In this document: one piece after another, positions 1 to 64,000 of the stretch
How positions within the stretch are numbered: the first letter of the stretch is position 1
Layout of the letters: every line of letters starts with the position of its first letter
Assembly (NCBI RefSeq): GCF_001244545.1
Contig: NZ_LN852696.1
Coordinates: 868,001-932,000, forward strand
Reading direction: 5' to 3'
From: Candidatus Stoquefichus sp. SB1
GTDB taxonomy: Bacteria > Bacillota_I > Bacilli_A > Erysipelotrichales > Coprobacillaceae
Length of the DNA stretch: 64,000 nt
The notes under the pieces: generated by a model
Told to the model about the DNA's origin: nothing
Seen by the model: the letters and a program-made list of their open reading frames with translations, nothing else
Database searches by the model: none
Made by a program: the position numbers and the translations under genes

Positions 1-326
1 GATCCTAAGTTACCATGTCCTAAACCAACTTTACGATCATCAGCAACAGATCCAGGAATACAGAATGATTGTAAACCTACACCAATAGTTTTTGCAGCAT
101 CAACTGCTTTTACATCTCCGTTTTTGATTGCCATTGCAGCACCTACAGTGTAAGCCCAGCAAGCATTTTCAAAACAGATAGGTTGAGTTGATTTTACGAT
201 TTCGTAAACATCAATACCTTTTTCATCACAAATTGCTTTAGCTTCTTCAATAGATTTAATATCATATTTAGCTAATGCAGCGTTGATTTGATCAATTCTA
301 CGTTCATAATTTTCAAATAATGCCAT
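1..326 (-). CDS. GGGtGRT family protein (3' part outside window)
   Basis: The minus strand reads from ATG at 326 to the window edge and begins MALFENYERRIDQINAALAK, continuing with FENACWAYTVGAAMAI and GLGHGNLG. I recognise this as the GGGtGRT family (PF14057 type), a protein of unknown function that usually sits beside a NifU-like iron-sulfur scaffold gene, as it does here. The ribosome site TGGAGGGT lies at 333-340, in the 14-base gap after the scaffold stop, so the two are almost certainly co-transcribed. The C-terminal part is off the window. Confidence 0.85.
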   Translation of the reverse strand, partial: MALFENYERRIDQINAALAKYDIKSIEEAKAICDEKGIDVYEIVKSTQPICFENACWAYTVGAAMAIKNGDVKAVDAAKTIGVGLQSFCIPGSVADDRKVGLGHGNLG

Positions 327-340
327 CTTTGTACCCTCCA

Positions 341-1033
341 TTATTCCTTTCTTGGATCGATGTATTTAGCAGCATTATCAAATCTACCATAAGTACCAGT
401 AGCTTCTTTTAATGCTTCATTTGCATCTTTTCCAGCTTTAATCATATCCATCATTCTACCAAGACTAATGAATTCGTAACCGATGATTTCATTATTATCA
501 TCTAAAGCAATTCTGTTAATATATCCTTCAGTTAATTCAAGATATCTAGGACCTTTTAATTTAGTAGAATAAGCAGTACCAACCATACTTCTTAATCCTT
601 TACCTAAATCTTCAAGACCAGCTCCAACAGATAAACCACCTTCAGAGAAAGCAGACTGGCTACGTCCATAAACGATTTGTAAGAATAATTCTCTCATTGC
701 AGTATTAATAGCATCACAAACTAAGTCAGTATTTAAACCTTCTAATAAAGTTTTACCAACTAAAGCTTCACTTGCCATAGCAGCTGAGTGAGTCATACCA
801 GAGCATCCAATTGTTTCAATTAATGCTTCTTCGATAATTCCTTCTTTTACATTTAATGATAACTTACATGCACCTTGTTGAGGAGCACACCAACCAATAC
901 CATGTGTAAAACCAGAAATATCTTTGATTTCTTTTGAATATACCCATTTTCCTTCTTCAGGAATTGGAGCACATCCATGATTTCCACCGCGTGCAACAGT
1001 GCACATTTCTTCGACTTCTTTTGTATAAATCAT
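341..1033 (-). CDS. iron-sulfur cluster assembly scaffold protein (NifU/IscU-like)
   Basis: A 230-residue protein related to the NifU N-terminal scaffold, which assembles and hands on iron-sulfur clusters in the cytoplasm. Cysteines stand at about residues 11, 21, 49, 56 and 77; the last lies in IGCSGMTHS (75-83), the family's typical ligand motif. It is longer than classical IscU (about 130 residues), as expected for the subgroup paired with GGGtGRT proteins. The start ATG at 1033 has a GAAAGGAG site upstream. It is first in a minus-strand operon with the GGGtGRT gene, driven by the promoter at 1129-1157. Confidence 0.85.
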   Translation of the reverse strand: MIYTKEVEEMCTVARGGNHGCAPIPEEGKWVYSKEIKDISGFTHGIGWCAPQQGACKLSLNVKEGIIEEALIETIGCSGMTHSAAMASEALVGKTLLEGLNTDLVCDAINTAMRELFLQIVYGRSQSAFSEGGLSVGAGLEDLGKGLRSMVGTAYSTKLKGPRYLELTEGYINRIALDDNNEIIGYEFISLGRMMDMIKAGKDANEALKEATGTYGRFDNAAKYIDPRKE

Positions 1034-1077
1034 TTTTTTACTCCTTTCATTTTCTTAAAATGATTACAGCATGGACA

Positions 1078-1122
1078 AGAGAAATAATTATTTCTCTCTT
1101 TTCCAGGTGAAGGAATTCACCT
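1078..1122 (-). promoter_or_regulatory. two dyads in the leader of the iron-sulfur scaffold operon
   Basis: A 20-base perfect palindrome (left half AGAGAAATAA, 1078-1097) and a hairpin AGGTGAA/TTCACCT (1105-1122). The hairpin falls at the predicted transcript 5' end. They could be an operator or a 5' stabilising structure; nothing in the sequence decides. Confidence 0.45.
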
Positions 1123-1128
1123 ACTGTG

Positions 1129-1157
1129 ATTATAAGGCAAAAGTGTCTTAAAGTCAA
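1129..1157 (-). promoter_or_regulatory. sigma-A promoter of the iron-sulfur scaffold operon
   Basis: On the minus strand TTGACT (1152-1157), a 17-base spacer and TATAAT (1129-1134) give a near-consensus promoter. Transcription would start near 1122, leaving a leader of about 90 bases with two dyads. Confidence 0.75.
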
Positions 1158-1239
1158 TGAAGTCCACAGTTTCCCAAGATAAAAATATCGAATTATGTCA
1201 ATCCTTTTCATCTGATGAAAAAAATTGATGTACAGTTTA

Positions 1240-1286
1240 TTGACATTTGCATATTTTATATTATAATAGTTCAAAATAGAACTATT
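1240..1286 (+). promoter_or_regulatory. promoter and operator of the marR-tauE operon
   Basis: TTGACA (1240-1245), 16 bases, TATAAT (1262-1267). The dyad AATAGTTC-N6-GAACTATT (1265-1286) has perfect 8-base arms and overlaps the -10 end and the start of transcription. This is the usual geometry for MarR autorepression, so the following gene product is the likely ligand. Confidence 0.7.
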
Positions 1287-1296
1287 TGGAGGGCGT

Positions 1297-1728
1297 ATGA
1301 CAGAATTACTCAATATGATTCATAGCATGAAAAAACTTTATGATCATCTATGTTTAGATGTCATGGAAAAATATCATATCACACGTAGTGAATTAGATAT
1401 TTTACTCTTTTTAAACAATAATCCTGAATTTGATAGTGCCAAGGATATTGTAGAAAAAAGAGGACTTGTGAAATCACATGCTTCAATGGGAATAGAGAAA
1501 TTGTTGAAAAATGGATATATTGAATCCATTCAAGATAAAAATGATAAACGTAAATATCATTTGTATCTTTTACCATTATCTCAGCCTCTTATTCATGATG
1601 GTTTACAAGTGCAAAAACATTTTAATGAGATACTATTTAAAAATTTTACTTTAGAAGAAAAAAAGATATATCAAAAAATGGTTCAACAGATGTATGACAA
1701 CATAAAACAAGAGGAGGTTCATTTATAA
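1297..1728 (+). CDS. MarR family transcriptional regulator
   Basis: 143 residues with the winged-helix MarR fold: a helical N-terminus, then the segment ITRSELDILLFLNNNPEFDSAKDI and LVKSHASMGIEKLLKNGYIE (helix-turn-helix, about 28-75), then KNDKRKYHLYL as the wing. It probably represses its own operon through the dyad at 1265-1286. The start follows TTTGGAGGGCGT. The stop overlaps the ATG of the TauE/SafE gene by one base (TAATG), so the two are translationally coupled and the permease substrate or a related anion may be the inducer. Confidence 0.85.
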   Translation: MTELLNMIHSMKKLYDHLCLDVMEKYHITRSELDILLFLNNNPEFDSAKDIVEKRGLVKSHASMGIEKLLKNGYIESIQDKNDKRKYHLYLLPLSQPLIHDGLQVQKHFNEILFKNFTLEEKKIYQKMVQQMYDNIKQEEVHL

Positions 1729-2495
1729 TGTTTGCATGGTTTATTTATATTGTTGCTGGAATGGGAGCGGGAATTGGTACTGGGTTGGCAGGATTATCAG
1801 CAGCCGCTGTTATTTCACCAATGTTGATTACTTTTTTAGGTTTTGATCCTTATGAGGCAGTTGGTATTTCTTTAGCATCAGATGTTTTGGCTTCAGCTAT
1901 CTCAGCTTATACTTATGGTAAAAATAAGAACTTAGATGTTAAAAATGGTTTGGTCATGTTAGCAAGTGTCCTTGTTTTTACACTTATTGGAAGTTATATT
2001 GCTTCTTTGGTACCAAGTGGAACAATGGGAAGTTTTTCAGTCTTTATGACATTATTATTAGGAATTAAGTTTATTGTTAAACCAGTTATGACAACGAAAG
2101 AAGCCTTAGCATCTAAAACGCAAAAACAAAAAGTGATTCAATCTTTATTATGTGGTTGTTTAATTGGATTTATTTGTGGATTTATTGGTGCAGGTGGCGG
2201 AATGATGTTATTATTAATTTTAACATCTGTACTTCAATATGAACTGAAAACAGCAGTTGGAACAAGTGTGTTTATTATGGCCTTTACTGCTTTTACAGGT
2301 GCTGCATCACATATGTATATTGGTGGTTTTCCAGATTTAGAAGCATTAATTGTATGTATCATTGCGACTCTTGTTGGGGCCAGAGTCGCTGCTTTGTTTG
2401 CAAATAAGGCAGAACCAAAAGTGTTAAATCAGGCAACTGGAGTTGTTTTAACAGTTTTAGGATTGGCTATGGTAGTCACAAAATATTTATTTTAG
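1728..2495 (+). CDS. sulfite exporter TauE/SafE family permease
   Basis: A 255-residue integral membrane protein with about eight hydrophobic segments. The repeated glycine-rich elements GAGIGTGLAGLSAAAVISP (near 15-33) and CGFIGAGGGMMLLLIL (near 150) are the hallmark of this family, which moves sulfite, sulfonates or other small anions across the membrane. It is the second gene of the MarR operon. Length is normal for the family. The substrate cannot be read from the sequence. Confidence 0.85.
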   Translation: MFAWFIYIVAGMGAGIGTGLAGLSAAAVISPMLITFLGFDPYEAVGISLASDVLASAISAYTYGKNKNLDVKNGLVMLASVLVFTLIGSYIASLVPSGTMGSFSVFMTLLLGIKFIVKPVMTTKEALASKTQKQKVIQSLLCGCLIGFICGFIGAGGGMMLLLILTSVLQYELKTAVGTSVFIMAFTAFTGAASHMYIGGFPDLEALIVCIIATLVGARVAALFANKAEPKVLNQATGVVLTVLGLAMVVTKYLF

Positions 2496-2505
2496 ATGAA
2501 AGTAT

Positions 2506-2534
2506 AAAAGTTATCCGTTGAATGGATAACTTTT
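2506..2534. terminator. bidirectional terminator between tauE-like and HTH genes
   Basis: An 11-base perfect stem AAAAGTTATCC/GGATAACTTTT with a 7-base loop and T-runs on both strands, between convergent genes. Confidence 0.8.
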
Positions 2535-2889
2535 ATTTTTGCTTATCTTTACGCATATGTTTGAGTGCTTTATCTAAAAAATCAATTCCTTGCATATAAA
2601 AAATATTTTCATCTTTATTAAGTGATCTGATTGTTTGACAAACTCTTGCTTCATCTTTACCTTGAATTAATAAATCAAGATTACCATGATCATGAAGCCC
2701 TAACAGGTGATTAAGATCAATATCTAATAATTGACAAATATCTCTTAATACATCTAATGGCGGATAACAGGTGTCATTGACATATGTTGAAAATGTCTTT
2801 GGATTAATATTGAGTTGATCAGCTGCTGCTTTTTGTGTTAAATTTTTCTGTTCTAATCGAGCAGCAATAATTTTACCAATTTTCAACAT
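2533..2889 (-). CDS. XRE family HTH regulator
   Basis: 118 residues. The first 65 are a Cro/CI helix-turn-helix: IIAARLEQKNLTQKAAADQL followed by INPKTFSTYVNDTCYPPLD and an LLDIDLNHLLGL closing helix. The C-terminal half (LDLLIQGKDEARVCQTI...) has no motif I recognise. The start ATG at 2889 follows AAAGAGGTGAAAAG. It diverges from the 240-residue unknown gene on the other side, which it may regulate; that is inference from position only. Confidence 0.8.
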   Translation of the reverse strand: MLKIGKIIAARLEQKNLTQKAAADQLNINPKTFSTYVNDTCYPPLDVLRDICQLLDIDLNHLLGLHDHGNLDLLIQGKDEARVCQTIRSLNKDENIFYMQGIDFLDKALKHMRKDKQK

Positions 2890-3043
2890 AGCTTTTCACC
2901 TCTTTTATATGATTATAACGAAAACTCATTAAAATCTGTGAAATATCTATTTAAAATAGAATTATATTTGATAACTATTTAAACTGCTGATATAATAAAA
3001 ATATCAAACATATACAAATGTAAGTATAGAAGGAGTGAAAAAT

Positions 3044-3757
3044 ATGTACATATATGATTTTCTAATGTCTTTAGATCTATTTCAAAAAGATAAACTACCA
3101 AATCTTGAACGTTTTATTAAAAATGCAATTTATTATGGTATCAATACAAAAGATGAACTTAATGAAAGAGAAATATCCTATAATGGAGATGATCAAAATT
3201 ATCTTGTTTATTCATTAGGTAAAAATACACATAAACTTTATTCTATTGGTATCGATCAGGAATTAAATTATATTCAAGAATTAACTAAAGAGCCTTTGAA
3301 AATACCAAGAGCATCGATGATTTATGTTGATACAGCCATTTTTGAAGCTATCAGATTATATGATGAACTCACAAGATATCCTGATTCACAAGCTTTTTTT
3401 GATTTCACATTAAATTATGATATCCAGCTTATGACAAGTCTTTATCAGGATAATCATTTTGAATATAAACCAGCCCTTGTTTATTTTCATAATAATCCCA
3501 TTGAAAGAGACATTGCTCAAGCTCAATTTGTTTATTTTATAAAAAAATATGCTCAGCATCGCTTAAAGAATGCCAAAGCTAAAGGAACATACATTTATCA
3601 TAATTTTGATGCTGTTTTAAAAAATACATTATTAAGTTATGATGCCATTCAAGAAAGGGGATATAAAGTATCAGAATATACCCATATTCCTAATGAAGAA
3701 TTTGATGATTTTTTACAACAAATCTTTTATTTACCACATTATATGAAAGAAGAATAA
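3044..3757 (+). CDS. conserved hypothetical protein
   Basis: 237 residues, soluble, no signal peptide or membrane segment, and no domain I recognise. It is rich in Tyr, Asp and Phe with many aromatic-acidic pairs (LYDELTRYPDSQAFFDF). I start it at ATG 3044 because AGAAGGAG ends 8 bases upstream; an in-frame GTG at 3035 lies inside that ribosome site. It is divergent from the XRE regulator at 2533-2889. Confidence 0.6.
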   Translation: MYIYDFLMSLDLFQKDKLPNLERFIKNAIYYGINTKDELNEREISYNGDDQNYLVYSLGKNTHKLYSIGIDQELNYIQELTKEPLKIPRASMIYVDTAIFEAIRLYDELTRYPDSQAFFDFTLNYDIQLMTSLYQDNHFEYKPALVYFHNNPIERDIAQAQFVYFIKKYAQHRLKNAKAKGTYIYHNFDAVLKNTLLSYDAIQERGYKVSEYTHIPNEEFDDFLQQIFYLPHYMKEE

Positions 3758-3758
3758 A

Positions 3759-3793
3759 AAAACAGCTAGGAAATTAATTATCCTAGCTGTTTT
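3759..3793. terminator. bidirectional terminator between unknown gene and hsp20
   Basis: AAAACAGCTAGGA/TCCTAGCTGTTTT, 13-base perfect arms with a 9-base loop, between convergent stops at 3757 and 3800. Confidence 0.85.
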
Positions 3794-3799
3794 CACCAT

Positions 3800-4207
3800 T
3801 TATTCAATAGAAATATATTTCTTTTCTTCAACTTGTTTAACTGTATCTTTAGGAATAGAAATCTTTAACTCACCATTATCAAATGATGCTTTAATATCTT
3901 CTTCTTTGATACCTTCACCAACATAGAAGTTACGACTGCAACTTCCACTATAACGCTCACGTCTAATCACATGACCTTCATCATCTTTTTCTTCATTATC
4001 AATATTTTTTGTTGCATTGATAATCAAGTAACCATCTTTTAATTCCATTTGGATATCTTCCTTTTTATAACCAGGAAGTTCCATATTCATTAAATACTGT
4101 CCATCTTTTTCAACAATATCAGTACGCATTGCATCAACTGATGAATAATTAAATGGATCATGGAATAAATCATCAAACATATCACTAAATGTAGGTAGGA
4201 ATTTCAT
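3800..4207 (-). CDS. Hsp20/alpha-crystallin small heat shock protein
   Basis: 135 residues. The alpha-crystallin domain runs from about 28 to 125, with MNMELPGYKKEDIQMEL, the GELKISIPK strand (A-x-x-x-NG-x-L form: ASFDNGELKISIPK) and a C-terminal ISIE that fits the I-x-I tail used for oligomer contacts. Such proteins hold unfolding client proteins for refolding. The start at 4207 has AAAGAGGCG upstream. The CIRCE element at 4321-4347 shows HrcA control, which is common for groE and dnaK and less common for hsp20 in Bacillota. Confidence 0.92.
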   Translation of the reverse strand: MKFLPTFSDMFDDLFHDPFNYSSVDAMRTDIVEKDGQYLMNMELPGYKKEDIQMELKDGYLIINATKNIDNEEKDDEGHVIRRERYSGSCSRNFYVGEGIKEEDIKASFDNGELKISIPKDTVKQVEEKKYISIE

Positions 4208-4240
4208 AAAATATCGCCTCTTTCTTTTTTACCACCATAA

Positions 4241-4295
4241 TTCTCAATACACTATTGAGAAATGAAACAACTACCTCATTAGGGGATCTCCCTAA
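4241..4295 (-). promoter_or_regulatory. structured 5' leader of hsp20
   Basis: The roughly 95-base leader holds a perfect hairpin TTCTCAATA-CAC-TATTGAGAA (4241-4261) and an imperfect one, TTAGGGGATCTCCCTAA (4279-4295), right at the predicted transcript start. They may stabilise the mRNA or act as a thermosensor; the ribosome site itself (near 4217-4224) is outside both stems. Confidence 0.5.
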
Positions 4296-4305
4296 CTACA
4301 ATTAT

Positions 4306-4347
4306 ATTATACCACTCTTTTTAGCACTGTCAAGCATAGAGTGCTAA
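4306..4347 (-). promoter_or_regulatory. CIRCE element over the hsp20 promoter
   Basis: TTAGCACTG-N9-GAGTGCTAA (4321-4347) differs from consensus CIRCE by one base. On the minus strand TTGACA (4328-4333) lies inside it, followed by 16 bases and TATAAT (4306-4311). HrcA binding here would block RNA polymerase; heat relieves this. Confidence 0.9.
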
Positions 4348-4419
4348 AAATTTCTATATTTGTAAATTTGATTTTTTATTCGAGGAGTTATGATATGATT
4401 TTATCAGGAGTGTGATTAT

Positions 4420-5283
4420 ATGATAAAACTTGTTGTAAGTGACATGGATGGAACATTAATTAATCATCAAAGTCAAATCTCGCCAGCTAATTTAAAGGCG
4501 ATTCATCAATTACAGGCATCTGGTATAGAATTTGCAATTGCAAGTGGTAGGGATTATCAGGGGGTACGTTCAGTTTTAGATCGTTATGATATTCATTGTA
4601 GTGCGATTTTAGGAAATGGAGCACAATACTGTGATGAGAATCATCAAATTGTTATGGATTGTTATTTGAATAAAGATGTATGTTTCAATATTGTTTCTAT
4701 TTTTGAAGCAGCACATATCCCTTATATGATTTTTACAACACAGGGATTTTATACTGGCTTAGAGCCTCAATTTGTTAAAGATATGTTTATAGAAAGAGCT
4801 GTTCGCCGTTTTCATAGTCGACCTGAAGATTATGCTGACCAGGGTGCTTTTGCGATGTCTCCTTGTAATCAATTACAAAAAATAAATCATTTTGAGGAAT
4901 TTTTAAAACGTGATTTAGATATTATTAAGGTTGAAGCTTTTTCATTAGATGCTAAGGATATTCCACCGACAAAAGAACAACTAGCACAAATTCCTACAAT
5001 TTCTTATCTATCTTCTTTTGATGATAATGTTGAAGTAACAGATGAGAATGCACAAAAAGGCTATATTCTTAAAAAAGTTGCACAGCTTAAACATATATCT
5101 ATTGACGAAATTGCTGTTTTAGGTGATGGCATGAATGATTTAAGCATGTTTGAAGAATTTCCTTGTTCCTTTGCACCTATGAATGCTGAGGAAAGAATCA
5201 AAGAATTGGCTCATTATATTGTGAGTGATTGTGAAGAAGATGGTTTTGCTGAAGCTATTGATATGATACTGAAGGATTTTTAA
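4420..5283 (+). CDS. Cof-type HAD superfamily phosphatase
   Basis: 287 residues. Motif I is DMDGTL (D8 and D10 catalytic); motif II is ASGRDYQG; motif IV is GDGMNDLSMF near 245. Between them lies the C2-type cap (about 85-190) of the Cof/YidA group, which dephosphorylates sugar phosphates and cofactors in the cytoplasm. ATCAGGAG precedes the ATG by about 9 bases. It is a single gene with its own terminator overlapping the stop codon. The substrate is not predictable. Confidence 0.88.
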   Translation: MIKLVVSDMDGTLINHQSQISPANLKAIHQLQASGIEFAIASGRDYQGVRSVLDRYDIHCSAILGNGAQYCDENHQIVMDCYLNKDVCFNIVSIFEAAHIPYMIFTTQGFYTGLEPQFVKDMFIERAVRRFHSRPEDYADQGAFAMSPCNQLQKINHFEEFLKRDLDIIKVEAFSLDAKDIPPTKEQLAQIPTISYLSSFDDNVEVTDENAQKGYILKKVAQLKHISIDEIAVLGDGMNDLSMFEEFPCSFAPMNAEERIKELAHYIVSDCEEDGFAEAIDMILKDF

Positions 5284-5299
5284 AAGAAATCCTTTTTTT
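5272..5299 (+). terminator. terminator overlapping the HAD gene stop
   Basis: AAGGATTT/AAATCCTT hairpin (5272-5294) followed by seven T residues (5293-5299). Confidence 0.8.
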
Positions 5300-5343
5300 C
5301 TTAATAGATTCTTAATAAATTCATATCAATAATGTAATATAAT
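5298..5343 (+). promoter_or_regulatory. promoter of the vanR-like operon with response-regulator boxes
   Basis: Direct repeats TTCTTAATA at 5298-5306 and 5309-5317 (11-base phase, a third weaker TTCATATCA at 5320) replace a proper -35; TATAAT stands at 5338-5343. OmpR-class regulators bind such phased repeats. The same boxes, the same 40-base distance to the -10, recur at 7138-7183. Confidence 0.65.
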
Positions 5344-5362
5344 GTAGAAAAGGGGTGGAATT

Positions 5363-6043
5363 ATGAATATACTTGTTGTTGATGATGAAAAAGAAATTGC
5401 TGATTTAGTAGAACTTTATCTCAAAAATGAAGGATATACAGTTTATAAATTTTATAATGGAACCCATGCACTTGCCTGTGTTGATAAAGAAGAGATTGAT
5501 TTAGCAATTTTAGACATTATGCTACCAGATATAGATGGTTTAACCATTTGTCAAAAAATAAGAGAACATTATAATTTTCCCATTATTATGTTAACTGCTA
5601 AAGAAACAGAAATTGATAAAATTACTGGACTGACAATAGGGGCAGATGATTATGTCACAAAACCATTTCGTCCATTGGAATTAATGGCACGTGTCAAAGC
5701 CCAATTAAGACGTTATACATCAATGCCATCACTTCAAAAGGAAACAGTGATTACTATTGGAGCATTAACGATTGATCAAACAAATCATCAATGTACTTTA
5801 AATAATCAGCCTCTATCATTAACACCTACAGAGTTTTCAATTCTTTATTTATTATGTTCGCATAAAGGGAAAGTTGTGAGCGTTGATCAGATATATCAAG
5901 ATCTATGGGGTGAGAAATATTATACAAATTCAAGTAGTTCTGTTATGGTTCATATTCGTCATTTAAGAGAGAAAATGAATGATTCAGCAGAAAATCCTAA
6001 ATATATTCAGACAATCTGGGGAGTAGGTTATAAAATTGGCTAA
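5363..6043 (+). CDS. VanR-like response regulator (OmpR family)
   Basis: 226 residues: receiver domain (1-115; D7, D8, phospho-acceptor D51 in AILDIMLPD, conserved VTKPFRPLELMARVKAQLRR) and a winged-helix DNA-binding domain (about 130-226). The receiver sequence is strikingly close to enterococcal VanR (EIADLVELYLKNE, KITGLTIGADDY). It likely activates its own operon and the peptidase gene at 7207. No vanH, vanA/B ligase or vanX is in the window, so this is a VanR relative, not a resistance operon. Confidence 0.9.
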   Translation: MNILVVDDEKEIADLVELYLKNEGYTVYKFYNGTHALACVDKEEIDLAILDIMLPDIDGLTICQKIREHYNFPIIMLTAKETEIDKITGLTIGADDYVTKPFRPLELMARVKAQLRRYTSMPSLQKETVITIGALTIDQTNHQCTLNNQPLSLTPTEFSILYLLCSHKGKVVSVDQIYQDLWGEKYYTNSSSSVMVHIRHLREKMNDSAENPKYIQTIWGVGYKIG

Positions 6044-7133
6044 AGATTATACAAGTAAATTTCAAAAAGAGATTTTAAAGAAGCATTTAATCATTGCAAT
6101 TATATCTATTGTATTAATGTTATTGTTTTATTTTTTTGTTGATCATTTTTATAATGGTGCTGCAATTAATTTTATTCAAGAGATATTTGGTTGGACATTT
6201 GCTAATTTTATTTTAAAAAATCAAAGTGCTTTTGTATTTATGACGTTATTAATTGTTCTTTTATTGAATTCATTGATTGTAGAAGTTTATGCCATTCAAA
6301 AAATTTCCCATGTCTTTTCTCAAATGAAAATATTATTTCAAAAAGATAATCAAAGAATTATATTGGATGAATCATTATTTGAGTTAGAAAATGATTTAAA
6401 TGAATTAAAAATTGAATCTATTGAAAATGAAAAAAAAGCAATTAAAGAAGCTCAACATAAAGTTGATATGATTGCTTATTTAGCTCATGATATCAAAACA
6501 CCTCTAGCATCAGTTATTGGGTATTTATGTTTATTAGATGAAACAGATGATTTACCCGATGATTTACGTCATAAATATACACATATGACATTAGAGAAGG
6601 CATATCGTTTAGAAAAACTGATTAATGAGTTTTTTGATATTGCAAAATTAAATCAAACATATAGTTCATTACATAAAGAAGATATTAATTTATATTATTT
6701 ATTAGAGCAAATGAAAGAAGAATTCTATCCAATTATGAATCAAAAAGGACAAGTCATTGATATTCAGGTTGAACCTTCTATGATGATTTATGCAGATGCT
6801 AATAAAATAGCTCGTGTTTTTAATAATATTTTAAAAAATGCATTTTATTATGGTGATAAAAATACAACAATATCAATTGTTGGAAAACAGGATGATGTTT
6901 ATTCACATATTTTATTTAGAAATATAGGAATAACTATCCCAGAAGATAAACTACAAACAATATTTGAACAATTTTATCGTTTAGATGAATCACGTTCTTC
7001 TGCAACTGGTGGTTCAGGATTAGGATTATCTATTGCGAAAATGATTGTTGAACAGCATCAGGGATTTATCAAAGCTGAAAGTCAAAATCATATTACAACA
7101 TTTGAAGTTTTGATTCCACTTTTACCACTTTAA
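6036..7133 (+). CDS. VanS-like sensor histidine kinase
   Basis: 365 residues. Two membrane segments (about 17-36 and 66-84) flank a short outer loop; then HisKA with H151 in YLAHDIKTPLASVIGYL, and HATPase_c with NNILKNAF, DKLQTIFEQFYR and GGSGLGLSIAK. The H-box and the AYRLEKLINEFFDI region match VanS closely. I use a TTG start at 6036, eight bases inside the regulator gene, with GGGGAGTAGG upstream; this overlap implies coupled translation. The signal is unknown, perhaps a cell-wall precursor or a wall-acting drug. Confidence 0.9.
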   Translation: MAKDYTSKFQKEILKKHLIIAIISIVLMLLFYFFVDHFYNGAAINFIQEIFGWTFANFILKNQSAFVFMTLLIVLLLNSLIVEVYAIQKISHVFSQMKILFQKDNQRIILDESLFELENDLNELKIESIENEKKAIKEAQHKVDMIAYLAHDIKTPLASVIGYLCLLDETDDLPDDLRHKYTHMTLEKAYRLEKLINEFFDIAKLNQTYSSLHKEDINLYYLLEQMKEEFYPIMNQKGQVIDIQVEPSMMIYADANKIARVFNNILKNAFYYGDKNTTISIVGKQDDVYSHILFRNIGITIPEDKLQTIFEQFYRLDESRSSATGGSGLGLSIAKMIVEQHQGFIKAESQNHITTFEVLIPLLPL

Positions 7134-7137
7134 TAAA

Positions 7138-7183
7138 TTCTTAAGAATTTGTTAAACAAATTTATTGTTTTTTCTTCTATACT
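7138..7183 (+). promoter_or_regulatory. promoter of the C39-like peptidase gene with VanR-type boxes
   Basis: TTCTTAA (7138-7144) and TTGTTAA (7149-7155) in 11-base phase, then TATACT (7178-7183). The first box is 40 bases upstream of the -10, exactly as in front of the vanR-like gene, which suggests one regulon. Confidence 0.6.
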
Positions 7184-7206
7184 TGATTTGTATGGAGGAA
7201 AATTGT

Positions 7207-7962
7207 ATGAAAAAAAAGATTGTTATTGGTATTGTGATTGTGATGATACCTTTCTTGATTTTAATTTTAGATCATTTTGTTTTAAATGAGGATCTTCATT
7301 TAGATAGTTTTTATGACAGTTCAAAAGAATGGTCATATATTACAGAACATCAAAATGAGTATCCTCTTTCCTTATTAAAATTAGCAATGCATAATAAAGA
7401 AACAATTCCTTTTGTTGCACATTATCCTCAAAATTCATCTAAAAATCTTTCTATGAATGTTCAAGATGACTTAAAAACAGGTGGAATTCCACTTTTGCTG
7501 CAATGGGATGAACGTTGGGGATATAAAAATTATGGTGATAATATTATGGCTATCAATGGATGTGGACCAACTTGTTTGTCAATGGTTGTGAGTTATCTCA
7601 AACAAAATGGACAATATCATCCCTATTGCATTGCTCAATTTGCAAGAGGGAAAGGTTATTATAGTGAAAGCGGAACGGCTTGGGGTTTAATGAATCAGGG
7701 AGCAAAGTCATTTGGTATAAAGGTTGAAGAATTAGGATTGGATGAGGAAGTGATTAAAGAAAAGTTAACTGCCAAGAATCCAATTATTTGTAGTGTTTCA
7801 AAAGGAACCTTTACAACTGAGGGACATTTTATTGTTTTACGTGAATATAAAAATGGGTTGATTTATGTTAATGATCCTAATAGTCGTGAAAAAAGTCAGA
7901 AGGGTTATACTTTCAAAGAATTAAAATATCAAATTAAAAATTTATGGGCTTATTCATTATAG
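7207..7962 (+). CDS. membrane-anchored C39-like cysteine peptidase
   Basis: 251 residues: an N-terminal hydrophobic anchor (4-21), a linker, then a papain-like C39_2 domain from about 92. Visible active-site elements are NGCGPTCLSM (Cys 119, oxyanion region), GHFIVL (His near 210) and VNDPN (Asp/Asn). The W-D-x-R-W motif (QWDERWGYKNYG) is typical of the family. It acts outside the membrane, probably on peptidoglycan or wall proteins. TGGAGGAAA lies before ATG 7207; the upstream TTG at 7165 has no ribosome site. It probably belongs to the VanRS-like regulon. Confidence 0.8.
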   Translation: MKKKIVIGIVIVMIPFLILILDHFVLNEDLHLDSFYDSSKEWSYITEHQNEYPLSLLKLAMHNKETIPFVAHYPQNSSKNLSMNVQDDLKTGGIPLLLQWDERWGYKNYGDNIMAINGCGPTCLSMVVSYLKQNGQYHPYCIAQFARGKGYYSESGTAWGLMNQGAKSFGIKVEELGLDEEVIKEKLTAKNPIICSVSKGTFTTEGHFIVLREYKNGLIYVNDPNSREKSQKGYTFKELKYQIKNLWAYSL

Positions 7963-7991
7963 CATGCTATAATCTGATAGAGGTGACAGAT

Positions 7992-8447
7992 GTGGAAATT
8001 CGACAAGTTCCTTATACCGATTATGATTTGCAAACATTGGTACAAGAGTTAGATGATTTCTTTTTAAATGCCTGGGGACAACAAGTGGCTGGACGTTATC
8101 AAAGTTTGCATCAGCTTTCTTTGATGGCTTATGAGTGTGTTTGTTATGAAAAGGAACCTATAGGGTGTGGCTGCTTAAAACATATTGATGCTCAGAATGT
8201 AGAAATCAAGCGAATGTATGTCCGTGCCAAATATCGTCGACAAGGTGTAGCTACGCAAATATTGCAACATTTAGAAACTGTTGCAATAAACAATGGATAT
8301 CGTTATTGTCTTTTAGAAACAGGAAAAGATATGCAGGATAATATATTGTTTTATGAAAAATGTGGGTATTATTTGGTTGATAATTTTGGTGATTTTATTG
8401 GTGATGATATTTGTATATGTATGAAGAAAGATTTGAATAGCAACTAG
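7992..8447 (+). CDS. GNAT family N-acetyltransferase
   Basis: 151 residues. The acetyl-CoA site is VRAKYRRQGVATQIL (R/Q-x-x-G-x-A), followed by LETVAINNGYRYCLLETG and FYEKCGY, all standard GNAT elements. I choose GTG 7992 (VEIRQVPYTDYD) because AGAGGTG ends 6 bases upstream; an ATG at 7944 lies inside the peptidase gene. The acceptor is unknown. The stop codon lies in the loop of the terminator. Confidence 0.85.
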   Translation: MEIRQVPYTDYDLQTLVQELDDFFLNAWGQQVAGRYQSLHQLSLMAYECVCYEKEPIGCGCLKHIDAQNVEIKRMYVRAKYRRQGVATQILQHLETVAINNGYRYCLLETGKDMQDNILFYEKCGYYLVDNFGDFIGDDICICMKKDLNSN

Positions 8448-8460
8448 CTATTCTTTTTTT
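8435..8460 (+). terminator. terminator after the acetyltransferase gene
   Basis: GAATAGC/GCTATTC with a 5-base loop holding the stop TAG, then seven T. Confidence 0.85.
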
Positions 8461-8501
8461 GACTCCATATATGTTACAATAAGGATAAAGGGGGAATGAA
8501 A

Positions 8502-9164
8502 ATGATACTTATCGTAGAAGATGATCTGGGGATACAAGAAACATTAAAAGATTTATTAATGATGAAAGGCTATCAGGTCCAACAGGCTTATACAATCAAA
8601 GACGTTTTAAAGAAGGAATTAAAATCATTTGAACTGATTATTATTGATATTCAATTGCCAGATGGTAATGGTGTCACTTTATGTCAACAAATCAGACAAA
8701 TTTCACAAGTTCCGATCTTATTTTTAACTGCTAGAAATGATGAAGAAACAATTGTTGAAGCTTTAAATGCAGGTGGTGATGATTATATTACAAAACCTTT
8801 TAGAGCCAATGAATTACTTGCAAGAATGCAAAGTATATCACGTCGTGTTATCAAAAATAAAGAAATCATTGAAACTGATGATTTAGTAATTGATATGAAA
8901 AAATATCAGATCTTTAAAAATAATGAAGAGATTGTTTTAAGTGCAATTGGTTATGAAATCTTATTTTTAATGGTCCAAAATCAAGGGATTGTTGTGACAA
9001 GAGAAAGATTAATAGAATTTATTGAAGAGCGAACAGGAAATTATATTGAAGATAATACAGTGACAGTTCATATGAAAAGATTAAGAGAAAAATTAGGAAC
9101 ATATCAAGGGCGAGACTACATTGAGACAGTAAGGGGGATTGGTTATCGATGGAAAAACGTATAA
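8502..9164 (+). CDS. OmpR/BceR-type response regulator
   Basis: 220 residues: receiver (phospho-acceptor D49 in LIIIDIQLPDGNG, TKPFRANELLARM) and a winged-helix output domain ending in IETVRGIGYRW. AAAGGGGG ends 7 bases before ATG 8502; the ATG at 8496 is too close to it. With the kinase and the two ABC exporter modules downstream it forms a Bce-like peptide-sensing and export arrangement, which I infer from order and family. Confidence 0.88.
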   Translation: MILIVEDDLGIQETLKDLLMMKGYQVQQAYTIKDVLKKELKSFELIIIDIQLPDGNGVTLCQQIRQISQVPILFLTARNDEETIVEALNAGGDDYITKPFRANELLARMQSISRRVIKNKEIIETDDLVIDMKKYQIFKNNEEIVLSAIGYEILFLMVQNQGIVVTRERLIEFIEERTGNYIEDNTVTVHMKRLREKLGTYQGRDYIETVRGIGYRWKNV

Positions 9165-10174
9165 AGAAAAGTCAAACTCTTTATTCCTTAAGTTTTATAT
9201 TGTTTTTTATTTGTATCATATGTTTATCTAGTTTGGGATTATGGTTCCCTGATTCCTATCTTTTTTCATGTATTCTCATATTATCTATCATTGCTTTAAT
9301 AGCCCATTGTTTTTATGTTTCACATTTAAAATCATTATTATTGACGCTGATTAAAATGACTCAAATGATTATTGATCAAAAGGATGATTTATTTCCCATT
9401 ATTGATGGAGAAAGTTATATTGCTGTTTTATCATCCCATTTACATTTATTAAATCAAAGAATGCAAGGAATGATAGCCTATTTAAACTTAGAAAAACAAA
9501 ATTTAAAGATCTTTATAGAAGATATTTCTCATCAAATCAAAACACCATTAACCGCAATGTTTTTAAAAGAAGATATCTTATTAGAAATAACTAATGGACA
9601 ACAGCATCAAATTGTTGAGCAAATTATCTTTCAAACAGAACAGATTCATCATTATATAGAATCATTATTACATCTCGCTCAATTAGAATCACAAACAATT
9701 GTTTATCATAAAAAAGAATATATGTTTGATGAATTACTAAATAGTATCCAAGAACATTTATTACCATTAATGGAAAAGCATGATGTTTCATTTTTTATAC
9801 AAAATGAAAAACAAATGATTTATTGTGATTTTCAATGGATGAGTGAAGCATTAGAAAACATCTTAAAAAACTGTATTGAGCAAATTGATCATTCCCATAT
9901 TCATATTTCTTATCAACAACAATCCTCTTATAATAAAATCATTATTCATGATCATGGAAAAGGTTTTTTGCCAGAAGATATTCCCCATATTTTTGAGCGA
10001 TTTTATCGTAATCAATATCAAAATCATCAAGGTATCGGGATTGGTCTTTCCATAACGAAACAGATTATTGAAGATCATCATGGCACTATTCAAATTAATA
10101 ATGATCAAGGCGCAGTGTTTGAAATCCTATTACCTCAAAAAGAAACAAAAAGTAAGTATCCAGTCACTATCTAG
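9149..10174 (+). CDS. BceS-like sensor histidine kinase
   Basis: 341 residues. Two membrane helices (about 10-30 and 38-58) are joined by a very short loop, as in intramembrane-sensing kinases that listen to an ABC transporter. Phospho-acceptor H128 lies in EDISHQIKTPLTAM; the ATPase domain has ENILKNCIEQ, DHGKGFLPEDI and GIGIGLSITKQII. Its ATG overlaps the regulator gene by 16 bases. A copy of its 3' end is repeated at 13099-13222, marking the start of a tandem duplication. Confidence 0.88.
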   Translation: MEKRIKKSQTLYSLSFILFFICIICLSSLGLWFPDSYLFSCILILSIIALIAHCFYVSHLKSLLLTLIKMTQMIIDQKDDLFPIIDGESYIAVLSSHLHLLNQRMQGMIAYLNLEKQNLKIFIEDISHQIKTPLTAMFLKEDILLEITNGQQHQIVEQIIFQTEQIHHYIESLLHLAQLESQTIVYHKKEYMFDELLNSIQEHLLPLMEKHDVSFFIQNEKQMIYCDFQWMSEALENILKNCIEQIDHSHIHISYQQQSSYNKIIIHDHGKGFLPEDIPHIFERFYRNQYQNHQGIGIGLSITKQIIEDHHGTIQINNDQGAVFEILLPQKETKSKYPVTI

Positions 10175-10930
10175 TCAGAATAAACGATTATAGTAGATAG
10201 TAGGAGGGAAGAATGATGGCACTATTAGAATTAAAGGATGTAAGAAAGAGTTATGGTTATGATGAAAATAAGGTAGATGCAATTTCTCAAATCAATATCA
10301 CAATTGAGGAAGGAAGTTTTGTCGCTATTGTTGGTAAAAGCGGAAGTGGGAAATCGACTTTATTGCATGTGATGGGAGGATTAACAAAGCCTCAGCATGG
10401 AGTGGTAATGTTAGAAGGAAAGTCATTGTATGATATGAGTGATGATCAGCTGTCACGTTATCGTAGACGGAGAATGGGCTTTGTCTTTCAGTTTTATAAT
10501 CTGATTTCCAGTTTAAATGTCATTGAGAATATTGTATTACCCATTCATCTGGATCATTTAAAAGAAGATCATCAATATGTAGATGAACTTTTAGACTTGC
10601 TGGATTTAAAAGAAAAGAAAACTGCCTTTGTCAGAGAACTATCAGGAGGGCAGCAACAAAGAGTAGCGATTGCCAGAGCCTTGGCAATGAAACCGGCGAT
10701 TATTTTAGCTGATGAACCGACAGGAAATCTGGATGCCAAAAGTTCACAGGAAGTGGTAGAACTGTTAAAATTATCACAACGAAGATATCATCAAACCCTC
10801 ATCCTGGTAACGCATGATGATATGATTGCATCACAGGCAGATCGCATCATAACAATTAGTGATGGTCGAATTGTGGGTGATTCAGATGAAAAATAATATT
10901 TTAAATCATTTTGCATTTAATGATTTAAAG
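10093..10930 (+). repeat. long direct repeat, copy 1
   Basis: Covers the kinase gene 3' end, the ATPase gene and the first codons of the permease. It matches 13141-13978 at a fixed offset of 3048 bases, about 97-98% identical by eye. Confidence 0.9.
10213..10896 (+). CDS. ABC transporter ATP-binding protein, copy 1
   Basis: 227 residues of the MacB/LolD/BceA group. Walker A is GKSGSGKST (41-49), the Q-loop FQFYNL (92-97), signature LSGGQQQRV (143-151), Walker B IILADEPTGNLD (163-174) and the H-loop LVTHD. It powers export by the FtsX-type permease that follows with an 11-base overlap. AGGAGGGAAG precedes the start. It differs from copy 2 by one residue (His 120 here, Gln there); about 15 further base changes are silent. 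Confidence 0.92.
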   Translation: MMALLELKDVRKSYGYDENKVDAISQINITIEEGSFVAIVGKSGSGKSTLLHVMGGLTKPQHGVVMLEGKSLYDMSDDQLSRYRRRRMGFVFQFYNLISSLNVIENIVLPIHLDHLKEDHQYVDELLDLLDLKEKKTAFVRELSGGQQQRVAIARALAMKPAIILADEPTGNLDAKSSQEVVELLKLSQRRYHQTLILVTHDDMIASQADRIITISDGRIVGDSDEK

Positions 10931-13078
10931 AATCACAAGACAGATACAATTGTCTCCTTTATGACTTTAACATGTCTCTCTTTTATCATGCTGATGGTTA
11001 CATTTTTATCACCTTTGCTACTAAATTTATATGATCTTGAATATAAGGAAACATTTGGTTATTATGACTATGAAAGTGAGCATGAATTAAGCAAGGATGA
11101 GATATTAAATGATCATTTAACAATTGGTGGTCAAGACTATCTTTTTAAAGATGCACCGATATTATATACACTGCTACATCATATAGGAACAACACTTACA
11201 GAAGATAGTATTGATTATATTGATGGAGATTTAACCAATCTTGCTGTTAATATCAGTGAAGGACGTTTACCTGAACATGAAAATGAATTGGCTGTCAAAA
11301 AAGAAGTTTTAAGAAATTTGGGTTATGAGAGTTCATTAAATCAAAATATTTCTATTCCTTATTATTTTACTGATGAAAATAATGAAGAAAATTATGGTGT
11401 GATTGAGGGGAAGATTGTTGGCTTTTTAGCTTTCTCTGGGAATTCATCAGTGATTACTGGTGATTATCAGGGAGCGAATTGTTATCGGGTTTACTTGAGA
11501 AATCAACAACATAGAAAAGTTCTCTCTAAAAAAATACAGCTACTAGCAATGAATGAGGTGTTTCAAACACGTAAAGGTTTAGATACCTTGGTTGTTATGA
11601 TTGAATTTATTTTGTTTATCATTGGGAATGTTATTGCTTCAGGATTAACAATTGCTTCATTTCAAAACCGGCAAAAAGATTACACATTGCTAAGGGGATT
11701 AGGTGCAACCAAACGGCAGCTTTACTATGTTGTTTTCCTGCAGACTGTCTTCATTGGTCTGTGTGCCTTTGCATTGGCTTCCGTTTTATATGTCGTAGCC
11801 GGTCTTTGTTGCCAAACAATTTTTCAATCAAAAATAGTTTTAGAGTTCTATTTTGAATATTATATAGGTATAGGTATTATCATACTTTTGACAAGTTTTA
11901 TAAGTTATTTTATACCTGCTAGAGCCTCTTGTCGTAGAGCTTTAACTGGTTCTTTTGAAAGCAATGAATTTCAATATTTCTATTATCGTTATAAGAAATT
12001 ACATCAGATGAGACCACTTTATTTAGGCTGGCGACAACTTGTTGGACGTAAAAAACAAATGTTTGTCAAAATTTTTCTGATTTTTATTGTATGTTTATTC
12101 ACTATGATCATGATTGGAAATAAATTTGATCAAGAAGATTCGATATCTAAAAAAATGAGTGATGCTCAAAATCGTTTACAGACAACTGAAATATCTATAA
12201 AGTATCAATTAGAAAATTTGAATCAACAAAACGATTTACATTTCTTTGATGTATATCAGCAGTATGCCAAAGAAATATTTTACATGCCTTATATAGAAAT
12301 GGAAGAAAATAGAGTTCAAGTTTATAGTTATAATGATGATACAAAAAAAGCATTTCATCTAGATAAAGAATTAAAATCTGGAGAAATCATAGCGAGTCAG
12401 ACTTATAGAAACGAAGGAGATACTTTATCGATTGATAAACAAGAATATACAATTGTTGAAAGTATTCCAGGGAATACAGATTTTGTGGTTATGAATCAGG
12501 AAGATTATCAACAATATGATGATCTTCAAAAAAAGACTTGTATTCAAATCAACTTTGCAAACATTCATGATAAAACAAATGGATATTTAGCTTTTGCAAA
12601 ACAAAAAGATTTAAAGGGCTATTATCAGTGTAAAGATAGCTTATTAATGGCTATGAAGGATATAGATAGCTGGAAAGATTATAGCATACATAGTCTATCT
12701 TATATATCAACAGTTATTATCGTTGGAGCCTCAGTTATATATGTCTATCAATTGGCTTATGAAATTATGAAAGATAAGGAAAATATTGGGACTTATCAGC
12801 TCTTAGGTTTTCAAAAACGTGAGATATGGATGATTTATGCATCAAAATCACTTTTTATAGCAATGATAGGTTTTGTATGTGCTGTCTATTATCATTTTGT
12901 ATCTTTGTATATGAATAATGTGGATGGAAATTGGCCTATCTATATAACTTCAAAAGCAATCCGAGAACAAATTGGCATACCAATTTTGATTATTATTGTT
13001 TTGATTTCCCTATCTTTATTAACAATCTACTCAATTTTAAGAAAAGATGGTTTAGAAAACAAACAATTAAGAGAATAG
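10886..13078 (+). CDS. FtsX-like ABC transporter permease, copy 1
   Basis: 730 residues. One membrane helix near 20-45, a large outer domain, three helices near 230-350 around an FtsX core (TIASFQNRQKDYTLLRGLGA, then KRQLYYVVFLQ), a second outer domain and three helices at the C-terminus. I start at ATG 10886 with GGGTGA just upstream; longer starts lie inside the ATPase gene. It is clearly related to the copy at 13934 but much more diverged than the ATPases. Likely role: export of, or sensing of and protection against, a peptide. Confidence 0.85.
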   Translation: MKNNILNHFAFNDLKNHKTDTIVSFMTLTCLSFIMLMVTFLSPLLLNLYDLEYKETFGYYDYESEHELSKDEILNDHLTIGGQDYLFKDAPILYTLLHHIGTTLTEDSIDYIDGDLTNLAVNISEGRLPEHENELAVKKEVLRNLGYESSLNQNISIPYYFTDENNEENYGVIEGKIVGFLAFSGNSSVITGDYQGANCYRVYLRNQQHRKVLSKKIQLLAMNEVFQTRKGLDTLVVMIEFILFIIGNVIASGLTIASFQNRQKDYTLLRGLGATKRQLYYVVFLQTVFIGLCAFALASVLYVVAGLCCQTIFQSKIVLEFYFEYYIGIGIIILLTSFISYFIPARASCRRALTGSFESNEFQYFYYRYKKLHQMRPLYLGWRQLVGRKKQMFVKIFLIFIVCLFTMIMIGNKFDQEDSISKKMSDAQNRLQTTEISIKYQLENLNQQNDLHFFDVYQQYAKEIFYMPYIEMEENRVQVYSYNDDTKKAFHLDKELKSGEIIASQTYRNEGDTLSIDKQEYTIVESIPGNTDFVVMNQEDYQQYDDLQKKTCIQINFANIHDKTNGYLAFAKQKDLKGYYQCKDSLLMAMKDIDSWKDYSIHSLSYISTVIIVGASVIYVYQLAYEIMKDKENIGTYQLLGFQKREIWMIYASKSLFIAMIGFVCAVYYHFVSLYMNNVDGNWPIYITSKAIREQIGIPILIIIVLISLSLLTIYSILRKDGLENKQLRE

Positions 13079-13096
13079 TTTTGACTATTCTCTTAA
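13067..13096 (+). terminator. strong hairpin at the end of permease copy 1
   Basis: TTAAGAGAATAG/CTATTCTCTTAA, perfect 12-base arms with loop TTTTGA; the stop TAG is the last codon of the left arm. A decayed copy (TAGTTTTGACTATTCTCTT, 16171-16189) follows permease copy 2 and marks the right end of the duplication. No long T-run, so termination may be partial. Confidence 0.65.
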
Positions 13097-13098
13097 TT

Positions 13099-13222
13099 TA
13101 TAATAAAACATATTAGTGATGATTATGATAGTACTATTTGAATTAATAATGATCAAGGCGCAGTGTTTGAAATCCTATTACCTCAAAAAGAAACAAAAAG
13201 TAAGTATCCAGTCACTATCTAG
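13099..13222 (+). pseudogene. remnant of the 3' end of the sensor kinase gene
   Basis: From 13141 to the TAG at 13220-13222 the sequence is essentially identical to the last codons of the kinase gene at 9149-10174 (offset 3048). From 13099 to 13140 similarity drops to about 75%, then vanishes. It has no start or catalytic part and is a by-product of duplicating the ABC module. Confidence 0.85.
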
Positions 13223-13978
13223 TCAGAATAAACGATTATAGTAGATAGTAGGAGGGAAGAATGATGGCACTATTAGAATTAAAGGATGTAAGAAAGAGTT
13301 ATGGTTATGATGAAAATAAGGTAGATGCAATTTCTCAAATCAATATCACGATTGAGGAAGGAAGTTTTGTCGCTATTGTTGGTAAAAGCGGAAGCGGGAA
13401 ATCGACTTTATTACATGTAATGGGAGGATTAACGAAGCCTCAGCATGGAGTGGTAATGCTAGAAGGGAAGTCATTGTATGATATGAGTGATGATCAGCTG
13501 TCACGTTATCGTAGACGGAGAATGGGCTTTGTCTTTCAGTTTTATAATCTGATTTCCAGTTTAAATGTCATTGAGAATATTGTACTACCCATTCATCTGG
13601 ATCATTTAAAAGAAGATCAACAATATGTAGATGAACTTTTAGACTTGCTGGATTTAAAAGAGAAGAAAACTGCCTTTGTCAGAGAACTATCAGGAGGGCA
13701 GCAACAAAGAGTAGCGATTGCCAGGGCCTTGGCAATGAAACCGGCGATTATTTTAGCTGATGAACCAACAGGAAATCTGGATGCCAAAAGTTCACAGGAA
13801 GTGGTAGAACTGTTAAAATTATCACAGCGAAGATATCATCAAACCCTCATCCTGGTGACACATGATGATATGATTGCATCACAAGCAGATCGCATCATAA
13901 CAATTAGTGATGGTCGAATTGTGGGTGATTCAGATGAAAAATAATATTTTAAATCATTTTGCGTTTAATGATTTAAAG
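13141..13978 (+). repeat. long direct repeat, copy 2
   Basis: Second copy of 10093-10930, including the ribosome site and ATPase gene. The sharp change from near identity to about 75% at its left edge, and to diverged permease sequence at its right edge, fits a gene-conversion tract. Confidence 0.85.
13261..13944 (+). CDS. ABC transporter ATP-binding protein, copy 2
   Basis: 227 residues, identical to the protein at 10213 except Gln for His at residue 120. All nucleotide-binding motifs are intact. It overlaps its own permease gene by 11 bases, so each permease has a dedicated but almost interchangeable ATPase. Expression may come from read-through of the hairpin at 13067, since the copied upstream sequence is only the kinase gene tail. 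Confidence 0.92.
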   Translation: MMALLELKDVRKSYGYDENKVDAISQINITIEEGSFVAIVGKSGSGKSTLLHVMGGLTKPQHGVVMLEGKSLYDMSDDQLSRYRRRRMGFVFQFYNLISSLNVIENIVLPIHLDHLKEDQQYVDELLDLLDLKEKKTAFVRELSGGQQQRVAIARALAMKPAIILADEPTGNLDAKSSQEVVELLKLSQRRYHQTLILVTHDDMIASQADRIITISDGRIVGDSDEK

Positions 13979-16132
13979 AATCATAAAAAGGATACTTTGA
14001 TGACATTTATCATATTGGTATTCATTGCTGTTATATGTATCTTGTTGACTTCACTTACCCCAATCTTTGGGAATCATTATGTGCTTGAATTTCAAAAAGA
14101 ATATGGAGCTTTTGATTATACTACTAAAAACACATATACAAAAGATCAACTAAATCAAATGATTATTTCTTTGGATGGAGTAAAGAAACCATTACAAGAA
14201 GCTGATGTGAAAACATGTTTCATACAAAATTTAGGATATACTTTTACTGATGATTCAATAAATTATATTATTGGTGATCCAACAATAATTGCTGTAAGGA
14301 TACAACAGGGAAGATTACCAACACAAAAACATGAAATTGCTATTAAAAAAGAAGTTTTAGAAAAATATGGATATTCAGATGAATTAGGAAAAACAGTTGA
14401 GATTCCTTATGTTGGTTTGGATGGTCAAATGCAAGTCGGTAGATGGTATATTACAGGTATTTTAGAAGAGAGTGGAGAATCATCGATTGTTACAATGAAT
14501 GAAGATAAGGAGGAAAGGTATCGTATTTATCTTCAAACAGATGATTCAAAAGTTATTGATAATGCATATGAATTAGGTTTGGATTCGATGTTTTATACTG
14601 AAGATTTTTTAACGGACCATCAATTAGATATACTGATTGTTATGGTACAATTTGTCCTTTTTATTGTTGGCTGTGTTATTTTATCAGGGATGACAATTGC
14701 TTCTTTTGATAATCGTAAAGATGATTATGCTCTTTTAAGGGGAATTGGAGCAACCAGACGTCAATTGTATTATGTTGTTTTTTTACAATCATTAATTTTC
14801 ATAGTTGCTTCAGTGAGTGTTGCTTTTGGAATATCATTTCTTATTATCAGTCTTTTAAAAAATGTGATTGAAACAATCATTCCAATAACGTTTTTTTCTT
14901 CATATCTTATAGGGATTGTTTTTATCATCAGTCTGATGACTTTTATCAGTTACTTTATGCCTGCGAGAAGTGCAAGTTATCGTGCATTAACTGGTTCTTT
15001 TCAAAATAATGAATTTCAATATTTCTATTATCGTTATAAAAAATTACATCATATGCGTCCATTTTATTTAGGCTGGCGTCAGCTTGTAGCTCATAAAAAA
15101 CAAATGATTGTTAAGATTTTTCTGATTTTTATAGCTTCTTTGATGTTGTTAGATATGATAGGAATGTCCATATATAACCAATCCTTACAACAACAAAAAG
15201 AGAATCTTGTTAAACCTCAAAATCATCAACAAATGACTATTGAGTTTACAGTCTATGAAGACAAGACAATAAATATCCATGATTTTGATGCCTTTAAATC
15301 CTATGCTTCTCAAATAGATTATCACCATACTTTTAAATTACATGATTATTCAGATGGCTATGGAAAAGTATATTGTTTTGATGAAAATCTTGCGCAAAAC
15401 TTTTGGATTAAAAACATAAATCCAGGAGAAATTATTGTGAGTTCTCAATTTGCAGAAACTTATGGAAAAAATGAAGTCAATATCCAAGATGATGTTTATA
15501 AGATACAACATCAAATAGGTGAATATGAGGAAGAATTTATTGTGATGTCAGTAGATGATTTTCAAAAATATGGAGATATGAATCATTATCAGAATGTGAT
15601 TGTTAAATTTGATTCTATTGATAAAAAAACACAAGGCTTAATAGCTTTTGCTAAACAAGGTGGTCATATTAAATATTTTTGGAAAGATAGTTTAGCAAAT
15701 GAGCAGTTAAATTTAAGTCAAGAAGTGACACAAGATGCTAAAGAAATTCCGATTATTCAAATCAGTATTTTGTTAATAGCTGGTTTTATTTATATGTATC
15801 AACTCTCTTATGAAATACTTAAACAGCGATATACTATTGGTAGTTATCAATTAATAGGGTTAAGAAAAATTGAAATTTGGCTTATTTATGCTTATAAATC
15901 TATGCTTATAGCATTTATTGGTTTTATATGTGCAATTTATTATCATTTTGCTGATATGATGATTCAATATGGGGCTAATGGTGGCTGGCATATTTTTATG
16001 GATGGTATCCCGCTTATAAAACAAATTTTACCAGTGTTAGTGATGATATTCATATTTATATCTATCTCTTTATTTCCACTTTATTATATACTTAAAAATG
16101 ATGGTTTAGAAAATATAAATGTTAAGGATTAA
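13934..16132 (+). CDS. FtsX-like ABC transporter permease, copy 2
   Basis: 732 residues, same layout as copy 1. The FtsX core reads GMTIASFDNRKDDYALLRGI; the linker NEFQYFYYRYKKLHHMRPF is nearly the same as in copy 1, while the outer domains differ strongly (for example residues 60-200). Conserved cytoplasmic parts with divergent outer parts suggest that the two modules handle different molecules with equivalent ATPases. Start at ATG 13934, inside the ATPase gene end. Confidence 0.85.
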   Translation: MKNNILNHFAFNDLKNHKKDTLMTFIILVFIAVICILLTSLTPIFGNHYVLEFQKEYGAFDYTTKNTYTKDQLNQMIISLDGVKKPLQEADVKTCFIQNLGYTFTDDSINYIIGDPTIIAVRIQQGRLPTQKHEIAIKKEVLEKYGYSDELGKTVEIPYVGLDGQMQVGRWYITGILEESGESSIVTMNEDKEERYRIYLQTDDSKVIDNAYELGLDSMFYTEDFLTDHQLDILIVMVQFVLFIVGCVILSGMTIASFDNRKDDYALLRGIGATRRQLYYVVFLQSLIFIVASVSVAFGISFLIISLLKNVIETIIPITFFSSYLIGIVFIISLMTFISYFMPARSASYRALTGSFQNNEFQYFYYRYKKLHHMRPFYLGWRQLVAHKKQMIVKIFLIFIASLMLLDMIGMSIYNQSLQQQKENLVKPQNHQQMTIEFTVYEDKTINIHDFDAFKSYASQIDYHHTFKLHDYSDGYGKVYCFDENLAQNFWIKNINPGEIIVSSQFAETYGKNEVNIQDDVYKIQHQIGEYEEEFIVMSVDDFQKYGDMNHYQNVIVKFDSIDKKTQGLIAFAKQGGHIKYFWKDSLANEQLNLSQEVTQDAKEIPIIQISILLIAGFIYMYQLSYEILKQRYTIGSYQLIGLRKIEIWLIYAYKSMLIAFIGFICAIYYHFADMMIQYGANGGWHIFMDGIPLIKQILPVLVMIFIFISISLFPLYYILKNDGLENINVKD

Positions 16133-16160
16133 ACAGTTGGCAAGAAGTCAACTGTTTTTA
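16131..16160 (+). terminator. terminator after permease copy 2
   Basis: AAACAGTTG/CAACTGTTT hairpin followed by TTATT, immediately after the stop codon. Confidence 0.75.
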
Positions 16161-16227
16161 TTCTTAAAAATAGTTTTGACTATTCTCTTTATTTGCTTTA
16201 AAATATAGCAAAATGGGGTGTAAATGT

Positions 16228-17118
16228 ATGAAAATTTCGGAAATTTTGAAAAATAAAGCAACAATTTCTTTTGAGGTCTTTCCTCCAAAGAATAAAGAAG
16301 GAGATATTTCATCGATTTATTATACTATTGATGAATTGGCAAAGTTAAAACCAGATTTTATCAGTGTGACTTATGGTGCTGGTGGTTCAACAAAAGGAAA
16401 AACTGTGGAAATTGCTTCAAAGATAAAAAATGATTATCAAATTGAAGCAGTTGCACATTTAACGTGTATATCTTCAACACAAAAAGAAGTCTTAGAGATA
16501 TGTCAGCAGTTAAAAGATAATCATATTGAAAATATTCTTTCTTTAAGAGGGGATTATCCACAAGATGAGTCTTTTGATAAAAATCATTTAGAATTTCAAT
16601 ATGCAAAAGATTTAAATCAATTAATTAGTCAAGAGTTTCCTGGTGACTTTTGCTTATCAGGAGCATGTTATCCAGAAGTTCATCAAGAAGCAGCGTGTTT
16701 TGAAGACGATTTAAAAGCACTTAAAGAAAAAGTGGATGCTGGGGCACAATATTTGATTACCCAAATTTTCTTTGACAACAACTATTATTATCGATTGGTA
16801 AAAGAAGCGAGAAAAAGAGGTATCAATGTTCCTATTCTGGCTGGTATTATGCCAATTACCAATTCTAAATCTTTACTGCATACTGCTAAAATGTGTGGAT
16901 GTTCTATTCCTTATCAGTTGTCAACAATGATTGAGTCTTATTATCGTTATCCAAATGCTATGAAGGAAATTGGGATTAATTATGCGACTCATCAAATTAT
17001 TGATTTAATTACCAATGGTGTAGATGGTATTCATATTTATACAATGAATAAGCCTGAAATTGCTAAGGCTATTTTTGCTAATATTCCAACTGTTTTAAAA
17101 GAGTTGAATCATGAATAA
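16228..17118 (+). CDS. metF: methylenetetrahydrofolate reductase
   Basis: 296 residues. The opening ISFEVFPPKNKEGD, the middle NILSLRGDYP and GAQYLITQIFFDN, and the ending GVDGIHIYTMNK are the standard MetF signature. The flavoenzyme reduces 5,10-methylene-THF to 5-methyl-THF, the methyl donor for MetH encoded two genes on. ATG 16228 follows GGGGTG by 7 bases; the ATG at 16213 precedes this site. The next gene overlaps by 8 bases. No SAM riboswitch or T-box is visible in the short upstream gap. Confidence 0.95.
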   Translation: MKISEILKNKATISFEVFPPKNKEGDISSIYYTIDELAKLKPDFISVTYGAGGSTKGKTVEIASKIKNDYQIEAVAHLTCISSTQKEVLEICQQLKDNHIENILSLRGDYPQDESFDKNHLEFQYAKDLNQLISQEFPGDFCLSGACYPEVHQEAACFEDDLKALKEKVDAGAQYLITQIFFDNNYYYRLVKEARKRGINVPILAGIMPITNSKSLLHTAKMCGCSIPYQLSTMIESYYRYPNAMKEIGINYATHQIIDLITNGVDGIHIYTMNKPEIAKAIFANIPTVLKELNHE

Positions 17119-17740
17119 GAAAGCGATATTGCAGTATTTAAATTGGTCTGGTGAACTTGATGATAAACATCAGCAGTTGATTGATGAGTGTATTTTAGAA
17201 GTCTCAAAGATAGCTCATTTTAAAGTTGTTCATCAACAATTTTCGCTCAGTCATCGGCCACTCATGATTACAGAATTAAAGATGACTATTGATTCTAGAG
17301 ATTTGGATTTTTATTTTCAAAATTGTCATCAGTGTTTAGTCATTGCTTGTACATTAGGAATTGGAATTGATCGCCAGATTAAGTATTATGAACATATTGA
17401 TATGGCAAAAGCCATTGTCTTTGATGCGGTGAGTAATCGTTATTTAGAAGAATGTTGTGATGCTTATGAAAAAACATTGGACTTACCAGTTCATACTTTT
17501 CGTTTTGCACCAGGATATGGAGATTTACCACTTTCATATAATATTCCTTTATCAAGAGTTCTACAAATTGATAAGAAAATAGGTGTATCTATTAATAAAG
17601 GCGGTTTGTTTTTACCAATGAAATCAATGTTAGGAATCATTGGTATTGGTGATAATCAGGCAAAGTCATGTATGTCATGTATCAGAAAAGATGATTGTTT
17701 GTTAAGAAAAGGGGGACAAAGATGTTACGTGAAAGATTAG
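17111..17740 (+). CDS. methionine synthase activation-domain protein
   Basis: 209 residues, resembling the reactivation domain normally fused to the C-terminus of MetH. TFRFAPGYGDLPLSYN corresponds to the SAM-binding R-x-x-PGY motif, and a Cys-rich tail CMSCIRKDDCLLRKGGQRC ends the protein. It should bind SAM and flavodoxin/ferredoxin partners to remethylate oxidised cobalamin on the separate MetH. Gene order metF - this gene - metH, with an 8-base overlap before and a 19-base overlap after, supports this split arrangement. Confidence 0.85.
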   Translation: MNKKAILQYLNWSGELDDKHQQLIDECILEVSKIAHFKVVHQQFSLSHRPLMITELKMTIDSRDLDFYFQNCHQCLVIACTLGIGIDRQIKYYEHIDMAKAIVFDAVSNRYLEECCDAYEKTLDLPVHTFRFAPGYGDLPLSYNIPLSRVLQIDKKIGVSINKGGLFLPMKSMLGIIGIGDNQAKSCMSCIRKDDCLLRKGGQRCYVKD

Positions 17741-20070
17741 GAAAAGATTTACTGATTTTTGATGGTGCAATGGGGACGCAACTTCAAAATGCGGGATTAA
17801 AAGCAGGAGAAATACCTGAAGTTTATAATATAGAACATCCAGATATTATTATTGATATTCATACACGTTATTTACAAGCAGGTGCTGATTTTATTACAAC
17901 CAATACTTTTGGCTGTAATCCTTTGAAAATGGCTGATAGTGGATATTGTTATTGTGATTTATTAAAAGCGGCTGTGAATAATGCGAAAATAGCACGTGAG
18001 CGTGTGAATCCAAATGCTTATATTGTTTTAGATATTGGTCCCATAGGACAATTGTTAGAACCTTTAGGAACATTATCATTTGATGAAGCTTATGAAATGA
18101 TTTCTTCTCAAATATTAATGGTAAAAGATGATGTTGATGTTGTGCTACTAGAAACGATGACTGATTTGTATGAAGTCAAAGCAGGGATTTTAGCGGTTAA
18201 AGAAAATAGTGATTTGCCTGTTTTTGTCACAATGACATTTGAACAAAATAAACGAACTTTAACAGGTACTGATCCATTAACATTTGTGAATGTGGTAGAA
18301 GGCTTGGGGGTCGATGCACTAGGAGTCAATTGTTCGTTAGGACCTAATGAACTGAAACCTATTATTGAAGATATATTATCAGTTGCAAATACTCCAGTGA
18401 TGATTCAACCCAATGCTGGACTTCCTTGTTTACATAATGGAGAAACATGTTATCATGTCACAAGTGATGAATATGCAAATAATATGCGAGAATACATGGA
18501 TAATGGTGTCAGTATTGTGGGGGGATGTTGTGGAACAACACCAGATTTTATTGCTGAATTAAAAAAGATTGCTCCCCGTTTTGTCACTAAGCGTAGTGTT
18601 AAAAAATATACTCGTGTTTCTAGTTTGAATCAAACAGTGACATTTGAAGGTCAAATCGTTGTTTGTGGAGAAAGGTTAAATCCAACAGGCAAAAAGAAAT
18701 TAAAAGCAGCACTTAAAGAAGGGCGTTATGATGAATGTGTTGTTGAAGGAATTAAGCAGCAACAAGCTGGGGCTGATATCTTAGATGTGAATGTGGGATT
18801 ACCAGGTATTGATGAATCCCAAACAATGGTCAAAGTGATAAAATTATTACAGGAAGTGATTAATTTACCTTTACAGATTGATTCATCTTCACCGGAAGTA
18901 ATTGAGAAGGCTTGTCGTTATTATAATGGAAAACCGTTGATTAATTCAGTTAATGGTAAAAATGAAGTCATGGATGCTATTTTCCCTATTGTAAAAAAAT
19001 ATGGTGGTGTTGTGATTGGTTTGACGTTAGAAGATGGAATTCCCTTATTGGCTACAGAACGTTTAAAGATTGCTCAAAAGATCATAGAGAAAGCTGATGA
19101 GTATGGTATTTCTAAAGAAAATATTATTATTGATTGTTTAACATTAACAGCTTCTGCCCAACAAAAAGAAGTTCAAGAAACATTAAAAGCATTGACTCTT
19201 GTCAAACAGGAACTTGGTGTTCATACAGTTCTTGGTGTTTCTAATGTATCATTTGGATTACCTAATCGTCCATTATTAAATCGAACATTCTTAACTTTAG
19301 CTATGCAGGCAGGTTTAGATTTACCTATTATCAATCCTTTAGATCAAGAATTAATGGGAACCATTGATGCCTATAATGTCCTTTATTATTTTGATCCAGA
19401 GAGTACACACTATATTTCTAAACAGAGTCAAGTTCAAACTATTCAACCAGCTGTGACATCGGCATTTTCTTTAGAAGATATGATTATTCATGGACTAAAA
19501 GATGAAGTTCAAGCAAAAACAAAAGAAGTTTTACAAGTCCATGATGCAATGGATGTCATCAATAATATGATTATTCCAGCTTTAAATAAAGTCGGAAAAG
19601 ATTATGAAAAAAATCTAATCTTTTTACCACAACTGATCCAATCAGCAGAAACGACAAAAAAAGCTTTTGAAGTTGTCAAATCAACATTCCATGTTGACAG
19701 TCAAGTCAAAGGTCCAGTCATGATGTGTACTGTAGAAGGCGATATTCATGATATTGGTAAGAATATTGTCAAGGTGGTACTAGAGAGTTATGGTTATCAG
19801 GTGATTGATTTAGGAAAAGATGTGAAGGTTGAAAAAGTGGTTGAAGCTTATCATCAACATCAGCCTAAAATCATAGGATTAAGTGCACTGATGACAACCA
19901 CTGTTGTCAATATGCAAAAAACAATTGAAGCATTACATCAAGCGGGCTGTGATTGTCCAATTTGGGTTGGCGGTGCAGTCTTAACCCAGGAAATTGCTGA
20001 TGAAATTGGCGCGGATTATTATAGTGAAGATGCAATGGCATCAGTCACATTACTTAATCAATTATTATAG
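17722..20070 (+). CDS. metH: cobalamin-dependent methionine synthase lacking the activation domain
   Basis: 782 residues against about 1200 for full MetH. Homocysteine-binding domain 1-290 with zinc cysteines in GVNCSLGP (near 203) and GGCCGTTP (near 268); pterin-binding domain about 310-565 (GERLNPTGKKKL); cobalamin cap and Rossmann domain about 580-782 with the axial ligand motif DIHDIGKNI near 674. The missing C-terminal domain is supplied by the gene upstream. GGGGGA precedes ATG 17722, inside the end of that gene. Confidence 0.95.
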   Translation: MLRERLGKDLLIFDGAMGTQLQNAGLKAGEIPEVYNIEHPDIIIDIHTRYLQAGADFITTNTFGCNPLKMADSGYCYCDLLKAAVNNAKIARERVNPNAYIVLDIGPIGQLLEPLGTLSFDEAYEMISSQILMVKDDVDVVLLETMTDLYEVKAGILAVKENSDLPVFVTMTFEQNKRTLTGTDPLTFVNVVEGLGVDALGVNCSLGPNELKPIIEDILSVANTPVMIQPNAGLPCLHNGETCYHVTSDEYANNMREYMDNGVSIVGGCCGTTPDFIAELKKIAPRFVTKRSVKKYTRVSSLNQTVTFEGQIVVCGERLNPTGKKKLKAALKEGRYDECVVEGIKQQQAGADILDVNVGLPGIDESQTMVKVIKLLQEVINLPLQIDSSSPEVIEKACRYYNGKPLINSVNGKNEVMDAIFPIVKKYGGVVIGLTLEDGIPLLATERLKIAQKIIEKADEYGISKENIIIDCLTLTASAQQKEVQETLKALTLVKQELGVHTVLGVSNVSFGLPNRPLLNRTFLTLAMQAGLDLPIINPLDQELMGTIDAYNVLYYFDPESTHYISKQSQVQTIQPAVTSAFSLEDMIIHGLKDEVQAKTKEVLQVHDAMDVINNMIIPALNKVGKDYEKNLIFLPQLIQSAETTKKAFEVVKSTFHVDSQVKGPVMMCTVEGDIHDIGKNIVKVVLESYGYQVIDLGKDVKVEKVVEAYHQHQPKIIGLSALMTTTVVNMQKTIEALHQAGCDCPIWVGGAVLTQEIADEIGADYYSEDAMASVTLLNQLL

Positions 20071-20081
20071 GAGGAAAAAAG

Positions 20082-20228
20082 ATGGCATTAAAAGTCAAAT
20101 TAGATACACAGGATGAAGATACTGCTAAAGTGGATATTCCTTTATTTGCAACAGTTGATGAAGCTGTTAAAGATATTCAGGTGGATGAAACTGTTGTTAA
20201 AATAAAAGTTCAAGAAAATAAAGAATAA
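20082..20228 (+). CDS. 48-residue protein in the methionine operon
   Basis: MALKVKLDTQDEDTAKVDIP begins a 48-residue acidic protein with no Cys and no membrane segment. TAGGAGGAAAAAAG ends just before the ATG, only 11 bases after the metH stop, and a terminator follows, so it is the last gene of the methionine operon. I know no family. It could be a small regulator or subunit of the synthase; this is only a positional guess. Confidence 0.75.
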   Translation: MALKVKLDTQDEDTAKVDIPLFATVDEAVKDIQVDETVVKIKVQENKE

Positions 20229-20262
20229 AAAACAAGGTCATTTTTAAAATGATCTTGTTTTT
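20227..20262 (+). terminator. terminator of the methionine operon
   Basis: Long A/T-flanked stem around AACAAGGTCATTTT/AAAATGATCTTGTT (one G-U) ending in TTTTT. Confidence 0.85.
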
Positions 20263-20360
20263 AGATACATATTTCAAATAAATAACAGCGGATTTCTAAT
20301 TGTTTATCATTTGTGAAAGAAAAATGATATAATATAAATAGATAGAAAGAAGGGAATATG

Positions 20361-20675
20361 ATGAAACGTTTGATAGCACTTGTTATTTATACGGTTGTTG
20401 TTATTGGTGGGGCTTATTTATTTAGATTTGCACCTCAACTGCCAACAGTTCTTTATGTTTTGACAGCATTAGTTTGTTTTGGAATTATTGGACTTCTTGT
20501 GCCTGGTGGTGCATCTGGTAGCACAGGTAGGGGATTTGGACCAGGTGCTGATCTTTATTATATTAAAGCCAGTCAAGGGGAACAAAATACGATTATGACC
20601 AATATTGTGAGTGTTATATCAGTATTATACTTGATAGTTCCTTTCATTATTGCCATTTATCTATTTGCCAATTAG
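20361..20675 (+). CDS. small membrane protein of unknown function
   Basis: 104 residues with three hydrophobic segments (about 3-22, 29-47 and 80-102) and a glycine-rich loop, VPGGASGSTGRGFGPGAD, between the second and third. AAGAAGGG fits ATG 20361 better than ATG 20358. A single gene ending one base from the convergent ABC-F gene. No family recognised. Confidence 0.65.
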   Translation: MKRLIALVIYTVVVIGGAYLFRFAPQLPTVLYVLTALVCFGIIGLLVPGGASGSTGRGFGPGADLYYIKASQGEQNTIMTNIVSVISVLYLIVPFIIAIYLFAN

Positions 20676-20676
20676 T

Positions 20677-22419
20677 TTATGATTGAGACTGTTCTTGTTT
20701 TTCTAAGAGTTCCATCCATCTTTCACTTTGCATTTCAATATCATTTTCTAATTGATCTCTTTGCTGTGTGAGATTTTGAATCTCTTGAAAATCAGTCACT
20801 CCATTCATTTGTTCATCAATATCTTTTAATTGTTTTTCTAATGTAGGAATCAAATTCTCTAAAGTTTCAAGTTCTTGTTTTTCATGATAAGAGAGTTTGA
20901 TTCTTTTTTTCTTTTGTTCTTTATACTTTTGATTTGTATCACGATTTGTTTTTATCTGAGTATCAGCAATTGAAATCATTTCACTATACCCACCATTACA
21001 ATAAGTGATCATTTGATCTTTAAAAACAAAGAGCCCATCACAAATTCTATCTAAGAAATAACGATCATGAGATACAGTAATAACAATTCCTTGAAAATCA
21101 TCTAAATAATCTTCTAATATTTGTAATGTCATAATATCTAAATCATTGGTTGGTTCATCCAATAAAAGAACATTAGGTGCTTCCATTAATACTTTTAAAA
21201 GATATAATCTACGCTTTTCACCACCAGATAATCTTTCAATAGGTGTATACTGCATATCAGATTCAAACAAAAACTTTTCACACATCTGCTTAGCAGTCAG
21301 TTGTCCATTCATAGTATTTAAAACACGTGCAGTTTCCTGAATATAATCAATAACATTTAATGCTGGATTCATATCGCCATGTCCCTGTTTGAAATACCCA
21401 ATTTTAATTGTCTCTCCTAAAATAACTTGACCTTGTGTAGGTTGAATATCACCAGCAATAATATTTAATAAGGTTGATTTTCCACATCCATTTTTTCCTA
21501 ATATACCAACACGATCATTTCTTTTAAAATGATAAGAGAAAGGTTCAAAGAGTTTATTTTCATAACTCATTGAAACATCTTCTAATTCAATGGTTTTTTT
21601 ACCTAATCGTGAAGAAACACTTAACATTTCTACATTTTGAATTTTCTCTCTATCTTTTTGATTATTTAATTCTTCAAATCTTTGTAAACGATCTTTACTT
21701 TTGGTAGAACGTGCCTGCACACCAGCTCTTACCCATTCTAGCTCCTTTTTTAAGAATAGTTTTCTCTTTCTTTCACTTGCTAGTTCAACTTCTTCTCTTT
21801 GTGCTTTTAATTCTAAAAAGTGTGAATAATTTGCATCATATCCATAAATTTTTGAACGATCTAATTCAAAGATTTTATTTGTAATACGTTCTAAAAAATA
21901 ACGATCATGAGTGACCATTAATAATGCTTTATTAAACTTTATTAAATACTTTTCAAGATATTCAATCATTTCATTATCAAGATGATTGGTAGGTTCATCT
22001 AAAAGCAAAAGATCACATGGTTTTAAGAGTGTAATTGCTAAGGCAACACGTTTTTGTTGCCCACCAGAAAGTTCTTGTATTTTTTGAGTATAATTTTTTA
22101 TTCCAAATCTATTTAAGATTGCTTGAACTTCATAATCAGGAACACTTTGATCAACATATTCATAAACCTGTTGTAAGAGCGTTAAATGATCTTGAAAATG
22201 GGGGTTTTGTGGTAAATAACTGATACGAATATCCTTTTTTCTTAAAATATCTCCCTGATAGTCATCGGTTCCAGCAATCATTTTCAATAATGTTGATTTA
22301 CCAGTTCCATTAATACCAATCAATGCAACTTTATCTGTTTCATTGATGGTAAAAGAAACATCATCAACAATACATTTGAAAAGATTATATTTTGTAATGT
22401 GTGAAGCAGTAATTAACAT
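20677..22419 (-). CDS. ABC-F family ATPase
   Basis: 580 residues with two ATPase domains and no membrane part: first Walker A GINGTGKST, signature LSGGQQKRV, Walker B LLLLDEPTNHLD; second GKNGCGKST, LSGGEKRRL, LLLDEPTNDLD. The charged interdomain linker (about 215-270) and the C-terminal coiled coil (about 510-575) fit the Uup-like ABC-F proteins, which act on ribosomes rather than transporting. GGAG fits ATG 22419 better than ATG 22425. A housekeeping or antibiotic-protecting role cannot be told apart here. Confidence 0.9.
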   Translation of the reverse strand: MLITASHITKYNLFKCIVDDVSFTINETDKVALIGINGTGKSTLLKMIAGTDDYQGDILRKKDIRISYLPQNPHFQDHLTLLQQVYEYVDQSVPDYEVQAILNRFGIKNYTQKIQELSGGQQKRVALAITLLKPCDLLLLDEPTNHLDNEMIEYLEKYLIKFNKALLMVTHDRYFLERITNKIFELDRSKIYGYDANYSHFLELKAQREEVELASERKRKLFLKKELEWVRAGVQARSTKSKDRLQRFEELNNQKDREKIQNVEMLSVSSRLGKKTIELEDVSMSYENKLFEPFSYHFKRNDRVGILGKNGCGKSTLLNIIAGDIQPTQGQVILGETIKIGYFKQGHGDMNPALNVIDYIQETARVLNTMNGQLTAKQMCEKFLFESDMQYTPIERLSGGEKRRLYLLKVLMEAPNVLLLDEPTNDLDIMTLQILEDYLDDFQGIVITVSHDRYFLDRICDGLFVFKDQMITYCNGGYSEMISIADTQIKTNRDTNQKYKEQKKKRIKLSYHEKQELETLENLIPTLEKQLKDIDEQMNGVTDFQEIQNLTQQRDQLENDIEMQSERWMELLEKQEQSQS

Positions 22420-22516
22420 AAGCATTCTCCTTTGTCTTATTTATTTTATCATGACTTTTGTTTTTGTAAATACTAGATTATGATATAATGGCTGTTATAG
22501 AATTGAGAGAAATGAT

Positions 22517-23260
22517 ATGAGGTTAAGAATGTTTATGAAAATAGTGAAATTTATTGTAATGATTCCTTTTTATATAATCAAATTTATTATGAAAGTGATT
22601 ATGTTTATTTTTAAAATGATTTTTGGTTGGTTGTTTGGCTGGATTCCTGATTTAGATGAACGAATGAGTGGTGAAGCATTTGAAGAATATGTTTGTGAAG
22701 TATTAAGAAGGAATGGCTATAAACATGTTGAATTAACCAAACGTAGTGGTGATTATGGTATTGATATATTGGCTGATTATAAAGGGGAAAGTTATGCATT
22801 TCAATGTAAACTTTATCAAAAACCAGTCGGGGTTGCAGCTGTTCAACAAGTCTATTCAGGATGTCAATATTATGAATGTGATCAGGCTATTGTGGTTACA
22901 AATAATCGTTTTACAGCACAGGCTAAAGCCTTAGCTCAGTCAAATGGAGTGACTTTATGGGATGGGCAATATTTAGATAGCTTAAAACGTAAAGCCAATG
23001 CACACTCACTTTTTCATTTCAGAAAACCTCAGATAGAAAGACCAATTGATCCATATAAGAGTGTCATTGATGTCTTGTTAGAAGCGGGATATGCTTCAGT
23101 TGACTTGCTTGTTGAACAGCTATCTTTTAGCGAAGAAAAAGCCTTCTATGTGTTAGAAGACTTAGAATTTCATGATTTAATTTCACCCTCTGATCATTTA
23201 GGTATCCATGAATTGTATTTCTTATCATATGAAGAAGCATCAGAACAATTGATCAATTAA
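22517..23260 (+). CDS. membrane-anchored Mrr-type nuclease with FtsK-gamma-like tail
   Basis: 247 residues. Residues 1-45 are strongly hydrophobic (membrane anchor). Residues 50-150 are an Mrr/RecB-type nuclease: GEAFEEYVCEVLRRNGY, then GDYGIDILADYKGESYAFQCK with the D...Q-x-K catalytic pattern. The C-terminal part, VLLEAGYASVDLLVEQLSFS and AFYVLEDLEF, resembles the FtsK gamma winged helix. Such proteins are proposed to cut modified or damaged DNA. The start is uncertain: ATG 22529 is also possible. It overlaps the convergent gene by 8 bases. Confidence 0.8.
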   Translation: MRLRMFMKIVKFIVMIPFYIIKFIMKVIMFIFKMIFGWLFGWIPDLDERMSGEAFEEYVCEVLRRNGYKHVELTKRSGDYGIDILADYKGESYAFQCKLYQKPVGVAAVQQVYSGCQYYECDQAIVVTNNRFTAQAKALAQSNGVTLWDGQYLDSLKRKANAHSLFHFRKPQIERPIDPYKSVIDVLLEAGYASVDLLVEQLSFSEEKAFYVLEDLEFHDLISPSDHLGIHELYFLSYEEASEQLIN

Positions 23261-24179
23261 CAAGGCTATTGTCAGCGGATATCAAAAAAGCTGCAATAAT
23301 AAGCAATGCAAATCCAGAGGCAATGAGAATAGGATAAACCAATAATAAATCAGGTTGAATAATCATAGGTAAAATTGTAATGGCACCAACAGGTGGGAAA
23401 AAGATTTCAAAATAATAGATACAGCATAATAAAATGAATGTTGATAGCATGACGACCCAAATGATTGAAAAATGATTTTGAACTGTTAAATAATATCTTA
23501 AATACGCACCTATAAAAGCCATAAAAACAGTAAAAGTATAGAGTTTAAGAGAATGACTTCTTAATTTTTTATGATTTCCACTTAATTCAAAAAAAGCAAC
23601 AATGAGTGGTGGAGCAATTAATAAACGATTATTTAAGCGAATAGCTAAAAATCCTAGAATACTAATAATGATAAATCTTTTGATAAATAAAGTGAATTCA
23701 TGGCGATAATCAAATTGTACCGGTTCATAATGATATGGGTGACAATCGCCTTTCTTTTGTAAAAAATTTTGAATAACCACAATCATAAAAGCCATTATTG
23801 TTGCTGAAATAGGATAAATCCAAGATTCGGTATGCATTAAAATAGGTAAAATACAAGCTGAAATGAGTGGAGCAAATGTAGTGTGAGAGATGATAAGACC
23901 AAGATTACAAAGAAGAAAAGCCAACATGACTTTAAAGGTTAAAGACATATGAAGATAGCGTACCAGACAAACACCAATAATGGCATAAATCATAATCAGT
24001 ATAACTAATTTCAATGATGATGTTTTCCAAACTTGTTTAGGAGCCAACCAGGCACCAATAGTAAGTGCAGTAATTTCTGGAAAAATAATTTCTGGTTCAT
24101 TTAATAATAAAGAACAGCCAACCATAAGGCAGACCATTAAAAATGTGAGTATATAGGGAAATAAATTCTGCTTTTTCAT
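23253..24179 (-). CDS. HPP-like integral membrane protein
   Basis: 308 residues, about nine to ten hydrophobic segments. The C-terminal FFPPVGAITILPMI recalls the HPP family motif (H-P-P-x-G-A), where Phe replaces His. Members have no firm biochemical role, though some are linked to nitrite transport. A single gene, convergent with the Mrr-type gene. ATG at 24179; the ribosome site (GGATGATTGG) is modest. Confidence 0.55.
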   Translation of the reverse strand: MKKQNLFPYILTFLMVCLMVGCSLLLNEPEIIFPEITALTIGAWLAPKQVWKTSSLKLVILIMIYAIIGVCLVRYLHMSLTFKVMLAFLLCNLGLIISHTTFAPLISACILPILMHTESWIYPISATIMAFMIVVIQNFLQKKGDCHPYHYEPVQFDYRHEFTLFIKRFIIISILGFLAIRLNNRLLIAPPLIVAFFELSGNHKKLRSHSLKLYTFTVFMAFIGAYLRYYLTVQNHFSIIWVVMLSTFILLCCIYYFEIFFPPVGAITILPMIIQPDLLLVYPILIASGFALLIIAAFLISADNSLVN

Positions 24180-24390
24180 CCAATCATCCTTTTCGTTGGC
24201 TTTATTCTACACATGATTTTAGCAAAAATCAATAATGTTTTTCTTAAGATAATAAAAAAATATAAAATTATGGTATAAAAACGGTCTTTTTGTTATAATA
24301 TATAAGCTGTCGGAAAATATCGTTGTTTGTACAATGATACAATTTTGTGGTTTTTCTAGATAGTTTTTATAAGAAAGGGAGGTTATTCGA

Positions 24391-25821
24391 GTGTCAGATT
24401 CGAAAAAAATCGTTTGGTATAATCTTGCATTTATGGCATTTTCAACTGTCTGGGGTTTTGGAAATGTTGTGAACGGATTTATATACTTTAACGGTATTCA
24501 AGTTATTTTTAGCTGGATCATGATGTTTGCATTGTACTTTGTACCTTATGCATTAATGGTCGGAGAATTAGGTTCAGCATTTAAAACAGCAGGTGGAGGA
24601 GTGAGTTCTTGGATTCAAGAAACATTAGGACCTAAACTTGCTTATTATGCAGGATGGACTTATTGGGCTTGTCATATTACTTATATTGCAAGCAAAGGAA
24701 GCGGTGGCTTAAAGGCATTAAGTTGGATGGCTTTTCAAAATGGAACAACATTTGCGACATTTGATACAAGACTTATTCAATTTGCAACACTTGCGATCTT
24801 TTTGTTTTTCTGCTGGGTTGCGAGTCGTGGTTTAAATCCATTGAAGAAATTAGCAACACTTGCTGGAACAAGTATGTTTATTATGTCTATTTTATACATT
24901 ATCATGATGTTTGCAGCACCTGCTATTAATCCTAATGGTGGTTATTTACATATGGACTTTAGCTGGAAAAATTTAATTCCACAATTTAACATGGGATATT
25001 TTACATCATTATCAATCTTGGTATTTGCTGTTGGAGGATGTGAAAAGATTTCACCTTATGTTAATAAAGTAGAAAATCCTTCAAAAGGATTCCCTAAAGG
25101 GATGATTGCTTTAGCTATCATGGTTATGGTTTGTGCTATTTTAGGAACAGTTGCTATGGGAATGATGTTTGATCCTGCAGATATTGCAGCTAACTTCGAT
25201 GCATATAATGCCAATGGGGCTTATTGGGCATTCCAAAAATTAGGTAATTATTATGGTCTGGGAAATGCATTAATGATGATTTATGCAGCATGTAATGCTA
25301 TTGGACAATTCTCAACATTGGTTATCTCTATTGATGCACCATTACGTATGTTATTAGATAACGAAAATGCACGTCAATTTATTCCGACAAAATTATTGAA
25401 GAAGAACCAATATGGTGCATATGTGAATGGAATTAAGATGGTTGCTGTTTTATCAGGAGCGATTATTTTAATTCAGGCTTTAGTACCTAGTGCTGATGCT
25501 GTCTTAACACAGTTAACAAAATTAAATTCAGTCACAATGCCAATGCGTTATTTATGGGTGTTTGTTGCTTATATTGCTTTGCGTAAAGCGAAAGATAAAT
25601 TCCATCCTGAGTATAAATTTGTTAAAAATCAGGGTATTGCTCTTACAGCTGGAGTATGGTGTTTCGTAGTTACAGCTGCATGTTGTTTACTAGGAATGTA
25701 TAAAGCAGGAGATATGTTTACAACTGCTCTAAATATTATTACACCAATTGTATTGGTTGCTTTAGGATTAATTATGCCAGCTATTAAAAAACGTGAAAAC
25801 GAAAATACAATAACACAGTAA
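24391..25821 (+). CDS. APC superfamily amino acid permease (glutamate/GABA antiporter-like)
   Basis: 476 residues with twelve predicted helices. The early glycine-rich helix (AFSTVWGFGNVVNGFIYF), the VGELGSAFKTAGGGVSSWI segment and the length fit the amino acid-polyamine-organocation family, near the GadC/YjeM group. GTG start at 24391 with GGGAGG 7 bases upstream; the next ATG would remove helix 1. A single gene with a strong hairpin after it. Substrate not determinable. Confidence 0.85.
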   Translation: MSDSKKIVWYNLAFMAFSTVWGFGNVVNGFIYFNGIQVIFSWIMMFALYFVPYALMVGELGSAFKTAGGGVSSWIQETLGPKLAYYAGWTYWACHITYIASKGSGGLKALSWMAFQNGTTFATFDTRLIQFATLAIFLFFCWVASRGLNPLKKLATLAGTSMFIMSILYIIMMFAAPAINPNGGYLHMDFSWKNLIPQFNMGYFTSLSILVFAVGGCEKISPYVNKVENPSKGFPKGMIALAIMVMVCAILGTVAMGMMFDPADIAANFDAYNANGAYWAFQKLGNYYGLGNALMMIYAACNAIGQFSTLVISIDAPLRMLLDNENARQFIPTKLLKKNQYGAYVNGIKMVAVLSGAIILIQALVPSADAVLTQLTKLNSVTMPMRYLWVFVAYIALRKAKDKFHPEYKFVKNQGIALTAGVWCFVVTAACCLLGMYKAGDMFTTALNIITPIVLVALGLIMPAIKKRENENTITQ

Positions 25822-25828
25822 CATCAAG

Positions 25829-25860
25829 ACATATCCTTTTGGTTTACCAAAAGGATATGT
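25829..25860 (+). terminator. perfect hairpin between permease and aminopeptidase genes
   Basis: 14-base perfect arms, ACATATCCTTTTGG and its complement, loop TTTA. No T-run follows; instead TATAATATA, which may be the -10 of the next gene. It may work as terminator, operator or both. Confidence 0.65.
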
Positions 25861-25894
25861 TATAATATACACATATTAATGGAGGTATAAATAG

Positions 25895-27214
25895 ATGTAT
25901 AAAGAAGTATCTAGAGAATTGCTCTCTTTTATTCAAAAAAGTCCTACGGCATTTCATGCTGTAGAACAAATGAGAAATATTTTAAAAGAAAATGGATATG
26001 AGGAATTATTAGAAGGTCAAAAATGGTCTATTCAACCAGGACAACGTTATTTTGTTACACGTAATAATTCTAGTATCATTGCTTTGAATTTAGGAAATCA
26101 ATTAGATGATTATAGTTTTAATGTAGCAGCATCACATAGTGATTCACCAACTTTTAAATTAAAAGAAAATGCTGAATTAGAAATCAGAGGAAAATATACA
26201 CAATTAAATACAGAAGGTTATGGTGGAATGTTATGTGCAACATGGTTTGATCGACCATTATCAATAGCTGGACGTGTTTTAGTTAAAGATGGTGATACAT
26301 ATCAAACACGTTTATTAAAGATTGATCGTGATTTATTATTGATTCCTAATGTTGCGATTCATATGAATCGTAGTGTGAATGATGGTTTTGCGTATAATAA
26401 GCAAGTTGATTTGTTACCACTATTTGGTGGCACTGAAACCAAATCTGGTGATCTTAAAAAAATCATTGCAACAGAGTTAAATGTTAAAGAAACAGATATT
26501 TGTGGAGAAGATTTATATCTTTATAATCGTAGTGCACCAACAATCTGGGGTGCTCATGAAGAATTTATTTCATCACCACAATTAGATGATTTACAATGTG
26601 CTTTTACTTCATTGCAAGGTTTCTTAAAAGGATCAAATGCACAATCAATTAATGTTTTTGCATGTTTTGATAATGAAGAAGTTGGTTCAGGAACAAAACA
26701 AGGTGCTGGGTCAACATTCTTATATGATGTTTTATATCGTATCAATAAGGCTCTTGGAAAAGATGAAGAAGATTATTATCGTGCTTTGGCATCTAGTTTC
26801 ATGTTAAGTGCAGATAATGCTCATGCTGTTCATCCTAATCATCCAGAAAAAACTGATGTTAATAATTGTGTATATATGAATGAAGGGATTGTTGTCAAAT
26901 CTCATGCGGGACAAAAATATACAAGTGATGGTGTTAGCATTGCTGTTTTTAAAGGGTTATGTGAAAATGTAGGTGTACCTGTACAATTCTTTGCAAATCG
27001 TTCAGATGTTGTTGGTGGAAGTACCCTTGGAAATATTGCTATGGCACAAGTTTCAATGAATAGTGTTGATATTGGATTACCACAATTAGCAATGCATTCA
27101 TCATATGAAACAGCAGGTATTAAAGATACTTATTATATGATTCAGGTTATGGAAGAATTCTTTAATAGTCATATTGAAGAAACAAGTGCTCATACATTAA
27201 AGGTTACAAAATAA
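25895..27214 (+). CDS. M18 family aminopeptidase
   Basis: 439 residues, usual length for the M18 (aspartyl aminopeptidase) family. Metal and catalytic motifs visible: AASHSDSPTFKLK (His-x-Asp), CFDNEEVGSGTKQGA (catalytic Glu pair), SADNAHAVHPNHPEK and AMHSSYETAG. It is a cytoplasmic di-zinc enzyme removing N-terminal residues from peptides. GGAGGT lies 8 bases before the ATG. The next gene begins within its stop codon (TAATG). Confidence 0.93.
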   Translation: MYKEVSRELLSFIQKSPTAFHAVEQMRNILKENGYEELLEGQKWSIQPGQRYFVTRNNSSIIALNLGNQLDDYSFNVAASHSDSPTFKLKENAELEIRGKYTQLNTEGYGGMLCATWFDRPLSIAGRVLVKDGDTYQTRLLKIDRDLLLIPNVAIHMNRSVNDGFAYNKQVDLLPLFGGTETKSGDLKKIIATELNVKETDICGEDLYLYNRSAPTIWGAHEEFISSPQLDDLQCAFTSLQGFLKGSNAQSINVFACFDNEEVGSGTKQGAGSTFLYDVLYRINKALGKDEEDYYRALASSFMLSADNAHAVHPNHPEKTDVNNCVYMNEGIVVKSHAGQKYTSDGVSIAVFKGLCENVGVPVQFFANRSDVVGGSTLGNIAMAQVSMNSVDIGLPQLAMHSSYETAGIKDTYYMIQVMEEFFNSHIEETSAHTLKVTK

Positions 27215-27825
27215 TGAAATCGATTGAATTGTTTCCAGAAAATGCTTTAAAAGTGAAAGAATTAAATGAAGATCAGTTGTCTATCTTTCAGGAAGTTCAA
27301 AAATATGTATTCTTACATCAAAAAGATAGTATCAAAGCCAATATTATTTTATCTGCGGTCTTAGATCAAATCAAACAATCACAAAAACCAATTGCTATGC
27401 CAAAAGGTATGAAAAATTATGTTATGGATATTGAAAAATCTATTTCTATGAAAGAACAAATGGCTCTCTATAAAAAACAAAGTATAGATAAGTTTGTGAT
27501 TTCAGGTCTATGGCAAACAATGTGTGGATATATTGTTTTATTATTTATCAAAGAACTGATAACAGGACATTATCTGATTCATTTTTCAATTGATCTTTTA
27601 GTCGCAATTGTTGCTTTTTATATTGCTTTACATCATATTGTTAATCAATATCAATTGGTGAAAAGATTTCATTTGTCAAATAAGATTTTAATTGTTTTGT
27701 CAGTGACTTTCATTGTTGGTTTGTTTATTGCCATCATCGGTGCACAAAGTCCATTTGATATTTCCTTTCTAATTTTGGTTATTGGATATATCGCAAGTAA
27801 AAGAATTTTTGAAAAAGAGATTTAA
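27214..27825 (+). CDS. DUF1129-like membrane protein
   Basis: 203 residues. A soluble helical N-terminal half (1-90) is followed by four hydrophobic segments (about 95-115, 122-142, 158-178, 182-198). The layout fits the DUF1129 membrane proteins of Bacillota, of unknown role; I give this as a likely but not certain match. Coupled to the aminopeptidase gene by a one-base overlap. Confidence 0.6.
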   Translation: MKSIELFPENALKVKELNEDQLSIFQEVQKYVFLHQKDSIKANIILSAVLDQIKQSQKPIAMPKGMKNYVMDIEKSISMKEQMALYKKQSIDKFVISGLWQTMCGYIVLLFIKELITGHYLIHFSIDLLVAIVAFYIALHHIVNQYQLVKRFHLSNKILIVLSVTFIVGLFIAIIGAQSPFDISFLILVIGYIASKRIFEKEI

Positions 27826-27853
27826 AAAATCAACCTCATGGGGTTGATTTTTT
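27824..27853. terminator. bidirectional terminator
   Basis: AAAAAATCAACC/GGTTGATTTTTT with a 6-base loop between convergent genes. Confidence 0.9.
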
Positions 27854-29324
27854 AGTAATAACAAACGACTGGAATATTGACTTTCACCATATCATAAAGT
27901 GAAGCAGCAATATTTTTAGGAAGATTCACACAGCCATGCGAACCTTTTGTATAATAAACATTTCCCCCAAAACGTGATTGCCAGGAAGCATCATGGAGAC
28001 CAATCCCACCATTAAAAGCCATCCAATAAGCCACAGGTGTTTCATATTCAGGTTTTCCATTCGCTTGAATTTCTCCTCTTAAAACACGGTTTCTTTGCAT
28101 AAAATAAATGTAATATGTGCCTGCTGGTGTTTTTTTGTTAGGATCACTTGGAAGTCCTGTAACAACATCAGACTCTAAGACAACTTTCCCATTTTTAATC
28201 AGCCACATATGCTGTTTACTCATATCAATTTCTACAAATGTTTGACCTAAACCACCATTCTCATATGCAGCTTGAATCCCTGTTACAATTGGTTTTCTGG
28301 TTGTATGTTTCCCAGCCTTAATATCAGCTAATAGTCCACTGACTTCTTTGTCTTGGTTTAATCGATAGCCATAATTACCTCCACTTACTGTTTTTTGTCC
28401 TTGTGCTCCAGTAAATGTTTTTGATTTTCCAATAATATTAATTTTTTTAGCAAGTTCTTTGACAAAAGCATTTGCCTGTTTTTTAAATTCTTCTTCACTA
28501 TAATAATAATTTCCTTTTTCATCAATAGATATCCACTCTATTAATGTATTGCCATCTAATACGACATCACCAGTTGTTGTCTGATAAGTGATAGATGCAT
28601 TACAGTACTGTTTTGCCAGTTCACATAATTTTTGAAGTTTTTGATCTGTTGATAAGACTTTTGGTTCTTCATATCCATGAACATCTTGAACATTTATTTC
28701 TGTTTTTTGTTCACTAAAAGCTTGCAAAATAGCTTTTATTAATTGTTCTTGATTAATTTTTGAACCATATGATTCTTTTGTAATGGTAAAATTTTGATCT
28801 TTATATGTGACTTTTGCATCAATAGGTTCAATTTGTTGACTGCTTAAATGGGTTAATGAAGATATTTTCTTTTGCAATGTTTGTTGTTGAACAGTAAAGA
28901 GATTATCTATTGTGATATTGGTTTTTGTAAAATAATGTATAAACCATAAAAAAGTGTTCTGTTTCTTTAAACTTTGTGAAATATCATTTTGAGTATTAAA
29001 GACAATGCCACAATCTTGTTGAGTGATGGTTTCCTTTTCACCATCACTAAAAATTAAAGTTAAACTTTGATTTTGAATTGTATTTTCTATTTTTTGCGTA
29101 GCTTTTAAAGGTGATAAGCCAGAAACAGAAATACCATTAATAGTCGTTTGAGCCATGAATTTGTCATGATAATAAAAACAACCAAAAGCATATCCTGCTA
29201 AAATAATGAAAATACATCCAATTCCAACATTGCGATAATATTCTTTTTTTAATCGAATACGTCGTTTCATTCTTTTCTTTGGAGTATCTGTTTGAACTTG
29301 TGTCTGATTATCATTTTCAGTCAT
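27852..29324 (-). CDS. L,D-transpeptidase (YkuD family) with VanW/PG-binding-like region
   Basis: 490 residues. A basic N-terminus and one membrane helix (about 33-51), a long outer region with two related modules (about 70-340; TINGISVSGLSPLKATQKI start), and a YkuD domain (about 360-490) with HDASWQ and the catalytic SHGCVNLP (Cys 465). It crosslinks peptidoglycan or attaches proteins through 3-3 links, insensitive to most penicillins. AAGGAGA precedes ATG 29324. Confidence 0.92.
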   Translation of the reverse strand: MTENDNQTQVQTDTPKKRMKRRIRLKKEYYRNVGIGCIFIILAGYAFGCFYYHDKFMAQTTINGISVSGLSPLKATQKIENTIQNQSLTLIFSDGEKETITQQDCGIVFNTQNDISQSLKKQNTFLWFIHYFTKTNITIDNLFTVQQQTLQKKISSLTHLSSQQIEPIDAKVTYKDQNFTITKESYGSKINQEQLIKAILQAFSEQKTEINVQDVHGYEEPKVLSTDQKLQKLCELAKQYCNASITYQTTTGDVVLDGNTLIEWISIDEKGNYYYSEEEFKKQANAFVKELAKKINIIGKSKTFTGAQGQKTVSGGNYGYRLNQDKEVSGLLADIKAGKHTTRKPIVTGIQAAYENGGLGQTFVEIDMSKQHMWLIKNGKVVLESDVVTGLPSDPNKKTPAGTYYIYFMQRNRVLRGEIQANGKPEYETPVAYWMAFNGGIGLHDASWQSRFGGNVYYTKGSHGCVNLPKNIAASLYDMVKVNIPVVCYY

Positions 29325-29586
29325 TTTTACCGTCTCCTTACTTGATATGATTTATTTTGAAGTATAGGTAGTTTTAAGAAAAAAGTCAAGGTTAGCCGAT
29401 GAAACAAATAGAATCTATAAAAATCATGTGTAATCTATCATCATAATTTGTAGAGGGAATAGGAGTGAAGAAAAATACTGTCATATTATCATGCAAGCAG
29501 AGACATTTTACTAAAGTGATAAAAAGATTTGTATAGAAAGTTTTTTCGTGACATAATATATATAAGGAAAGCAGAGGAAAAGTTCT

Positions 29587-30456
29587 ATGAAAAAGTTTGG
29601 AATAAGAATCATGATATGTATTTGTTTATTCACTCTCATTGGATGTCAATCATCTTCAAAGATAAGTGATGAGCCAGCTAGTATTATAGAAAATAGCCAT
29701 TTTTCTGAAGGATTCAATGATATTGGCCTGTTTTGGACATGTAGTTTTGATAATATGTATATTTCTGTTATTTTTAAAGAGGATAATCCTCAAAAATATT
29801 TTGCCCAGCATACACTTCAAATTTCTCAAATAAAGACAATACAGGTGTATCCTGATCAAAAGAAAACAGATCAATTTATTTATATGATTTATAATGAAGG
29901 AAAGTTCCAAATTGATCAAGATGATATTGAACAGTTTCAGGATGAGGGAAGAAAGGAAGCTTTTGAATTATATCAAAAGAAAATAAATGATTTATCCCTA
30001 ACAACAGAAGATATCGGAGAATGGATTTTAAGTTACTTTAATGAGCATGTGCGACCAACACTTATTGCTTTGGCTCAAAAAGAAACAGAAGAATTGATTC
30101 AAAGGATAAAAAAACAAGGCTATAAGTATCAAAAAGAAGAGAGTGGGAGAGTTCTTATTGAATCAGACAAATCACCTTATAAGATCGTTGTGAATGCTGA
30201 TAGTTGTATGATTGTTGATAAGAAGATGGATTTAACAGGTGGTATGAAAACAGGATATATGTATAATGCAACTTTGGGATCAGTTGGTTATATAAAAGAT
30301 GATGAAGTTATAATTAGTTATCAATATAAGGATAGTACGGTTTTACAAGGTCAACCTTCTAAAACTCAGTATCTGGAATTTTTAAATATTAAAAAATGGT
30401 ATGATCAGTTCTTGGTTGAAATGGAAACTGATACATTGACTTTAGAGAGTTTATAA
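29587..30456 (+). CDS. lipoprotein of unknown function
   Basis: 289 residues. The signal sequence MKKFGIRIMICICLFTLIGC ends in a lipobox (LIGC, Cys 20), so the mature protein is tethered to the outer face of the membrane. The rest is hydrophilic with a helical middle (about 95-190) and a strand-rich end. No family recognised. It diverges from the L,D-transpeptidase gene across a 262-base gap in which I see only A/T-rich promoter-like sequence. Confidence 0.75.
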   Translation: MKKFGIRIMICICLFTLIGCQSSSKISDEPASIIENSHFSEGFNDIGLFWTCSFDNMYISVIFKEDNPQKYFAQHTLQISQIKTIQVYPDQKKTDQFIYMIYNEGKFQIDQDDIEQFQDEGRKEAFELYQKKINDLSLTTEDIGEWILSYFNEHVRPTLIALAQKETEELIQRIKKQGYKYQKEESGRVLIESDKSPYKIVVNADSCMIVDKKMDLTGGMKTGYMYNATLGSVGYIKDDEVIISYQYKDSTVLQGQPSKTQYLEFLNIKKWYDQFLVEMETDTLTLESL

Positions 30457-30480
30457 ACTTGATAGTTTCTATCAAGTTTT
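30455..30480 (+). terminator. terminator after the lipoprotein gene
   Basis: AAACTTGATAG/CTATCAAGTTT with a 3-base loop, then TTTT after one more base group. Confidence 0.85.
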
Positions 30481-30510
30481 GCTTTTTATAATATAAAGGT
30501 AGGTGGTTAT

Positions 30511-31413
30511 ATGGCATCAGGAAGATTATTTGAAATTCTTTATTATATGCTGGATGTCAAACAAACAACGGCACAAGAATTAGCAGAACGGTTTGAGGTT
30601 TCGGTTAGAACAATTTATCGTGACTTAGATCGTTTGCTTGTTGCAGGTATTCCAATCCAGACATTTCAGGGAGCAGGTGGCGGTGTTTGCATTGATGAAA
30701 ACTTTGTTTTGGATAAAACTGTGTTAAACACTCAAGAACAAGAACAGATTCTTTCAGCCCTTCAAGGCTTATCCGCTTTACATCTAAGAGAATATCAGGA
30801 TCTGTTAGGGCGTATGCAAAATATATTTCAGCAAAATAGTCATGATTGGATTGAAGTTGATTTTAGTTCATGGCATCAGGATAATGAAATGAATAAAAAG
30901 TTTCAGCAAATAAAAGATGTGATTTTAAAACATCAAGTCATTGCTTTTGATTATATCAATGCTCAAGGTGAACAAAGTCATCGCAAGGTCTATCCAGTGA
31001 AAGTATTCTTTAAAGGCAATGCATGGTATTTACAGGCTTATGAAATGAAAAAAAGTGTTTATCGAACATATAAATTGACACGTATGCATCATATTGAACA
31101 AAAGGATGAATATTTTGATATTCATCAATTCAATCAGCAACCTCCTTCATTGAATTATCATGAAGATGTTTCAATGATTGATGTTGAATTAAAATTTGAA
31201 AAATATTTAGGAAGTTTTGTTTATGATGAATTTGAATATCAGGATATTGAGCAAATGGAGGATAGCTATATTGTGAAAACAAAGATTCCTCATCATCCTT
31301 GGTTTTTATCGTTCTTATTATCTTTTGGTAGTGGAGTAGAAATATTACAGCCTATTGCATTAAGAGAACAATTAAAAAATGAACTTCAGAAATTAGTCAA
31401 AGTTTATGAATAA
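30511..31413 (+). CDS. YafY-type HTH and WYL domain regulator
   Basis: 300 residues. Residues 1-60 are an HTH_11 domain (TTAQELAERFEVSVRTIYRD, LDRLLVAGIPI); residues 140-215 are a WYL ligand-binding domain (VIAFDYINAQGEQSHRKVYP, KGNAWYLQAYE); the end is the WCX dimer domain. It is probably a single-gene regulator of nearby or distant genes; the acetyltransferase operon downstream is a candidate by position. AGGTGG precedes the ATG. Confidence 0.9.
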   Translation: MASGRLFEILYYMLDVKQTTAQELAERFEVSVRTIYRDLDRLLVAGIPIQTFQGAGGGVCIDENFVLDKTVLNTQEQEQILSALQGLSALHLREYQDLLGRMQNIFQQNSHDWIEVDFSSWHQDNEMNKKFQQIKDVILKHQVIAFDYINAQGEQSHRKVYPVKVFFKGNAWYLQAYEMKKSVYRTYKLTRMHHIEQKDEYFDIHQFNQQPPSLNYHEDVSMIDVELKFEKYLGSFVYDEFEYQDIEQMEDSYIVKTKIPHHPWFLSFLLSFGSGVEILQPIALREQLKNELQKLVKVYE

Positions 31414-31439
31414 ACCTGACAATCACTGTCAGGTTTATT
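31409..31439 (+). terminator. terminator after the WYL regulator
   Basis: AATAAACCTGACA/TGTCAGGTTTATT, 13-base perfect arms. Confidence 0.85.
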
Positions 31440-31472
31440 TTGCTATAATATAATAGAAAGAAGGGAAATTAA

Positions 31473-32222
31473 ATGGAAACAATAACATTAACACATGATA
31501 ATTTAGAAAATGAACATATTTGTTGTGCTATTGCATCAGATAAAGATGTACAAGTTAAATCAAAAAAAGAATGGTTAAAGGAACAATTAGATCGAGGACT
31601 TATTTTTACCAAAATGAATGTTAGAGGAAAATGTTTTATTGAGTATATTCCTATTGAAAATGCTTGGGTACCAGTGAAAGGAAAAGATATGATGTATATT
31701 GATTGTTTATGGGTATCAGGGCAATATCAGGGAAAAGGCTATGCTAAGGAATTATTAGAAGATTGTAAAAAAAGAAGTCTAGAATTAGGAAAGAAAGGTT
31801 TAATTATTATATCTTCTCAAAAGAAAAAAGGCTTTTTGATGGATTATAAATTTTTAGTGAAACATGGATTTTATAGTGTAGATGTCTGGAATGAAATTTA
31901 TGAATTGATGTTTTTGCCATTGACTCAAGATTATCAAGAACCGCATTTTAACGTTCAGCCTATAAAAGAAGAAGGGTTGGTTTTGTATTATACCTCACAA
32001 TGCCCATTCAATGCTAAATATACACAAGTTTTAAAAGAATATTGTGATCAACAAAAGATACCTTTGAAACTTAAACATATTTTAACATGTGAACAAGCCC
32101 AAAATGCTCCTACCCCCTTAACAACATATAGCTTGTTTTATAATAAAGTCTTTATTACACGAGAGGTTTTAAATGCAAGAAAATTTGAAAAGATATGGGG
32201 TCAGATTTATGAAGAAGATTGA
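31473..32222 (+). CDS. YoaP-like GNAT acetyltransferase
   Basis: 249 residues: a GNAT domain (about 1-145; DCLWVSGQYQGKGYAKELL acetyl-CoA site) and a C-terminal YoaP-type domain (about 150-249) starting YYTSQCPFNAKYTQVL. The overall length and two-domain plan match Bacillus YoaP. The acceptor is unknown. The next gene starts 14 bases before its stop. Confidence 0.85.
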   Translation: METITLTHDNLENEHICCAIASDKDVQVKSKKEWLKEQLDRGLIFTKMNVRGKCFIEYIPIENAWVPVKGKDMMYIDCLWVSGQYQGKGYAKELLEDCKKRSLELGKKGLIIISSQKKKGFLMDYKFLVKHGFYSVDVWNEIYELMFLPLTQDYQEPHFNVQPIKEEGLVLYYTSQCPFNAKYTQVLKEYCDQQKIPLKLKHILTCEQAQNAPTPLTTYSLFYNKVFITREVLNARKFEKIWGQIYEED

Positions 32223-32850
32223 TTATAAAAAAGAATATAAAGATATTTATATGCCTGCTATGAAACCATCACTAATTGAGATGCCGGTTATTCAATATGT
32301 ATGTGTTGATGGAATGGGAAATCCAAATACATCACCAGAATATAAAGAGGCGCTTGCTATTTTATATGCAATCTCTTATACAATTAAGATGAGTCCAAAG
32401 AAAGGAACACAACCAAAGGATTATTTTGAATATGTTGTTCCACCATTAGAAGGACTGTGGTTTGGAGAAGAGGGATATTTTGATGGAACGCGGATTGTAG
32501 ATAAGGATAAATTTCATTGGAAATCAATGATTCGATTACCAGAGTTTGTTACGCGTGAATATTTCGAGGAAGCAAAACGTCAGGCGGCTTTGCAAAAACC
32601 AGAACTAGATATACAAAAAGCTTATTTTTTTGAGTATGATGAAGGATTGTGTGTTCAAATTATGCATAAAGGAAGTTATGATGATGAACCAGCGAGTGTT
32701 CAGAAAATGAATCAGTTTATTGCTGATAACCACTTCCTAACAGATATTAATGATATACGTCTTCATCATGAAATTTATTTAAGTGATCCAAGAAAAACAA
32801 AACAAGATAATTTAAAAACAGTAATTAGACATCCAATAAGAAAAAAATGA
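32209..32850 (+). CDS. GyrI-like small-molecule binding domain protein
   Basis: 213 residues. The sequence PSLIEMPVIQYVCVDGMGNPN, GLWFGEEGYFDG, CVQIMHKGSYDDEPASVQ and LHHEIYLSDPRKT is characteristic of the stand-alone GyrI-like group (YdhR/SbmC fold) that binds small aromatic molecules or inhibits gyrase toxins. I start at ATG 32209, with GGGGTC upstream and a short overlap; a longer frame would begin in the acetyltransferase gene. Together they may form a drug- or metabolite-handling pair. Confidence 0.85.
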   Translation: MKKIDYKKEYKDIYMPAMKPSLIEMPVIQYVCVDGMGNPNTSPEYKEALAILYAISYTIKMSPKKGTQPKDYFEYVVPPLEGLWFGEEGYFDGTRIVDKDKFHWKSMIRLPEFVTREYFEEAKRQAALQKPELDIQKAYFFEYDEGLCVQIMHKGSYDDEPASVQKMNQFIADNHFLTDINDIRLHHEIYLSDPRKTKQDNLKTVIRHPIRKK

Positions 32851-32865
32851 TGGATGTCTTTTTTT
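32827..32865 (+). terminator. terminator after the GyrI-like gene
   Basis: AGACATCCA/TGGATGTCT with T7, spanning the stop codon. Confidence 0.85.
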
Positions 32866-32915
32866 GATTATTTTGTTATGGATGCTGTATAATAAAGATA
32901 AGGAGGAGTATAAAA

Positions 32916-33323
32916 ATGGATAATTGTATGGTAGGAGATTATAAACATGGGTGTTATATCAATAATGAAACTCAAGAACTGATTTATTTTGATTTATTAA
33001 GCTTAGCAGAAAAATTACAGGGAAAAACACAAAAAACAGTTATAAATTATCAAACAATTGAAAGTGTAAATGTTTGTTATTCATTGAATCAAGGTGTGCG
33101 CTTTGGTAGTACAACGATAACATTAGAAGTTCATTTGACAAATGGTGTTATAAAAGACATTGTTATTCTTTATCTTAATACAAAACGTGATGAACTTAAT
33201 CGTTTTATTCGCGCTTTATTAGCATCCGGTTTGAATATTGTTGATGAAAAGCATCTTTTACAAACGATTTTGGATAGTGATGAAAGAGTAGGAACAATAA
33301 TTGCAAACATGATTCAAAAATAA
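32916..33323 (+). CDS. hypothetical protein, PH-like
   Basis: 135 residues, soluble. The strand-rich middle (TVINYQTIESVNVCYS, GSTTITLEVHLTNGVIKDIVILYL) followed by a helix (RDELNRFIRALLAS) looks like a bacterial PH-type fold, judged only from pattern. AAGGAGGAG precedes the ATG. A single gene between terminators; no function proposed. Confidence 0.6.
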   Translation: MDNCMVGDYKHGCYINNETQELIYFDLLSLAEKLQGKTQKTVINYQTIESVNVCYSLNQGVRFGSTTITLEVHLTNGVIKDIVILYLNTKRDELNRFIRALLASGLNIVDEKHLLQTILDSDERVGTIIANMIQK

Positions 33324-33336
33324 AAATGCATATGAT

Positions 33337-33364
33337 TTGAAAGTTTGACATATCTTATTATACT
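33337..33364 (+). promoter_or_regulatory. promoter of the L-lactate dehydrogenase gene
   Basis: TTGAAA (33337-33342), 16 bases, TATACT (33359-33364). It starts 14 bases after the previous stop. Confidence 0.55.
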
Positions 33365-33386
33365 GTTAAGAAAAGGAGGGCTTATT

Positions 33387-34331
33387 ATGGTAAATATGCA
33401 AAAGGTAGCAGTTATTGGTTGTGGATTTGTTGGAGCCACATCTGCTTTTAGTTTAATACAAACAGGTTTGTTTTCAGAAATGGTTTTGATTGATGCTAAT
33501 CATGAAAAGGCTATTGGAGAAGCAATGGATTTAAGTCATGGGAGTGCTTATTTAACTCCTATGAAAATATATGCAGGTGGTTATGATGATATTGTTGATG
33601 CAGGATTAATTGTCATTACTGCGGGGGCAAATCAAAAACCAAATGAAACAAGATTGGATTTAGTGAAGAAAAATGTGGCGATTTATAAGAGTATTATTCC
33701 TGAGATTAAAAATCGTCAATGCGAAGGTATTTTACTGATTGTTTCCAATCCAGTTGATATTCTCACTTATGTAACATTAAAATTATCAGGTTTTCCAGCA
33801 CATCGTGTGATTGGTTCAGGAACTGTTTTGGATACAGCTAGACTTAAATATGTTTTAGGACGCCATCTACAAGTGGATCCTAGAGATGTACATGCTTATA
33901 TTGTTGGTGAACATGGGGATAGTGAATTAGTTGTCTGGTCAGGGGCTCAGGTGGCTGGTATCCATATCAATCATTTTTGCGAACTTAGAGGTCATTTTCA
34001 ACATCAGGAAGCTATGGAAAGGCTAGCTCAAGAAGTGCGTGATAGTGCTTATGAGATTATTGAACGTAAAGGAGCAACTTATTATGGTGTGGCTGTAGCT
34101 GTGAAAAGAATCGCAACGGCTATTGTTAAGGATGAACATGCTGTATTACCAATTTCAAGTTTGATGAAAGGTGAATTTGGATTGGAAGATATTTGTTTAA
34201 GTATTCCTACAGTTGTAGGGCAAAATGGAGTTGAAAAAGTTGTAGATATTTATTTGGATAATGAAGAAAATAAAAAGCTTCAGGCAAGTGCTCAAGCATT
34301 AAAAGAAGTTTTACAAGATTTAGAACTGTAA
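33387..34331 (+). CDS. ldh: L-lactate dehydrogenase
   Basis: 314 residues. NAD-binding GCGFVGATSAF, substrate loop GANQKPNETRLDLVKKN (Gln-Lys-Pro rather than malate-type Arg at the specificity position), VSNPVDILTYV, and the catalytic GEHGDSELVVWS with the proton-relay His. It reduces pyruvate to L-lactate, restoring NAD in fermentation. AAGGAGGG precedes ATG 33387; the TTG at 33345 lies upstream of the promoter -10 and is not the start. Confidence 0.95.
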   Translation: MVNMQKVAVIGCGFVGATSAFSLIQTGLFSEMVLIDANHEKAIGEAMDLSHGSAYLTPMKIYAGGYDDIVDAGLIVITAGANQKPNETRLDLVKKNVAIYKSIIPEIKNRQCEGILLIVSNPVDILTYVTLKLSGFPAHRVIGSGTVLDTARLKYVLGRHLQVDPRDVHAYIVGEHGDSELVVWSGAQVAGIHINHFCELRGHFQHQEAMERLAQEVRDSAYEIIERKGATYYGVAVAVKRIATAIVKDEHAVLPISSLMKGEFGLEDICLSIPTVVGQNGVEKVVDIYLDNEENKKLQASAQALKEVLQDLEL

Positions 34332-34333
34332 AT

Positions 34334-34366
34334 AAAAATGCGCATGAATGATTCATGTGCATTTTT
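34334..34366. terminator. bidirectional terminator after ldh
   Basis: AAAAATGCGCATGAAT/ATTCATGTGCATTTTT with one G-U pair, between convergent genes. Confidence 0.85.
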
Positions 34367-35237
34367 ATTTGCCTAGAATTGCTCCGCTTTGACTGACAAC
34401 TTGTGAAGCAATGAGATTCGCTTGAGTCAGGCAATCACGCCATGGCAGCGCAAGTGCGCGGTAAGCCAAAATTGTTCCGATATGGCTATCACCGGCTCCT
34501 ATAGTATCTATAACTTCTGCTTCAAAGCCACTTATATAAAGTGATTCATTATAATCATAGAAATAACTGCCATTTTCTCCTAATGTGACGATTACAGGCT
34601 GTTGGGTCTGCTCAAATAGGCACTGAGCTGCTTTATGTAACTGTGATTGTTGTGTATATGCTAAAATTTCCTGTTGATTGAGGTGAAGAATGGGATGCAA
34701 TGCAAAAATTCTTTGTAACTTTTCAGGCTGAATATGCATAATACGTGGACCAGGGGCAAAGAATATCTTTAAATGTGGATGTCTTTCTAAAAAATCAATA
34801 ATATACTGACCTGTTGCTTCTTCGATTTCTAATCCACATATATAGACCTGATCATAAAGTGAAGTATCCAAATTTTCTAACCATTCAGGCTGATAAAAAT
34901 ACTCAGCACCATGTTCACATATAAAAGTTCTTTCACCACTATCATCAACCAAACAATAACAACAACCATTACGTTGATCTGTTTCAATCAGAATAGGAAT
35001 TTCATTTGCCAAAAAATGCTGTTTCACAAAATCTCCATATATACCTTTTCCAATAGGTGATAATAAATCAAAAGGAATTTCAAAGTATTTTAAAATACTT
35101 GCGACATTAAATGCACATCCACCAATCGAGAACTTTTGACTGATAATATTTTCATCTCCCGTTTGAGTGGGAATCTGATGTAAACGAATAATAACATCAC
35201 AGACACTTGAACCAATGACTAACGTTTTTTTCATCAT
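34365..35237 (-). CDS. PfkB family carbohydrate or nucleoside kinase
   Basis: 290 residues. The glycine pair GGCAFNVASIL near 40-50 and the catalytic DTIGAGDSHIG near 245-255 define the ribokinase/PfkB family. The short lid and IGSSVCDVIIRLHQIP start resemble pseudouridine kinase and related enzymes, but no partner such as a YeiN-type glycosidase is nearby, so the substrate is open. AAAGGAC lies 5 bases before ATG 35237. Confidence 0.88.
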   Translation of the reverse strand: MMKKTLVIGSSVCDVIIRLHQIPTQTGDENIISQKFSIGGCAFNVASILKYFEIPFDLLSPIGKGIYGDFVKQHFLANEIPILIETDQRNGCCYCLVDDSGERTFICEHGAEYFYQPEWLENLDTSLYDQVYICGLEIEEATGQYIIDFLERHPHLKIFFAPGPRIMHIQPEKLQRIFALHPILHLNQQEILAYTQQSQLHKAAQCLFEQTQQPVIVTLGENGSYFYDYNESLYISGFEAEVIDTIGAGDSHIGTILAYRALALPWRDCLTQANLIASQVVSQSGAILGK

Positions 35238-35287
35238 AACACGTCCTTTGCCTCATTATATCATTTCTCATAAGACAAGAACATATT

Positions 35288-35482
35288 TTATGATTCATTT
35301 TCATAGAGATAATGATTAATTTTAAAATACATTGTCTGAAAATCTCTTTTTAGTATTTCAAGAGGTCCAATGATTTCAGCTTGTTCCATAGATGAACAAG
35401 CAATTGACAACATATCAATCATTTCAATAGCTTGTCCTAAGTGGGTTAATGTCTCATCTAATAATTCTTGACTTTTATCCAT
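35288..35482 (-). CDS. small helical protein
   Basis: 64 residues, wholly helical by pattern (DKSQELLDETLTHLGQAIEM). GAGGTG ends 6 bases before ATG 35482; a GTG at 35491 lies in that site. Its promoter (TTGCCG-N17-TATAAT, minus strand) contains the large palindrome at 35514-35539. No family recognised. It may be controlled by the HTH protein on the other side. Confidence 0.6.
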   Translation of the reverse strand: MDKSQELLDETLTHLGQAIEMIDMLSIACSSMEQAEIIGPLEILKRDFQTMYFKINHYLYENES

Positions 35483-35513
35483 TTGGGTCACCTCACTTTC
35501 TTTTTTATTATAG

Positions 35514-35539
35514 AATATTGCCGAATATTCGGCAATATT
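35514..35539. promoter_or_regulatory. 26-base perfect palindrome between divergent small genes
   Basis: Left half AATATTGCCGAAT (35514-35526) is followed at once by its exact complement. It fills the -35 to -10 spacer of the minus-strand gene at 35288-35482, and lies about 50 bases before the HTH gene at 35589. An operator for a dimeric or tetrameric repressor is the simplest reading. Confidence 0.75.
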
Positions 35540-35588
35540 AAATGTTGAAACATCTCTTTATAATAAAATAAAGAGAGGAGATTTCTAT

Positions 35589-35789
35589 ATGATTTCTTTT
35601 GAACCATTTTTTAAAACTTTAGAAAGAAAAGGAATGAGTCAATATCAATTAATTCACGATTATCATGTCAGTACTGGAACTTTAGATGCAATGAGAAAAA
35701 ATAAAAGTGTTACACTTAATACCATTGTTGATTTATGTGTTATTTTAGATTGTGAAATTCAAGATATCGTAAAAATTGTAAAATCTTAA
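35589..35789 (+). CDS. small Cro/CI-type HTH protein
   Basis: 66 residues, nearly all one XRE/HTH_26 domain: GMSQYQLIHDYHVSTGTLDA, then LNTIVDLCVILDCEIQDIV. GAGAGGAG precedes the ATG by 8 bases. A candidate to bind the palindrome at 35514, which would regulate both this gene and its divergent neighbour. Confidence 0.82.
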   Translation: MISFEPFFKTLERKGMSQYQLIHDYHVSTGTLDAMRKNKSVTLNTIVDLCVILDCEIQDIVKIVKS

Positions 35790-35794
35790 AAGCT

Positions 35795-35817
35795 GTCATC
35801 TTATAGATGACTTTTTT
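35795..35817 (+). terminator. terminator after the small HTH gene
   Basis: GTCATCT-TAT-AGATGAC followed by six T. Confidence 0.85.
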
Positions 35818-35859
35818 AGTATTTAAAATATGAAAGTATTTTCATTGCTATCTTTGACA

Positions 35860-35985
35860 AATCTTATAAGATTATTCACTTTTCAGTGAAATATTATCAT
35901 AATCTTATAAAGATTGAAAAAATATAAGCATTTATTCATGTTTATAACTACGTTTTGCATTTAACTACTTATTAATACAAAGTAG
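35860..35985 (+). promoter_or_regulatory. padR upstream region with several dyads
   Basis: AATCTTATAAGATT (35860-35873) and AATCTTATAAAGATT (35901-35915) are near-copies flanking a third dyad with arms TTCACT/AGTGAA; CTACTT-N9-AAGTAG (35965-35985) touches the ribosome site. One or more may be PadR operators, but none matches ATGT-N8-ACAT. Confidence 0.4.
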
Positions 35986-35994
35986 GTGAAATCT

Positions 35995-36318
35995 ATGGAA
36001 GAAACACAATTGTTGAAGGGAATATTAGAAGGATGTGTATTGACATTAATTTCTGAAAAGGAGACATATGGTTATGAAATAATTGCTTGTTTAAATGAGT
36101 ATGGATTTACTGATATCCAAGAAGGAACATTATATCTGGTTTTAAATCGTTTGGAGAAAAGAGGCTATATAAGCTGTCGAGTAGGACGTTCACCTTTAGG
36201 ACCTAAAAGAAAATATTTTTCAATGACTCAAAAAGGTGAGAGGTATTTAATCGAATTTCAAAAAGCATATGATAGGATTACTCATCAGGCTGATATGATT
36301 TTAAAAAAGGGAAAATAA
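35995..36318 (+). CDS. PadR family transcriptional regulator
   Basis: 107 residues. The winged helix contains LISEKETYGYEIIACLNEYGF and EGTLYLVLNRLEKRGYI, then SPLGPKRKYFSMTQKGE, the textbook PadR pattern. AGTAGGTG precedes ATG 35995. The following membrane gene starts two bases after the stop, as is common for PadR with DUF1700-type membrane partners, so it probably represses this operon. Confidence 0.9.
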   Translation: MEETQLLKGILEGCVLTLISEKETYGYEIIACLNEYGFTDIQEGTLYLVLNRLEKRGYISCRVGRSPLGPKRKYFSMTQKGERYLIEFQKAYDRITHQADMILKKGK

Positions 36319-36320
36319 AT

Positions 36321-37474
36321 ATGGAAAAATATGAAAAACAATTAACTGGAGAATACTTAGAAAAATATGAAGAAATAGAAGCACTTTGTCAGAATTTTTC
36401 ATTCTTTATGAATGATGATGATTATTATAAAATAGTTATTCTTAATGAAACATTAGATTTATTATTAGAAGCACAGCAACATCATCAACCAGTTAGTTAT
36501 GTTTTAGGTCATGATTTACAGAAGTTTATTTATTTACGTTATAAAGAATGTTCACAATATAGTTTTTCATATGGAAATATGGGAATTATATTTTTTGGGG
36601 TCTTTTGTTTATTTAAATACTTGTTTCCTAATGCATTTGCATATCATCTAATGGAGACAGAATATTATGTATTTTTATTACTTCCTTTGATAACGAAATT
36701 TTTTTATTTTCTCAATCAGAACATTTGTTTGAATATGTTTTTTCGACTCAAGAAAAATATAAGGGAATCTATTTCTTATGGAATCTTTGGATTAGAAATG
36801 ATAGGAATTGTTATCATAATTATTCAAAGTTTATTCAAGATGGAGATTGATGTACTCATTTATAACGTTTTATTTTTTTCTTGTGTGATATTGATTATCT
36901 ATAGTAAACGACAACATAAAGAAATTAATTTTTTTGAATGGTTCAATAAAACTGCAAAATCACATACAATATATACTCTTTTTGTCATTGAACTTATTAT
37001 ATTTTTGGTTTTATCAGCATGGTTTTCTCATTATCTTTGGCCACTTGTGACAACTGGAACATTCCAATGGTTTATTCCAACACTTGTATGTGTCTTATTA
37101 ACAACAATTCCTCTTAAAGGTTTAAATAAAAAAGTATTCATTATCACTGTGATGTTGAGGAATTATTAGATCAATATTTGTCACATTGTTTTTTCTTGAT
37201 TACTAAACGAAAAATGACTAATGATATACCATTGACTTATGAAGATTATTTTGTGAAATTACAAAAGAAACATCATTATTATAAAAAAATATTTTTCTTT
37301 CATATCCTTTTGTTACTTATATCATTTATGATGTTTATGACCTCTTTTCAATTCAGTTTATTCTATTTCATTATAATTGGATATTTTGTATTTGGAGTGT
37401 TTAATCTTTATAAGTATGATTGTGTTTTTAATAAAATTGATCAAGTTTGTGATATGGCTGAAACTCTTGATTAG
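36321..37474 (+). pseudogene. PadR-linked membrane protein gene, apparently frameshifted
   Basis: Frame 1 (36321-37169) codes 282 residues: a soluble helical N-terminus (1-75) and six or so membrane helices. A second frame continues without its own ribosome site from about 37130 to 37474 with two more helices (FFFHILLLLISFMMFMTSF). The frames join at an A6 run (37128-37133): a shift of one base there gives one protein of about 380 residues. The downstream frame's only start is a TTG at 37178 with no Shine-Dalgarno. Decay, phase variation or a base error are all possible. Confidence 0.55.
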
Positions 37475-37616
37475 ATAAATGAAGTATAGAGAATTATTTT
37501 GATATGAGTAGTATTTTTTTTGAATATATGGATAAATGACTATATAAACAGATTCGTTTGACATCAATGATTTTAATATTATACAATAAAATAGAGTTAT
37601 TGAAAGAAGTGAAAAT

Positions 37617-38495
37617 ATGTTAATTGAACAAAAATTGGAACAGATTAAATTATCATCATCTCAAAAGAGTATAGCTCAGTTTTTATTAAGAAAAAGATCT
37701 CTTATTAAAGATATGACAATTCTAGAATTGGCTCAGGAAACCTATACTTCTACAGCAACGGTGATTCGTCTAGCTAAAAAACTGGGATATCATGGATATG
37801 ATGATTTAAAAAAAGATTTTTTAAAAGAAATTGAATATATAGATACACATTTTCATCATGTTGATCCTAATTTTCCTTTTCATCAAGGTGATAATATTCA
37901 ACGTATTGCTCATCAAGTTACATGTGTTGCAACAGAAACACTTGCTGATACATGTTCATTGATTGAACATGATGCTCTACAAAAAGCAGTGTTCATGTTA
38001 AAAAATGCTAAGAATATTCATTTATGTGCTATTTCATATTGTCTAATGCTTGGTCAAATTTTTAAAATGGATATGCTAAGAATAGGAACAAATATTAATA
38101 TATATGATATTAGTGGTGATGAGTTATTTTTGCCTGCAGTTGTTTTACCAGGAGATTGTGTTATTTTTATTTCATATTCTGGTCAAATTGATAAATTGTG
38201 CGTACTTGCTGAAACATTAAAAAAGATGGATGCAAAGATTATTGTTATTTCATCGCTTGGACAAAATGAATTAAAACAGTATGCAGATGTTACATTGCAT
38301 ATTTCAACAAGAGAAAAATTATACTCAAAAATCAAAGGTTATTCTAATGAAATGAGTATTTTACTTATTTTAGATATTCTTTACTCTTGTTATTATGCAT
38401 TAAATTATGATGATAATAATGAAAAAAGAAAGGCTATATCAAAAGTTTCTGAATTAAATAGATTTTCAACATTAGCAGTTATGAAAGAAGAATAG
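37617..38495 (+). CDS. RpiR/MurR family regulator
   Basis: 292 residues: HTH_6 domain (1-80; LIKDMTILELAQETYTSTAT, VIRLAKKLGYHGYDDLKKDF) and a SIS sugar-phosphate binding domain (about 115-260; FISYSGQIDKLCVLAE). It should sense a phosphosugar and control the adjacent glycosidase gene. GAAAGAAG precedes the ATG weakly. Confidence 0.9.
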   Translation: MLIEQKLEQIKLSSSQKSIAQFLLRKRSLIKDMTILELAQETYTSTATVIRLAKKLGYHGYDDLKKDFLKEIEYIDTHFHHVDPNFPFHQGDNIQRIAHQVTCVATETLADTCSLIEHDALQKAVFMLKNAKNIHLCAISYCLMLGQIFKMDMLRIGTNINIYDISGDELFLPAVVLPGDCVIFISYSGQIDKLCVLAETLKKMDAKIIVISSLGQNELKQYADVTLHISTREKLYSKIKGYSNEMSILLILDILYSCYYALNYDDNNEKRKAISKVSELNRFSTLAVMKEE

Positions 38496-38605
38496 CGTAC
38501 ACACTTGTCGCTTTTCTTTTCTTTTTGTTTGAAAAATCGTCATTTGATTTCTATTTTGTTTTCAGATATTTAAAAAAATATGATTAAGAATATAATAGTG
38601 TTTAA

Positions 38606-40030
<1,425 letters not shown>

Positions 40031-40042
40031 GGTGAAAAAAAG

Positions 40043-40705
40043 ATGTTACACTATTTACCAGGTTGTGATGTGTTTAAGAATCATTCTACTGCAAGTAAGA
40101 AAATTCAACAATATATGAAAGATAGTGGTGCAATCATTGATCAGTGTTGCCGAGTTAAAAAACATTTTTTAACAGAAACAGATATCATAGTAACAAATTG
40201 TACATTGTGTCAACTTATTTTACAAGAAACACATCCAGAAACAAAACATTTAAGTTTATATGAATTTGTGTTAAAAGATATACATTTTCCATGGATTAAT
40301 CATCAAGGATCAACCATTATCGTTCAAGATTGTTGGCGAACAAGAAATGATCTCAATTTACAAATAGCAGTTCGTGAATGTTTAAAGAAAATGAATTTTG
40401 AAATTATTGAAATGAGTGAAAATTATAACAAGACAAAATATTGTGGAGTATGGCTAAATAATCAACCAGTAAGAGAATGTATAGAACTTGCTCCACATAC
40501 ATTTCACGATATTGTTGAAAATCATTTGCATTTATTATCAGAAGATGAGCAATTAGAACAAATGAAAAAATGGTGTAAACAATACGTTATAGAAGATATT
40601 GCGGTTTATTGCAATGGATGTGAAAAAGGAATAAAACTGGGTGGGAAAAAACCTATCCATATGATTGAATTATTAGCTGAAGGGTTAATTGAAAATGATA
40701 AATAA
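40043..40705 (+). CDS. CCG-domain (heterodisulfide reductase-like) cysteine-rich protein
   Basis: 220 residues with about twelve Cys. YLPGCDVFKNHS, IIDQCCRVKKH and TNCTLC form a CCG-like first module; VYCNGCEKGIKLGGKKPIHMIELL is like the end of a second, degenerate one. CCG domains bind non-cubane iron-sulfur clusters or zinc in HdrB, GlpC and LutA. It sits directly after the GH1 gene, so it may be a redox or metal-binding partner of that operon; no such link is known to me. Confidence 0.6.
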   Translation: MLHYLPGCDVFKNHSTASKKIQQYMKDSGAIIDQCCRVKKHFLTETDIIVTNCTLCQLILQETHPETKHLSLYEFVLKDIHFPWINHQGSTIIVQDCWRTRNDLNLQIAVRECLKKMNFEIIEMSENYNKTKYCGVWLNNQPVRECIELAPHTFHDIVENHLHLLSEDEQLEQMKKWCKQYVIEDIAVYCNGCEKGIKLGGKKPIHMIELLAEGLIENDK

Positions 40706-40795
40706 GTGTTATGTTTTTATGAATATGAAAGTATAATACAATTATATATTTGTTTTTTCTTTCTTGATATGATGAAAACATTTTTAAGAAAAAAC

Positions 40796-40826
40796 TTGAC
40801 TCTATACTTAGTATATAGTGTTAAAT
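40796..40826 (+). promoter_or_regulatory. MerR-type promoter with 19-base spacer
   Basis: TTGACT (40796-40801), a 19-base spacer with the dyad CTATACT/TATATAG, and TTAAAT (40821-40826). A long spacer with a central dyad is diagnostic of MerR-regulated promoters. Confidence 0.75.
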
Positions 40827-40851
40827 AAAGATAGAAAGAGAGGATATATAT

Positions 40852-41718
40852 ATGACAATTCATGAAGTAGAAGAATTACTTGGATTAACAAAATAAGCTT
40901 TAATTTATTATGAAAAAGAAGGCCTGATTCAACCAAGCAGGGATGTCAACAACTATCGGAATTTTACACAGAAAGATATTGATACTTTACAATTGATTCA
41001 ATTGTTACGTTCTATGGAAATAACAATTGATGAAATCAAACTTATTTTAGCAGGGGATTTATCAATTAGAGATGCTTTAGAAACCAAACAAGAATTTATT
41101 AATCATACTCAAATAAAATTAGAACATATTGATGAAAAAATTAAGGAATATATTAAGCGTAAAAAAGTATATGTGACTAATGATGAAAAATCTATTTCGA
41201 GTGCATATCCAACTTTATATTTTCATAATGATGAAATGAAATTTTTAAATACTGTTATTCATAAAAATGATATTCAACAGGTTCGTATATCAATGTGCTG
41301 TTCAAAGGGTGAAAATGGTATGTATTACGGTATTCATAATCTTTATTTTGTTGATTTAGACATTTATACAGCTAAAGATACGTATTCATTTCAATTGATG
41401 AATAATGAAAAAGTTAATGAATTATTTGAATGGTTTATCATATGTGATATGAAACGAGATGATCCAATGAATATTATTCAAATTTATCATGATTATACTG
41501 ATCCTATCCAACTGAATAATTATATAAATAGGCATTTTAGAGATTGGGCTAAACAATATGATTTAGATAATCCTAGAGAAAGCTATTATGATATTATAAA
41601 AAAGAATGACTGCGATGTATTCAATGAAAAGAAACAACACCCTATAACATTGAAAGAACAATGTCAAGAATTACAAACAGAATGGCAGAAATGTATTCGA
41701 CGATTGTTAAAAAAGTAA
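40852..41718 (+). pseudogene. MerR family regulator interrupted by an early TAA
   Basis: ATG 40852 follows AGAGAGGATAT. Codons 1-14 read MTIHEVEELLGLTK, then TAA (40894-40896), then the same frame continues ALIYYEKEGLIQPSRD, the classic MerR helix-turn-helix and wing, through to 41718. Relatives have Lys or Gln at the stop position, so one base change (AAA or CAA to TAA) explains it. The remainder (about 273 residues) has a helical linker and an unfamiliar effector domain. The intact promoter suggests a recent event. Confidence 0.8.
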
Positions 41719-41731
41719 AAATTTGAGTTAT

Positions 41732-41774
41732 AAAAAAGAAGTTTACAAAATTATATTTGTGACTTCTTTTTTTT
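41732..41774 (+). terminator. terminator after the merR-like gene
   Basis: AAAAAAGAAGT/ACTTCTTTTTT with inner ACAAA/TTTGT pairing. Confidence 0.8.
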
Positions 41775-41827
41775 ATAAATAATTATTGTATAAATTTTGT
41801 TCGTTATAGTGACTTATAAAAATCTTT

Positions 41828-41935
41828 TTAAGTAGACAATTACGAACTGTATTATTCTCTACATTTTCATATGATTTATATATAAAATCTTACACTTTTT
41901 TCCAAATTAAGACAAGTTTTTTATTGTCTACTTAA
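41828..41935. repeat. inverted repeat of unknown origin
   Basis: TTAAGTAGACAAT (41828-41840) and its exact complement (41923-41935), 82 bases apart, in the 288-base gap between the merR-like gene and the lipoprotein gene. The interior is A/T-rich with no reading frame. It might be a tiny mobile element remnant. Confidence 0.45.
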
Positions 41936-42006
41936 TGGAATAATTCTGATTTTAAAATGATTGAAGAAAGAATATAAAATGATGAGAAGGAATAGGGATT
42001 AATACT

Positions 42007-42738
42007 ATGAAAAGATTAAAAAAGATTGGGTGTTTTGTTATATGTCTTGGTTTATTTGGATGTGGAGAAAATTATACGAAAAGTCCAACGGATCAATATA
42101 TTCAAAATCCAGATGAAGTAGAAAATAGTGAAACTTCTCAAAGAGATATTCCTGCATTAAATATGAAACAGATCACTTTAGATAGTATTCTTCAAAATCC
42201 TGAACTACCAACAGGATGTGAAATTACATCTTTAACAATGGTTTTCAATTATTATGGGTTTTCAGTAAATAAACTAGATTTAGCAGATCATTATTTAAAT
42301 AAAGGTCCAATCGGTGAAACAGATTTTAAAAAAGCATTTGTTGGGAATCCAAGAGATAAACATTCTTATGGCTGTTATGCACCAGTTATAGTAGAATGTG
42401 CTAAAAAATATATAAAAGATCAGGAATCCTCTTTACAAGTTATTGATAAAACAGGTTCTTCTATAGAAGATTTATTCAATTTACTCAATCAGGATATTCC
42501 TATTATTGTATGGTGCAGTGTTAATATGGAAGAACCTTATAAGTCTGTTCAATGGAACGTTGATGGAAAAAAATTACAATGGTTATCAAAAGAACATTGT
42601 CTTGTTTTAACTGGATATGATAGAACAAAAAATATTGTATATGTCAATGATCCATTGAAAGGAAGTATAAGTTATAATGCAGATAGTTTTGAACAACGAT
42701 ATAAACAAATGTTCTCACAAGCTGTTGTGATTCGTTAA
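42007..42738 (+). CDS. C39-like peptidase lipoprotein
   Basis: 243 residues. Signal sequence with lipobox LFGC (Cys 19). The C39_2/BtrH-like domain has PELPTGCEITSLTMVF (catalytic Cys near 72), KEHCLVLTGYD (His) and VYVNDPLKGS (Asp). It is exposed on the outer membrane face and may process wall peptides or secreted proteins. It is a second, distinct relative of the peptidase at 7207. Its ribosome site (GAAGGAATAGGG) is a little far from the ATG. Confidence 0.85.
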   Translation: MKRLKKIGCFVICLGLFGCGENYTKSPTDQYIQNPDEVENSETSQRDIPALNMKQITLDSILQNPELPTGCEITSLTMVFNYYGFSVNKLDLADHYLNKGPIGETDFKKAFVGNPRDKHSYGCYAPVIVECAKKYIKDQESSLQVIDKTGSSIEDLFNLLNQDIPIIVWCSVNMEEPYKSVQWNVDGKKLQWLSKEHCLVLTGYDRTKNIVYVNDPLKGSISYNADSFEQRYKQMFSQAVVIR

Positions 42739-42772
42739 ATAATACATAGATATTTTCAATTTATTTAATAAA

Positions 42773-42797
42773 AAGAACCTGGATTACGAAAGGTTCT
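42773..42797 (+). terminator. hairpin after the lipoprotein gene
   Basis: AGAACCT/AGGTTCT with a 10-base loop. The rest of the 256-base gap to 42994 is A/T-rich with no recognisable gene. Confidence 0.4.
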
Positions 42798-42994
42798 AAG
42801 TTGTTATCCATATTATAGATTAAAACAAATCACAATTATATATAGACTATGTCAATTTTAAGTATAAAAAGTGAAGAGTGCACTGTTCTCTACACAACGT
42901 ATATATGATATCTTCCAAGATTATTTATTTGATATTTTAACAGATAAAGAAATATCCGTATAGTGATTATTCAAATAGATTTATAAGTTAGAAT

Positions 42995-43588
42995 CTATGA
43001 TTTAAAATAGCGATTATAAGTTCTAAATAATAAATTATGTCTCTTGTTGCTTGGTTCTTTATACCAATCCCTACAGCATTTTTCAATAGTCATACTAAAT
43101 AAATTTTTGTTAATCATTAGTTCGTATTTTTCTTGTGTAAATGGATATTCAACAACTGTCCATTTCGCATCACTATTATTGTTTATAACGACATCACCAA
43201 AATAAATAGACATCATATCTTCAAATTCATGTTGATCAACTCCTAAAATATCAAAAGAGTTATTTTCATATAAATCAAAATACCATTTTTCTAATACTTT
43301 TAAACTTTCAACAGTATAGTCAGGTAAAAAACATGAATAATTTTTACATATAGATTTTAGTTTGTTTGATAAACAAGTTCTATAAGCATAGAAGTATTCT
43401 TCTGCTTCTTGCCTGTTCTTAAAACTTTGTAATTTTTCTCCATATTGATATGCAACTTTTAAATTGCTTTTAACTTTTGTATTTGGACTATACTCAATTT
43501 TTATAATTGAATACAGTGGTTTTTCTTCAATTTCATTATTATCTGCAGTTGTCAATTTGTTTTTCTTGAATCTATCAATTAGTCCCAT
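42995..43588 (-). CDS. hypothetical protein of the accessory stretch
   Basis: 197 residues, soluble, beginning MGLIDRFKKNKL. That opening resembles the MGLFGFGKKKK start of the SUKH-like gene at 46050 and is seen on many toxin or immunity proteins. Aromatic-rich middle (EEYFYAYRTCLSNKLKSIC), no domain recognised. AAGGTGAAAATATA precedes the ATG. Base use is more A/T-rich than the core genes to the left. Confidence 0.6.
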   Translation of the reverse strand: MGLIDRFKKNKLTTADNNEIEEKPLYSIIKIEYSPNTKVKSNLKVAYQYGEKLQSFKNRQEAEEYFYAYRTCLSNKLKSICKNYSCFLPDYTVESLKVLEKWYFDLYENNSFDILGVDQHEFEDMMSIYFGDVVINNNSDAKWTVVEYPFTQEKYELMINKNLFSMTIEKCCRDWYKEPSNKRHNLLFRTYNRYFKS

Positions 43589-43802
43589 ATTTATATTTTC
43601 ACCTTTATTTTATCATTCCTTTTTTATGAACATTATATCATTCTTTTGTATAGATGATATATTTTTTTGAACTCAATGAATGTTATTAAATAATATATAA
43701 ATTTAATTTGAATTTTAAAGATGCGTTTATGATTTATAAATGATATTTAAAGTCAAACTTGTAAATGTTATAATTAGAATAGATTTTATTGGAGGAGAGA
43801 AT

Positions 43803-44621
43803 ATGGCTAAAGATTTTGAAAGTATTAAAGAGGATGTTAAAAATGGAATTGGAGAAATTAAAACTCAGACAAGTAAAATTGGATCGAATTTAGTTGATGA
43901 AACTAAATTTGTAATTGAAAAATCTACAGATGTACTTTCTAAATCTGTTGAAGGAGATGGAAGTTCACTTTTAGGTAAAAGCCTGTTAGGAGCGGCAATA
44001 GGGGTTTGTGCAGTTGCTGCTGCGCCTTTTACAGGAGGAGGTTCAGTTTTGGCTGGTGCAACTTTTGTTGGCTCTTTAGCATCTGCTGGAGCAATTACTG
44101 GTGCGACAATTGCAGGCACAATAGGAGCGGTTGGTGGAATGGCTAAACAAGGTTATGATAATATAAAAAAAGAAAATCTAATCAAGGAAGCAAAAGTGCA
44201 TTCTTTTAAAGATGGTATAAATAAAGGTAAGTCATTAACGGTCCAACAAATCAAGAAATATGCTGATTTTTGTTTGGCGACAACAGCATTGTCGTTTTAT
44301 ATAGCAAGATGTGATGGATCAATTGATGATGAAGAAATGATAGAACTAGAACGTGATTTAAATTTATTAAAGAAAAATAGAGATTTACCAGAGGCTATTA
44401 AGAATGAATTGTTAAAAATTTCTAGAGAAGATGATTTGTCTTTTGAAGATGTTAAAAAATATTTGGATGAAGTTAGTATTGAAACTTTAGTTGAACTAAA
44501 AAAAGATATTGATGAAATTATTGAGGCAAATGGCGTGATTTCTGTAGAAGAAAAATATGCTAAAAATCAATTTCTATCATATTTATATTATCGAGAAAAG
44601 AGTGAGAATATTAATGGTTAA
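43803..44621 (+). CDS. glycine-zipper membrane protein with TerB-like domain
   Basis: 272 residues. Residues 1-55: amphipathic helix rich in charged residues. Residues 57-115: a small-residue, Ala/Gly-rich double membrane helix (AAIGVCAVAAAPFTGGGSVL). Residues 145-265: an acidic helical domain with YIARCDGSIDDEEMIELERD, like TerB (DUF533/co-chaperone DjlA) domains that bind metal. GGAGGAGAG precedes ATG 43803. The next gene overlaps by 8 bases, so both are one operon. A role at the membrane in stress or phage response is only inferred. Confidence 0.7.
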   Translation: MAKDFESIKEDVKNGIGEIKTQTSKIGSNLVDETKFVIEKSTDVLSKSVEGDGSSLLGKSLLGAAIGVCAVAAAPFTGGGSVLAGATFVGSLASAGAITGATIAGTIGAVGGMAKQGYDNIKKENLIKEAKVHSFKDGINKGKSLTVQQIKKYADFCLATTALSFYIARCDGSIDDEEMIELERDLNLLKKNRDLPEAIKNELLKISREDDLSFEDVKKYLDEVSIETLVELKKDIDEIIEANGVISVEEKYAKNQFLSYLYYREKSENING

Positions 44622-45813
44622 AATATCAAAATTAAATCAACCAAGTCAAAAAGGAATGGAAGAAAGACTTGATAATAACACAGTTTCTTCTGATATGGAT
44701 ATATCTATTTGTTCATATTATCAAAGTATATTGTCTGATGAAGAGGTAGAAAAAGCAATATTAGAATATAGAGATAATATGGATGTGATATCTAAACGAT
44801 TTGAAGAAAAAACGAAGCTACAAGGATATGATATAAAATTTTTAATGTTTGCAACCATGTTACAATGTACCCGTATTTATTTGATTAATGAATTAACAAG
44901 GATAGAAAAAGCCAATATTAAAAATGGAAGAGAAGATTGGCTTCATGATAAACAAAATCAAATTTTAAATAAATTTGGTAATGGGGAAAAGAAAGAAGTT
45001 AATAATTACTATGCTTCTCTTGATATGATAATTACTTCTAGAGGTGTGCCTTATGATGCAACGAGATATAAAAATACTAATTATCATATTTTCAAAGGTG
45101 CAAACCATAGATTTTCAACTTTGGGGCATGATCCAATAGCAGGATTAATATTTGGAACAGCAAATATTTTAACAAGTACACTAACGACAGAAAAGCTTAA
45201 AACATATCATGTTAAATATGATAATAGGTTTAAAAATCCAAGCATTTCATTACCGGCAAGTACAATTAAAATGTTAGAAGCAGCAGCTTCTCGTTTTAAT
45301 GGTGACATAACATCTATTGTGGCAGCGGTTATAAAACAATTAATACATATAATGACAGATTTATATACTCCATGTGGTATACAGCTACCAGGAGCAAATT
45401 TGATTTTGTCAAAAAATAATGTAGAGAAGTTAACTCAATATGTCAGTACTGGTGATATTATAAAAGTAGGAACTTCAACGGGAATATCAATTTTGATAAA
45501 TACAATTATTGCATCTGTTCATGGATCAAAATTACTTTTTGAAGATGATGATGAAAATTTTTCTGAAGAACTCTATTCTATTAGGACAAAGAAAATAATA
45601 ATGTATTCTAATGTTATTGCATCATCTAGTAACATTATACATACTGCTTTATCAAAGAATATAAGCAAATTTGACTTAGGAGGATTTCTAGTAACCTGCT
45701 ATCGAGTATTTAATGACAGTAATTTTATTGATAAGATTAAATATGAATTTTTAAATTCAGAAGTGAGTACTATTTATGAGGAAGAAGTCAAAGGAATAGA
45801 GTTATATTATTAA
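44614..45813 (+). CDS. unknown protein with GHDP motif, partner of the TerB-like protein
   Basis: 399 residues. The centre holds a striking conserved-looking block: IITSRGVPYDATR, then FSTLGHDPIAGLIFGTANIL and TSTLTTEKLKTYHV. Two or three weakly hydrophobic stretches follow (ITSIVAAVIKQLIHIM, ISILINTIIASVHGSKLLF). I do not know a function. ATG 44614, with GTGAG upstream, lies 8 bases inside the previous gene, which indicates coupled synthesis. A hairpin with arms TTTTTATC/GATAAAAA (about 45826-45842) closes the operon. Confidence 0.65.
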   Translation: MVKISKLNQPSQKGMEERLDNNTVSSDMDISICSYYQSILSDEEVEKAILEYRDNMDVISKRFEEKTKLQGYDIKFLMFATMLQCTRIYLINELTRIEKANIKNGREDWLHDKQNQILNKFGNGEKKEVNNYYASLDMIITSRGVPYDATRYKNTNYHIFKGANHRFSTLGHDPIAGLIFGTANILTSTLTTEKLKTYHVKYDNRFKNPSISLPASTIKMLEAAASRFNGDITSIVAAVIKQLIHIMTDLYTPCGIQLPGANLILSKNNVEKLTQYVSTGDIIKVGTSTGISILINTIIASVHGSKLLFEDDDENFSEELYSIRTKKIIMYSNVIASSSNIIHTALSKNISKFDLGGFLVTCYRVFNDSNFIDKIKYEFLNSEVSTIYEEEVKGIELYY

Positions 45814-45897
45814 AATTTTTTATCAATTTTACTAGATAAAAAGTTTTGGAAATTACGTCTTTATTACTTTGTTCACGCTGAAAAAGTTCATTATTTC

Positions 45898-45946
45898 ATG
45901 ATATTCGATATCGAAATAAAAGAAAAAGTCTAGTCAAATATAAAAA
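45898..45946 (+). repeat. accessory repeat, copy 1
   Basis: Begins CATGATATTCGATATCGAAA and continues through AAAGTCTAGTCAAATATA. It matches 47141-47189 with about 80% identity by eye; shorter matching blocks (AAATGTGTAT, GAAAAAAGAGC) follow both copies. Confidence 0.6.
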
Positions 45947-46049
45947 GTAAAATTAAAAATGTGTATATCATCAAGTGAAAAAAGAGCGCTATGCTTAATG
46001 ATTATATATTATTTTGAACACAAAAATTATAGAAACAGTGGTAAAGATT

Positions 46050-46793
46050 ATGGGATTATTTGGATTTGGAAAGAAAAAAAAGGCTATTCAAAAAGAAAAT
46101 ATAAATAATGAAAGTTTTGAAGAAAATTTAATTCGTTATTTAAATGATAATGGTTATAATCATGGAGAAGTTAGATTATTATTGCCTGAAGTTGTTAATG
46201 TGTTGAATTTTGAAAGTAAATGGAAATCTATTTTGTCTTTAGAAAAGAGAAATGAAAGAGTTGAAAAAACAATATATTATTGGGAAAAGTATGCAAGTTC
46301 TTTTGAAATTATGATTAAAATATTGAAATCAATGTTATTTTCAATTGATACAGTTCTTTATAATGAACAACTTAAAGTTATTTATACATTTCGTGTTAAA
46401 GATGGTTTCTTATATTACATAGGAGGTTTACCTATCGAATATCCTCAAGATGCTATTGTGAATCAATTACCTATAGAAATACTAGATTTTTATAGAAACA
46501 TACATAACGGTTTTGTTCTTTATGGTTTAGGAGATATGGGATTAGAGTCTTATGATAATTTCTATTGTATAGGTGAAGATTTACTTCAAGAAGAATTTAT
46601 AGATGGTTATTCTGTAAAAGATACATATATGATATTCTCCAATGGAGCAGGAGATGGTATTGTTTATGATGTAAGTCAAACACCAGTAAAAGGTTTCTTA
46701 TATTTTCATGATGATCATGATGGTTGTGAATTTGATATTAATCTAATTGATACTATGTGTGCATGGATTGAGATTGTTTTAAAAGATATTTAA
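46050..46793 (+). CDS. SUKH/SMI1-KNR4-like protein (candidate immunity protein)
   Basis: 247 residues. After the basic start MGLFGFGKKKKAIQKEN, a helical part (20-110), the second half reads LPIEILDFYRNIHNGFVLYGLG, YCIGEDLL, YMIFSNGAGDGIVYD and GFLYFHDDHDGCEF, the order of strands seen in SUKH proteins. Those neutralise secreted polymorphic toxins. No toxin gene is adjacent, so it is an orphan. ATG 46050 is preferred over the upstream TTG. The ribosome site is poor. Confidence 0.65.
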   Translation: MGLFGFGKKKKAIQKENINNESFEENLIRYLNDNGYNHGEVRLLLPEVVNVLNFESKWKSILSLEKRNERVEKTIYYWEKYASSFEIMIKILKSMLFSIDTVLYNEQLKVIYTFRVKDGFLYYIGGLPIEYPQDAIVNQLPIEILDFYRNIHNGFVLYGLGDMGLESYDNFYCIGEDLLQEEFIDGYSVKDTYMIFSNGAGDGIVYDVSQTPVKGFLYFHDDHDGCEFDINLIDTMCAWIEIVLKDI

Positions 46794-46931
46794 TAAAAAA
46801 ATAAAGAAGGAGTTAAATTCTTTTATGTTCATGAAAAATATTAATATATGAACCATGTTATCAATTTTTTGATTTCAATTTCAATTTTATATCACATTCA
46901 AATGCACCTAGGTATTCTAATTGATGAACTT

Positions 46932-47120
46932 CTATGTAAGAATCAATCTATACACAATACTTTGTGCATTTTTTATGTTGTTTTCTTCGAGAATTTTTAT
47001 AGTATCTTTTGTAATCTTGTTGTGGATTTCTAAATTTGTTTGGTATTCTTTGTTCTTAGTATAGTCAATTTCACTTGGTACAAAATTTCCATAATATAAA
47101 TCTTTTATCATTTTATTCAT
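46932..47120 (-). CDS. DUF6809-like protein, shortened
   Basis: 62 residues. MIKDLYYGNFVPSEIDYTKN looks like the N-terminus of DUF6809 proteins (about 90 residues), which end in a helix missing here. AAAGGAG precedes the start. The stop at 46932 comes early and no frame beyond it restores the family end, so it may be a remnant. It lies near the prophage edge. Confidence 0.45.
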   Translation of the reverse strand: MNKMIKDLYYGNFVPSEIDYTKNKEYQTNLEIHNKITKDTIKILEENNIKNAQSIVYRLILT

Positions 47121-47140
47121 GATGAATCAGCTCCTTTTTT

Positions 47141-47189
47141 CATGATACATGATAACGAAATAAAAGAGAAAGTCTAGTTAAAAATAGAG
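47141..47189 (+). repeat. accessory repeat, copy 2
   Basis: Second copy of 45898-45946 (CATGATACATGATAACGAAA..., AAAGTCTAGTTAAAAATA). The two copies bracket the SUKH-like and DUF6809-like genes. Confidence 0.6.
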
Positions 47190-47364
47190 AATAAAAAAAT
47201 GAGTCATCAAAAATGTGTATCATTATCGATGATTTCATGAAGAATAAAACTCATAGTTAATCATAGAATTGATAAAGATTATAAGAAAAAAGAGCAATAA
47301 CTCGCTCAATAATTGTATATTATATATAATGAAAAGTGATGTTCACTTTGTATGAAAATAGGCA

Positions 47365-47398
47365 ATAAAAAAAGTCGATGAGTTCGACTAATTTTTTA
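47365..47398. terminator. bidirectional terminator beside the attachment site
   Basis: AGTCGA-TGAGT-TCGACT (47373-47389) between an A-run and a T-run. On the minus strand it follows the tRNA-Trp fragment and is probably the original terminator of the tRNA gene. Confidence 0.75.
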
Positions 47399-47399
47399 A

Positions 47400-47417
47400 T
47401 GGCAGGGGCGGCAGGAA
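47400..47417 (-). other. attL: 3' end fragment of tRNA-Trp
   Basis: The minus strand reads TTCCTGCCGCCCCTGCCA: T-arm end, acceptor strand CGCCCCT, discriminator G and CCA. AGGGGCG/CGCCCCT with G73 is typical of bacterial tRNA-Trp. Only these 18 bases match a tRNA; further upstream the T-loop and anticodon arm are absent. This is the duplicated core left by prophage insertion; the complete gene should stand at the other prophage end. Confidence 0.75.
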
Positions 47418-47519
47418 ATTTTGTGTACACTAATAGTGTGATTATATTAAACTATAAGTGTATTTTTATGTATAATTATGTATGTATATGCATATACTTT
47501 TTGGAGTTTTTATGGAAAA

Positions 47520-47541
47520 ATACGGACTTTCATACGGACTT
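47520..47541. repeat. candidate integrase arm-binding direct repeats
   Basis: ATACGGACTT at 47520-47529 and 47532-47541, 12-base phase, overlapping the end of the integrase gene and about 110 bases from the core. Tn916-type integrases bind such arm repeats through their N-terminal domain. Confidence 0.45.
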
Positions 47542-48694
47542 ATAAACATATTTCATCGTTCATTATATCTATTATAGATTGTTCAAAGTCAGGCATCAAA
47601 TGGCTATATGTATTTAGCGTTTCTTTAACGTCTTTATGACCTAAGTGCTTGGCCACAATCATAATGTTTGCATTTTTGTTTATTAGATAGCTCGCATGAC
47701 TATGTCGAAAATCATGAACTTTTATCTTAGGAAGGCTTGCGATTTTGGTATATTTGATTAGATATCTATGTATTGAAGTATCAGGAATAAATCTTACTGT
47801 ACCAAAAACATAGCAATCATCTGTAAAGCCATCTATTTGACTTTCACGGTTATATAGTTTTTGTAATAGTTCTACTAATATATCAGGAATCATTATATTT
47901 CGAATAGACGTTTTTGTTTTGGGTGGAGTGACTTTGTATATAACCCCTCTTTCTCGTTCTTCTTTAGAAGTTTTTGTAGTCAAAGATTTGGATATAGATA
48001 TTCTTTTATTTATCAAGTCAATATCTTTCCAATTTAACGCTTGGGACTCTCCTTTTCGCATTCCTGTTAAGTATAGCGTTGAAAAATAAGTTTTCCATAG
48101 TAATTCATCAACATTTGCGATAAACGCTTTAAATTGCTCATATGTCCAAAAATGAATAGTTTCATTTGATTGTATTTCATCTGGTCTAACAAAAGTGCCA
48201 ACTAGTGCAGCAGTATTTCTTAATAATCCATAATTTGCCATAGCATATTTAAACATATTGGATAATAAATTATATATTGACCTGCTATATTCAAGAGAAA
48301 ATTCTTTCTTGTCAATCCATTCTTTCCATTCTACAATATCGTGTGTAGTAATATCATATATTCTTTTTTGTCCGAAAAATGGTAGAATCTCATTTTTTAT
48401 TCTTCTTTCATTTGTGACAGCGGTTGATCCTTTATAGGTTTGCCTCTTAAATCTAAAATAAGGTACAAACATTTCATTAAATGTAATATTGTTTTTATTA
48501 TCCTCTTTTGCTTTTGCTTTTTCTTCTAGGTGTAATTTATCTGCTTCAAGTTGTTTTAAGAACTCGTCTTTTAATCTGTTTGTTTCTTTTTTTGATTCAG
48601 CTGTTATTTTTTTCTCTCTTCTTTTGTTGGTTTCTGGATCGTGATAATAAAAGCGCTGTTCCCATTTTGTTTTATTTATTTGTTTATATGACAT
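47540..48694 (-). CDS. int: prophage tyrosine-family integrase
   Basis: 384 residues: an AP2-like arm-binding domain (1-60; WEQRFYYHDPETNKRREKK), a SAM-like core-binding domain (70-165) and the catalytic domain (185-384) with Arg in TLYLTGMRKGES, HDFRHSHAS, LGH and the nucleophile Tyr in TLNTYSHLMPD. It recombines attP with the tRNA-Trp 3' end. AAAGGATGTG precedes ATG 48694. It faces the attachment site, as usual for temperate siphophages. Confidence 0.95.
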   Translation of the reverse strand: MSYKQINKTKWEQRFYYHDPETNKRREKKITAESKKETNRLKDEFLKQLEADKLHLEEKAKAKEDNKNNITFNEMFVPYFRFKRQTYKGSTAVTNERRIKNEILPFFGQKRIYDITTHDIVEWKEWIDKKEFSLEYSRSIYNLLSNMFKYAMANYGLLRNTAALVGTFVRPDEIQSNETIHFWTYEQFKAFIANVDELLWKTYFSTLYLTGMRKGESQALNWKDIDLINKRISISKSLTTKTSKEERERGVIYKVTPPKTKTSIRNIMIPDILVELLQKLYNRESQIDGFTDDCYVFGTVRFIPDTSIHRYLIKYTKIASLPKIKVHDFRHSHASYLINKNANIMIVAKHLGHKDVKETLNTYSHLMPDFEQSIIDIMNDEICL

Positions 48695-48721
48695 AATAAA
48701 AACACATCCTTTCAATTGCAT

Positions 48722-48846
48722 TTGCCTTAGACGTGCTTATGTGCTAAAATTAAGTACGTAAAAGGACTTTAGACAGTTTCTTTGCATTAAGTGTATTACC
48801 AGTACACTTTTAACTTCACTGTTACCAGCGGTGGAGTTTTTTTATT
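48722..48846 (+). ncRNA. candidate small RNA between int and the lipoprotein gene
   Basis: TTGCCT (48722-48727), 17 bases, TAAAAT (48745-48750) would start a transcript near 48757. It would hold two stem-loops with the same 7-base loop TTACCAG: AAGTGTA/TACACTT (48789-48809) and ACTTCACTG/CGGTGGAGT, the latter followed by T7 as a plus-strand terminator. The neighbouring genes run on the other strand, so this terminator serves no known gene. Confidence 0.5.
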
Positions 48847-48847
48847 T

Positions 48848-49501
48848 TTAAGACCAAGCTTTTGCGTAAAATTCGTAAGAGTCGTATTTTGGCAAATCAT
48901 ATTCAGATAGTTCAAAGGCAGATTTATCGTTAGACTTTACACTATCAACAAATGTAGTATCGCCGTATACAATTTTATCATCTTTTTTAAGTACTAATGT
49001 AATTGCTACTTGGCTACAATCTTTATCGCTTTTATTTTCTACTTCACCAGTGAAACTTTCATTTTCCTTATCAATGTTTTTATTTGAAATAATAAAATCA
49101 CTTGATTTTATATATTCACGCTCTATGAAATCTTCGTCAGTAGTTTTGATTTTGAATTCAACTTTATCAACTTTTTTCCCTTTGCTTTCAATAACAAATC
49201 CATGAGCTATAGTGTCATCAGCATTAATAAATGTTAATGTTTGTTCATCATTAGAAATAATTTTCCCATCTTTATCATATAACGTAACAGTATAAACTGG
49301 ATAAGAAACGGAAAGTTTCTTATTTGGATTTTTAATAATTATTCCATAATTTAGATAAGATAAGTCATTATCCTGAGAATAACCAGATTCAACAATTTCC
49401 AAATCTTTTATTTTGTCATTTGCTTGGGTATTTGATGAATCATCAGTTCCACAACCCCATAATAAACCTAAACATAATATTGCGCTTAATAATTTTTTCA
49501 T
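48848..49501 (-). CDS. prophage lipoprotein
   Basis: 217 residues. Lipobox LLWGC (Cys 17), then an acidic mature part with two FxLYD-like immunoglobulin-type repeats (YLNYGIIIKNPNKKLSVSYP and SFTGEVENKSDKDCSQVAIT). Lysogenically expressed lipoproteins beside int and cI often block superinfection; that role is inferred from position. AGGAGGAAC precedes the ATG. Confidence 0.7.
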   Translation of the reverse strand: MKKLLSAILCLGLLWGCGTDDSSNTQANDKIKDLEIVESGYSQDNDLSYLNYGIIIKNPNKKLSVSYPVYTVTLYDKDGKIISNDEQTLTFINADDTIAHGFVIESKGKKVDKVEFKIKTTDEDFIEREYIKSSDFIISNKNIDKENESFTGEVENKSDKDCSQVAITLVLKKDDKIVYGDTTFVDSVKSNDKSAFELSEYDLPKYDSYEFYAKAWS

Positions 49502-49513
49502 AAATGTTCCTCC

Positions 49514-50173
49514 TTAAAATTCGTCTCTAGGTATATATACCTTGTTTGTAATTCTTGAAAAACCAACGTATGAAAGAATTGCTTGAACAACGGTAAACAT
49601 AAACCATGCAGGCATTAAGACACAAGCGATAGTATAAAGAATGGCACCAGTCAAAGCAAATCCTTTTTTGTTCAAGAAAAGACCTAATCCATTAAATAAT
49701 GTTGCTAAAAGGGTACAAATTATATGAGGAATTGCTATAGTTATTGCTAATTCGATACCTAAACTTTGAAAATCATTTGAACTTGCTCCATAAGTAGATA
49801 CACAATGATAAATAACATAAATTGAATATAAAACTCCTAAGATAAATGAAATAAGTAAAAATATATTCAATTTTTTCTTTGCTTTTGGCTTTGAGTCACT
49901 TTCTAAATCATCATAATAAAGTTCTTTGATTGCTTGAGTTCTTTTGGTATCATCAACTTTTACTTCATCAATGTTTTTATATGTAACTGCTTGTTCTGTA
50001 ATTGTTTTAACTTTTTCCTCTTTTTGTACTTGATCATCAATGTGTGGATATTGTTTATTTGCCTCTTTTTTTAATTCATTTATTAGTTTTCTTTTTTTCT
50101 TTTTAACAGCATAATCTAATCCGTCCATAAATTCTTCAACGGTTAGCATTTCGATATCTTCACTTTTTGCCAT
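49514..50173 (-). CDS. prophage membrane protein
   Basis: 219 residues: a charged Lys/Glu-rich cytoplasmic half (1-100) and four hydrophobic segments (about 103-122, 135-158, 165-180, 184-203). No family recognised. GGAGG precedes the ATG. It is 12 bases upstream of the lipoprotein gene in the same direction; the pair may form a lysogenic conversion or exclusion module. Confidence 0.6.
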   Translation of the reverse strand: MAKSEDIEMLTVEEFMDGLDYAVKKKKRKLINELKKEANKQYPHIDDQVQKEEKVKTITEQAVTYKNIDEVKVDDTKRTQAIKELYYDDLESDSKPKAKKKLNIFLLISFILGVLYSIYVIYHCVSTYGASSNDFQSLGIELAITIAIPHIICTLLATLFNGLGLFLNKKGFALTGAILYTIACVLMPAWFMFTVVQAILSYVGFSRITNKVYIPRDEF

Positions 50174-50190
50174 AATAATTCCTCCATAAT

Positions 50191-50484
50191 CTAACTTTCA
50201 ATATCTTTACATAATTGTTCTAAATTCTTTATAATTTTCGTTATTGTATTATAGTGGAGTTCTTTGTTTTCATCTTCGTATATGAAGTTGTTTCTTAATA
50301 TGTTAATTATATTTCCATATAACTCCATCTGATGTTGAATATATTTTTTATTAACAATAACTAAATATGTGTTGTTTTTATAGTATGCAAAACCTTTCAT
50401 ATTGCTATAAGGCATATTTATAGGTCTATATACTATTTTGTGTTTCTGTAAAAATTCCTCAATACTATCATTACTAAAATACAT
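50191..50484 (-). CDS. degenerate ImmA-like protein
   Basis: 97 residues from ATG 50484 (GAAGGGATATTA upstream). IVYRPINMPYSNMKGFAYYK and YLVIVNKKYIQHQME follow the order of an ImmA/IrrE peptidase N-terminus, but where the HExxH zinc motif should be there is LYGNIINILRNN. If the relation is right, it lacks protease activity. It lies next to the repressor genes, the usual site of immA. Confidence 0.45.
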   Translation of the reverse strand: MYFSNDSIEEFLQKHKIVYRPINMPYSNMKGFAYYKNNTYLVIVNKKYIQHQMELYGNIINILRNNFIYEDENKELHYNTITKIIKNLEQLCKDIES

Positions 50485-50557
50485 TAATATCCCTTCAATC
50501 TTTTTTATTGTGTCAGCAATTCTTTTGGTCAAAGTACACAACAACTTATTTAAAGGT

Positions 50558-50977
50558 TTAGTCCAAATTTCTTATTATTTTTAAAATTTGATACACCTCC
50601 TCAACAGATAAATCTTTATCCTCATCTAGCAATATCATTAGACTATTCTTTTCGATAATTTCTTTATAGAGTTCTATTAATTCATACTCATTTTTTTCTT
50701 CTAAAAATTTAATTACGAGTTCTTCTTTATTCAAGTTTTTTTTATCTCCTATAACATATTTTGCGTTTAGTTTTGCTTTTTCTAAAACATTTATCTTATC
50801 GACCTCTAATATATCACATATCTTTTCAAGAACAGTTGATTCTATTCTTTTACCATTTTCATAATCTAATAAAGTATCTTGATCAATGTCAAGTTCGCTA
50901 GAGAGATACTGTATAGACATACCTTTACTTATTCTAATCTCTTTTAATATCCTACCAATTTCTTTATTCAGGTTCAT
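50558..50977 (-). CDS. XRE family repressor-like protein
   Basis: 139 residues: HTH (8-65; EIRISKGMSIQYLSSELDID, LLDYENGKRIESTVLEKICDIL) and a helical tail (90-139) with ELIELYKEIIEKNSLMILLD. The tail resembles that of the neighbouring repressor (VDLYKELINNESLILLMD), so the two are paralogues. ATG 50977 overlaps that gene's end by 14 bases. Confidence 0.8.
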   Translation of the reverse strand: MNLNKEIGRILKEIRISKGMSIQYLSSELDIDQDTLLDYENGKRIESTVLEKICDILEVDKINVLEKAKLNAKYVIGDKKNLNKEELVIKFLEEKNEYELIELYKEIIEKNSLMILLDEDKDLSVEEVYQILKIIRNLD

Positions 50978-51428
50978 CTTTGTCACCGAACGTTTCTTTT
51001 TCAAATGCATCAGCAATTCTGATCAAGTTTGCAACATCAACAGGCTTAAGTTTTGTAGCCTTATCCATAAGCAATATTAAACTCTCGTTGTTAATAAGTT
51101 CTTTATATAAGTCAACAAGATGTCCGCCTTCATGTTCCATTAGATATTTTATGTTTTCATCATATCCTTCTTTTAATGCATCAGGATTGTTTTCTAAATC
51201 TTTGAAGTGTTTTTCTTGTTCCCATCCCATAAGATATGCAGGAGAGACATTTATAATAGGTGCCACTGTCACAATTACATCTAAAGGTATCTTTTTCGTT
51301 TTTCCTGTCGCATATCTTTGTAATGCTGATTTTGAAATACCGCTTCTTTTTTCTAATTCGGCATATGAATATCCACTCTTAATAATCGCATTGTATAGTC
51401 TTTTAACTACCGCTTCAACTTCGTCCAT
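50964..51428 (-). CDS. CI-like phage repressor
   Basis: 154 residues: HTH (8-70; SGYSYAELEKRSGISKSALQ, KTKKIPLDVIVTVAPIINVS, AYLMGW) and a helical C-terminal domain without a LexA-type Ser-Lys peptidase. Induction may therefore depend on a partner rather than self-cleavage. It is transcribed leftward from the promoter overlapping an operator at 51466-51477. AGTAGGTGAAAAT precedes the ATG. Confidence 0.85.
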   Translation of the reverse strand: MDEVEAVVKRLYNAIIKSGYSYAELEKRSGISKSALQRYATGKTKKIPLDVIVTVAPIINVSPAYLMGWEQEKHFKDLENNPDALKEGYDENIKYLMEHEGGHLVDLYKELINNESLILLMDKATKLKPVDVANLIRIADAFEKETFGDKDEPE

Positions 51429-51451
51429 ATTTTCACCTACTTTATAACTGT

Positions 51452-51571
51452 ATTATAATATGTTCATCCCATTTTTGCAATGACAATTATACAAAAAACG
51501 TAGATTTATTTAAAAAATGTGTTGACATATCTCTAAAAAGGGATATAATTAAAGTGTCCCTAAAATGGGAT
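51452..51571. promoter_or_regulatory. cI/cro divergent promoters with operators
   Basis: Leftward: TTGCAA (51475-51480), 17 bases, TATAAT (51452-51457). Rightward: TTGACA (51522-51527), 16 bases, TATAAT (51544-51549). Operator-like sites of consensus CYCTAAAAWGGGAT lie at 51531-51544 and 51558-51571 (plus strand), with a partial one at 51466-51477 (minus strand), each touching a promoter. This is the lysis-lysogeny switch. Confidence 0.75.
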
Positions 51572-51588
51572 TTGGAAAGGAGGACTTC

Positions 51589-51864
51589 ATGGATAAATAT
51601 GATATTGATTTGGCAGAATTAAGATCAAGAATTGTTAAACTTGGAAAAACACAAAAAGATTTAGCAAAGAAAAAAGGTTGTACATTAAATACAATTAATC
51701 GATTACTTCATGGAAAAATCAAAATGACTATTGAAGATGCTTTATTTTTTTGTAATGAACTTCATATTTATAACGAAAAGGAAAAATGTAAAATTTTTTT
51801 GCCAGATTCAACCCTAAAATGGGATAAAGAAAATGATAAGCAACATAAAAAAAGAAAGGAGTAG
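51589..51864 (+). CDS. Cro-like HTH protein
   Basis: 91 residues. HTH within 5-60: LAELRSRIVKLGKTQKDLAK, CTLNTINRLLHGKIKMTIED. First rightward gene, driven by the strong promoter at 51522-51549. GGAAAGGAGG precedes ATG 51589. An extra operator-like site lies inside its 3' end (51812-51825). Likely sets up lytic growth by repressing cI. Confidence 0.8.
   Translation: MDKYDIDLAELRSRIVKLGKTQKDLAKKKGCTLNTINRLLHGKIKMTIEDALFFCNELHIYNEKEKCKIFLPDSTLKWDKENDKQHKKRKE
51812..51825 (+). promoter_or_regulatory. operator-like site inside the cro-like gene
   Basis: CCCTAAAATGGGAT, identical to the 14 bases at 51558-51571, about 250 bases downstream and within coding sequence. It could support repressor looping. 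Confidence 0.6.
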
Positions 51865-51914
51865 ATATAGATTATACCTTCGTTGCATAACTAAATCTTC
51901 ATTTTAATCAGTAA

Positions 51915-52117
51915 AAAGTTTGTTTTCTCTAAGTAATGTATCTTAAAAAAGAAAAGACATGCTTATTGCATGCCTAATGCTTTGAAAATCAAATATATCA
52001 ATATCTCAAATACAAGAGTTTCTATAAAAGCTGGACACTTTTTATTAATCAATTTGATTAATTTATGATTCTTATATCTTTGAATATTGTAAGGTGCATT
52101 ACTTGGAGAAAACAAAC
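51915..52117. repeat. inverted repeat and minus-strand terminator, candidate small RNA locus A
   Basis: GTTTGTTTTCTCTAAGTAAT (from 51918 to 51940) is complementary, with two G-U pairs, to 52095-52117. Inside lies a minus-strand terminator (GGCATGC-AATAA-GCATGTC then T-runs, about 51950-51978). A minus-strand frame ends in a short hydrophobic run (TLVFEILIYLIFKALGMQ) with no ATG. The 298-base gap between the cro-like gene and 52163 holds nothing else I can name. Confidence 0.5.
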
Positions 52118-52162
52118 AAAGAAATTATGAATTATTCAAAACAAATTAGAAAGGAGTGGATT

Positions 52163-52333
52163 ATGAAAAATGAGAAATATGAACTTATTGTACGTAAACA
52201 TAATGGTAAAATCATTTTAAATGCTGAGTTTGATGATGTATGTATAGCAGTCATTCATTCTTGGGAAACAGATAGTGGCTGGAGAAAATCAGAATTGTGC
52301 TATAGCAGTCTAACAGAAGAAAAGAAAAAATAA
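52163..52333 (+). CDS. small prophage protein
   Basis: 56 residues, MKNEKYELIVRKHNGKIILN onward; two strand-like halves, no motif known. AGAAAGGAGTGG precedes ATG 52163. Longer in-frame starts at 52094 lie in the inverted repeat and lack a ribosome site. Confidence 0.6.
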   Translation: MKNEKYELIVRKHNGKIILNAEFDDVCIAVIHSWETDSGWRKSELCYSSLTEEKKK

Positions 52334-52352
52334 GATGCTGGAACATCTTATT
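52329..52352. terminator. bidirectional terminator
   Basis: AATAAGATG/CATCTTATT with a 6-base loop between convergent small genes. Confidence 0.7.
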
Positions 52353-52545
52353 CATCAGAGTTTTTAAAACAATGTGGACAGCGAGTAGGTTTTGAAAGAT
52401 GTTTGCTCCATAATCCTTGCTCATCAACATTATCTAAATGGTCAACAAGGACACAGTAGGATTTTGATTTATCTGTTATGCCACATTCAATTTGTAAATT
52501 TTCTTTAATATGAACAACATTATTTATTTTGTCATATAAATACAT
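52348..52545 (-). CDS. small zinc-ribbon-like prophage protein
   Basis: 65 residues. A C-terminal CPHC pair and an earlier Cys 22/Cys 31 could bind zinc. AAAGGAGGTG precedes the ATG, an excellent site. It runs against the early operon, unusual for this region, so it may be a separately controlled lysogenic gene. Confidence 0.65.
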   Translation of the reverse strand: MYLYDKINNVVHIKENLQIECGITDKSKSYCVLVDHLDNVDEQGLWSKHLSKPTRCPHCFKNSDE

Positions 52546-52627
52546 TTCTTACACCTCCTTTCACGCTAATTATAGCATAAATGAGGTAGAGAAATATTCA
52601 AAACAGATTAAAGAGAGAGAGAAGAAT

Positions 52628-52759
52628 ATGAGCTTGTTAAAAGAAATTTTGTTTTGGTGGTTACTAATTGATGCTATTTTAGTAATTATTTCTAAACAGT
52701 GGAGAAAAGAAAGGATTTCTTATTTAAAGAGATTAGATAAAAAAAGAGCATCCACATAG
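52628..52759 (+). CDS. small single-pass membrane protein
   Basis: 43 residues: membrane helix LFWWLLIDAILVIISK (8-23) and a basic tail. AGAGAGAGAAG precedes ATG 52628. Its leader (ATTCAAAACAGATTAAAG) resembles that of the gene at 52163. Possibly a holin-like or toxin peptide; no evidence beyond topology. Confidence 0.5.
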   Translation: MSLLKEILFWWLLIDAILVIISKQWRKERISYLKRLDKKRAST

Positions 52760-52860
52760 GATACTCATAGGAATTGCTGACCACATATATTATACCAAAT
52801 TTTACCACATTATTATTTGTTAATATTTGGAAATATTGATGTAGTTAATAAATCAATTAT

Positions 52861-52918
52861 AAAGTTTGTTTTCTCTAAGTAGTATATCTCAAAAAAGGTA
52901 TGCATTAAAGCATACCTA
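52861..52918. repeat. second copy of the small RNA-like repeat (locus B)
   Basis: 52861-52896 matches 51915-51950 at 33 of 36 bases; then a minus-strand terminator GGTATGC-N6-GCATACC with T6 (about 52891-52912). A minus-strand frame read from near 53000 encodes a hydrophobic run ending ILSTLFLYLLGML, again with no ATG. The rest of 52760-53038 shows no gene. Confidence 0.5.
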
Positions 52919-53038
52919 GCAAATATAGAAATAAAGTTGAAAGAATACTTGCAAGTGTAGAAATTGTTAGGTCTCTAATAAACTTGCTTATTCCCTTTGA
53001 AAACTTTATTTGAAGTGATTAAAAAGGAGGTGATAAAT

Positions 53039-53329
53039 ATGCGTAAGCAATTTTCTAATCTTGAATTATTAGAAGTCATAAAGAAACAGTGGGCTGATAC
53101 AAAAGATATTCAGATTTTGAGCGGGTGTACAAGATCAAATGCAAGTATTATTATGGATAAACTTCGAGAAGAAATTGAAGAAGCGGGCAAAAAGATACCA
53201 GGATATCGAGTAGTGTCTATGAAAAGACTTATTAAGCATCTGAACATTGATGAAAATCGCATTGTCAAATATGCAAAGATTGAATTTGAAATGCGAAAAG
53301 CCGACTTGGCAGAGTCGACTTTAAAATGA
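53039..53329 (+). CDS. HTH-like prophage early protein
   Basis: 96 residues. WADTKDIQILSGCTRSNASI is a plausible helix-turn-helix (20-45) with helices either side. AAGGAGG precedes ATG 53039. It sits just upstream of the antirepressor gene and could be an excisionase or regulator. Confidence 0.6.
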   Translation: MRKQFSNLELLEVIKKQWADTKDIQILSGCTRSNASIIMDKLREEIEEAGKKIPGYRVVSMKRLIKHLNIDENRIVKYAKIEFEMRKADLAESTLK

Positions 53330-53382
53330 TTAAAACATAAATTTAACCACTTCTATTATAAGTGGTAGGGGGATGAAAGTAA

Positions 53383-54108
53383 ATGAAAGATTTATTAAAA
53401 GTAAATTATGATAATGATCGCATCACATTATCAGCAAGAGAATTACATGAATTTTTAGAAATAGGAACTCATTTTAAAGATTGGTTTCCTAGAATGTGTG
53501 AGTATGGTTTTGAGGAGGAAAAAGACTTTCGCTCAATTTTGAGCAAAAGTACAGGTGGCAGACCATCAACAGATTATGAAATCACATTAGATATGGCCAA
53601 AGAAATTGCTATGATCCAACGTAATGAAAAAGGTAAACAAGCTAGGCATTATTTCATTGAAATTGAAAAGCAATGGAACAGTCCTGAATATATTATGAAT
53701 AGAGCATTGGAATATTCAAGAAAACAAGTTGAACGGTTAATGCTTGCCAACAAAGTTAAGGACCAACAGATTTCAGAATTAAAACCAAAGGCTGATTATT
53801 GTGATGTCATTTTGAAAAGTAAATCATTAGTTAATATTGGACAAATCGCTAAAGATTATGGCATGTCAGCTCAGGAACTAAATAGAAGATTATATTTCTT
53901 AGGAGTGCAGTATAAACAGGGCGGACAATGGCTTTTGTATAGTAAGTATCAAGATAAGGGATACACATCAAGTGAAACGATAGATATCCCTAAAAATAAT
54001 GGTACTACAATTGTTAAGATGAATACAAAATGGACACAAAAAGGAAGATTGTTCTTGTATGAGTTGTTAAAAAGAGAAGATATATTGCCAATGATTGAGA
54101 GGAATTAA
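53383..54108 (+). CDS. phage antirepressor (AntA/AntB plus KilAC)
   Basis: 241 residues: N-terminal AntA/AntB domain (10-80; ARELHEFLEIGTHFKDWFPR), a coiled linker (105-130) and a C-terminal KilAC domain (140-241; SLVNIGQIAKDYGMSAQELN, GRLFLYELLKRE). Such proteins counter the CI repressor to promote induction. GGGGGATGAAAG precedes the ATG at a long distance. Confidence 0.92.
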   Translation: MKDLLKVNYDNDRITLSARELHEFLEIGTHFKDWFPRMCEYGFEEEKDFRSILSKSTGGRPSTDYEITLDMAKEIAMIQRNEKGKQARHYFIEIEKQWNSPEYIMNRALEYSRKQVERLMLANKVKDQQISELKPKADYCDVILKSKSLVNIGQIAKDYGMSAQELNRRLYFLGVQYKQGGQWLLYSKYQDKGYTSSETIDIPKNNGTTIVKMNTKWTQKGRLFLYELLKREDILPMIERN

Positions 54109-54109
54109 T

Positions 54110-54268
54110 ATGAAAGAAAAAATAAGTTTTGAATTAATGATTTTATTTGCAGTTATCTTATTTTCATCAAATTTTATAGAGCGTTCAAATGAAACTCAAA
54201 TGATTATTGGATTATTGCTATTAGGTTCATTTATAAGTTTTGAGAGGTATTCATGTGAAAGAGATTAA
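54110..54268 (+). CDS. small two-helix membrane protein
   Basis: 52 residues with two hydrophobic runs (LMILFAVILFSS and MIIGLLLLGSFI). GAGAGGAA lies upstream in the end of the antirepressor gene. Start one base after its stop; end overlaps the next gene. Confidence 0.55.
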   Translation: MKEKISFELMILFAVILFSSNFIERSNETQMIIGLLLLGSFISFERYSCERD

Positions 54269-54404
54269 ATACCCTAGGTTGTTGTTTAATGAACAATATA
54301 AACCAAATGATGCAGAACTGAGAATACGCATTGTATGTTATTGGATAATAGCAATTACAACATTCTTATTAATTCTATATTTAAAAATGAAAGAGGTGTG
54401 TTAA
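54255..54404 (+). CDS. small membrane protein, GTG start
   Basis: 49 residues; one C-terminal membrane helix (WIIAITTFLLILYL, 30-43). GAGAGG precedes GTG 54255, which is 14 bases inside the previous gene. Confidence 0.5.
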   Translation: MKEIKYPRLLFNEQYKPNDAELRIRIVCYWIIAITTFLLILYLKMKEVC

Positions 54405-54479
54405 ATGGAAAAAACATTAGAAAGTATCTTTATTAAGCAATATGAAGATATGCAAAAGGGAGTTGTGTTGGAGAAATGA
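54405..54479 (+). CDS. 24-residue peptide
   Basis: MEKTLESIFIKQYEDMQKGV and four more residues. GAGGTG is upstream, inside the previous gene, whose stop it abuts; the next ATG overlaps its stop. The chain of overlaps is the main evidence. Confidence 0.4.
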   Translation: MEKTLESIFIKQYEDMQKGVVLEK

Positions 54480-54595
54480 ATGTAGAACTATTTATTCGTA
54501 ATCTATTTAAGTTACTGGACATTCAAAACAACACAGAAACAAAAGTTACAATTAAAAAAGTCACTGTTGGAAGCAGTGACTCAAAAAATGATTAA
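54476..54595 (+). CDS. 39-residue peptide
   Basis: MNVELFIRNLFKLLDIQNNT then a Thr/Ser/Lys-rich end; GGAG lies 3-7 bases upstream. The 3' end contains a hairpin GTCACTG/CAGTGAC followed by an A-run. Confidence 0.45.
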   Translation: MNVELFIRNLFKLLDIQNNTETKVTIKKVTVGSSDSKND

Positions 54596-54646
54596 CACTA
54601 TAAATTAATCAACTACATTATAGTTGATAGAAAGAGAGAAATCAAC

Positions 54647-55474
54647 ATGAAAAAATATACTATAAAAGATTTTATAAACAAAGATTTAGTCTTTGTTGGA
54701 AATTATATTGAAGCGAAGAATATGGCTAAAGCATTAAAAGAAGAGGGAATAGACACAACGGTAATTGATAGGATAGTACGTGCCAATGATACAAAATTTG
54801 TATTATTTGTACGTAAGAATATCTTAGTTCTAGCATTTGATATTAATCTGATAATAATAACTGAATGTGATTCAAATGCTGAGGTTATACATTACGATGA
54901 TCTTGTAGTACAAGATCATGTATCAAAAAACGAAATACATGTAAGTGAATTTGTAAAAGGAAATGTAGCAATTAAATTTAATAGAGACAATGCAATTAAG
55001 ACTTTAAAAACATTGTTTGCAAATGGATTTCATTTTTACAGCACAGCAGACAATGAAATTCTTGAAGATATGGCATCTCATATTGACTATGTAACTAATG
55101 AAGAAAGAACGTGCATTATGGATGTGTTCTTTCTCCCAGTAGCAAAAAATATAATCGATAACTCTTGTGTCGTTTATGATAAGTATAGTAAATCTTTAAA
55201 ATACGATTTAGATAAGGAAGTTGAGAGCAAAGGACAGGAATTAATAAATATTGATTCTATTGATTTTGGACCATATTTGCCCAAGCAAAAATTTAACATT
55301 AAAGAAACTGTTTATGTTAAAGATGACAGATGCTCATACATAGGTTTGATAGTGTCCATTGATGATATAAACAACGAGTATGAGGTCGCTTATTATATAA
55401 ATGGACATCACGAAACGAGCTGGGTAGAAGAAAAATACATATTTAAAATTGATGGTCATGGAAATTATGAATGA
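54647..55474 (+). CDS. hypothetical prophage protein
   Basis: 275 residues, soluble. The C-terminal 55 (FNIKETVYVKDDRCSYIGLI, YEVAYYINGHHETSWVEEKY) resemble a small SH3/Tudor-like barrel, as in many phage early proteins. The N-terminal part is alpha/beta with no motif known. GAAAGAGAG is 8 bases before the ATG. Confidence 0.6.
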   Translation: MKKYTIKDFINKDLVFVGNYIEAKNMAKALKEEGIDTTVIDRIVRANDTKFVLFVRKNILVLAFDINLIIITECDSNAEVIHYDDLVVQDHVSKNEIHVSEFVKGNVAIKFNRDNAIKTLKTLFANGFHFYSTADNEILEDMASHIDYVTNEERTCIMDVFFLPVAKNIIDNSCVVYDKYSKSLKYDLDKEVESKGQELINIDSIDFGPYLPKQKFNIKETVYVKDDRCSYIGLIVSIDDINNEYEVAYYINGHHETSWVEEKYIFKIDGHGNYE

Positions 55475-55718
55475 AATAATTGACACAATCATTGGATCAT
55501 TGGTCACAATAATCGTCTTTCTTTGTATATGCTATTATGCGGAATATACAAATGTGAAAAGAAATGAGAAAAATAGACTAACAAAAAAATTATATAGAGT
55601 TGATTTGATTATTGATAGTTTAATCGAAAAGCAATCAGATAGAGCAAAGAAAGTAGTTGTCGCAGCATCATGGATCATTATAGCAATTATTATTGGAGTA
55701 ATGATTATCTATGGATAG
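55467..55718 (+). CDS. membrane protein, two helices
   Basis: 83 residues: helix at 6-24 (IIGSLVTIIVFLCICYYA), a charged middle, helix at 62-80. Start uncertain: ATG 55452, 55458 and 55467 are all in frame and none has a good ribosome site; coupling with the overlapping upstream stop favours 55467. Confidence 0.5.
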   Translation: MNEIIDTIIGSLVTIIVFLCICYYAEYTNVKRNEKNRLTKKLYRVDLIIDSLIEKQSDRAKKVVVAASWIIIAIIIGVMIIYG

Positions 55719-55800
55719 AAAAGATATATTTTATTATGCATTATCTATATTCTTTGGAATGTCATGGGCGATTGTTAACTCTATTACATATGTACATTAA
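55711..55800 (+). CDS. 29-residue membrane peptide
   Basis: MDRKDIFYYALSIFFGMSWA then IVNSITYVH. It starts inside the stop region of the previous gene. One helix; could be non-functional. Confidence 0.35.
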   Translation: MDRKDIFYYALSIFFGMSWAIVNSITYVH

Positions 55801-55814
55801 AAAAGCATAAGAAA

Positions 55815-55850
55815 AAACCACTCATGGATGCTGGTAACATCGAGTGGTTT
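55815..55850 (+). terminator. hairpin ending the small-gene operon
   Basis: AAACCACTC/GAGTGGTTT with an inner GATG/CATC pair; few T residues follow. Confidence 0.55.
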
Positions 55851-55944
55851 CATCTTCATCTAACATAGTTATTATAACAAAAAATACCGAATAAATCAAT
55901 GTTTTTTGTGAATAAAATGAAGATGTTTTGAGCAGTGTAGCGTC

Positions 55945-55965
55945 CTTGTTATAGATATTAACAAG
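55945..55965. other. stem-loop upstream of the HUH gene, candidate replication origin nick site
   Basis: CTTGTTA-TAGATAT-TAACAAG, a perfect 7-base stem with a 7-base loop, 28 bases before the initiator gene. HUH initiators often nick in such loops near their own gene. No nick-site consensus for this subgroup is known to me. Confidence 0.4.
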
Positions 55966-55992
55966 TGAACGAAAGCCAGATAGAGAATTAGA

Positions 55993-56847
55993 ATGAAGAA
56001 TGTCTTTAATTATGATTATGATGAAATAATATCTGATCCAATAAGTATAGGAATAGATAATGAAATAGAAAGATTGTTAAAGAATAGAGATATTGATTAT
56101 GTCTATGCAACAAAGACAATTAAAAGTAGTGAACAGTTTGAGATTGAAATATATCCAGAATTTAGTAGGAGTACAGCGGATAGACTAAACATTAAGAAGA
56201 AAAGCAAGAAAGCTCAAAGAAATCTAAACGACAAGAATTCAAGAAAGCAGCTTGAAAGATTGATTAACTGTAATTTCAAGGAAGATGATTTATGGGTGAC
56301 ATTTACATATTCAAATAAGTATCTGCCTAAAAATGTAGATGAAGCAAACAAGAATATGAAGAACTACATAAGACGTATAAATTATCGGAGAAAGAAGATA
56401 GGGCTTGATAATGCTAAATATATTTTCATTACTGAATATGATGAGGATAAGAAAAAAAGAATTCACCATCATCTCATAATAGAAAATGGATTGAGTATGA
56501 ATGAAATTGAAGAAAACTGGCATTTTGGTAAGAGGAACAATGTCAGAAAAATTGATCCAGATGATGAAGACGGATTGACCGGACTTGCTAAGTATCTTGC
56601 CAAGGACCCAAAGGGCAAGAAAAGATGGTATTCAAGCAAGAATCTAAAAAAGCCAAAGATAAGAAAAAGTTATACTGTTTTTCCTTATAGCAAGATTAGA
56701 AAAATGATCGCTAATGATTTAAGTGTTGCTGAACTCATGCAAAGACAATACAAAAATAGAAAGTACATTGAACACGAAATTATGTATAACAAGGTTAATC
56801 ATATGTTCTATATTCACGTTCGAATGGTCGAAAGAAAGGATGAGTGA
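55993..56847 (+). CDS. HUH-family rolling-circle replication initiator
   Basis: 284 residues. Motif 1 WVTFTYSNKYLP (near 101), motif 2 RIHHHLII (HxH metal ligands near 158-160) and motif 3 GLAKYLAKDP with the nucleophile Tyr near 201. The order and spacing are those of single-tyrosine Rep proteins of small plasmids, Microviridae-like phages and some Bacillota prophages. It would nick one strand to start rolling-circle replication. The following recombinase gene overlaps or abuts its end. Confidence 0.8.
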   Translation: MKNVFNYDYDEIISDPISIGIDNEIERLLKNRDIDYVYATKTIKSSEQFEIEIYPEFSRSTADRLNIKKKSKKAQRNLNDKNSRKQLERLINCNFKEDDLWVTFTYSNKYLPKNVDEANKNMKNYIRRINYRRKKIGLDNAKYIFITEYDEDKKKRIHHHLIIENGLSMNEIEENWHFGKRNNVRKIDPDDEDGLTGLAKYLAKDPKGKKRWYSSKNLKKPKIRKSYTVFPYSKIRKMIANDLSVAELMQRQYKNRKYIEHEIMYNKVNHMFYIHVRMVERKDE

Positions 56848-56849
56848 TT

Positions 56850-57737
56850 GTGAAGAAATCAAGGATGATTGAATTAAGAGATGAGTTTCTTCTTAATGAA
56901 AAGTTTGACGAAAAGTCACTCAAGACACAGGAACATTATGAGCATGTCATAAATATGTTTATGAATTATATCAAGTCTGATGAAGTCTCAAAGATTGAAA
57001 TCATGAAATTCAAGGAGTATCTGATTGATAATTTCAAGCCATCAACAATCAATAACTACATAATTATTGTTAATAAATTTATTAAGTATTGTGAAATTGT
57101 TGAAAAGCATGGAGAGTTCAAACTTGAAAAACTGAAAAAGTGGGAATCAAACAATACTTTAAAACTTGTAAGAGTACAGAATAAACAATCTTTAGCAGAT
57201 GTTCTTGAACCAGAGGATTTAAAAAGGATGCTAAGAATGGCAAAATCTAAAAAAGTAAAAAGAATGGATATGTATCTGATTATGAAGATATTTGCATATA
57301 CAGGAATACGTGCACATGAATTAAGTGCTTTTACTGTAGAGAATATTCAGAAGAATTTTATTAATGTTAGAAATAAAGGGAAGATACGAACGATCATTTT
57401 GCGTAATGACCTAAAGAAAGAACTTAATAAATATTGCAGTGAAAAGAAGATTGAAAGTGGATATATATTTTATGGCAAAAATAAGGATAAGATGATTGAT
57501 CCATCAACTATCTATAAGAATCTAAAAAAGATTGCTGGTAAGTGTAGAGGAATCAAGATTGAAAAGGTCCATCCACACAGCTTTAGACATCTGTTTGCTA
57601 TTAAGTTCTTGGAAGATGGCGGAGATATCACTGAACTTGCTGATATTCTTGGACATTCAAGCGTAGATACAACACGCATCTACACAAGAACAACCGATAA
57701 GATGAAAAAGAAACGTCTTGAAAAAATGAAATATTAG
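56850..57737 (+). CDS. second tyrosine recombinase (XerC/D-like)
   Basis: 295 residues: SAM-like N-terminal domain (15-95) and catalytic domain (115-295) with Arg in FAYTGIRAHELSA, HPHSFRHLFA, LGHSSVDTTRIYTR (nucleophile Tyr). It lacks the arm-binding domain of the integrase at 47540. GTG 56850 follows AAAGGATGAG; GTG 56844 is an alternative. Directly after the HUH gene it may resolve multimers or circularise replication products. Confidence 0.85.
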   Translation: MKKSRMIELRDEFLLNEKFDEKSLKTQEHYEHVINMFMNYIKSDEVSKIEIMKFKEYLIDNFKPSTINNYIIIVNKFIKYCEIVEKHGEFKLEKLKKWESNNTLKLVRVQNKQSLADVLEPEDLKRMLRMAKSKKVKRMDMYLIMKIFAYTGIRAHELSAFTVENIQKNFINVRNKGKIRTIILRNDLKKELNKYCSEKKIESGYIFYGKNKDKMIDPSTIYKNLKKIAGKCRGIKIEKVHPHSFRHLFAIKFLEDGGDITELADILGHSSVDTTRIYTRTTDKMKKKRLEKMKY

Positions 57738-57747
57738 GAGGGATATC

Positions 57748-57948
57748 ATGCCTAAATTAGCATTGTATGGTCTGTACGATACAAATGAAAAAGAGAGATG
57801 TATTGGTATCTTTACAATTTATGAACTCATGGATTATACAAACCTAGAAAGAGGATCGATTTATATAATGGCATCAAGACAAAACTTGTTTAAAAACAGA
57901 TATAAAATTGTAGTTTTTGATGAAACGGAGATGATGAAAAATGATTAA
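57748..57948 (+). CDS. small prophage protein
   Basis: 66 residues, MPKLALYGLYDTNEKERCIG onward, looking like a response to a growing phage family but unknown to me. AGGAGGGATATC precedes the ATG. The next gene overlaps by 8 bases. Confidence 0.65.
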   Translation: MPKLALYGLYDTNEKERCIGIFTIYELMDYTNLERGSIYIMASRQNLFKNRYKIVVFDETEMMKND

Positions 57949-58240
57949 GAATGTGCCAGTATTTGACTGTTTATTTAAGCAAATCCAAAAAGGAAGAAAT
58001 AATATAAATATTTATGTATATTGTCATTCAGATAGAAAGTTTGAGAAGGGTGATATATTGAGACTTGAAGAACAGTATCCAACACCATCTGGAGAGGAAA
58101 AGAGTGGGTATTTTATGCATGTAGAAGTTAGTCGTGTAACAAAAGTTGAAGAGGATAGTAATGGTAACAAGATATACATGATGATCATAAAACCAAGACT
58201 AGATAAAAGTGTTAAATTACATACGTTGAAAGGTGCATGA
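57941..58240 (+). CDS. DUF3850/ASCH-like protein
   Basis: 99 residues. FDCLFKQIQKGRNNINIYVY, DRKFEKGDILRLEEQYP and the later strands VEVSRVTKVEED follow the DUF3850 pattern, an RNA-binding ASCH-type barrel common in phages. Overlaps both neighbours, typical of a compact early operon. Confidence 0.6.
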   Translation: MIKNVPVFDCLFKQIQKGRNNINIYVYCHSDRKFEKGDILRLEEQYPTPSGEEKSGYFMHVEVSRVTKVEEDSNGNKIYMMIIKPRLDKSVKLHTLKGA

Positions 58241-58244
58241 CAAA

Positions 58245-59621
58245 ATGAATTATGAAGAATTTATAAGAAGAAAGAAAGTAGTTAATCAGTCAAGGGGAAT
58301 TGAAATAAATGAAAATGACTTGAATTCAGTACTGTTTGATTATCAAAAAGCAATTGTAAAAAAAGCATTGGAATTGAAAAGGTTTTGCTTGTTTGAAGCG
58401 TGTGGAATGGGAAAGACTTTACAACAGATTGAATGGGCTTATCAGGTTTATCTATACACAAAAAAGCCAGTATTAATCATTGCACCTTTAGGAGTAACAA
58501 TACAGACTGCAAAAGAGGAAGCACCAAAATTAGGATATAAAGTATATATGCTGGCTTATGAGGATCATATAAAAGATGGAATTAATATTATTAATTATGA
58601 ACAATTGGATAATGTTGACTGTAGCGTCTTTGGTGGTGTTGTATTGGATGAATCAAGCATATTAAAAAACTTTACTGGAAAAGTAAGAACAAAGTTATCA
58701 AATTATTTTAAAGATACAGAATATAAGCTGTGCTGCACTGCAACACCAGCACCAAATGATTTAATGGAACTGTTGAATCATGCTGATTTTTTGGGAGTTA
58801 CAACAACAGCAAAAGCACTTGCCACATATTTTATAAATGATATGAAAACAGGAACATGGAGACTAAAAGGACATGCAACAAAAGAATTTTATAGATGGTG
58901 CTGCACATGGTCGATTAATATTGAAAGTCCAAAGGATTTGGGATTCAAGGCAGAATATTATAAATTGCCAAATCTAATTGAAAAAAATGAAATAATTGAG
59001 ATAGATGTTATTGATGATGAGTTTGAAAGTGGACTATTTAGAGAAATTGGAACATCTGCAACATCATTTCACAAAGAAAAATCACGTACTGCAGATAAGA
59101 GAGCAAAAAGATGTGCAGAGATAGCATCGAAAGATAATGAACAGTATTTGATATGGTGTGATACAAATCAGGAAGCTGACTTATTAAAGAAGTATATACC
59201 AGATGCGGTTGAAGTGCGTGGAAGTGATAAGCCATCATTTAAGGAAGACTGTTCAATGCTATTCAAAAATGGACAGATAAGAGTGCTTATCAGTAAGCCA
59301 AAAATATTTGGATATGGAATGAACTTCCAGAAATGTCATAACGTTATTTTCTGCGGTCTTACATATTCATACGAAAATTATTTTCAAGCCTTAAGAAGAA
59401 TATACAGATTTGGTCAAAAAAATGATGTTTATTCATATATCGTGATTGGATCAACAGAACTTCATATCTTGGAAAATATAAAACAAAAACAACAGATGCA
59501 AGAACAACTTAAAAATAAAATGGATATTTCTGTAAAGGAAATACAGTTATTGAATTTTGAAGGAAAGGAAGTGCTAAGGGTAGAACAGTCAAAACAGATT
59601 GAAATACCTGAATTTCTATGA
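58245..59621 (+). CDS. phage SNF2/DEAD-type helicase
   Basis: 458 residues. Q-motif region FDYQKAIVKKAL, Walker A EACGMGKTLQ, motif II VVLDESSIL (DES rather than DEAH), motif III CTATPAPND, and in the second RecA domain VLISKPKIFGYGMNFQ and QALRRIYRFGQ (motif VI). Short phage helicases of this kind sit next to methyltransferase genes and act in replication or recombination. AAAGGTG precedes ATG 58245. It shares ATGA with the next gene. Confidence 0.9.
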   Translation: MNYEEFIRRKKVVNQSRGIEINENDLNSVLFDYQKAIVKKALELKRFCLFEACGMGKTLQQIEWAYQVYLYTKKPVLIIAPLGVTIQTAKEEAPKLGYKVYMLAYEDHIKDGINIINYEQLDNVDCSVFGGVVLDESSILKNFTGKVRTKLSNYFKDTEYKLCCTATPAPNDLMELLNHADFLGVTTTAKALATYFINDMKTGTWRLKGHATKEFYRWCCTWSINIESPKDLGFKAEYYKLPNLIEKNEIIEIDVIDDEFESGLFREIGTSATSFHKEKSRTADKRAKRCAEIASKDNEQYLIWCDTNQEADLLKKYIPDAVEVRGSDKPSFKEDCSMLFKNGQIRVLISKPKIFGYGMNFQKCHNVIFCGLTYSYENYFQALRRIYRFGQKNDVYSYIVIGSTELHILENIKQKQQMQEQLKNKMDISVKEIQLLNFEGKEVLRVEQSKQIEIPEFL

Positions 59622-60511
59622 ATTATAAAACATACAATGATGACTGTGTAAATGTATGCGGTCAACTGCCAAGTGATAGCATTGATTTAACAATAACAAG
59701 TGTACCATTCGCAAATTTATATACATATAGTGATGATGAAAGAGATTTCTCTAATGTTAAGGATTTAGATGAGTTCTTTAAGCAGATGGATTTCCTTATT
59801 ACAGAACTTTATAGAATCACAAGACCAGGAAGATTAATTTGTTTGCATTGCAAACAAATACCAACATTCAAGGGACGAGATGGAGCAATGGGACTGGTTG
59901 ACTTTAGAGGAATGCTTATAAGGGCATTTCAAAAGCATAAATGGATATACCATGGCGAAATAACTGTGTGGACTGATCCCCAGATTGAAGCAACAAGAAC
60001 AAAGTCAGCAAGCATTCTCTGGAACTCTTATAAAAAGTTTGCTGAAAATACAAGAACAGGCATGGCAGATTATGTAGTTGTTATGCAGAAATGTGAGCGT
60101 GAAGACGAATGGATTCATGTCATACATGAAAATAATGATGATCAATTCCATGAATGGACGAGAATCGCAAGTCCGTGTTGGGCTATTGGTAGAGATATAA
60201 CACCAAGAATACAAAGAACAAATGTTTTAAACAGCAAACTCGCAAAAGAGGATAAAGATGAGAAACACATGACACCGCTTCAATTGGATTTAATTGAGCA
60301 TCTGATGAAATGGTATTCAAACGAGGGAGAGGTTGTTCTTGATCCGTTCGCTGGAATTATGAGTGTTCCATATGTTGCCATGAAAAACAATAGAAAAGCA
60401 ATAGGAATAGAACTCAAGACATCATACTTTAATTTAGGAAATAAATATTTAAAGGAATTAGAACTGCAATTAAAGCAGCCGACATTATTTGAAGTAGAGG
60501 ATAGTGTATGA
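59618..60511 (+). CDS. phage DNA methyltransferase (N4/N6 type)
   Basis: 297 residues. Motif IV is SVPFANLY (in place of (D/N/S)PP(Y/F)), and motif I comes late, VVLDPFAGIMSVPYVA with GIELKTSYFN, so the order is the beta class. It transfers a methyl group from SAM to adenine N6 or cytosine N4, probably to protect phage DNA. The S-V-P-F and D-P-F-A-G-I-M variants are unusual and worth testing. No cognate nuclease is adjacent. Confidence 0.85.
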   Translation: MNYKTYNDDCVNVCGQLPSDSIDLTITSVPFANLYTYSDDERDFSNVKDLDEFFKQMDFLITELYRITRPGRLICLHCKQIPTFKGRDGAMGLVDFRGMLIRAFQKHKWIYHGEITVWTDPQIEATRTKSASILWNSYKKFAENTRTGMADYVVVMQKCEREDEWIHVIHENNDDQFHEWTRIASPCWAIGRDITPRIQRTNVLNSKLAKEDKDEKHMTPLQLDLIEHLMKWYSNEGEVVLDPFAGIMSVPYVAMKNNRKAIGIELKTSYFNLGNKYLKELELQLKQPTLFEVEDSV

Positions 60512-60918
60512 ATTCGGATCAATTAAATATATATGAGTTTATTAATGAAGATAAATTTTGTTTTGATGATGATATTAACCATATTGTTGAACTTATTGAA
60601 AAATTAATGCAACCGTATATGGATGATGGAACATTTATTGAACTATGGGAAAAGAAGTTCGATATCTGGGAAGATGGTGAGAAATATGGATATAGGCTTT
60701 CGATGAATTATATCTACAAAGCCGACATTGAAAGAGATTATTTTAAACATTATGATAGAAACCCATTATATATGAGAAAGATAAATGAGTTGAATCTTGG
60801 TGAATTATTTGAATATAGTGAAAAACATAACATTGAATTAAGTATTCATCCAACTCCGTTTATGGTTTGCATTTATACAAGGTTTTTAGACAAAAGAAAG
60901 AATATAAAGACGTTATGA
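60508..60918 (+). CDS. hypothetical prophage protein
   Basis: 136 residues, acidic, rich in aromatic residues, no motif recognised (VELIEKLMQPYMDDGTFIEL, GYRLSMNYIYKADIERDYF). Starts inside the methyltransferase stop (ATGA). Confidence 0.65.
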   Translation: MNSDQLNIYEFINEDKFCFDDDINHIVELIEKLMQPYMDDGTFIELWEKKFDIWEDGEKYGYRLSMNYIYKADIERDYFKHYDRNPLYMRKINELNLGELFEYSEKHNIELSIHPTPFMVCIYTRFLDKRKNIKTL

Positions 60919-60987
60919 CAACACAAGAAAAACTAAAAGAAGTATAAGAAAAGGCTTTTAAAACAGTTAAAGAAAGAGAGTGGTTAA

Positions 60988-61170
60988 ATGGATTTTACAC
61001 AAGAAGATTTGCATAACATAAAACTAATTTTAAATGTAGCAAGTGTATATGGTCTTGCTGATGAAAAGAGAGTGAAAGAGATAGTTGAGAAAATAGAAGA
61101 AATGGAGGATTATGATGAAACATCCAAAGAGATTGAATGTAGCAATGAAAAAACTTCTGATGTGCAATAA
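60988..61170 (+). CDS. small acidic prophage protein
   Basis: 60 residues, helical and very acidic (VKEIVEKIEEMEDYDETSKE). AAAGAAAGAGAG precedes the ATG. The next gene starts inside it. Confidence 0.6.
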   Translation: MDFTQEDLHNIKLILNVASVYGLADEKRVKEIVEKIEEMEDYDETSKEIECSNEKTSDVQ

Positions 61171-61270
61171 TCTTGAGCCTGATGATTACTGGTATACAAA
61201 GAATACAGATGAGTATCTGATGATTGTTCATAAGAAGTCCAGAAAACAATTAAAAGTGAATTGGGAGTGA
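61115..61270 (+). CDS. DUF6906-like small protein
   Basis: 51 residues: MKHPKRLNVAMKKLLMCNNL, then EPDDYWYTKNTDEYLMIVHK. This resembles the DUF6906 small phage proteins (basic start, W near 26, LMIVH strand). TGGAGGAT lies 6 bases before ATG 61115 (ATG 61112 is closer). It overlaps the previous gene in another frame. Confidence 0.6.
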   Translation: MKHPKRLNVAMKKLLMCNNLEPDDYWYTKNTDEYLMIVHKKSRKQLKVNWE

Positions 61271-61275
61271 TGATC

Positions 61276-61455
61276 ATGAAGAATTCTAGAGCTAAAAATA
61301 TTTTAAAACTCAAGAAAGCAACTATTGAATGTAATCCTTTGAGGAAAAATGGAAAGCCATGTGCTGCATTATTCCAGGATGAAGTTGATGAATTGATTAG
61401 AGCATTTGATGAAATGGAATCGTTTATATTTAAGAGCAATAATCATGCCAAATAG
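61276..61455 (+). CDS. small prophage protein
   Basis: 59 residues; ILKLKKATIECNPLRKNGKP then an acidic helix (DEVDELIRAFDEME). GGGAG is 8 bases before ATG 61276. No family known. Confidence 0.55.
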   Translation: MKNSRAKNILKLKKATIECNPLRKNGKPCAALFQDEVDELIRAFDEMESFIFKSNNHAK

Positions 61456-61648
61456 AATTAATTATCTTCTGCTTGATAAAGATGATATCACAAAAATATG
61501 TGGTATCATCTCAAGACAGCAGGCTATGAAAGAACTAGGATATAATGATCATCAATTCAAGCATTTTGTAGATTATAGCAAGATATTTAAAAAGAAATAT
61601 ATTCTTGTAGAGGAAAAATTCAGCAAATGTGAAAAGAGGGAAGCGTGA
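61445..61648 (+). CDS. small prophage protein, HTH-like
   Basis: 67 residues; IISRQQAMKELGYNDHQFKH could form a helix-turn-helix. Starts at ATG 61445 inside the previous gene; no clear ribosome site, so expression would rely on coupling. Confidence 0.5.
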   Translation: MPNRINYLLLDKDDITKICGIISRQQAMKELGYNDHQFKHFVDYSKIFKKKYILVEEKFSKCEKREA

Positions 61649-61649
61649 A

Positions 61650-62033
61650 ATGAAAAAAACAAAGGCTAGATTTTATACTGCAATATTGAATAGAGAAACA
61701 GGTAGAGTATTAAAAAAGGTTGTTGATGGATATCTGTTTTATTATGAGGATATGAGTTTTGGGATATATAAGCGATGCGATGATGCATACATTCAAAAAT
61801 ATGTTGTTATAGACATTGAAACAGGATTAAAGGTTCTAGGTGCAAGGGATTTCAAGATGATTGATATATGCATGTACTACATATACAACAATATAAAGAA
61901 TTTCTATAAAACAAATAATTATAATAAGCATCTAAAAAGTTGGATGAGTTCAGAGATATGTAAGGATAGTACATTAAGTATGTATCATTGGAAAAATAAT
62001 TTTTTAGATTTAACAGGAGGATGTAAAAAATGA
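61650..62033 (+). CDS. hypothetical prophage protein
   Basis: 127 residues, basic, strand-rich start (ARFYTAILNRETGRVLKKVV) and many Tyr. GAGGGAAG lies 6 bases before ATG 61650. No family known. Confidence 0.6.
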   Translation: MKKTKARFYTAILNRETGRVLKKVVDGYLFYYEDMSFGIYKRCDDAYIQKYVVIDIETGLKVLGARDFKMIDICMYYIYNNIKNFYKTNNYNKHLKSWMSSEICKDSTLSMYHWKNNFLDLTGGCKK

Positions 62034-62191
62034 AAGTAGAAATTGAATATACAAATGATGAAATAACTTGCTTTGAAGACATTTTAGATGTTGTGTTTTG
62101 TAGTTATGATATCGAGATATATCTTAGAAGAGATGATGTAAATGTAATACCAACAAGCAAGATAAAAAGTGTTAAGGTAACAGATTTATAG
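62030..62191 (+). CDS. 53-residue prophage protein
   Basis: MKVEIEYTNDEITCFEDILD then YDIEIYLRRDDVNVIPTSKI. AGGAGGATG lies 6 bases upstream, at the end of the previous gene. Small strand-rich protein, unknown. Confidence 0.6.
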   Translation: MKVEIEYTNDEITCFEDILDVVFCSYDIEIYLRRDDVNVIPTSKIKSVKVTDL

Positions 62192-62225
62192 CATCAAAAA
62201 AGTATCAAAAGTTTTTATTGATGAA

Positions 62226-62266
62226 AATACCTTGAAACCGTTGGTGTATATAGGTTTTGAGGTATT
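62226..62266. promoter_or_regulatory. long stem-loop between early gene blocks
   Basis: AATACCTTGAAACC/GGTTTTGAGGTATT, 14 pairs with two G-U, 13-base loop. No T-run follows; within the 138-base gap before 62330. Could be a pause or antitermination element. Confidence 0.4.
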
Positions 62267-62329
62267 GATTAAAGTCAATATAATATAGAGTTATAATGAC
62301 GTTAAAATAGACATAAAAGAGGTGGAAAT

Positions 62330-62602
62330 ATGCTTTATTTAAAGAAAAATGTAACCGAAAAACAAATAAAAAAGTATGGATTTAAAAGATGCAGAAAGCC
62401 TTATAATGAATTATTCTATTTGTGTATTGCTAGAGGTGTACAGGTTATCTTTATAGGAGATGGAATATTCGTTCAGCATTGGATGAATGATGATCCTAGA
62501 ATACATAGTAGGCCTAATTGTAAATACAAAGATGATAGAGAAGTTCTTGATGTTATTTACGATTTGATTACTGATGGATTGATTGAAAGGAGAAGAACAT
62601 AA
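62330..62602 (+). CDS. hypothetical prophage protein
   Basis: 90 residues: VTEKQIKKYGFKRCRKPYNE, VQVIFIGDGIFVQHWMNDDP, then an acidic helix. AGAGGTGG precedes the ATG. Overlaps the next gene by one base (TAATG). Confidence 0.6.
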   Translation: MLYLKKNVTEKQIKKYGFKRCRKPYNELFYLCIARGVQVIFIGDGIFVQHWMNDDPRIHSRPNCKYKDDREVLDVIYDLITDGLIERRRT

Positions 62603-62931
62603 TGACTGATGATCAGCTTAAAGAAATTAATGATTTAAAAAAGGAGATTGAAAATCTAAGGGAACAATTTAAATATGTTGAATCATCATGTCCTTATGAC
62701 GTGAAATATGATGGTAGAAAATTTTATGGTAAATTAGCACTTTGTAAAGTATTCGTTGGTAATGACATAGATATGACAAGTGGTAGAGATAGAGTTCTTG
62801 TTGAATTTAATGAAGAAATGAAATTGGCAGTTTTGCAAGTTCTACACAGTAGATTAACTATTTTAGAAAATAAATTTAACAATTTAACTGTAAGGAATGA
62901 AAGTAGTAGATATGAAAATAACAAAGAATGA
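62602..62931 (+). CDS. hypothetical prophage protein with coiled coil
   Basis: 109 residues: N-terminal coiled coil (LKEINDLKKEIENLREQFKY), central strands, C-terminal helix. Unknown function. Coupled to the previous gene. Confidence 0.6.
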   Translation: MTDDQLKEINDLKKEIENLREQFKYVESSCPYDVKYDGRKFYGKLALCKVFVGNDIDMTSGRDRVLVEFNEEMKLAVLQVLHSRLTILENKFNNLTVRNESSRYENNKE

Positions 62932-63097
62932 ATTTATCGATTTTGAAAAAGCTCAAGGTGCAAAATTACCATATAATATTATAGATGATAGCAATATGTC
63001 ACGTGCAAGATGGATGCTTACATCTTTAGATATAAATAAGTACATTTATATTGCAGACCACTACAATGAATTAAAAAGAAGATATGGGGATGAATAG
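62912..63097 (+). CDS. small prophage protein
   Basis: 61 residues: MKITKNEFIDFEKAQGAKLP onward, ending in NELKRRYGDE. AAGGAATG upstream is rather far from ATG 62912; ATG 62897 is the alternative. Confidence 0.5.
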   Translation: MKITKNEFIDFEKAQGAKLPYNIIDDSNMSRARWMLTSLDINKYIYIADHYNELKRRYGDE

Positions 63098-63098
63098 C

Positions 63099-63275
63099 AT
63101 GAAAAATAAATTAGTATATCTCATTTTAATAACAATCATTATGGCGTTGTTTACAGGCATAACGATTGGATTCTGTATAGGAATCAATTCACAAAAACAA
63201 ATCATAAACACAGGAGATATATATAAGTACTATGACGAGCCAATCGATGATGAGCCAAATGTTTGGAATATATAG
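63099..63275 (+). CDS. small single-pass membrane protein
   Basis: 58 residues: membrane helix (6-28, LVYLILITIIMALFTGITIG) and an acidic outer tail. GGGGATG lies 7 bases before ATG 63099. Confidence 0.6.
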   Translation: MKNKLVYLILITIIMALFTGITIGFCIGINSQKQIINTGDIYKYYDEPIDDEPNVWNI

Positions 63276-63301
63276 ATTTGCTTGAATGAGAGGGTGGACT
63301 G

Positions 63302-63679
63302 ATGAAAGAAAAGGATGTCGTGAAGTATTTAAGACAATATAAGCAGCTGCATTATAGACTAGAGTTTGTTGAAAATAAGATTATTGGATTAAAAGCAATA
63401 GGATATGAGGACAATCATTCATCAGCAGTTCAAAAGAAGTCTATAAATGAGTATATAAATGAAAAGGATATAATTATATCCAGGATGAAAAGAATTGAGG
63501 ATTTAGTTAATTTGTATGCAGACACAAAGGAAGGACTTGTTATCAAATACAATTTTATTGAGTTTGAAACACTTGAAAACATTGCTGATCATATGCACTA
63601 CTCAATTGCAACAGTTAAAAGATATTATAAAGCTGGATTAAATAATCTCAAAAACATGATACCAAATGATACCAAATGA
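63302..63679 (+). CDS. sigma-region-4-like phage late regulator (DUF1492/ArpU type)
   Basis: 125 residues: a helical N-terminus (KYLRQYKQLHYRLEFVENKI) and a C-terminal sigma-70 region-4-like helix-turn-helix, LENIADHMHYSIATVKRYYK. Proteins of this form stand just before the HNH and terminase genes and switch on late transcription. GAGGGTGG precedes the ATG. Confidence 0.8.
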   Translation: MKEKDVVKYLRQYKQLHYRLEFVENKIIGLKAIGYEDNHSSAVQKKSINEYINEKDIIISRMKRIEDLVNLYADTKEGLVIKYNFIEFETLENIADHMHYSIATVKRYYKAGLNNLKNMIPNDTK

Positions 63680-63718
63680 ACTGTAATGAGCCTTTCTTAT
63701 GTGATAATATGTTATCGT

Positions 63719-63754
63719 AGAAGTTTTTCAGGAAGAGGAACTTCTTTTCTTTAT
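63719..63754 (+). terminator. terminator between late regulator and HNH gene
   Basis: AGAAGTT/AACTTCT followed by TTTCTTT; just upstream GATAA/TTATC dyad (63693-63706). Confidence 0.55.
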
Positions 63755-63776
63755 TTGTGGAAAGGATGTTGATGTT

Positions 63777-64000
63777 GTGAATGAAGATGAATTAGAAGCA
63801 TGGATAAATAAACTTATTGAATCTAATGAGTTATGGAAGTTCTATAAATCAAAGCAATTCAGAAGATTAAGAAAAGAAGTACTGAATGATGATCATCATG
63901 AGTGTCAGATATGCAGATGTGCTAATGCAACAATAGCACATCATGTTCAGCATGTGAGGAAGTATCCAAGATTAGCATTATCTAAATACTATTATTATAA
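63777..64000 (+). CDS. HNH endonuclease (cut by window end)
   Basis: The frame from GTG 63777 gives about 74 residues: a helical start (LEAWINKLIESNELWKFYKS, FRRLRKEVLNDDHHECQICR) with Cys-x-x-Cys and AHHVQHVRKYPRLAL, the His-His core of HNH nucleases. In phages it precedes the terminase genes and helps genome packaging. AAAGGATG lies upstream. The 3' end is beyond the window. Confidence 0.85.
   Translation, partial: MNEDELEAWINKLIESNELWKFYKSKQFRRLRKEVLNDDHHECQICRCANATIAHHVQHVRKYPRLALSKYYYY

Follow-up and report, generated by a model that had tools for sequence, protein, structure and literature searches.

Two overlapping genes in the window, by which we mean the whole 64,000-nucleotide stretch of Candidatus Stoquefichus sp. 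SB1 DNA that was analyzed, encode a protein with a Gly-zipper segment and a TerB-like domain (gene 1) and a homolog of the Bunzi protein BnzB (gene 2), and we conclude with moderate confidence that this operon is an anti-phage module of two genes, Bunzi-like but divergent, associated with the membrane and provided with a putative metal-binding effector. A sequence-only reading of the same DNA had proposed a phage-defense or toxin-type membrane system not yet named. The defense part of that proposal is favored by (i) the BnzB homology; (ii) a relative of gene 2 that precedes canonical bnzAB; and (iii) a patchy, accessory distribution, while for the toxin-type part we found no positive evidence. 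As for the system being unnamed, PADLOC misses gene 1 and gives for gene 2 only a remote BnzB match outside the BnzB clade, but a nearest named system does exist, namely Bunzi.

Gene 1 (P0001, 272 aa) is an open reading frame on the forward strand with an ATG at 43803 and a stop at 44621, and gene 2 (P0002, 399 aa), on the same strand, has its ATG at 44614 and its stop at 45813; the 8-base overlap between them that had been read from the letters is present at 44614–44621. Each gene also has a ribosome site of its own, as the same reading held, the stronger one, a good Shine-Dalgarno sequence (GGAGGAGAG, 43791–43799), belonging to gene 1 and the weaker one (GAGTGAG, 44600–44606) to gene 2. At the end of the operon a hairpin can form on the forward strand (45811–45848; −9.6 kcal/mol, z −2.54, stem of 14 pairs), so that the closing hairpin proposed earlier exists, but its stem is A+T-rich and it is not a G+C-rich terminator. 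The flanks, which had been called richer in A/T, have a G+C content of 24–27% versus 28–30% in the operon, a difference that is only slight.

In PADLOC, gene 2 is recognized by the model for BnzB over residues 108–383 (E 1.2e-28), whereas a family search in Pfam, NCBIfam and PHROGs yielded no match. When the alignment of its relatives, here called GHDP proteins, was compared with that of BnzB-type proteins by profile–profile alignment (hhalign), a probability of 95.7 and an E-value of 1e-8 were obtained. A maximum-likelihood tree splits 88 GHDP proteins from four BnzB-type proteins as sister clades with a support of 100/100; the long BnzB branches limit the branching order within BnzB, not this split. 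Judged from its sequence, gene 2 is a homolog of BnzB, yet it belongs to the sister clade and not within BnzB.

The Gly-His-Asp-Pro block to which the sequence-only reading had drawn attention is real: H172, D173 and P174 are kept in all 76 GHDP relatives and G171 in 75 of them, the further invariant residues being F63, T67, D148, G177, G181, H245, D249, P259 and D354. Gene 2 and three confident BnzB rows have D73, D148, H165, H172, P174, G177, H245, D249, P259 and D354 in common, the fourth BnzB row (L027) being remote and without the His residues, whereas D173, F63 and T67 are absent from the BnzB conservation in this alignment with four BnzB rows and are invariants specific to the GHDP clade. 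On the forward strand of the window, the codons of D148, within a VPYD motif (45055–45057), and of D354 (45673–45675) correspond to residues found in all 76 GHDP and all four BnzB rows. The block running from H165-R166 to G171-H172-D173-P174 (45106–45135) has H165 in 75 and H172 in 76 of the 76 GHDP relatives, with both His residues in three of the four BnzB rows, and the H245-x3-D249 motif (45346–45360) has each of its two residues in 76 of 76 and in three of four, respectively. The set formed by D148, H165, H172, H245, D249 and D354 suggests a putative metal site, an idea that draws on conservation, as no solved fold matched gene 2.

The AlphaFold2 model of gene 2, built with 76 rows, is nearly all-helical (mean pLDDT 86, pTM 0.70). 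Foldseek returned no match to it at E 0.001 in the PDB and BFVD, and the VIA-align list, headed by unrelated helical membrane proteins with a top Z of 8.1, was uninformative. The best 19-residue hydropathy of P0002 is only 1.55, a value that would also fit a protein that is soluble or peripherally bound. None of the INPHARED phage records encodes gene 2. Kinship with YdjM/DUF457 (PF04307), predicted membrane-bound metal-dependent hydrolases with a similar motif order (D ... HRxxT ... H-x3-D-x2-T-x2-G), was tested by hhalign with shuffled columns and a reversed control and by a Pfam scan of 76 members, and was not supported beyond a likeness of motifs: the profile comparison was not significant (E 0.069) and no better than shuffled columns (score 21.3 versus a mean of 20.0), and PF04307 is not among the Pfam families listed for the 76 GHDP members.

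Gene 1 consists of an N-terminal helix, a Gly-zipper hydrophobic segment, a short coil and a C-terminal TerB-like domain. The Gly-zipper segment (approximately residues 59–118; 43977–44156, forward strand), recognized by sequence, hydropathy and Gly/Ala count, had been described before and is borne out, as the richest 40-residue stretch contains 21 Gly/Ala while only one of 123 control ORFs of 120–400 aa reaches 18; the top 19-residue hydropathy is 1.87, at residue 56. For the other half of the protein (approximately residues 150–268, with the ARCDGSIDDEEM motif; 44250–44606, forward strand), the predicted fold, examined by AlphaFold2, Foldseek and VIA-align, favors the TerB assignment made earlier, while the sequence points to it weakly, the Pfam matches to DUF533 (E 9.7e-5) and TerB (PF05099; E 0.079, 13.7 bits with a cut-off of 24.4) both remaining below their cut-offs. 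Two relatives of gene 1, at loci L041 and L076, each reach 15.7 bits with Pfam TerB in the same place (E 0.018 and 0.019, respectively), and such relatives stand before or behind GHDP genes. The AlphaFold2 model averages a pLDDT of 52, the TerB part being the only one where values of 68–85 prevail; with this model, the top Foldseek match was 2h5n (probability 0.99, E 0.16), and VIA-align ranked 2h5n (Z 6.7) and 2ou3 (Z 6.6), a COG3793 tellurite-resistance protein, first and second, both with Z below 8. Relatives of gene 1 were detected at L041 (1.8e-47), L033 (1.4e-17, shortened) and L076 (5.6e-14). We found no plasmid encoding gene 1, and its matches on two viral contigs (L125 and L126) are due to chance, lying within a DNA polymerase III-like protein.

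The genome of the nearest congener (G001) is co-linear with the window up to the gene for a C39-like peptidase, which ends at 42738, and again from tRNA-Trp, the distance between these two genes being about 0.65 kb in the congener versus about 4.6 kb in the window. On its right side the accessory stretch is bounded by the attL-like core of a tRNA-Trp prophage (47401–47417, forward strand), which occurs once in the window (chance 0.00). This 17-base core equals the 3' end of the congener's tRNA-Trp gene and recurs at G000:C6:950979–950995, and given its presence at both sites the prophage spans about 35.6 kb, from 47401 in the window to G000:C6:950995; a tyrosine integrase is encoded at 47540–48721 on the reverse strand. 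Consistent with the earlier placement between core chromosome and prophage, the operon stands to the left of attL and is accessory DNA beside the integration site, just outside the prophage, and not prophage cargo. Two more accessory genes flank the operon in this strain-variable stretch: one at 42995–43588 (reverse strand), whose family was not recognized, and one at 46014–46793 (forward strand), which had been called SUKH-like and proved weakly SUKH-1-like, with E-values of 0.008–0.026 that stay under the Pfam cut-off.

Relatives of gene 2 occur in at least 127 GTDB contig stretches, of which about 79–80 loci were kept and used for the census, and they represent Bacillota, Bacteroidota, Spirochaetota, Thermodesulfobacteriota and Lentisphaerota. 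Five IMG/VR contigs, Lactococcus plasmids and Lachnospira eligens carry further relatives, and so do two genera of the host's family other than its own. Only four of 196 related genomes, the host genome included, carry the family, and the GHDP distribution is patchy and accessory.

Rather than lone genes with a housekeeping role, the homologs are members of local clusters: about 78 of the 88 GHDP loci have a recognizable partner or regulator, although the type of partner varies and the TerB version of the pair is rare. In most of the 88 loci the partner is the product of the gene next door. Partners include Gly-zipper proteins (34 loci by census), a coiled-coil protein of about 139 aa and its kin, and dynamin-like or other large proteins, in classes set by simple rules and small profiles that make the counts approximate; a WYL regulator is often adjacent (88-locus census). 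TerB/Gly-zipper partners like gene 1 were seen at four loci (the window, L041, L076 and, shortened, L033), and as these lie on four separate branches of the tree, the TerB version has joined or been lost repeatedly. At L029 and L030, the loci of the closest gene 2 relatives, the partner is a coiled-coil protein accompanied by a WYL regulator, and not a TerB protein. Across the GHDP tree the partner type switches at least 35 times (shuffled mean 51.5), and this switching marks the gene 2 protein as the constant part and the partner as the variable one. In the GHDP operons of pNP40 and pLLI11B (Lactococcus) and of Lachnospira (Eubacterium) eligens, the second protein is 32–36% identical to P0002, whereas the partner is EF-Tu-C-terminal-like, coiled-coil or dynamin, with a WYL regulator in front. 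Some partners of GHDP or BnzB proteins match the LeoABC-type dynamin systems (PADLOC LeoA and LeoBC; L008 dynamin, L003 Gly-zipper protein), while the window operon contains no dynamin.

Several individual loci merit description. At L033, the TerB partner gene retains only approximately its last 104 residues and is overlapped by a phage-type integrase frame (L033:5204–5923), while the GHDP gene is intact. An uncatalogued partner set is present at L022:6953–11929 (G451), where a BnzB-like gene is followed by genes for a dynamin-like protein of 990 aa and a membrane protein of 203 aa. A decaying copy was found at L023 (G045:C10, approximately 6328–8249), where a GHDP/BnzB-like gene has broken up into several short frames, as has the gene for its Gly-zipper partner.

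On plasmid pLLI11B (L009:3953–10373) a WYL regulator comes first, then a coil gene, a GHDP gene, bnzA and bnzB, the last two being canonical (5e-128 and 2.7e-150, respectively) and the GHDP gene standing directly before bnzA. Two related effectors, GHDP and BnzB, are thereby encoded side by side in one cluster. In the case of L041, the closest full two-gene match to the window operon, a type II DNA methyltransferase is encoded about 3.8 kb away; L033 adjoins the PADLOC candidate pair PDC-M04A/B; and pNP40, with its GHDP copy, carries abiE on the same plasmid. In genome G057 type I restriction-modification genes come after a BnzB-type gene, and a Gly-zipper/coil protein (PDC-M09A, 2.5e-68) follows a BnzB-type protein there, a likeness to the PDC-M09A/B candidate system, neither model of which matches the window proteins. 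At a threshold of 1e-10, 138 PADLOC families were matched by 148 neighbor proteins versus 64 by 145 controls, figures that contain redundant models without per-protein counts and a control with a Shango locus, and this weakly suggests a modest enrichment of defense families around GHDP genes. Comparison with 20 control regions showed no clear enrichment of recombinases or transposases near GHDP genes.

Bunzi (BnzA and BnzB; PADLOC PDLC03833 and PDLC03834), among whose components TerB is listed (PMC10952713), resembles the window operon in being a two-gene operon of order A–B, in the invariant Asp/His core that BnzB has in common with gene 2, and in the modules of BnzA, TerB and Gly-zipper, to which a probable TerB-like part and a Gly-zipper correspond in gene 1. 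These likenesses could be taken to mean that the operon is canonical Bunzi, with gene 1 a diverged BnzA, gene 2 a diverged BnzB and no structural novelty, and when gene 1 is compared by BLASTP with a canonical BnzA (E 0.083), the best local match (residues 155–182 versus 171–198) falls exactly on the TerB DG motif. However, the BnzA model PDLC03833 has no match to gene 1 (threshold E 1) or to any of this genome's proteins, gene 1 has 272 aa versus approximately 545 aa for BnzA, and the domain order is opposite: in the L009 BnzA the DG motif (approximately 171–198) comes ahead of the Gly-zipper (approximately 320–380), whereas in gene 1 the Gly-zipper (59–118) precedes the TerB-like part (150–268). 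Gene 2, moreover, falls in the fully supported sister clade with D173, F63 and T67 as its own invariants, and a GHDP gene coexists with bnzB in the pLLI11B cluster. We therefore disfavor the canonical assignment, which we consider distinctly improbable; in sequence terms, the operon is set apart by BnzA and by domain order but is clearly related, that is, Bunzi-like and not Bunzi.

A role in membrane integrity or stress response that is not phage-directed, such as tellurite-type or dynamin-like membrane maintenance, would fit the TerB, Gly-zipper and dynamin partners, all of which point to the membrane, as well as the frequent WYL regulators and the few recombinases in the wider flank sample. 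We nevertheless regard it as unlikely in view of the patchy presence of the genes, their absence from the congener's site, their occurrence on plasmids and IMG/VR contigs and their adjacency to Bunzi and other defense genes. That gene 2 is instead a toxin and gene 1 its membrane-bound neutralizer, the two serving as a toxin-antitoxin or element-maintenance pair, seems very improbable: the proteins exceed the usual size of such pairs, no toxin-antitoxin family was matched, and many loci have a separate WYL regulator in place of autorepression, even if two overlapping genes in accessory DNA beside a prophage, and a constant gene with variable partners, are what such a pair might look like.

Under the preferred reading of a divergent Bunzi-like anti-phage module, the operon probably works like Bunzi, by analogy. 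The mechanism of Bunzi is listed as unknown (PMC12926258), and since the papers examined that name Bunzi give none, the working of a membrane module is proposed here from architecture. Gene 2 would be the effector, probably membrane-associated, with the invariant Asp/His set as its putative metal-binding active site, and gene 1 would be its membrane partner, inserting into the membrane by its Gly-zipper segment. The TerB-like domain, which would be cytoplasmic, may silence the effector or may sense membrane disturbance or TerB-linked signals during phage entry. A change in the membrane, or in some other state that is monitored, brought about by infection would then activate gene 2 to act at the membrane, and either the infection would be blocked or the infected cell killed.

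The wider GHDP family with its exchangeable partners is a more interesting point than this single operon. We propose, tentatively, that GHDP proteins may act as the unchanging effector in an extensive anti-phage class, for the most part uncatalogued, in which the membrane-sensing partner is exchanged (TerB/Gly-zipper, Gly-zipper alone, coiled coil, dynamin or large protein). Bunzi would be one named branch of this class, and the TerB plus Gly-zipper partner of the window could have been assembled independently, with its domains reversed. Catalogues that require BnzA and BnzB together would not call most GHDP loci. With one protein constant, few invariant Asp/His residues and exchangeable membrane partners, this broad sister family makes the question of which part is effector and which is sensor testable by mutation and by partner swapping.
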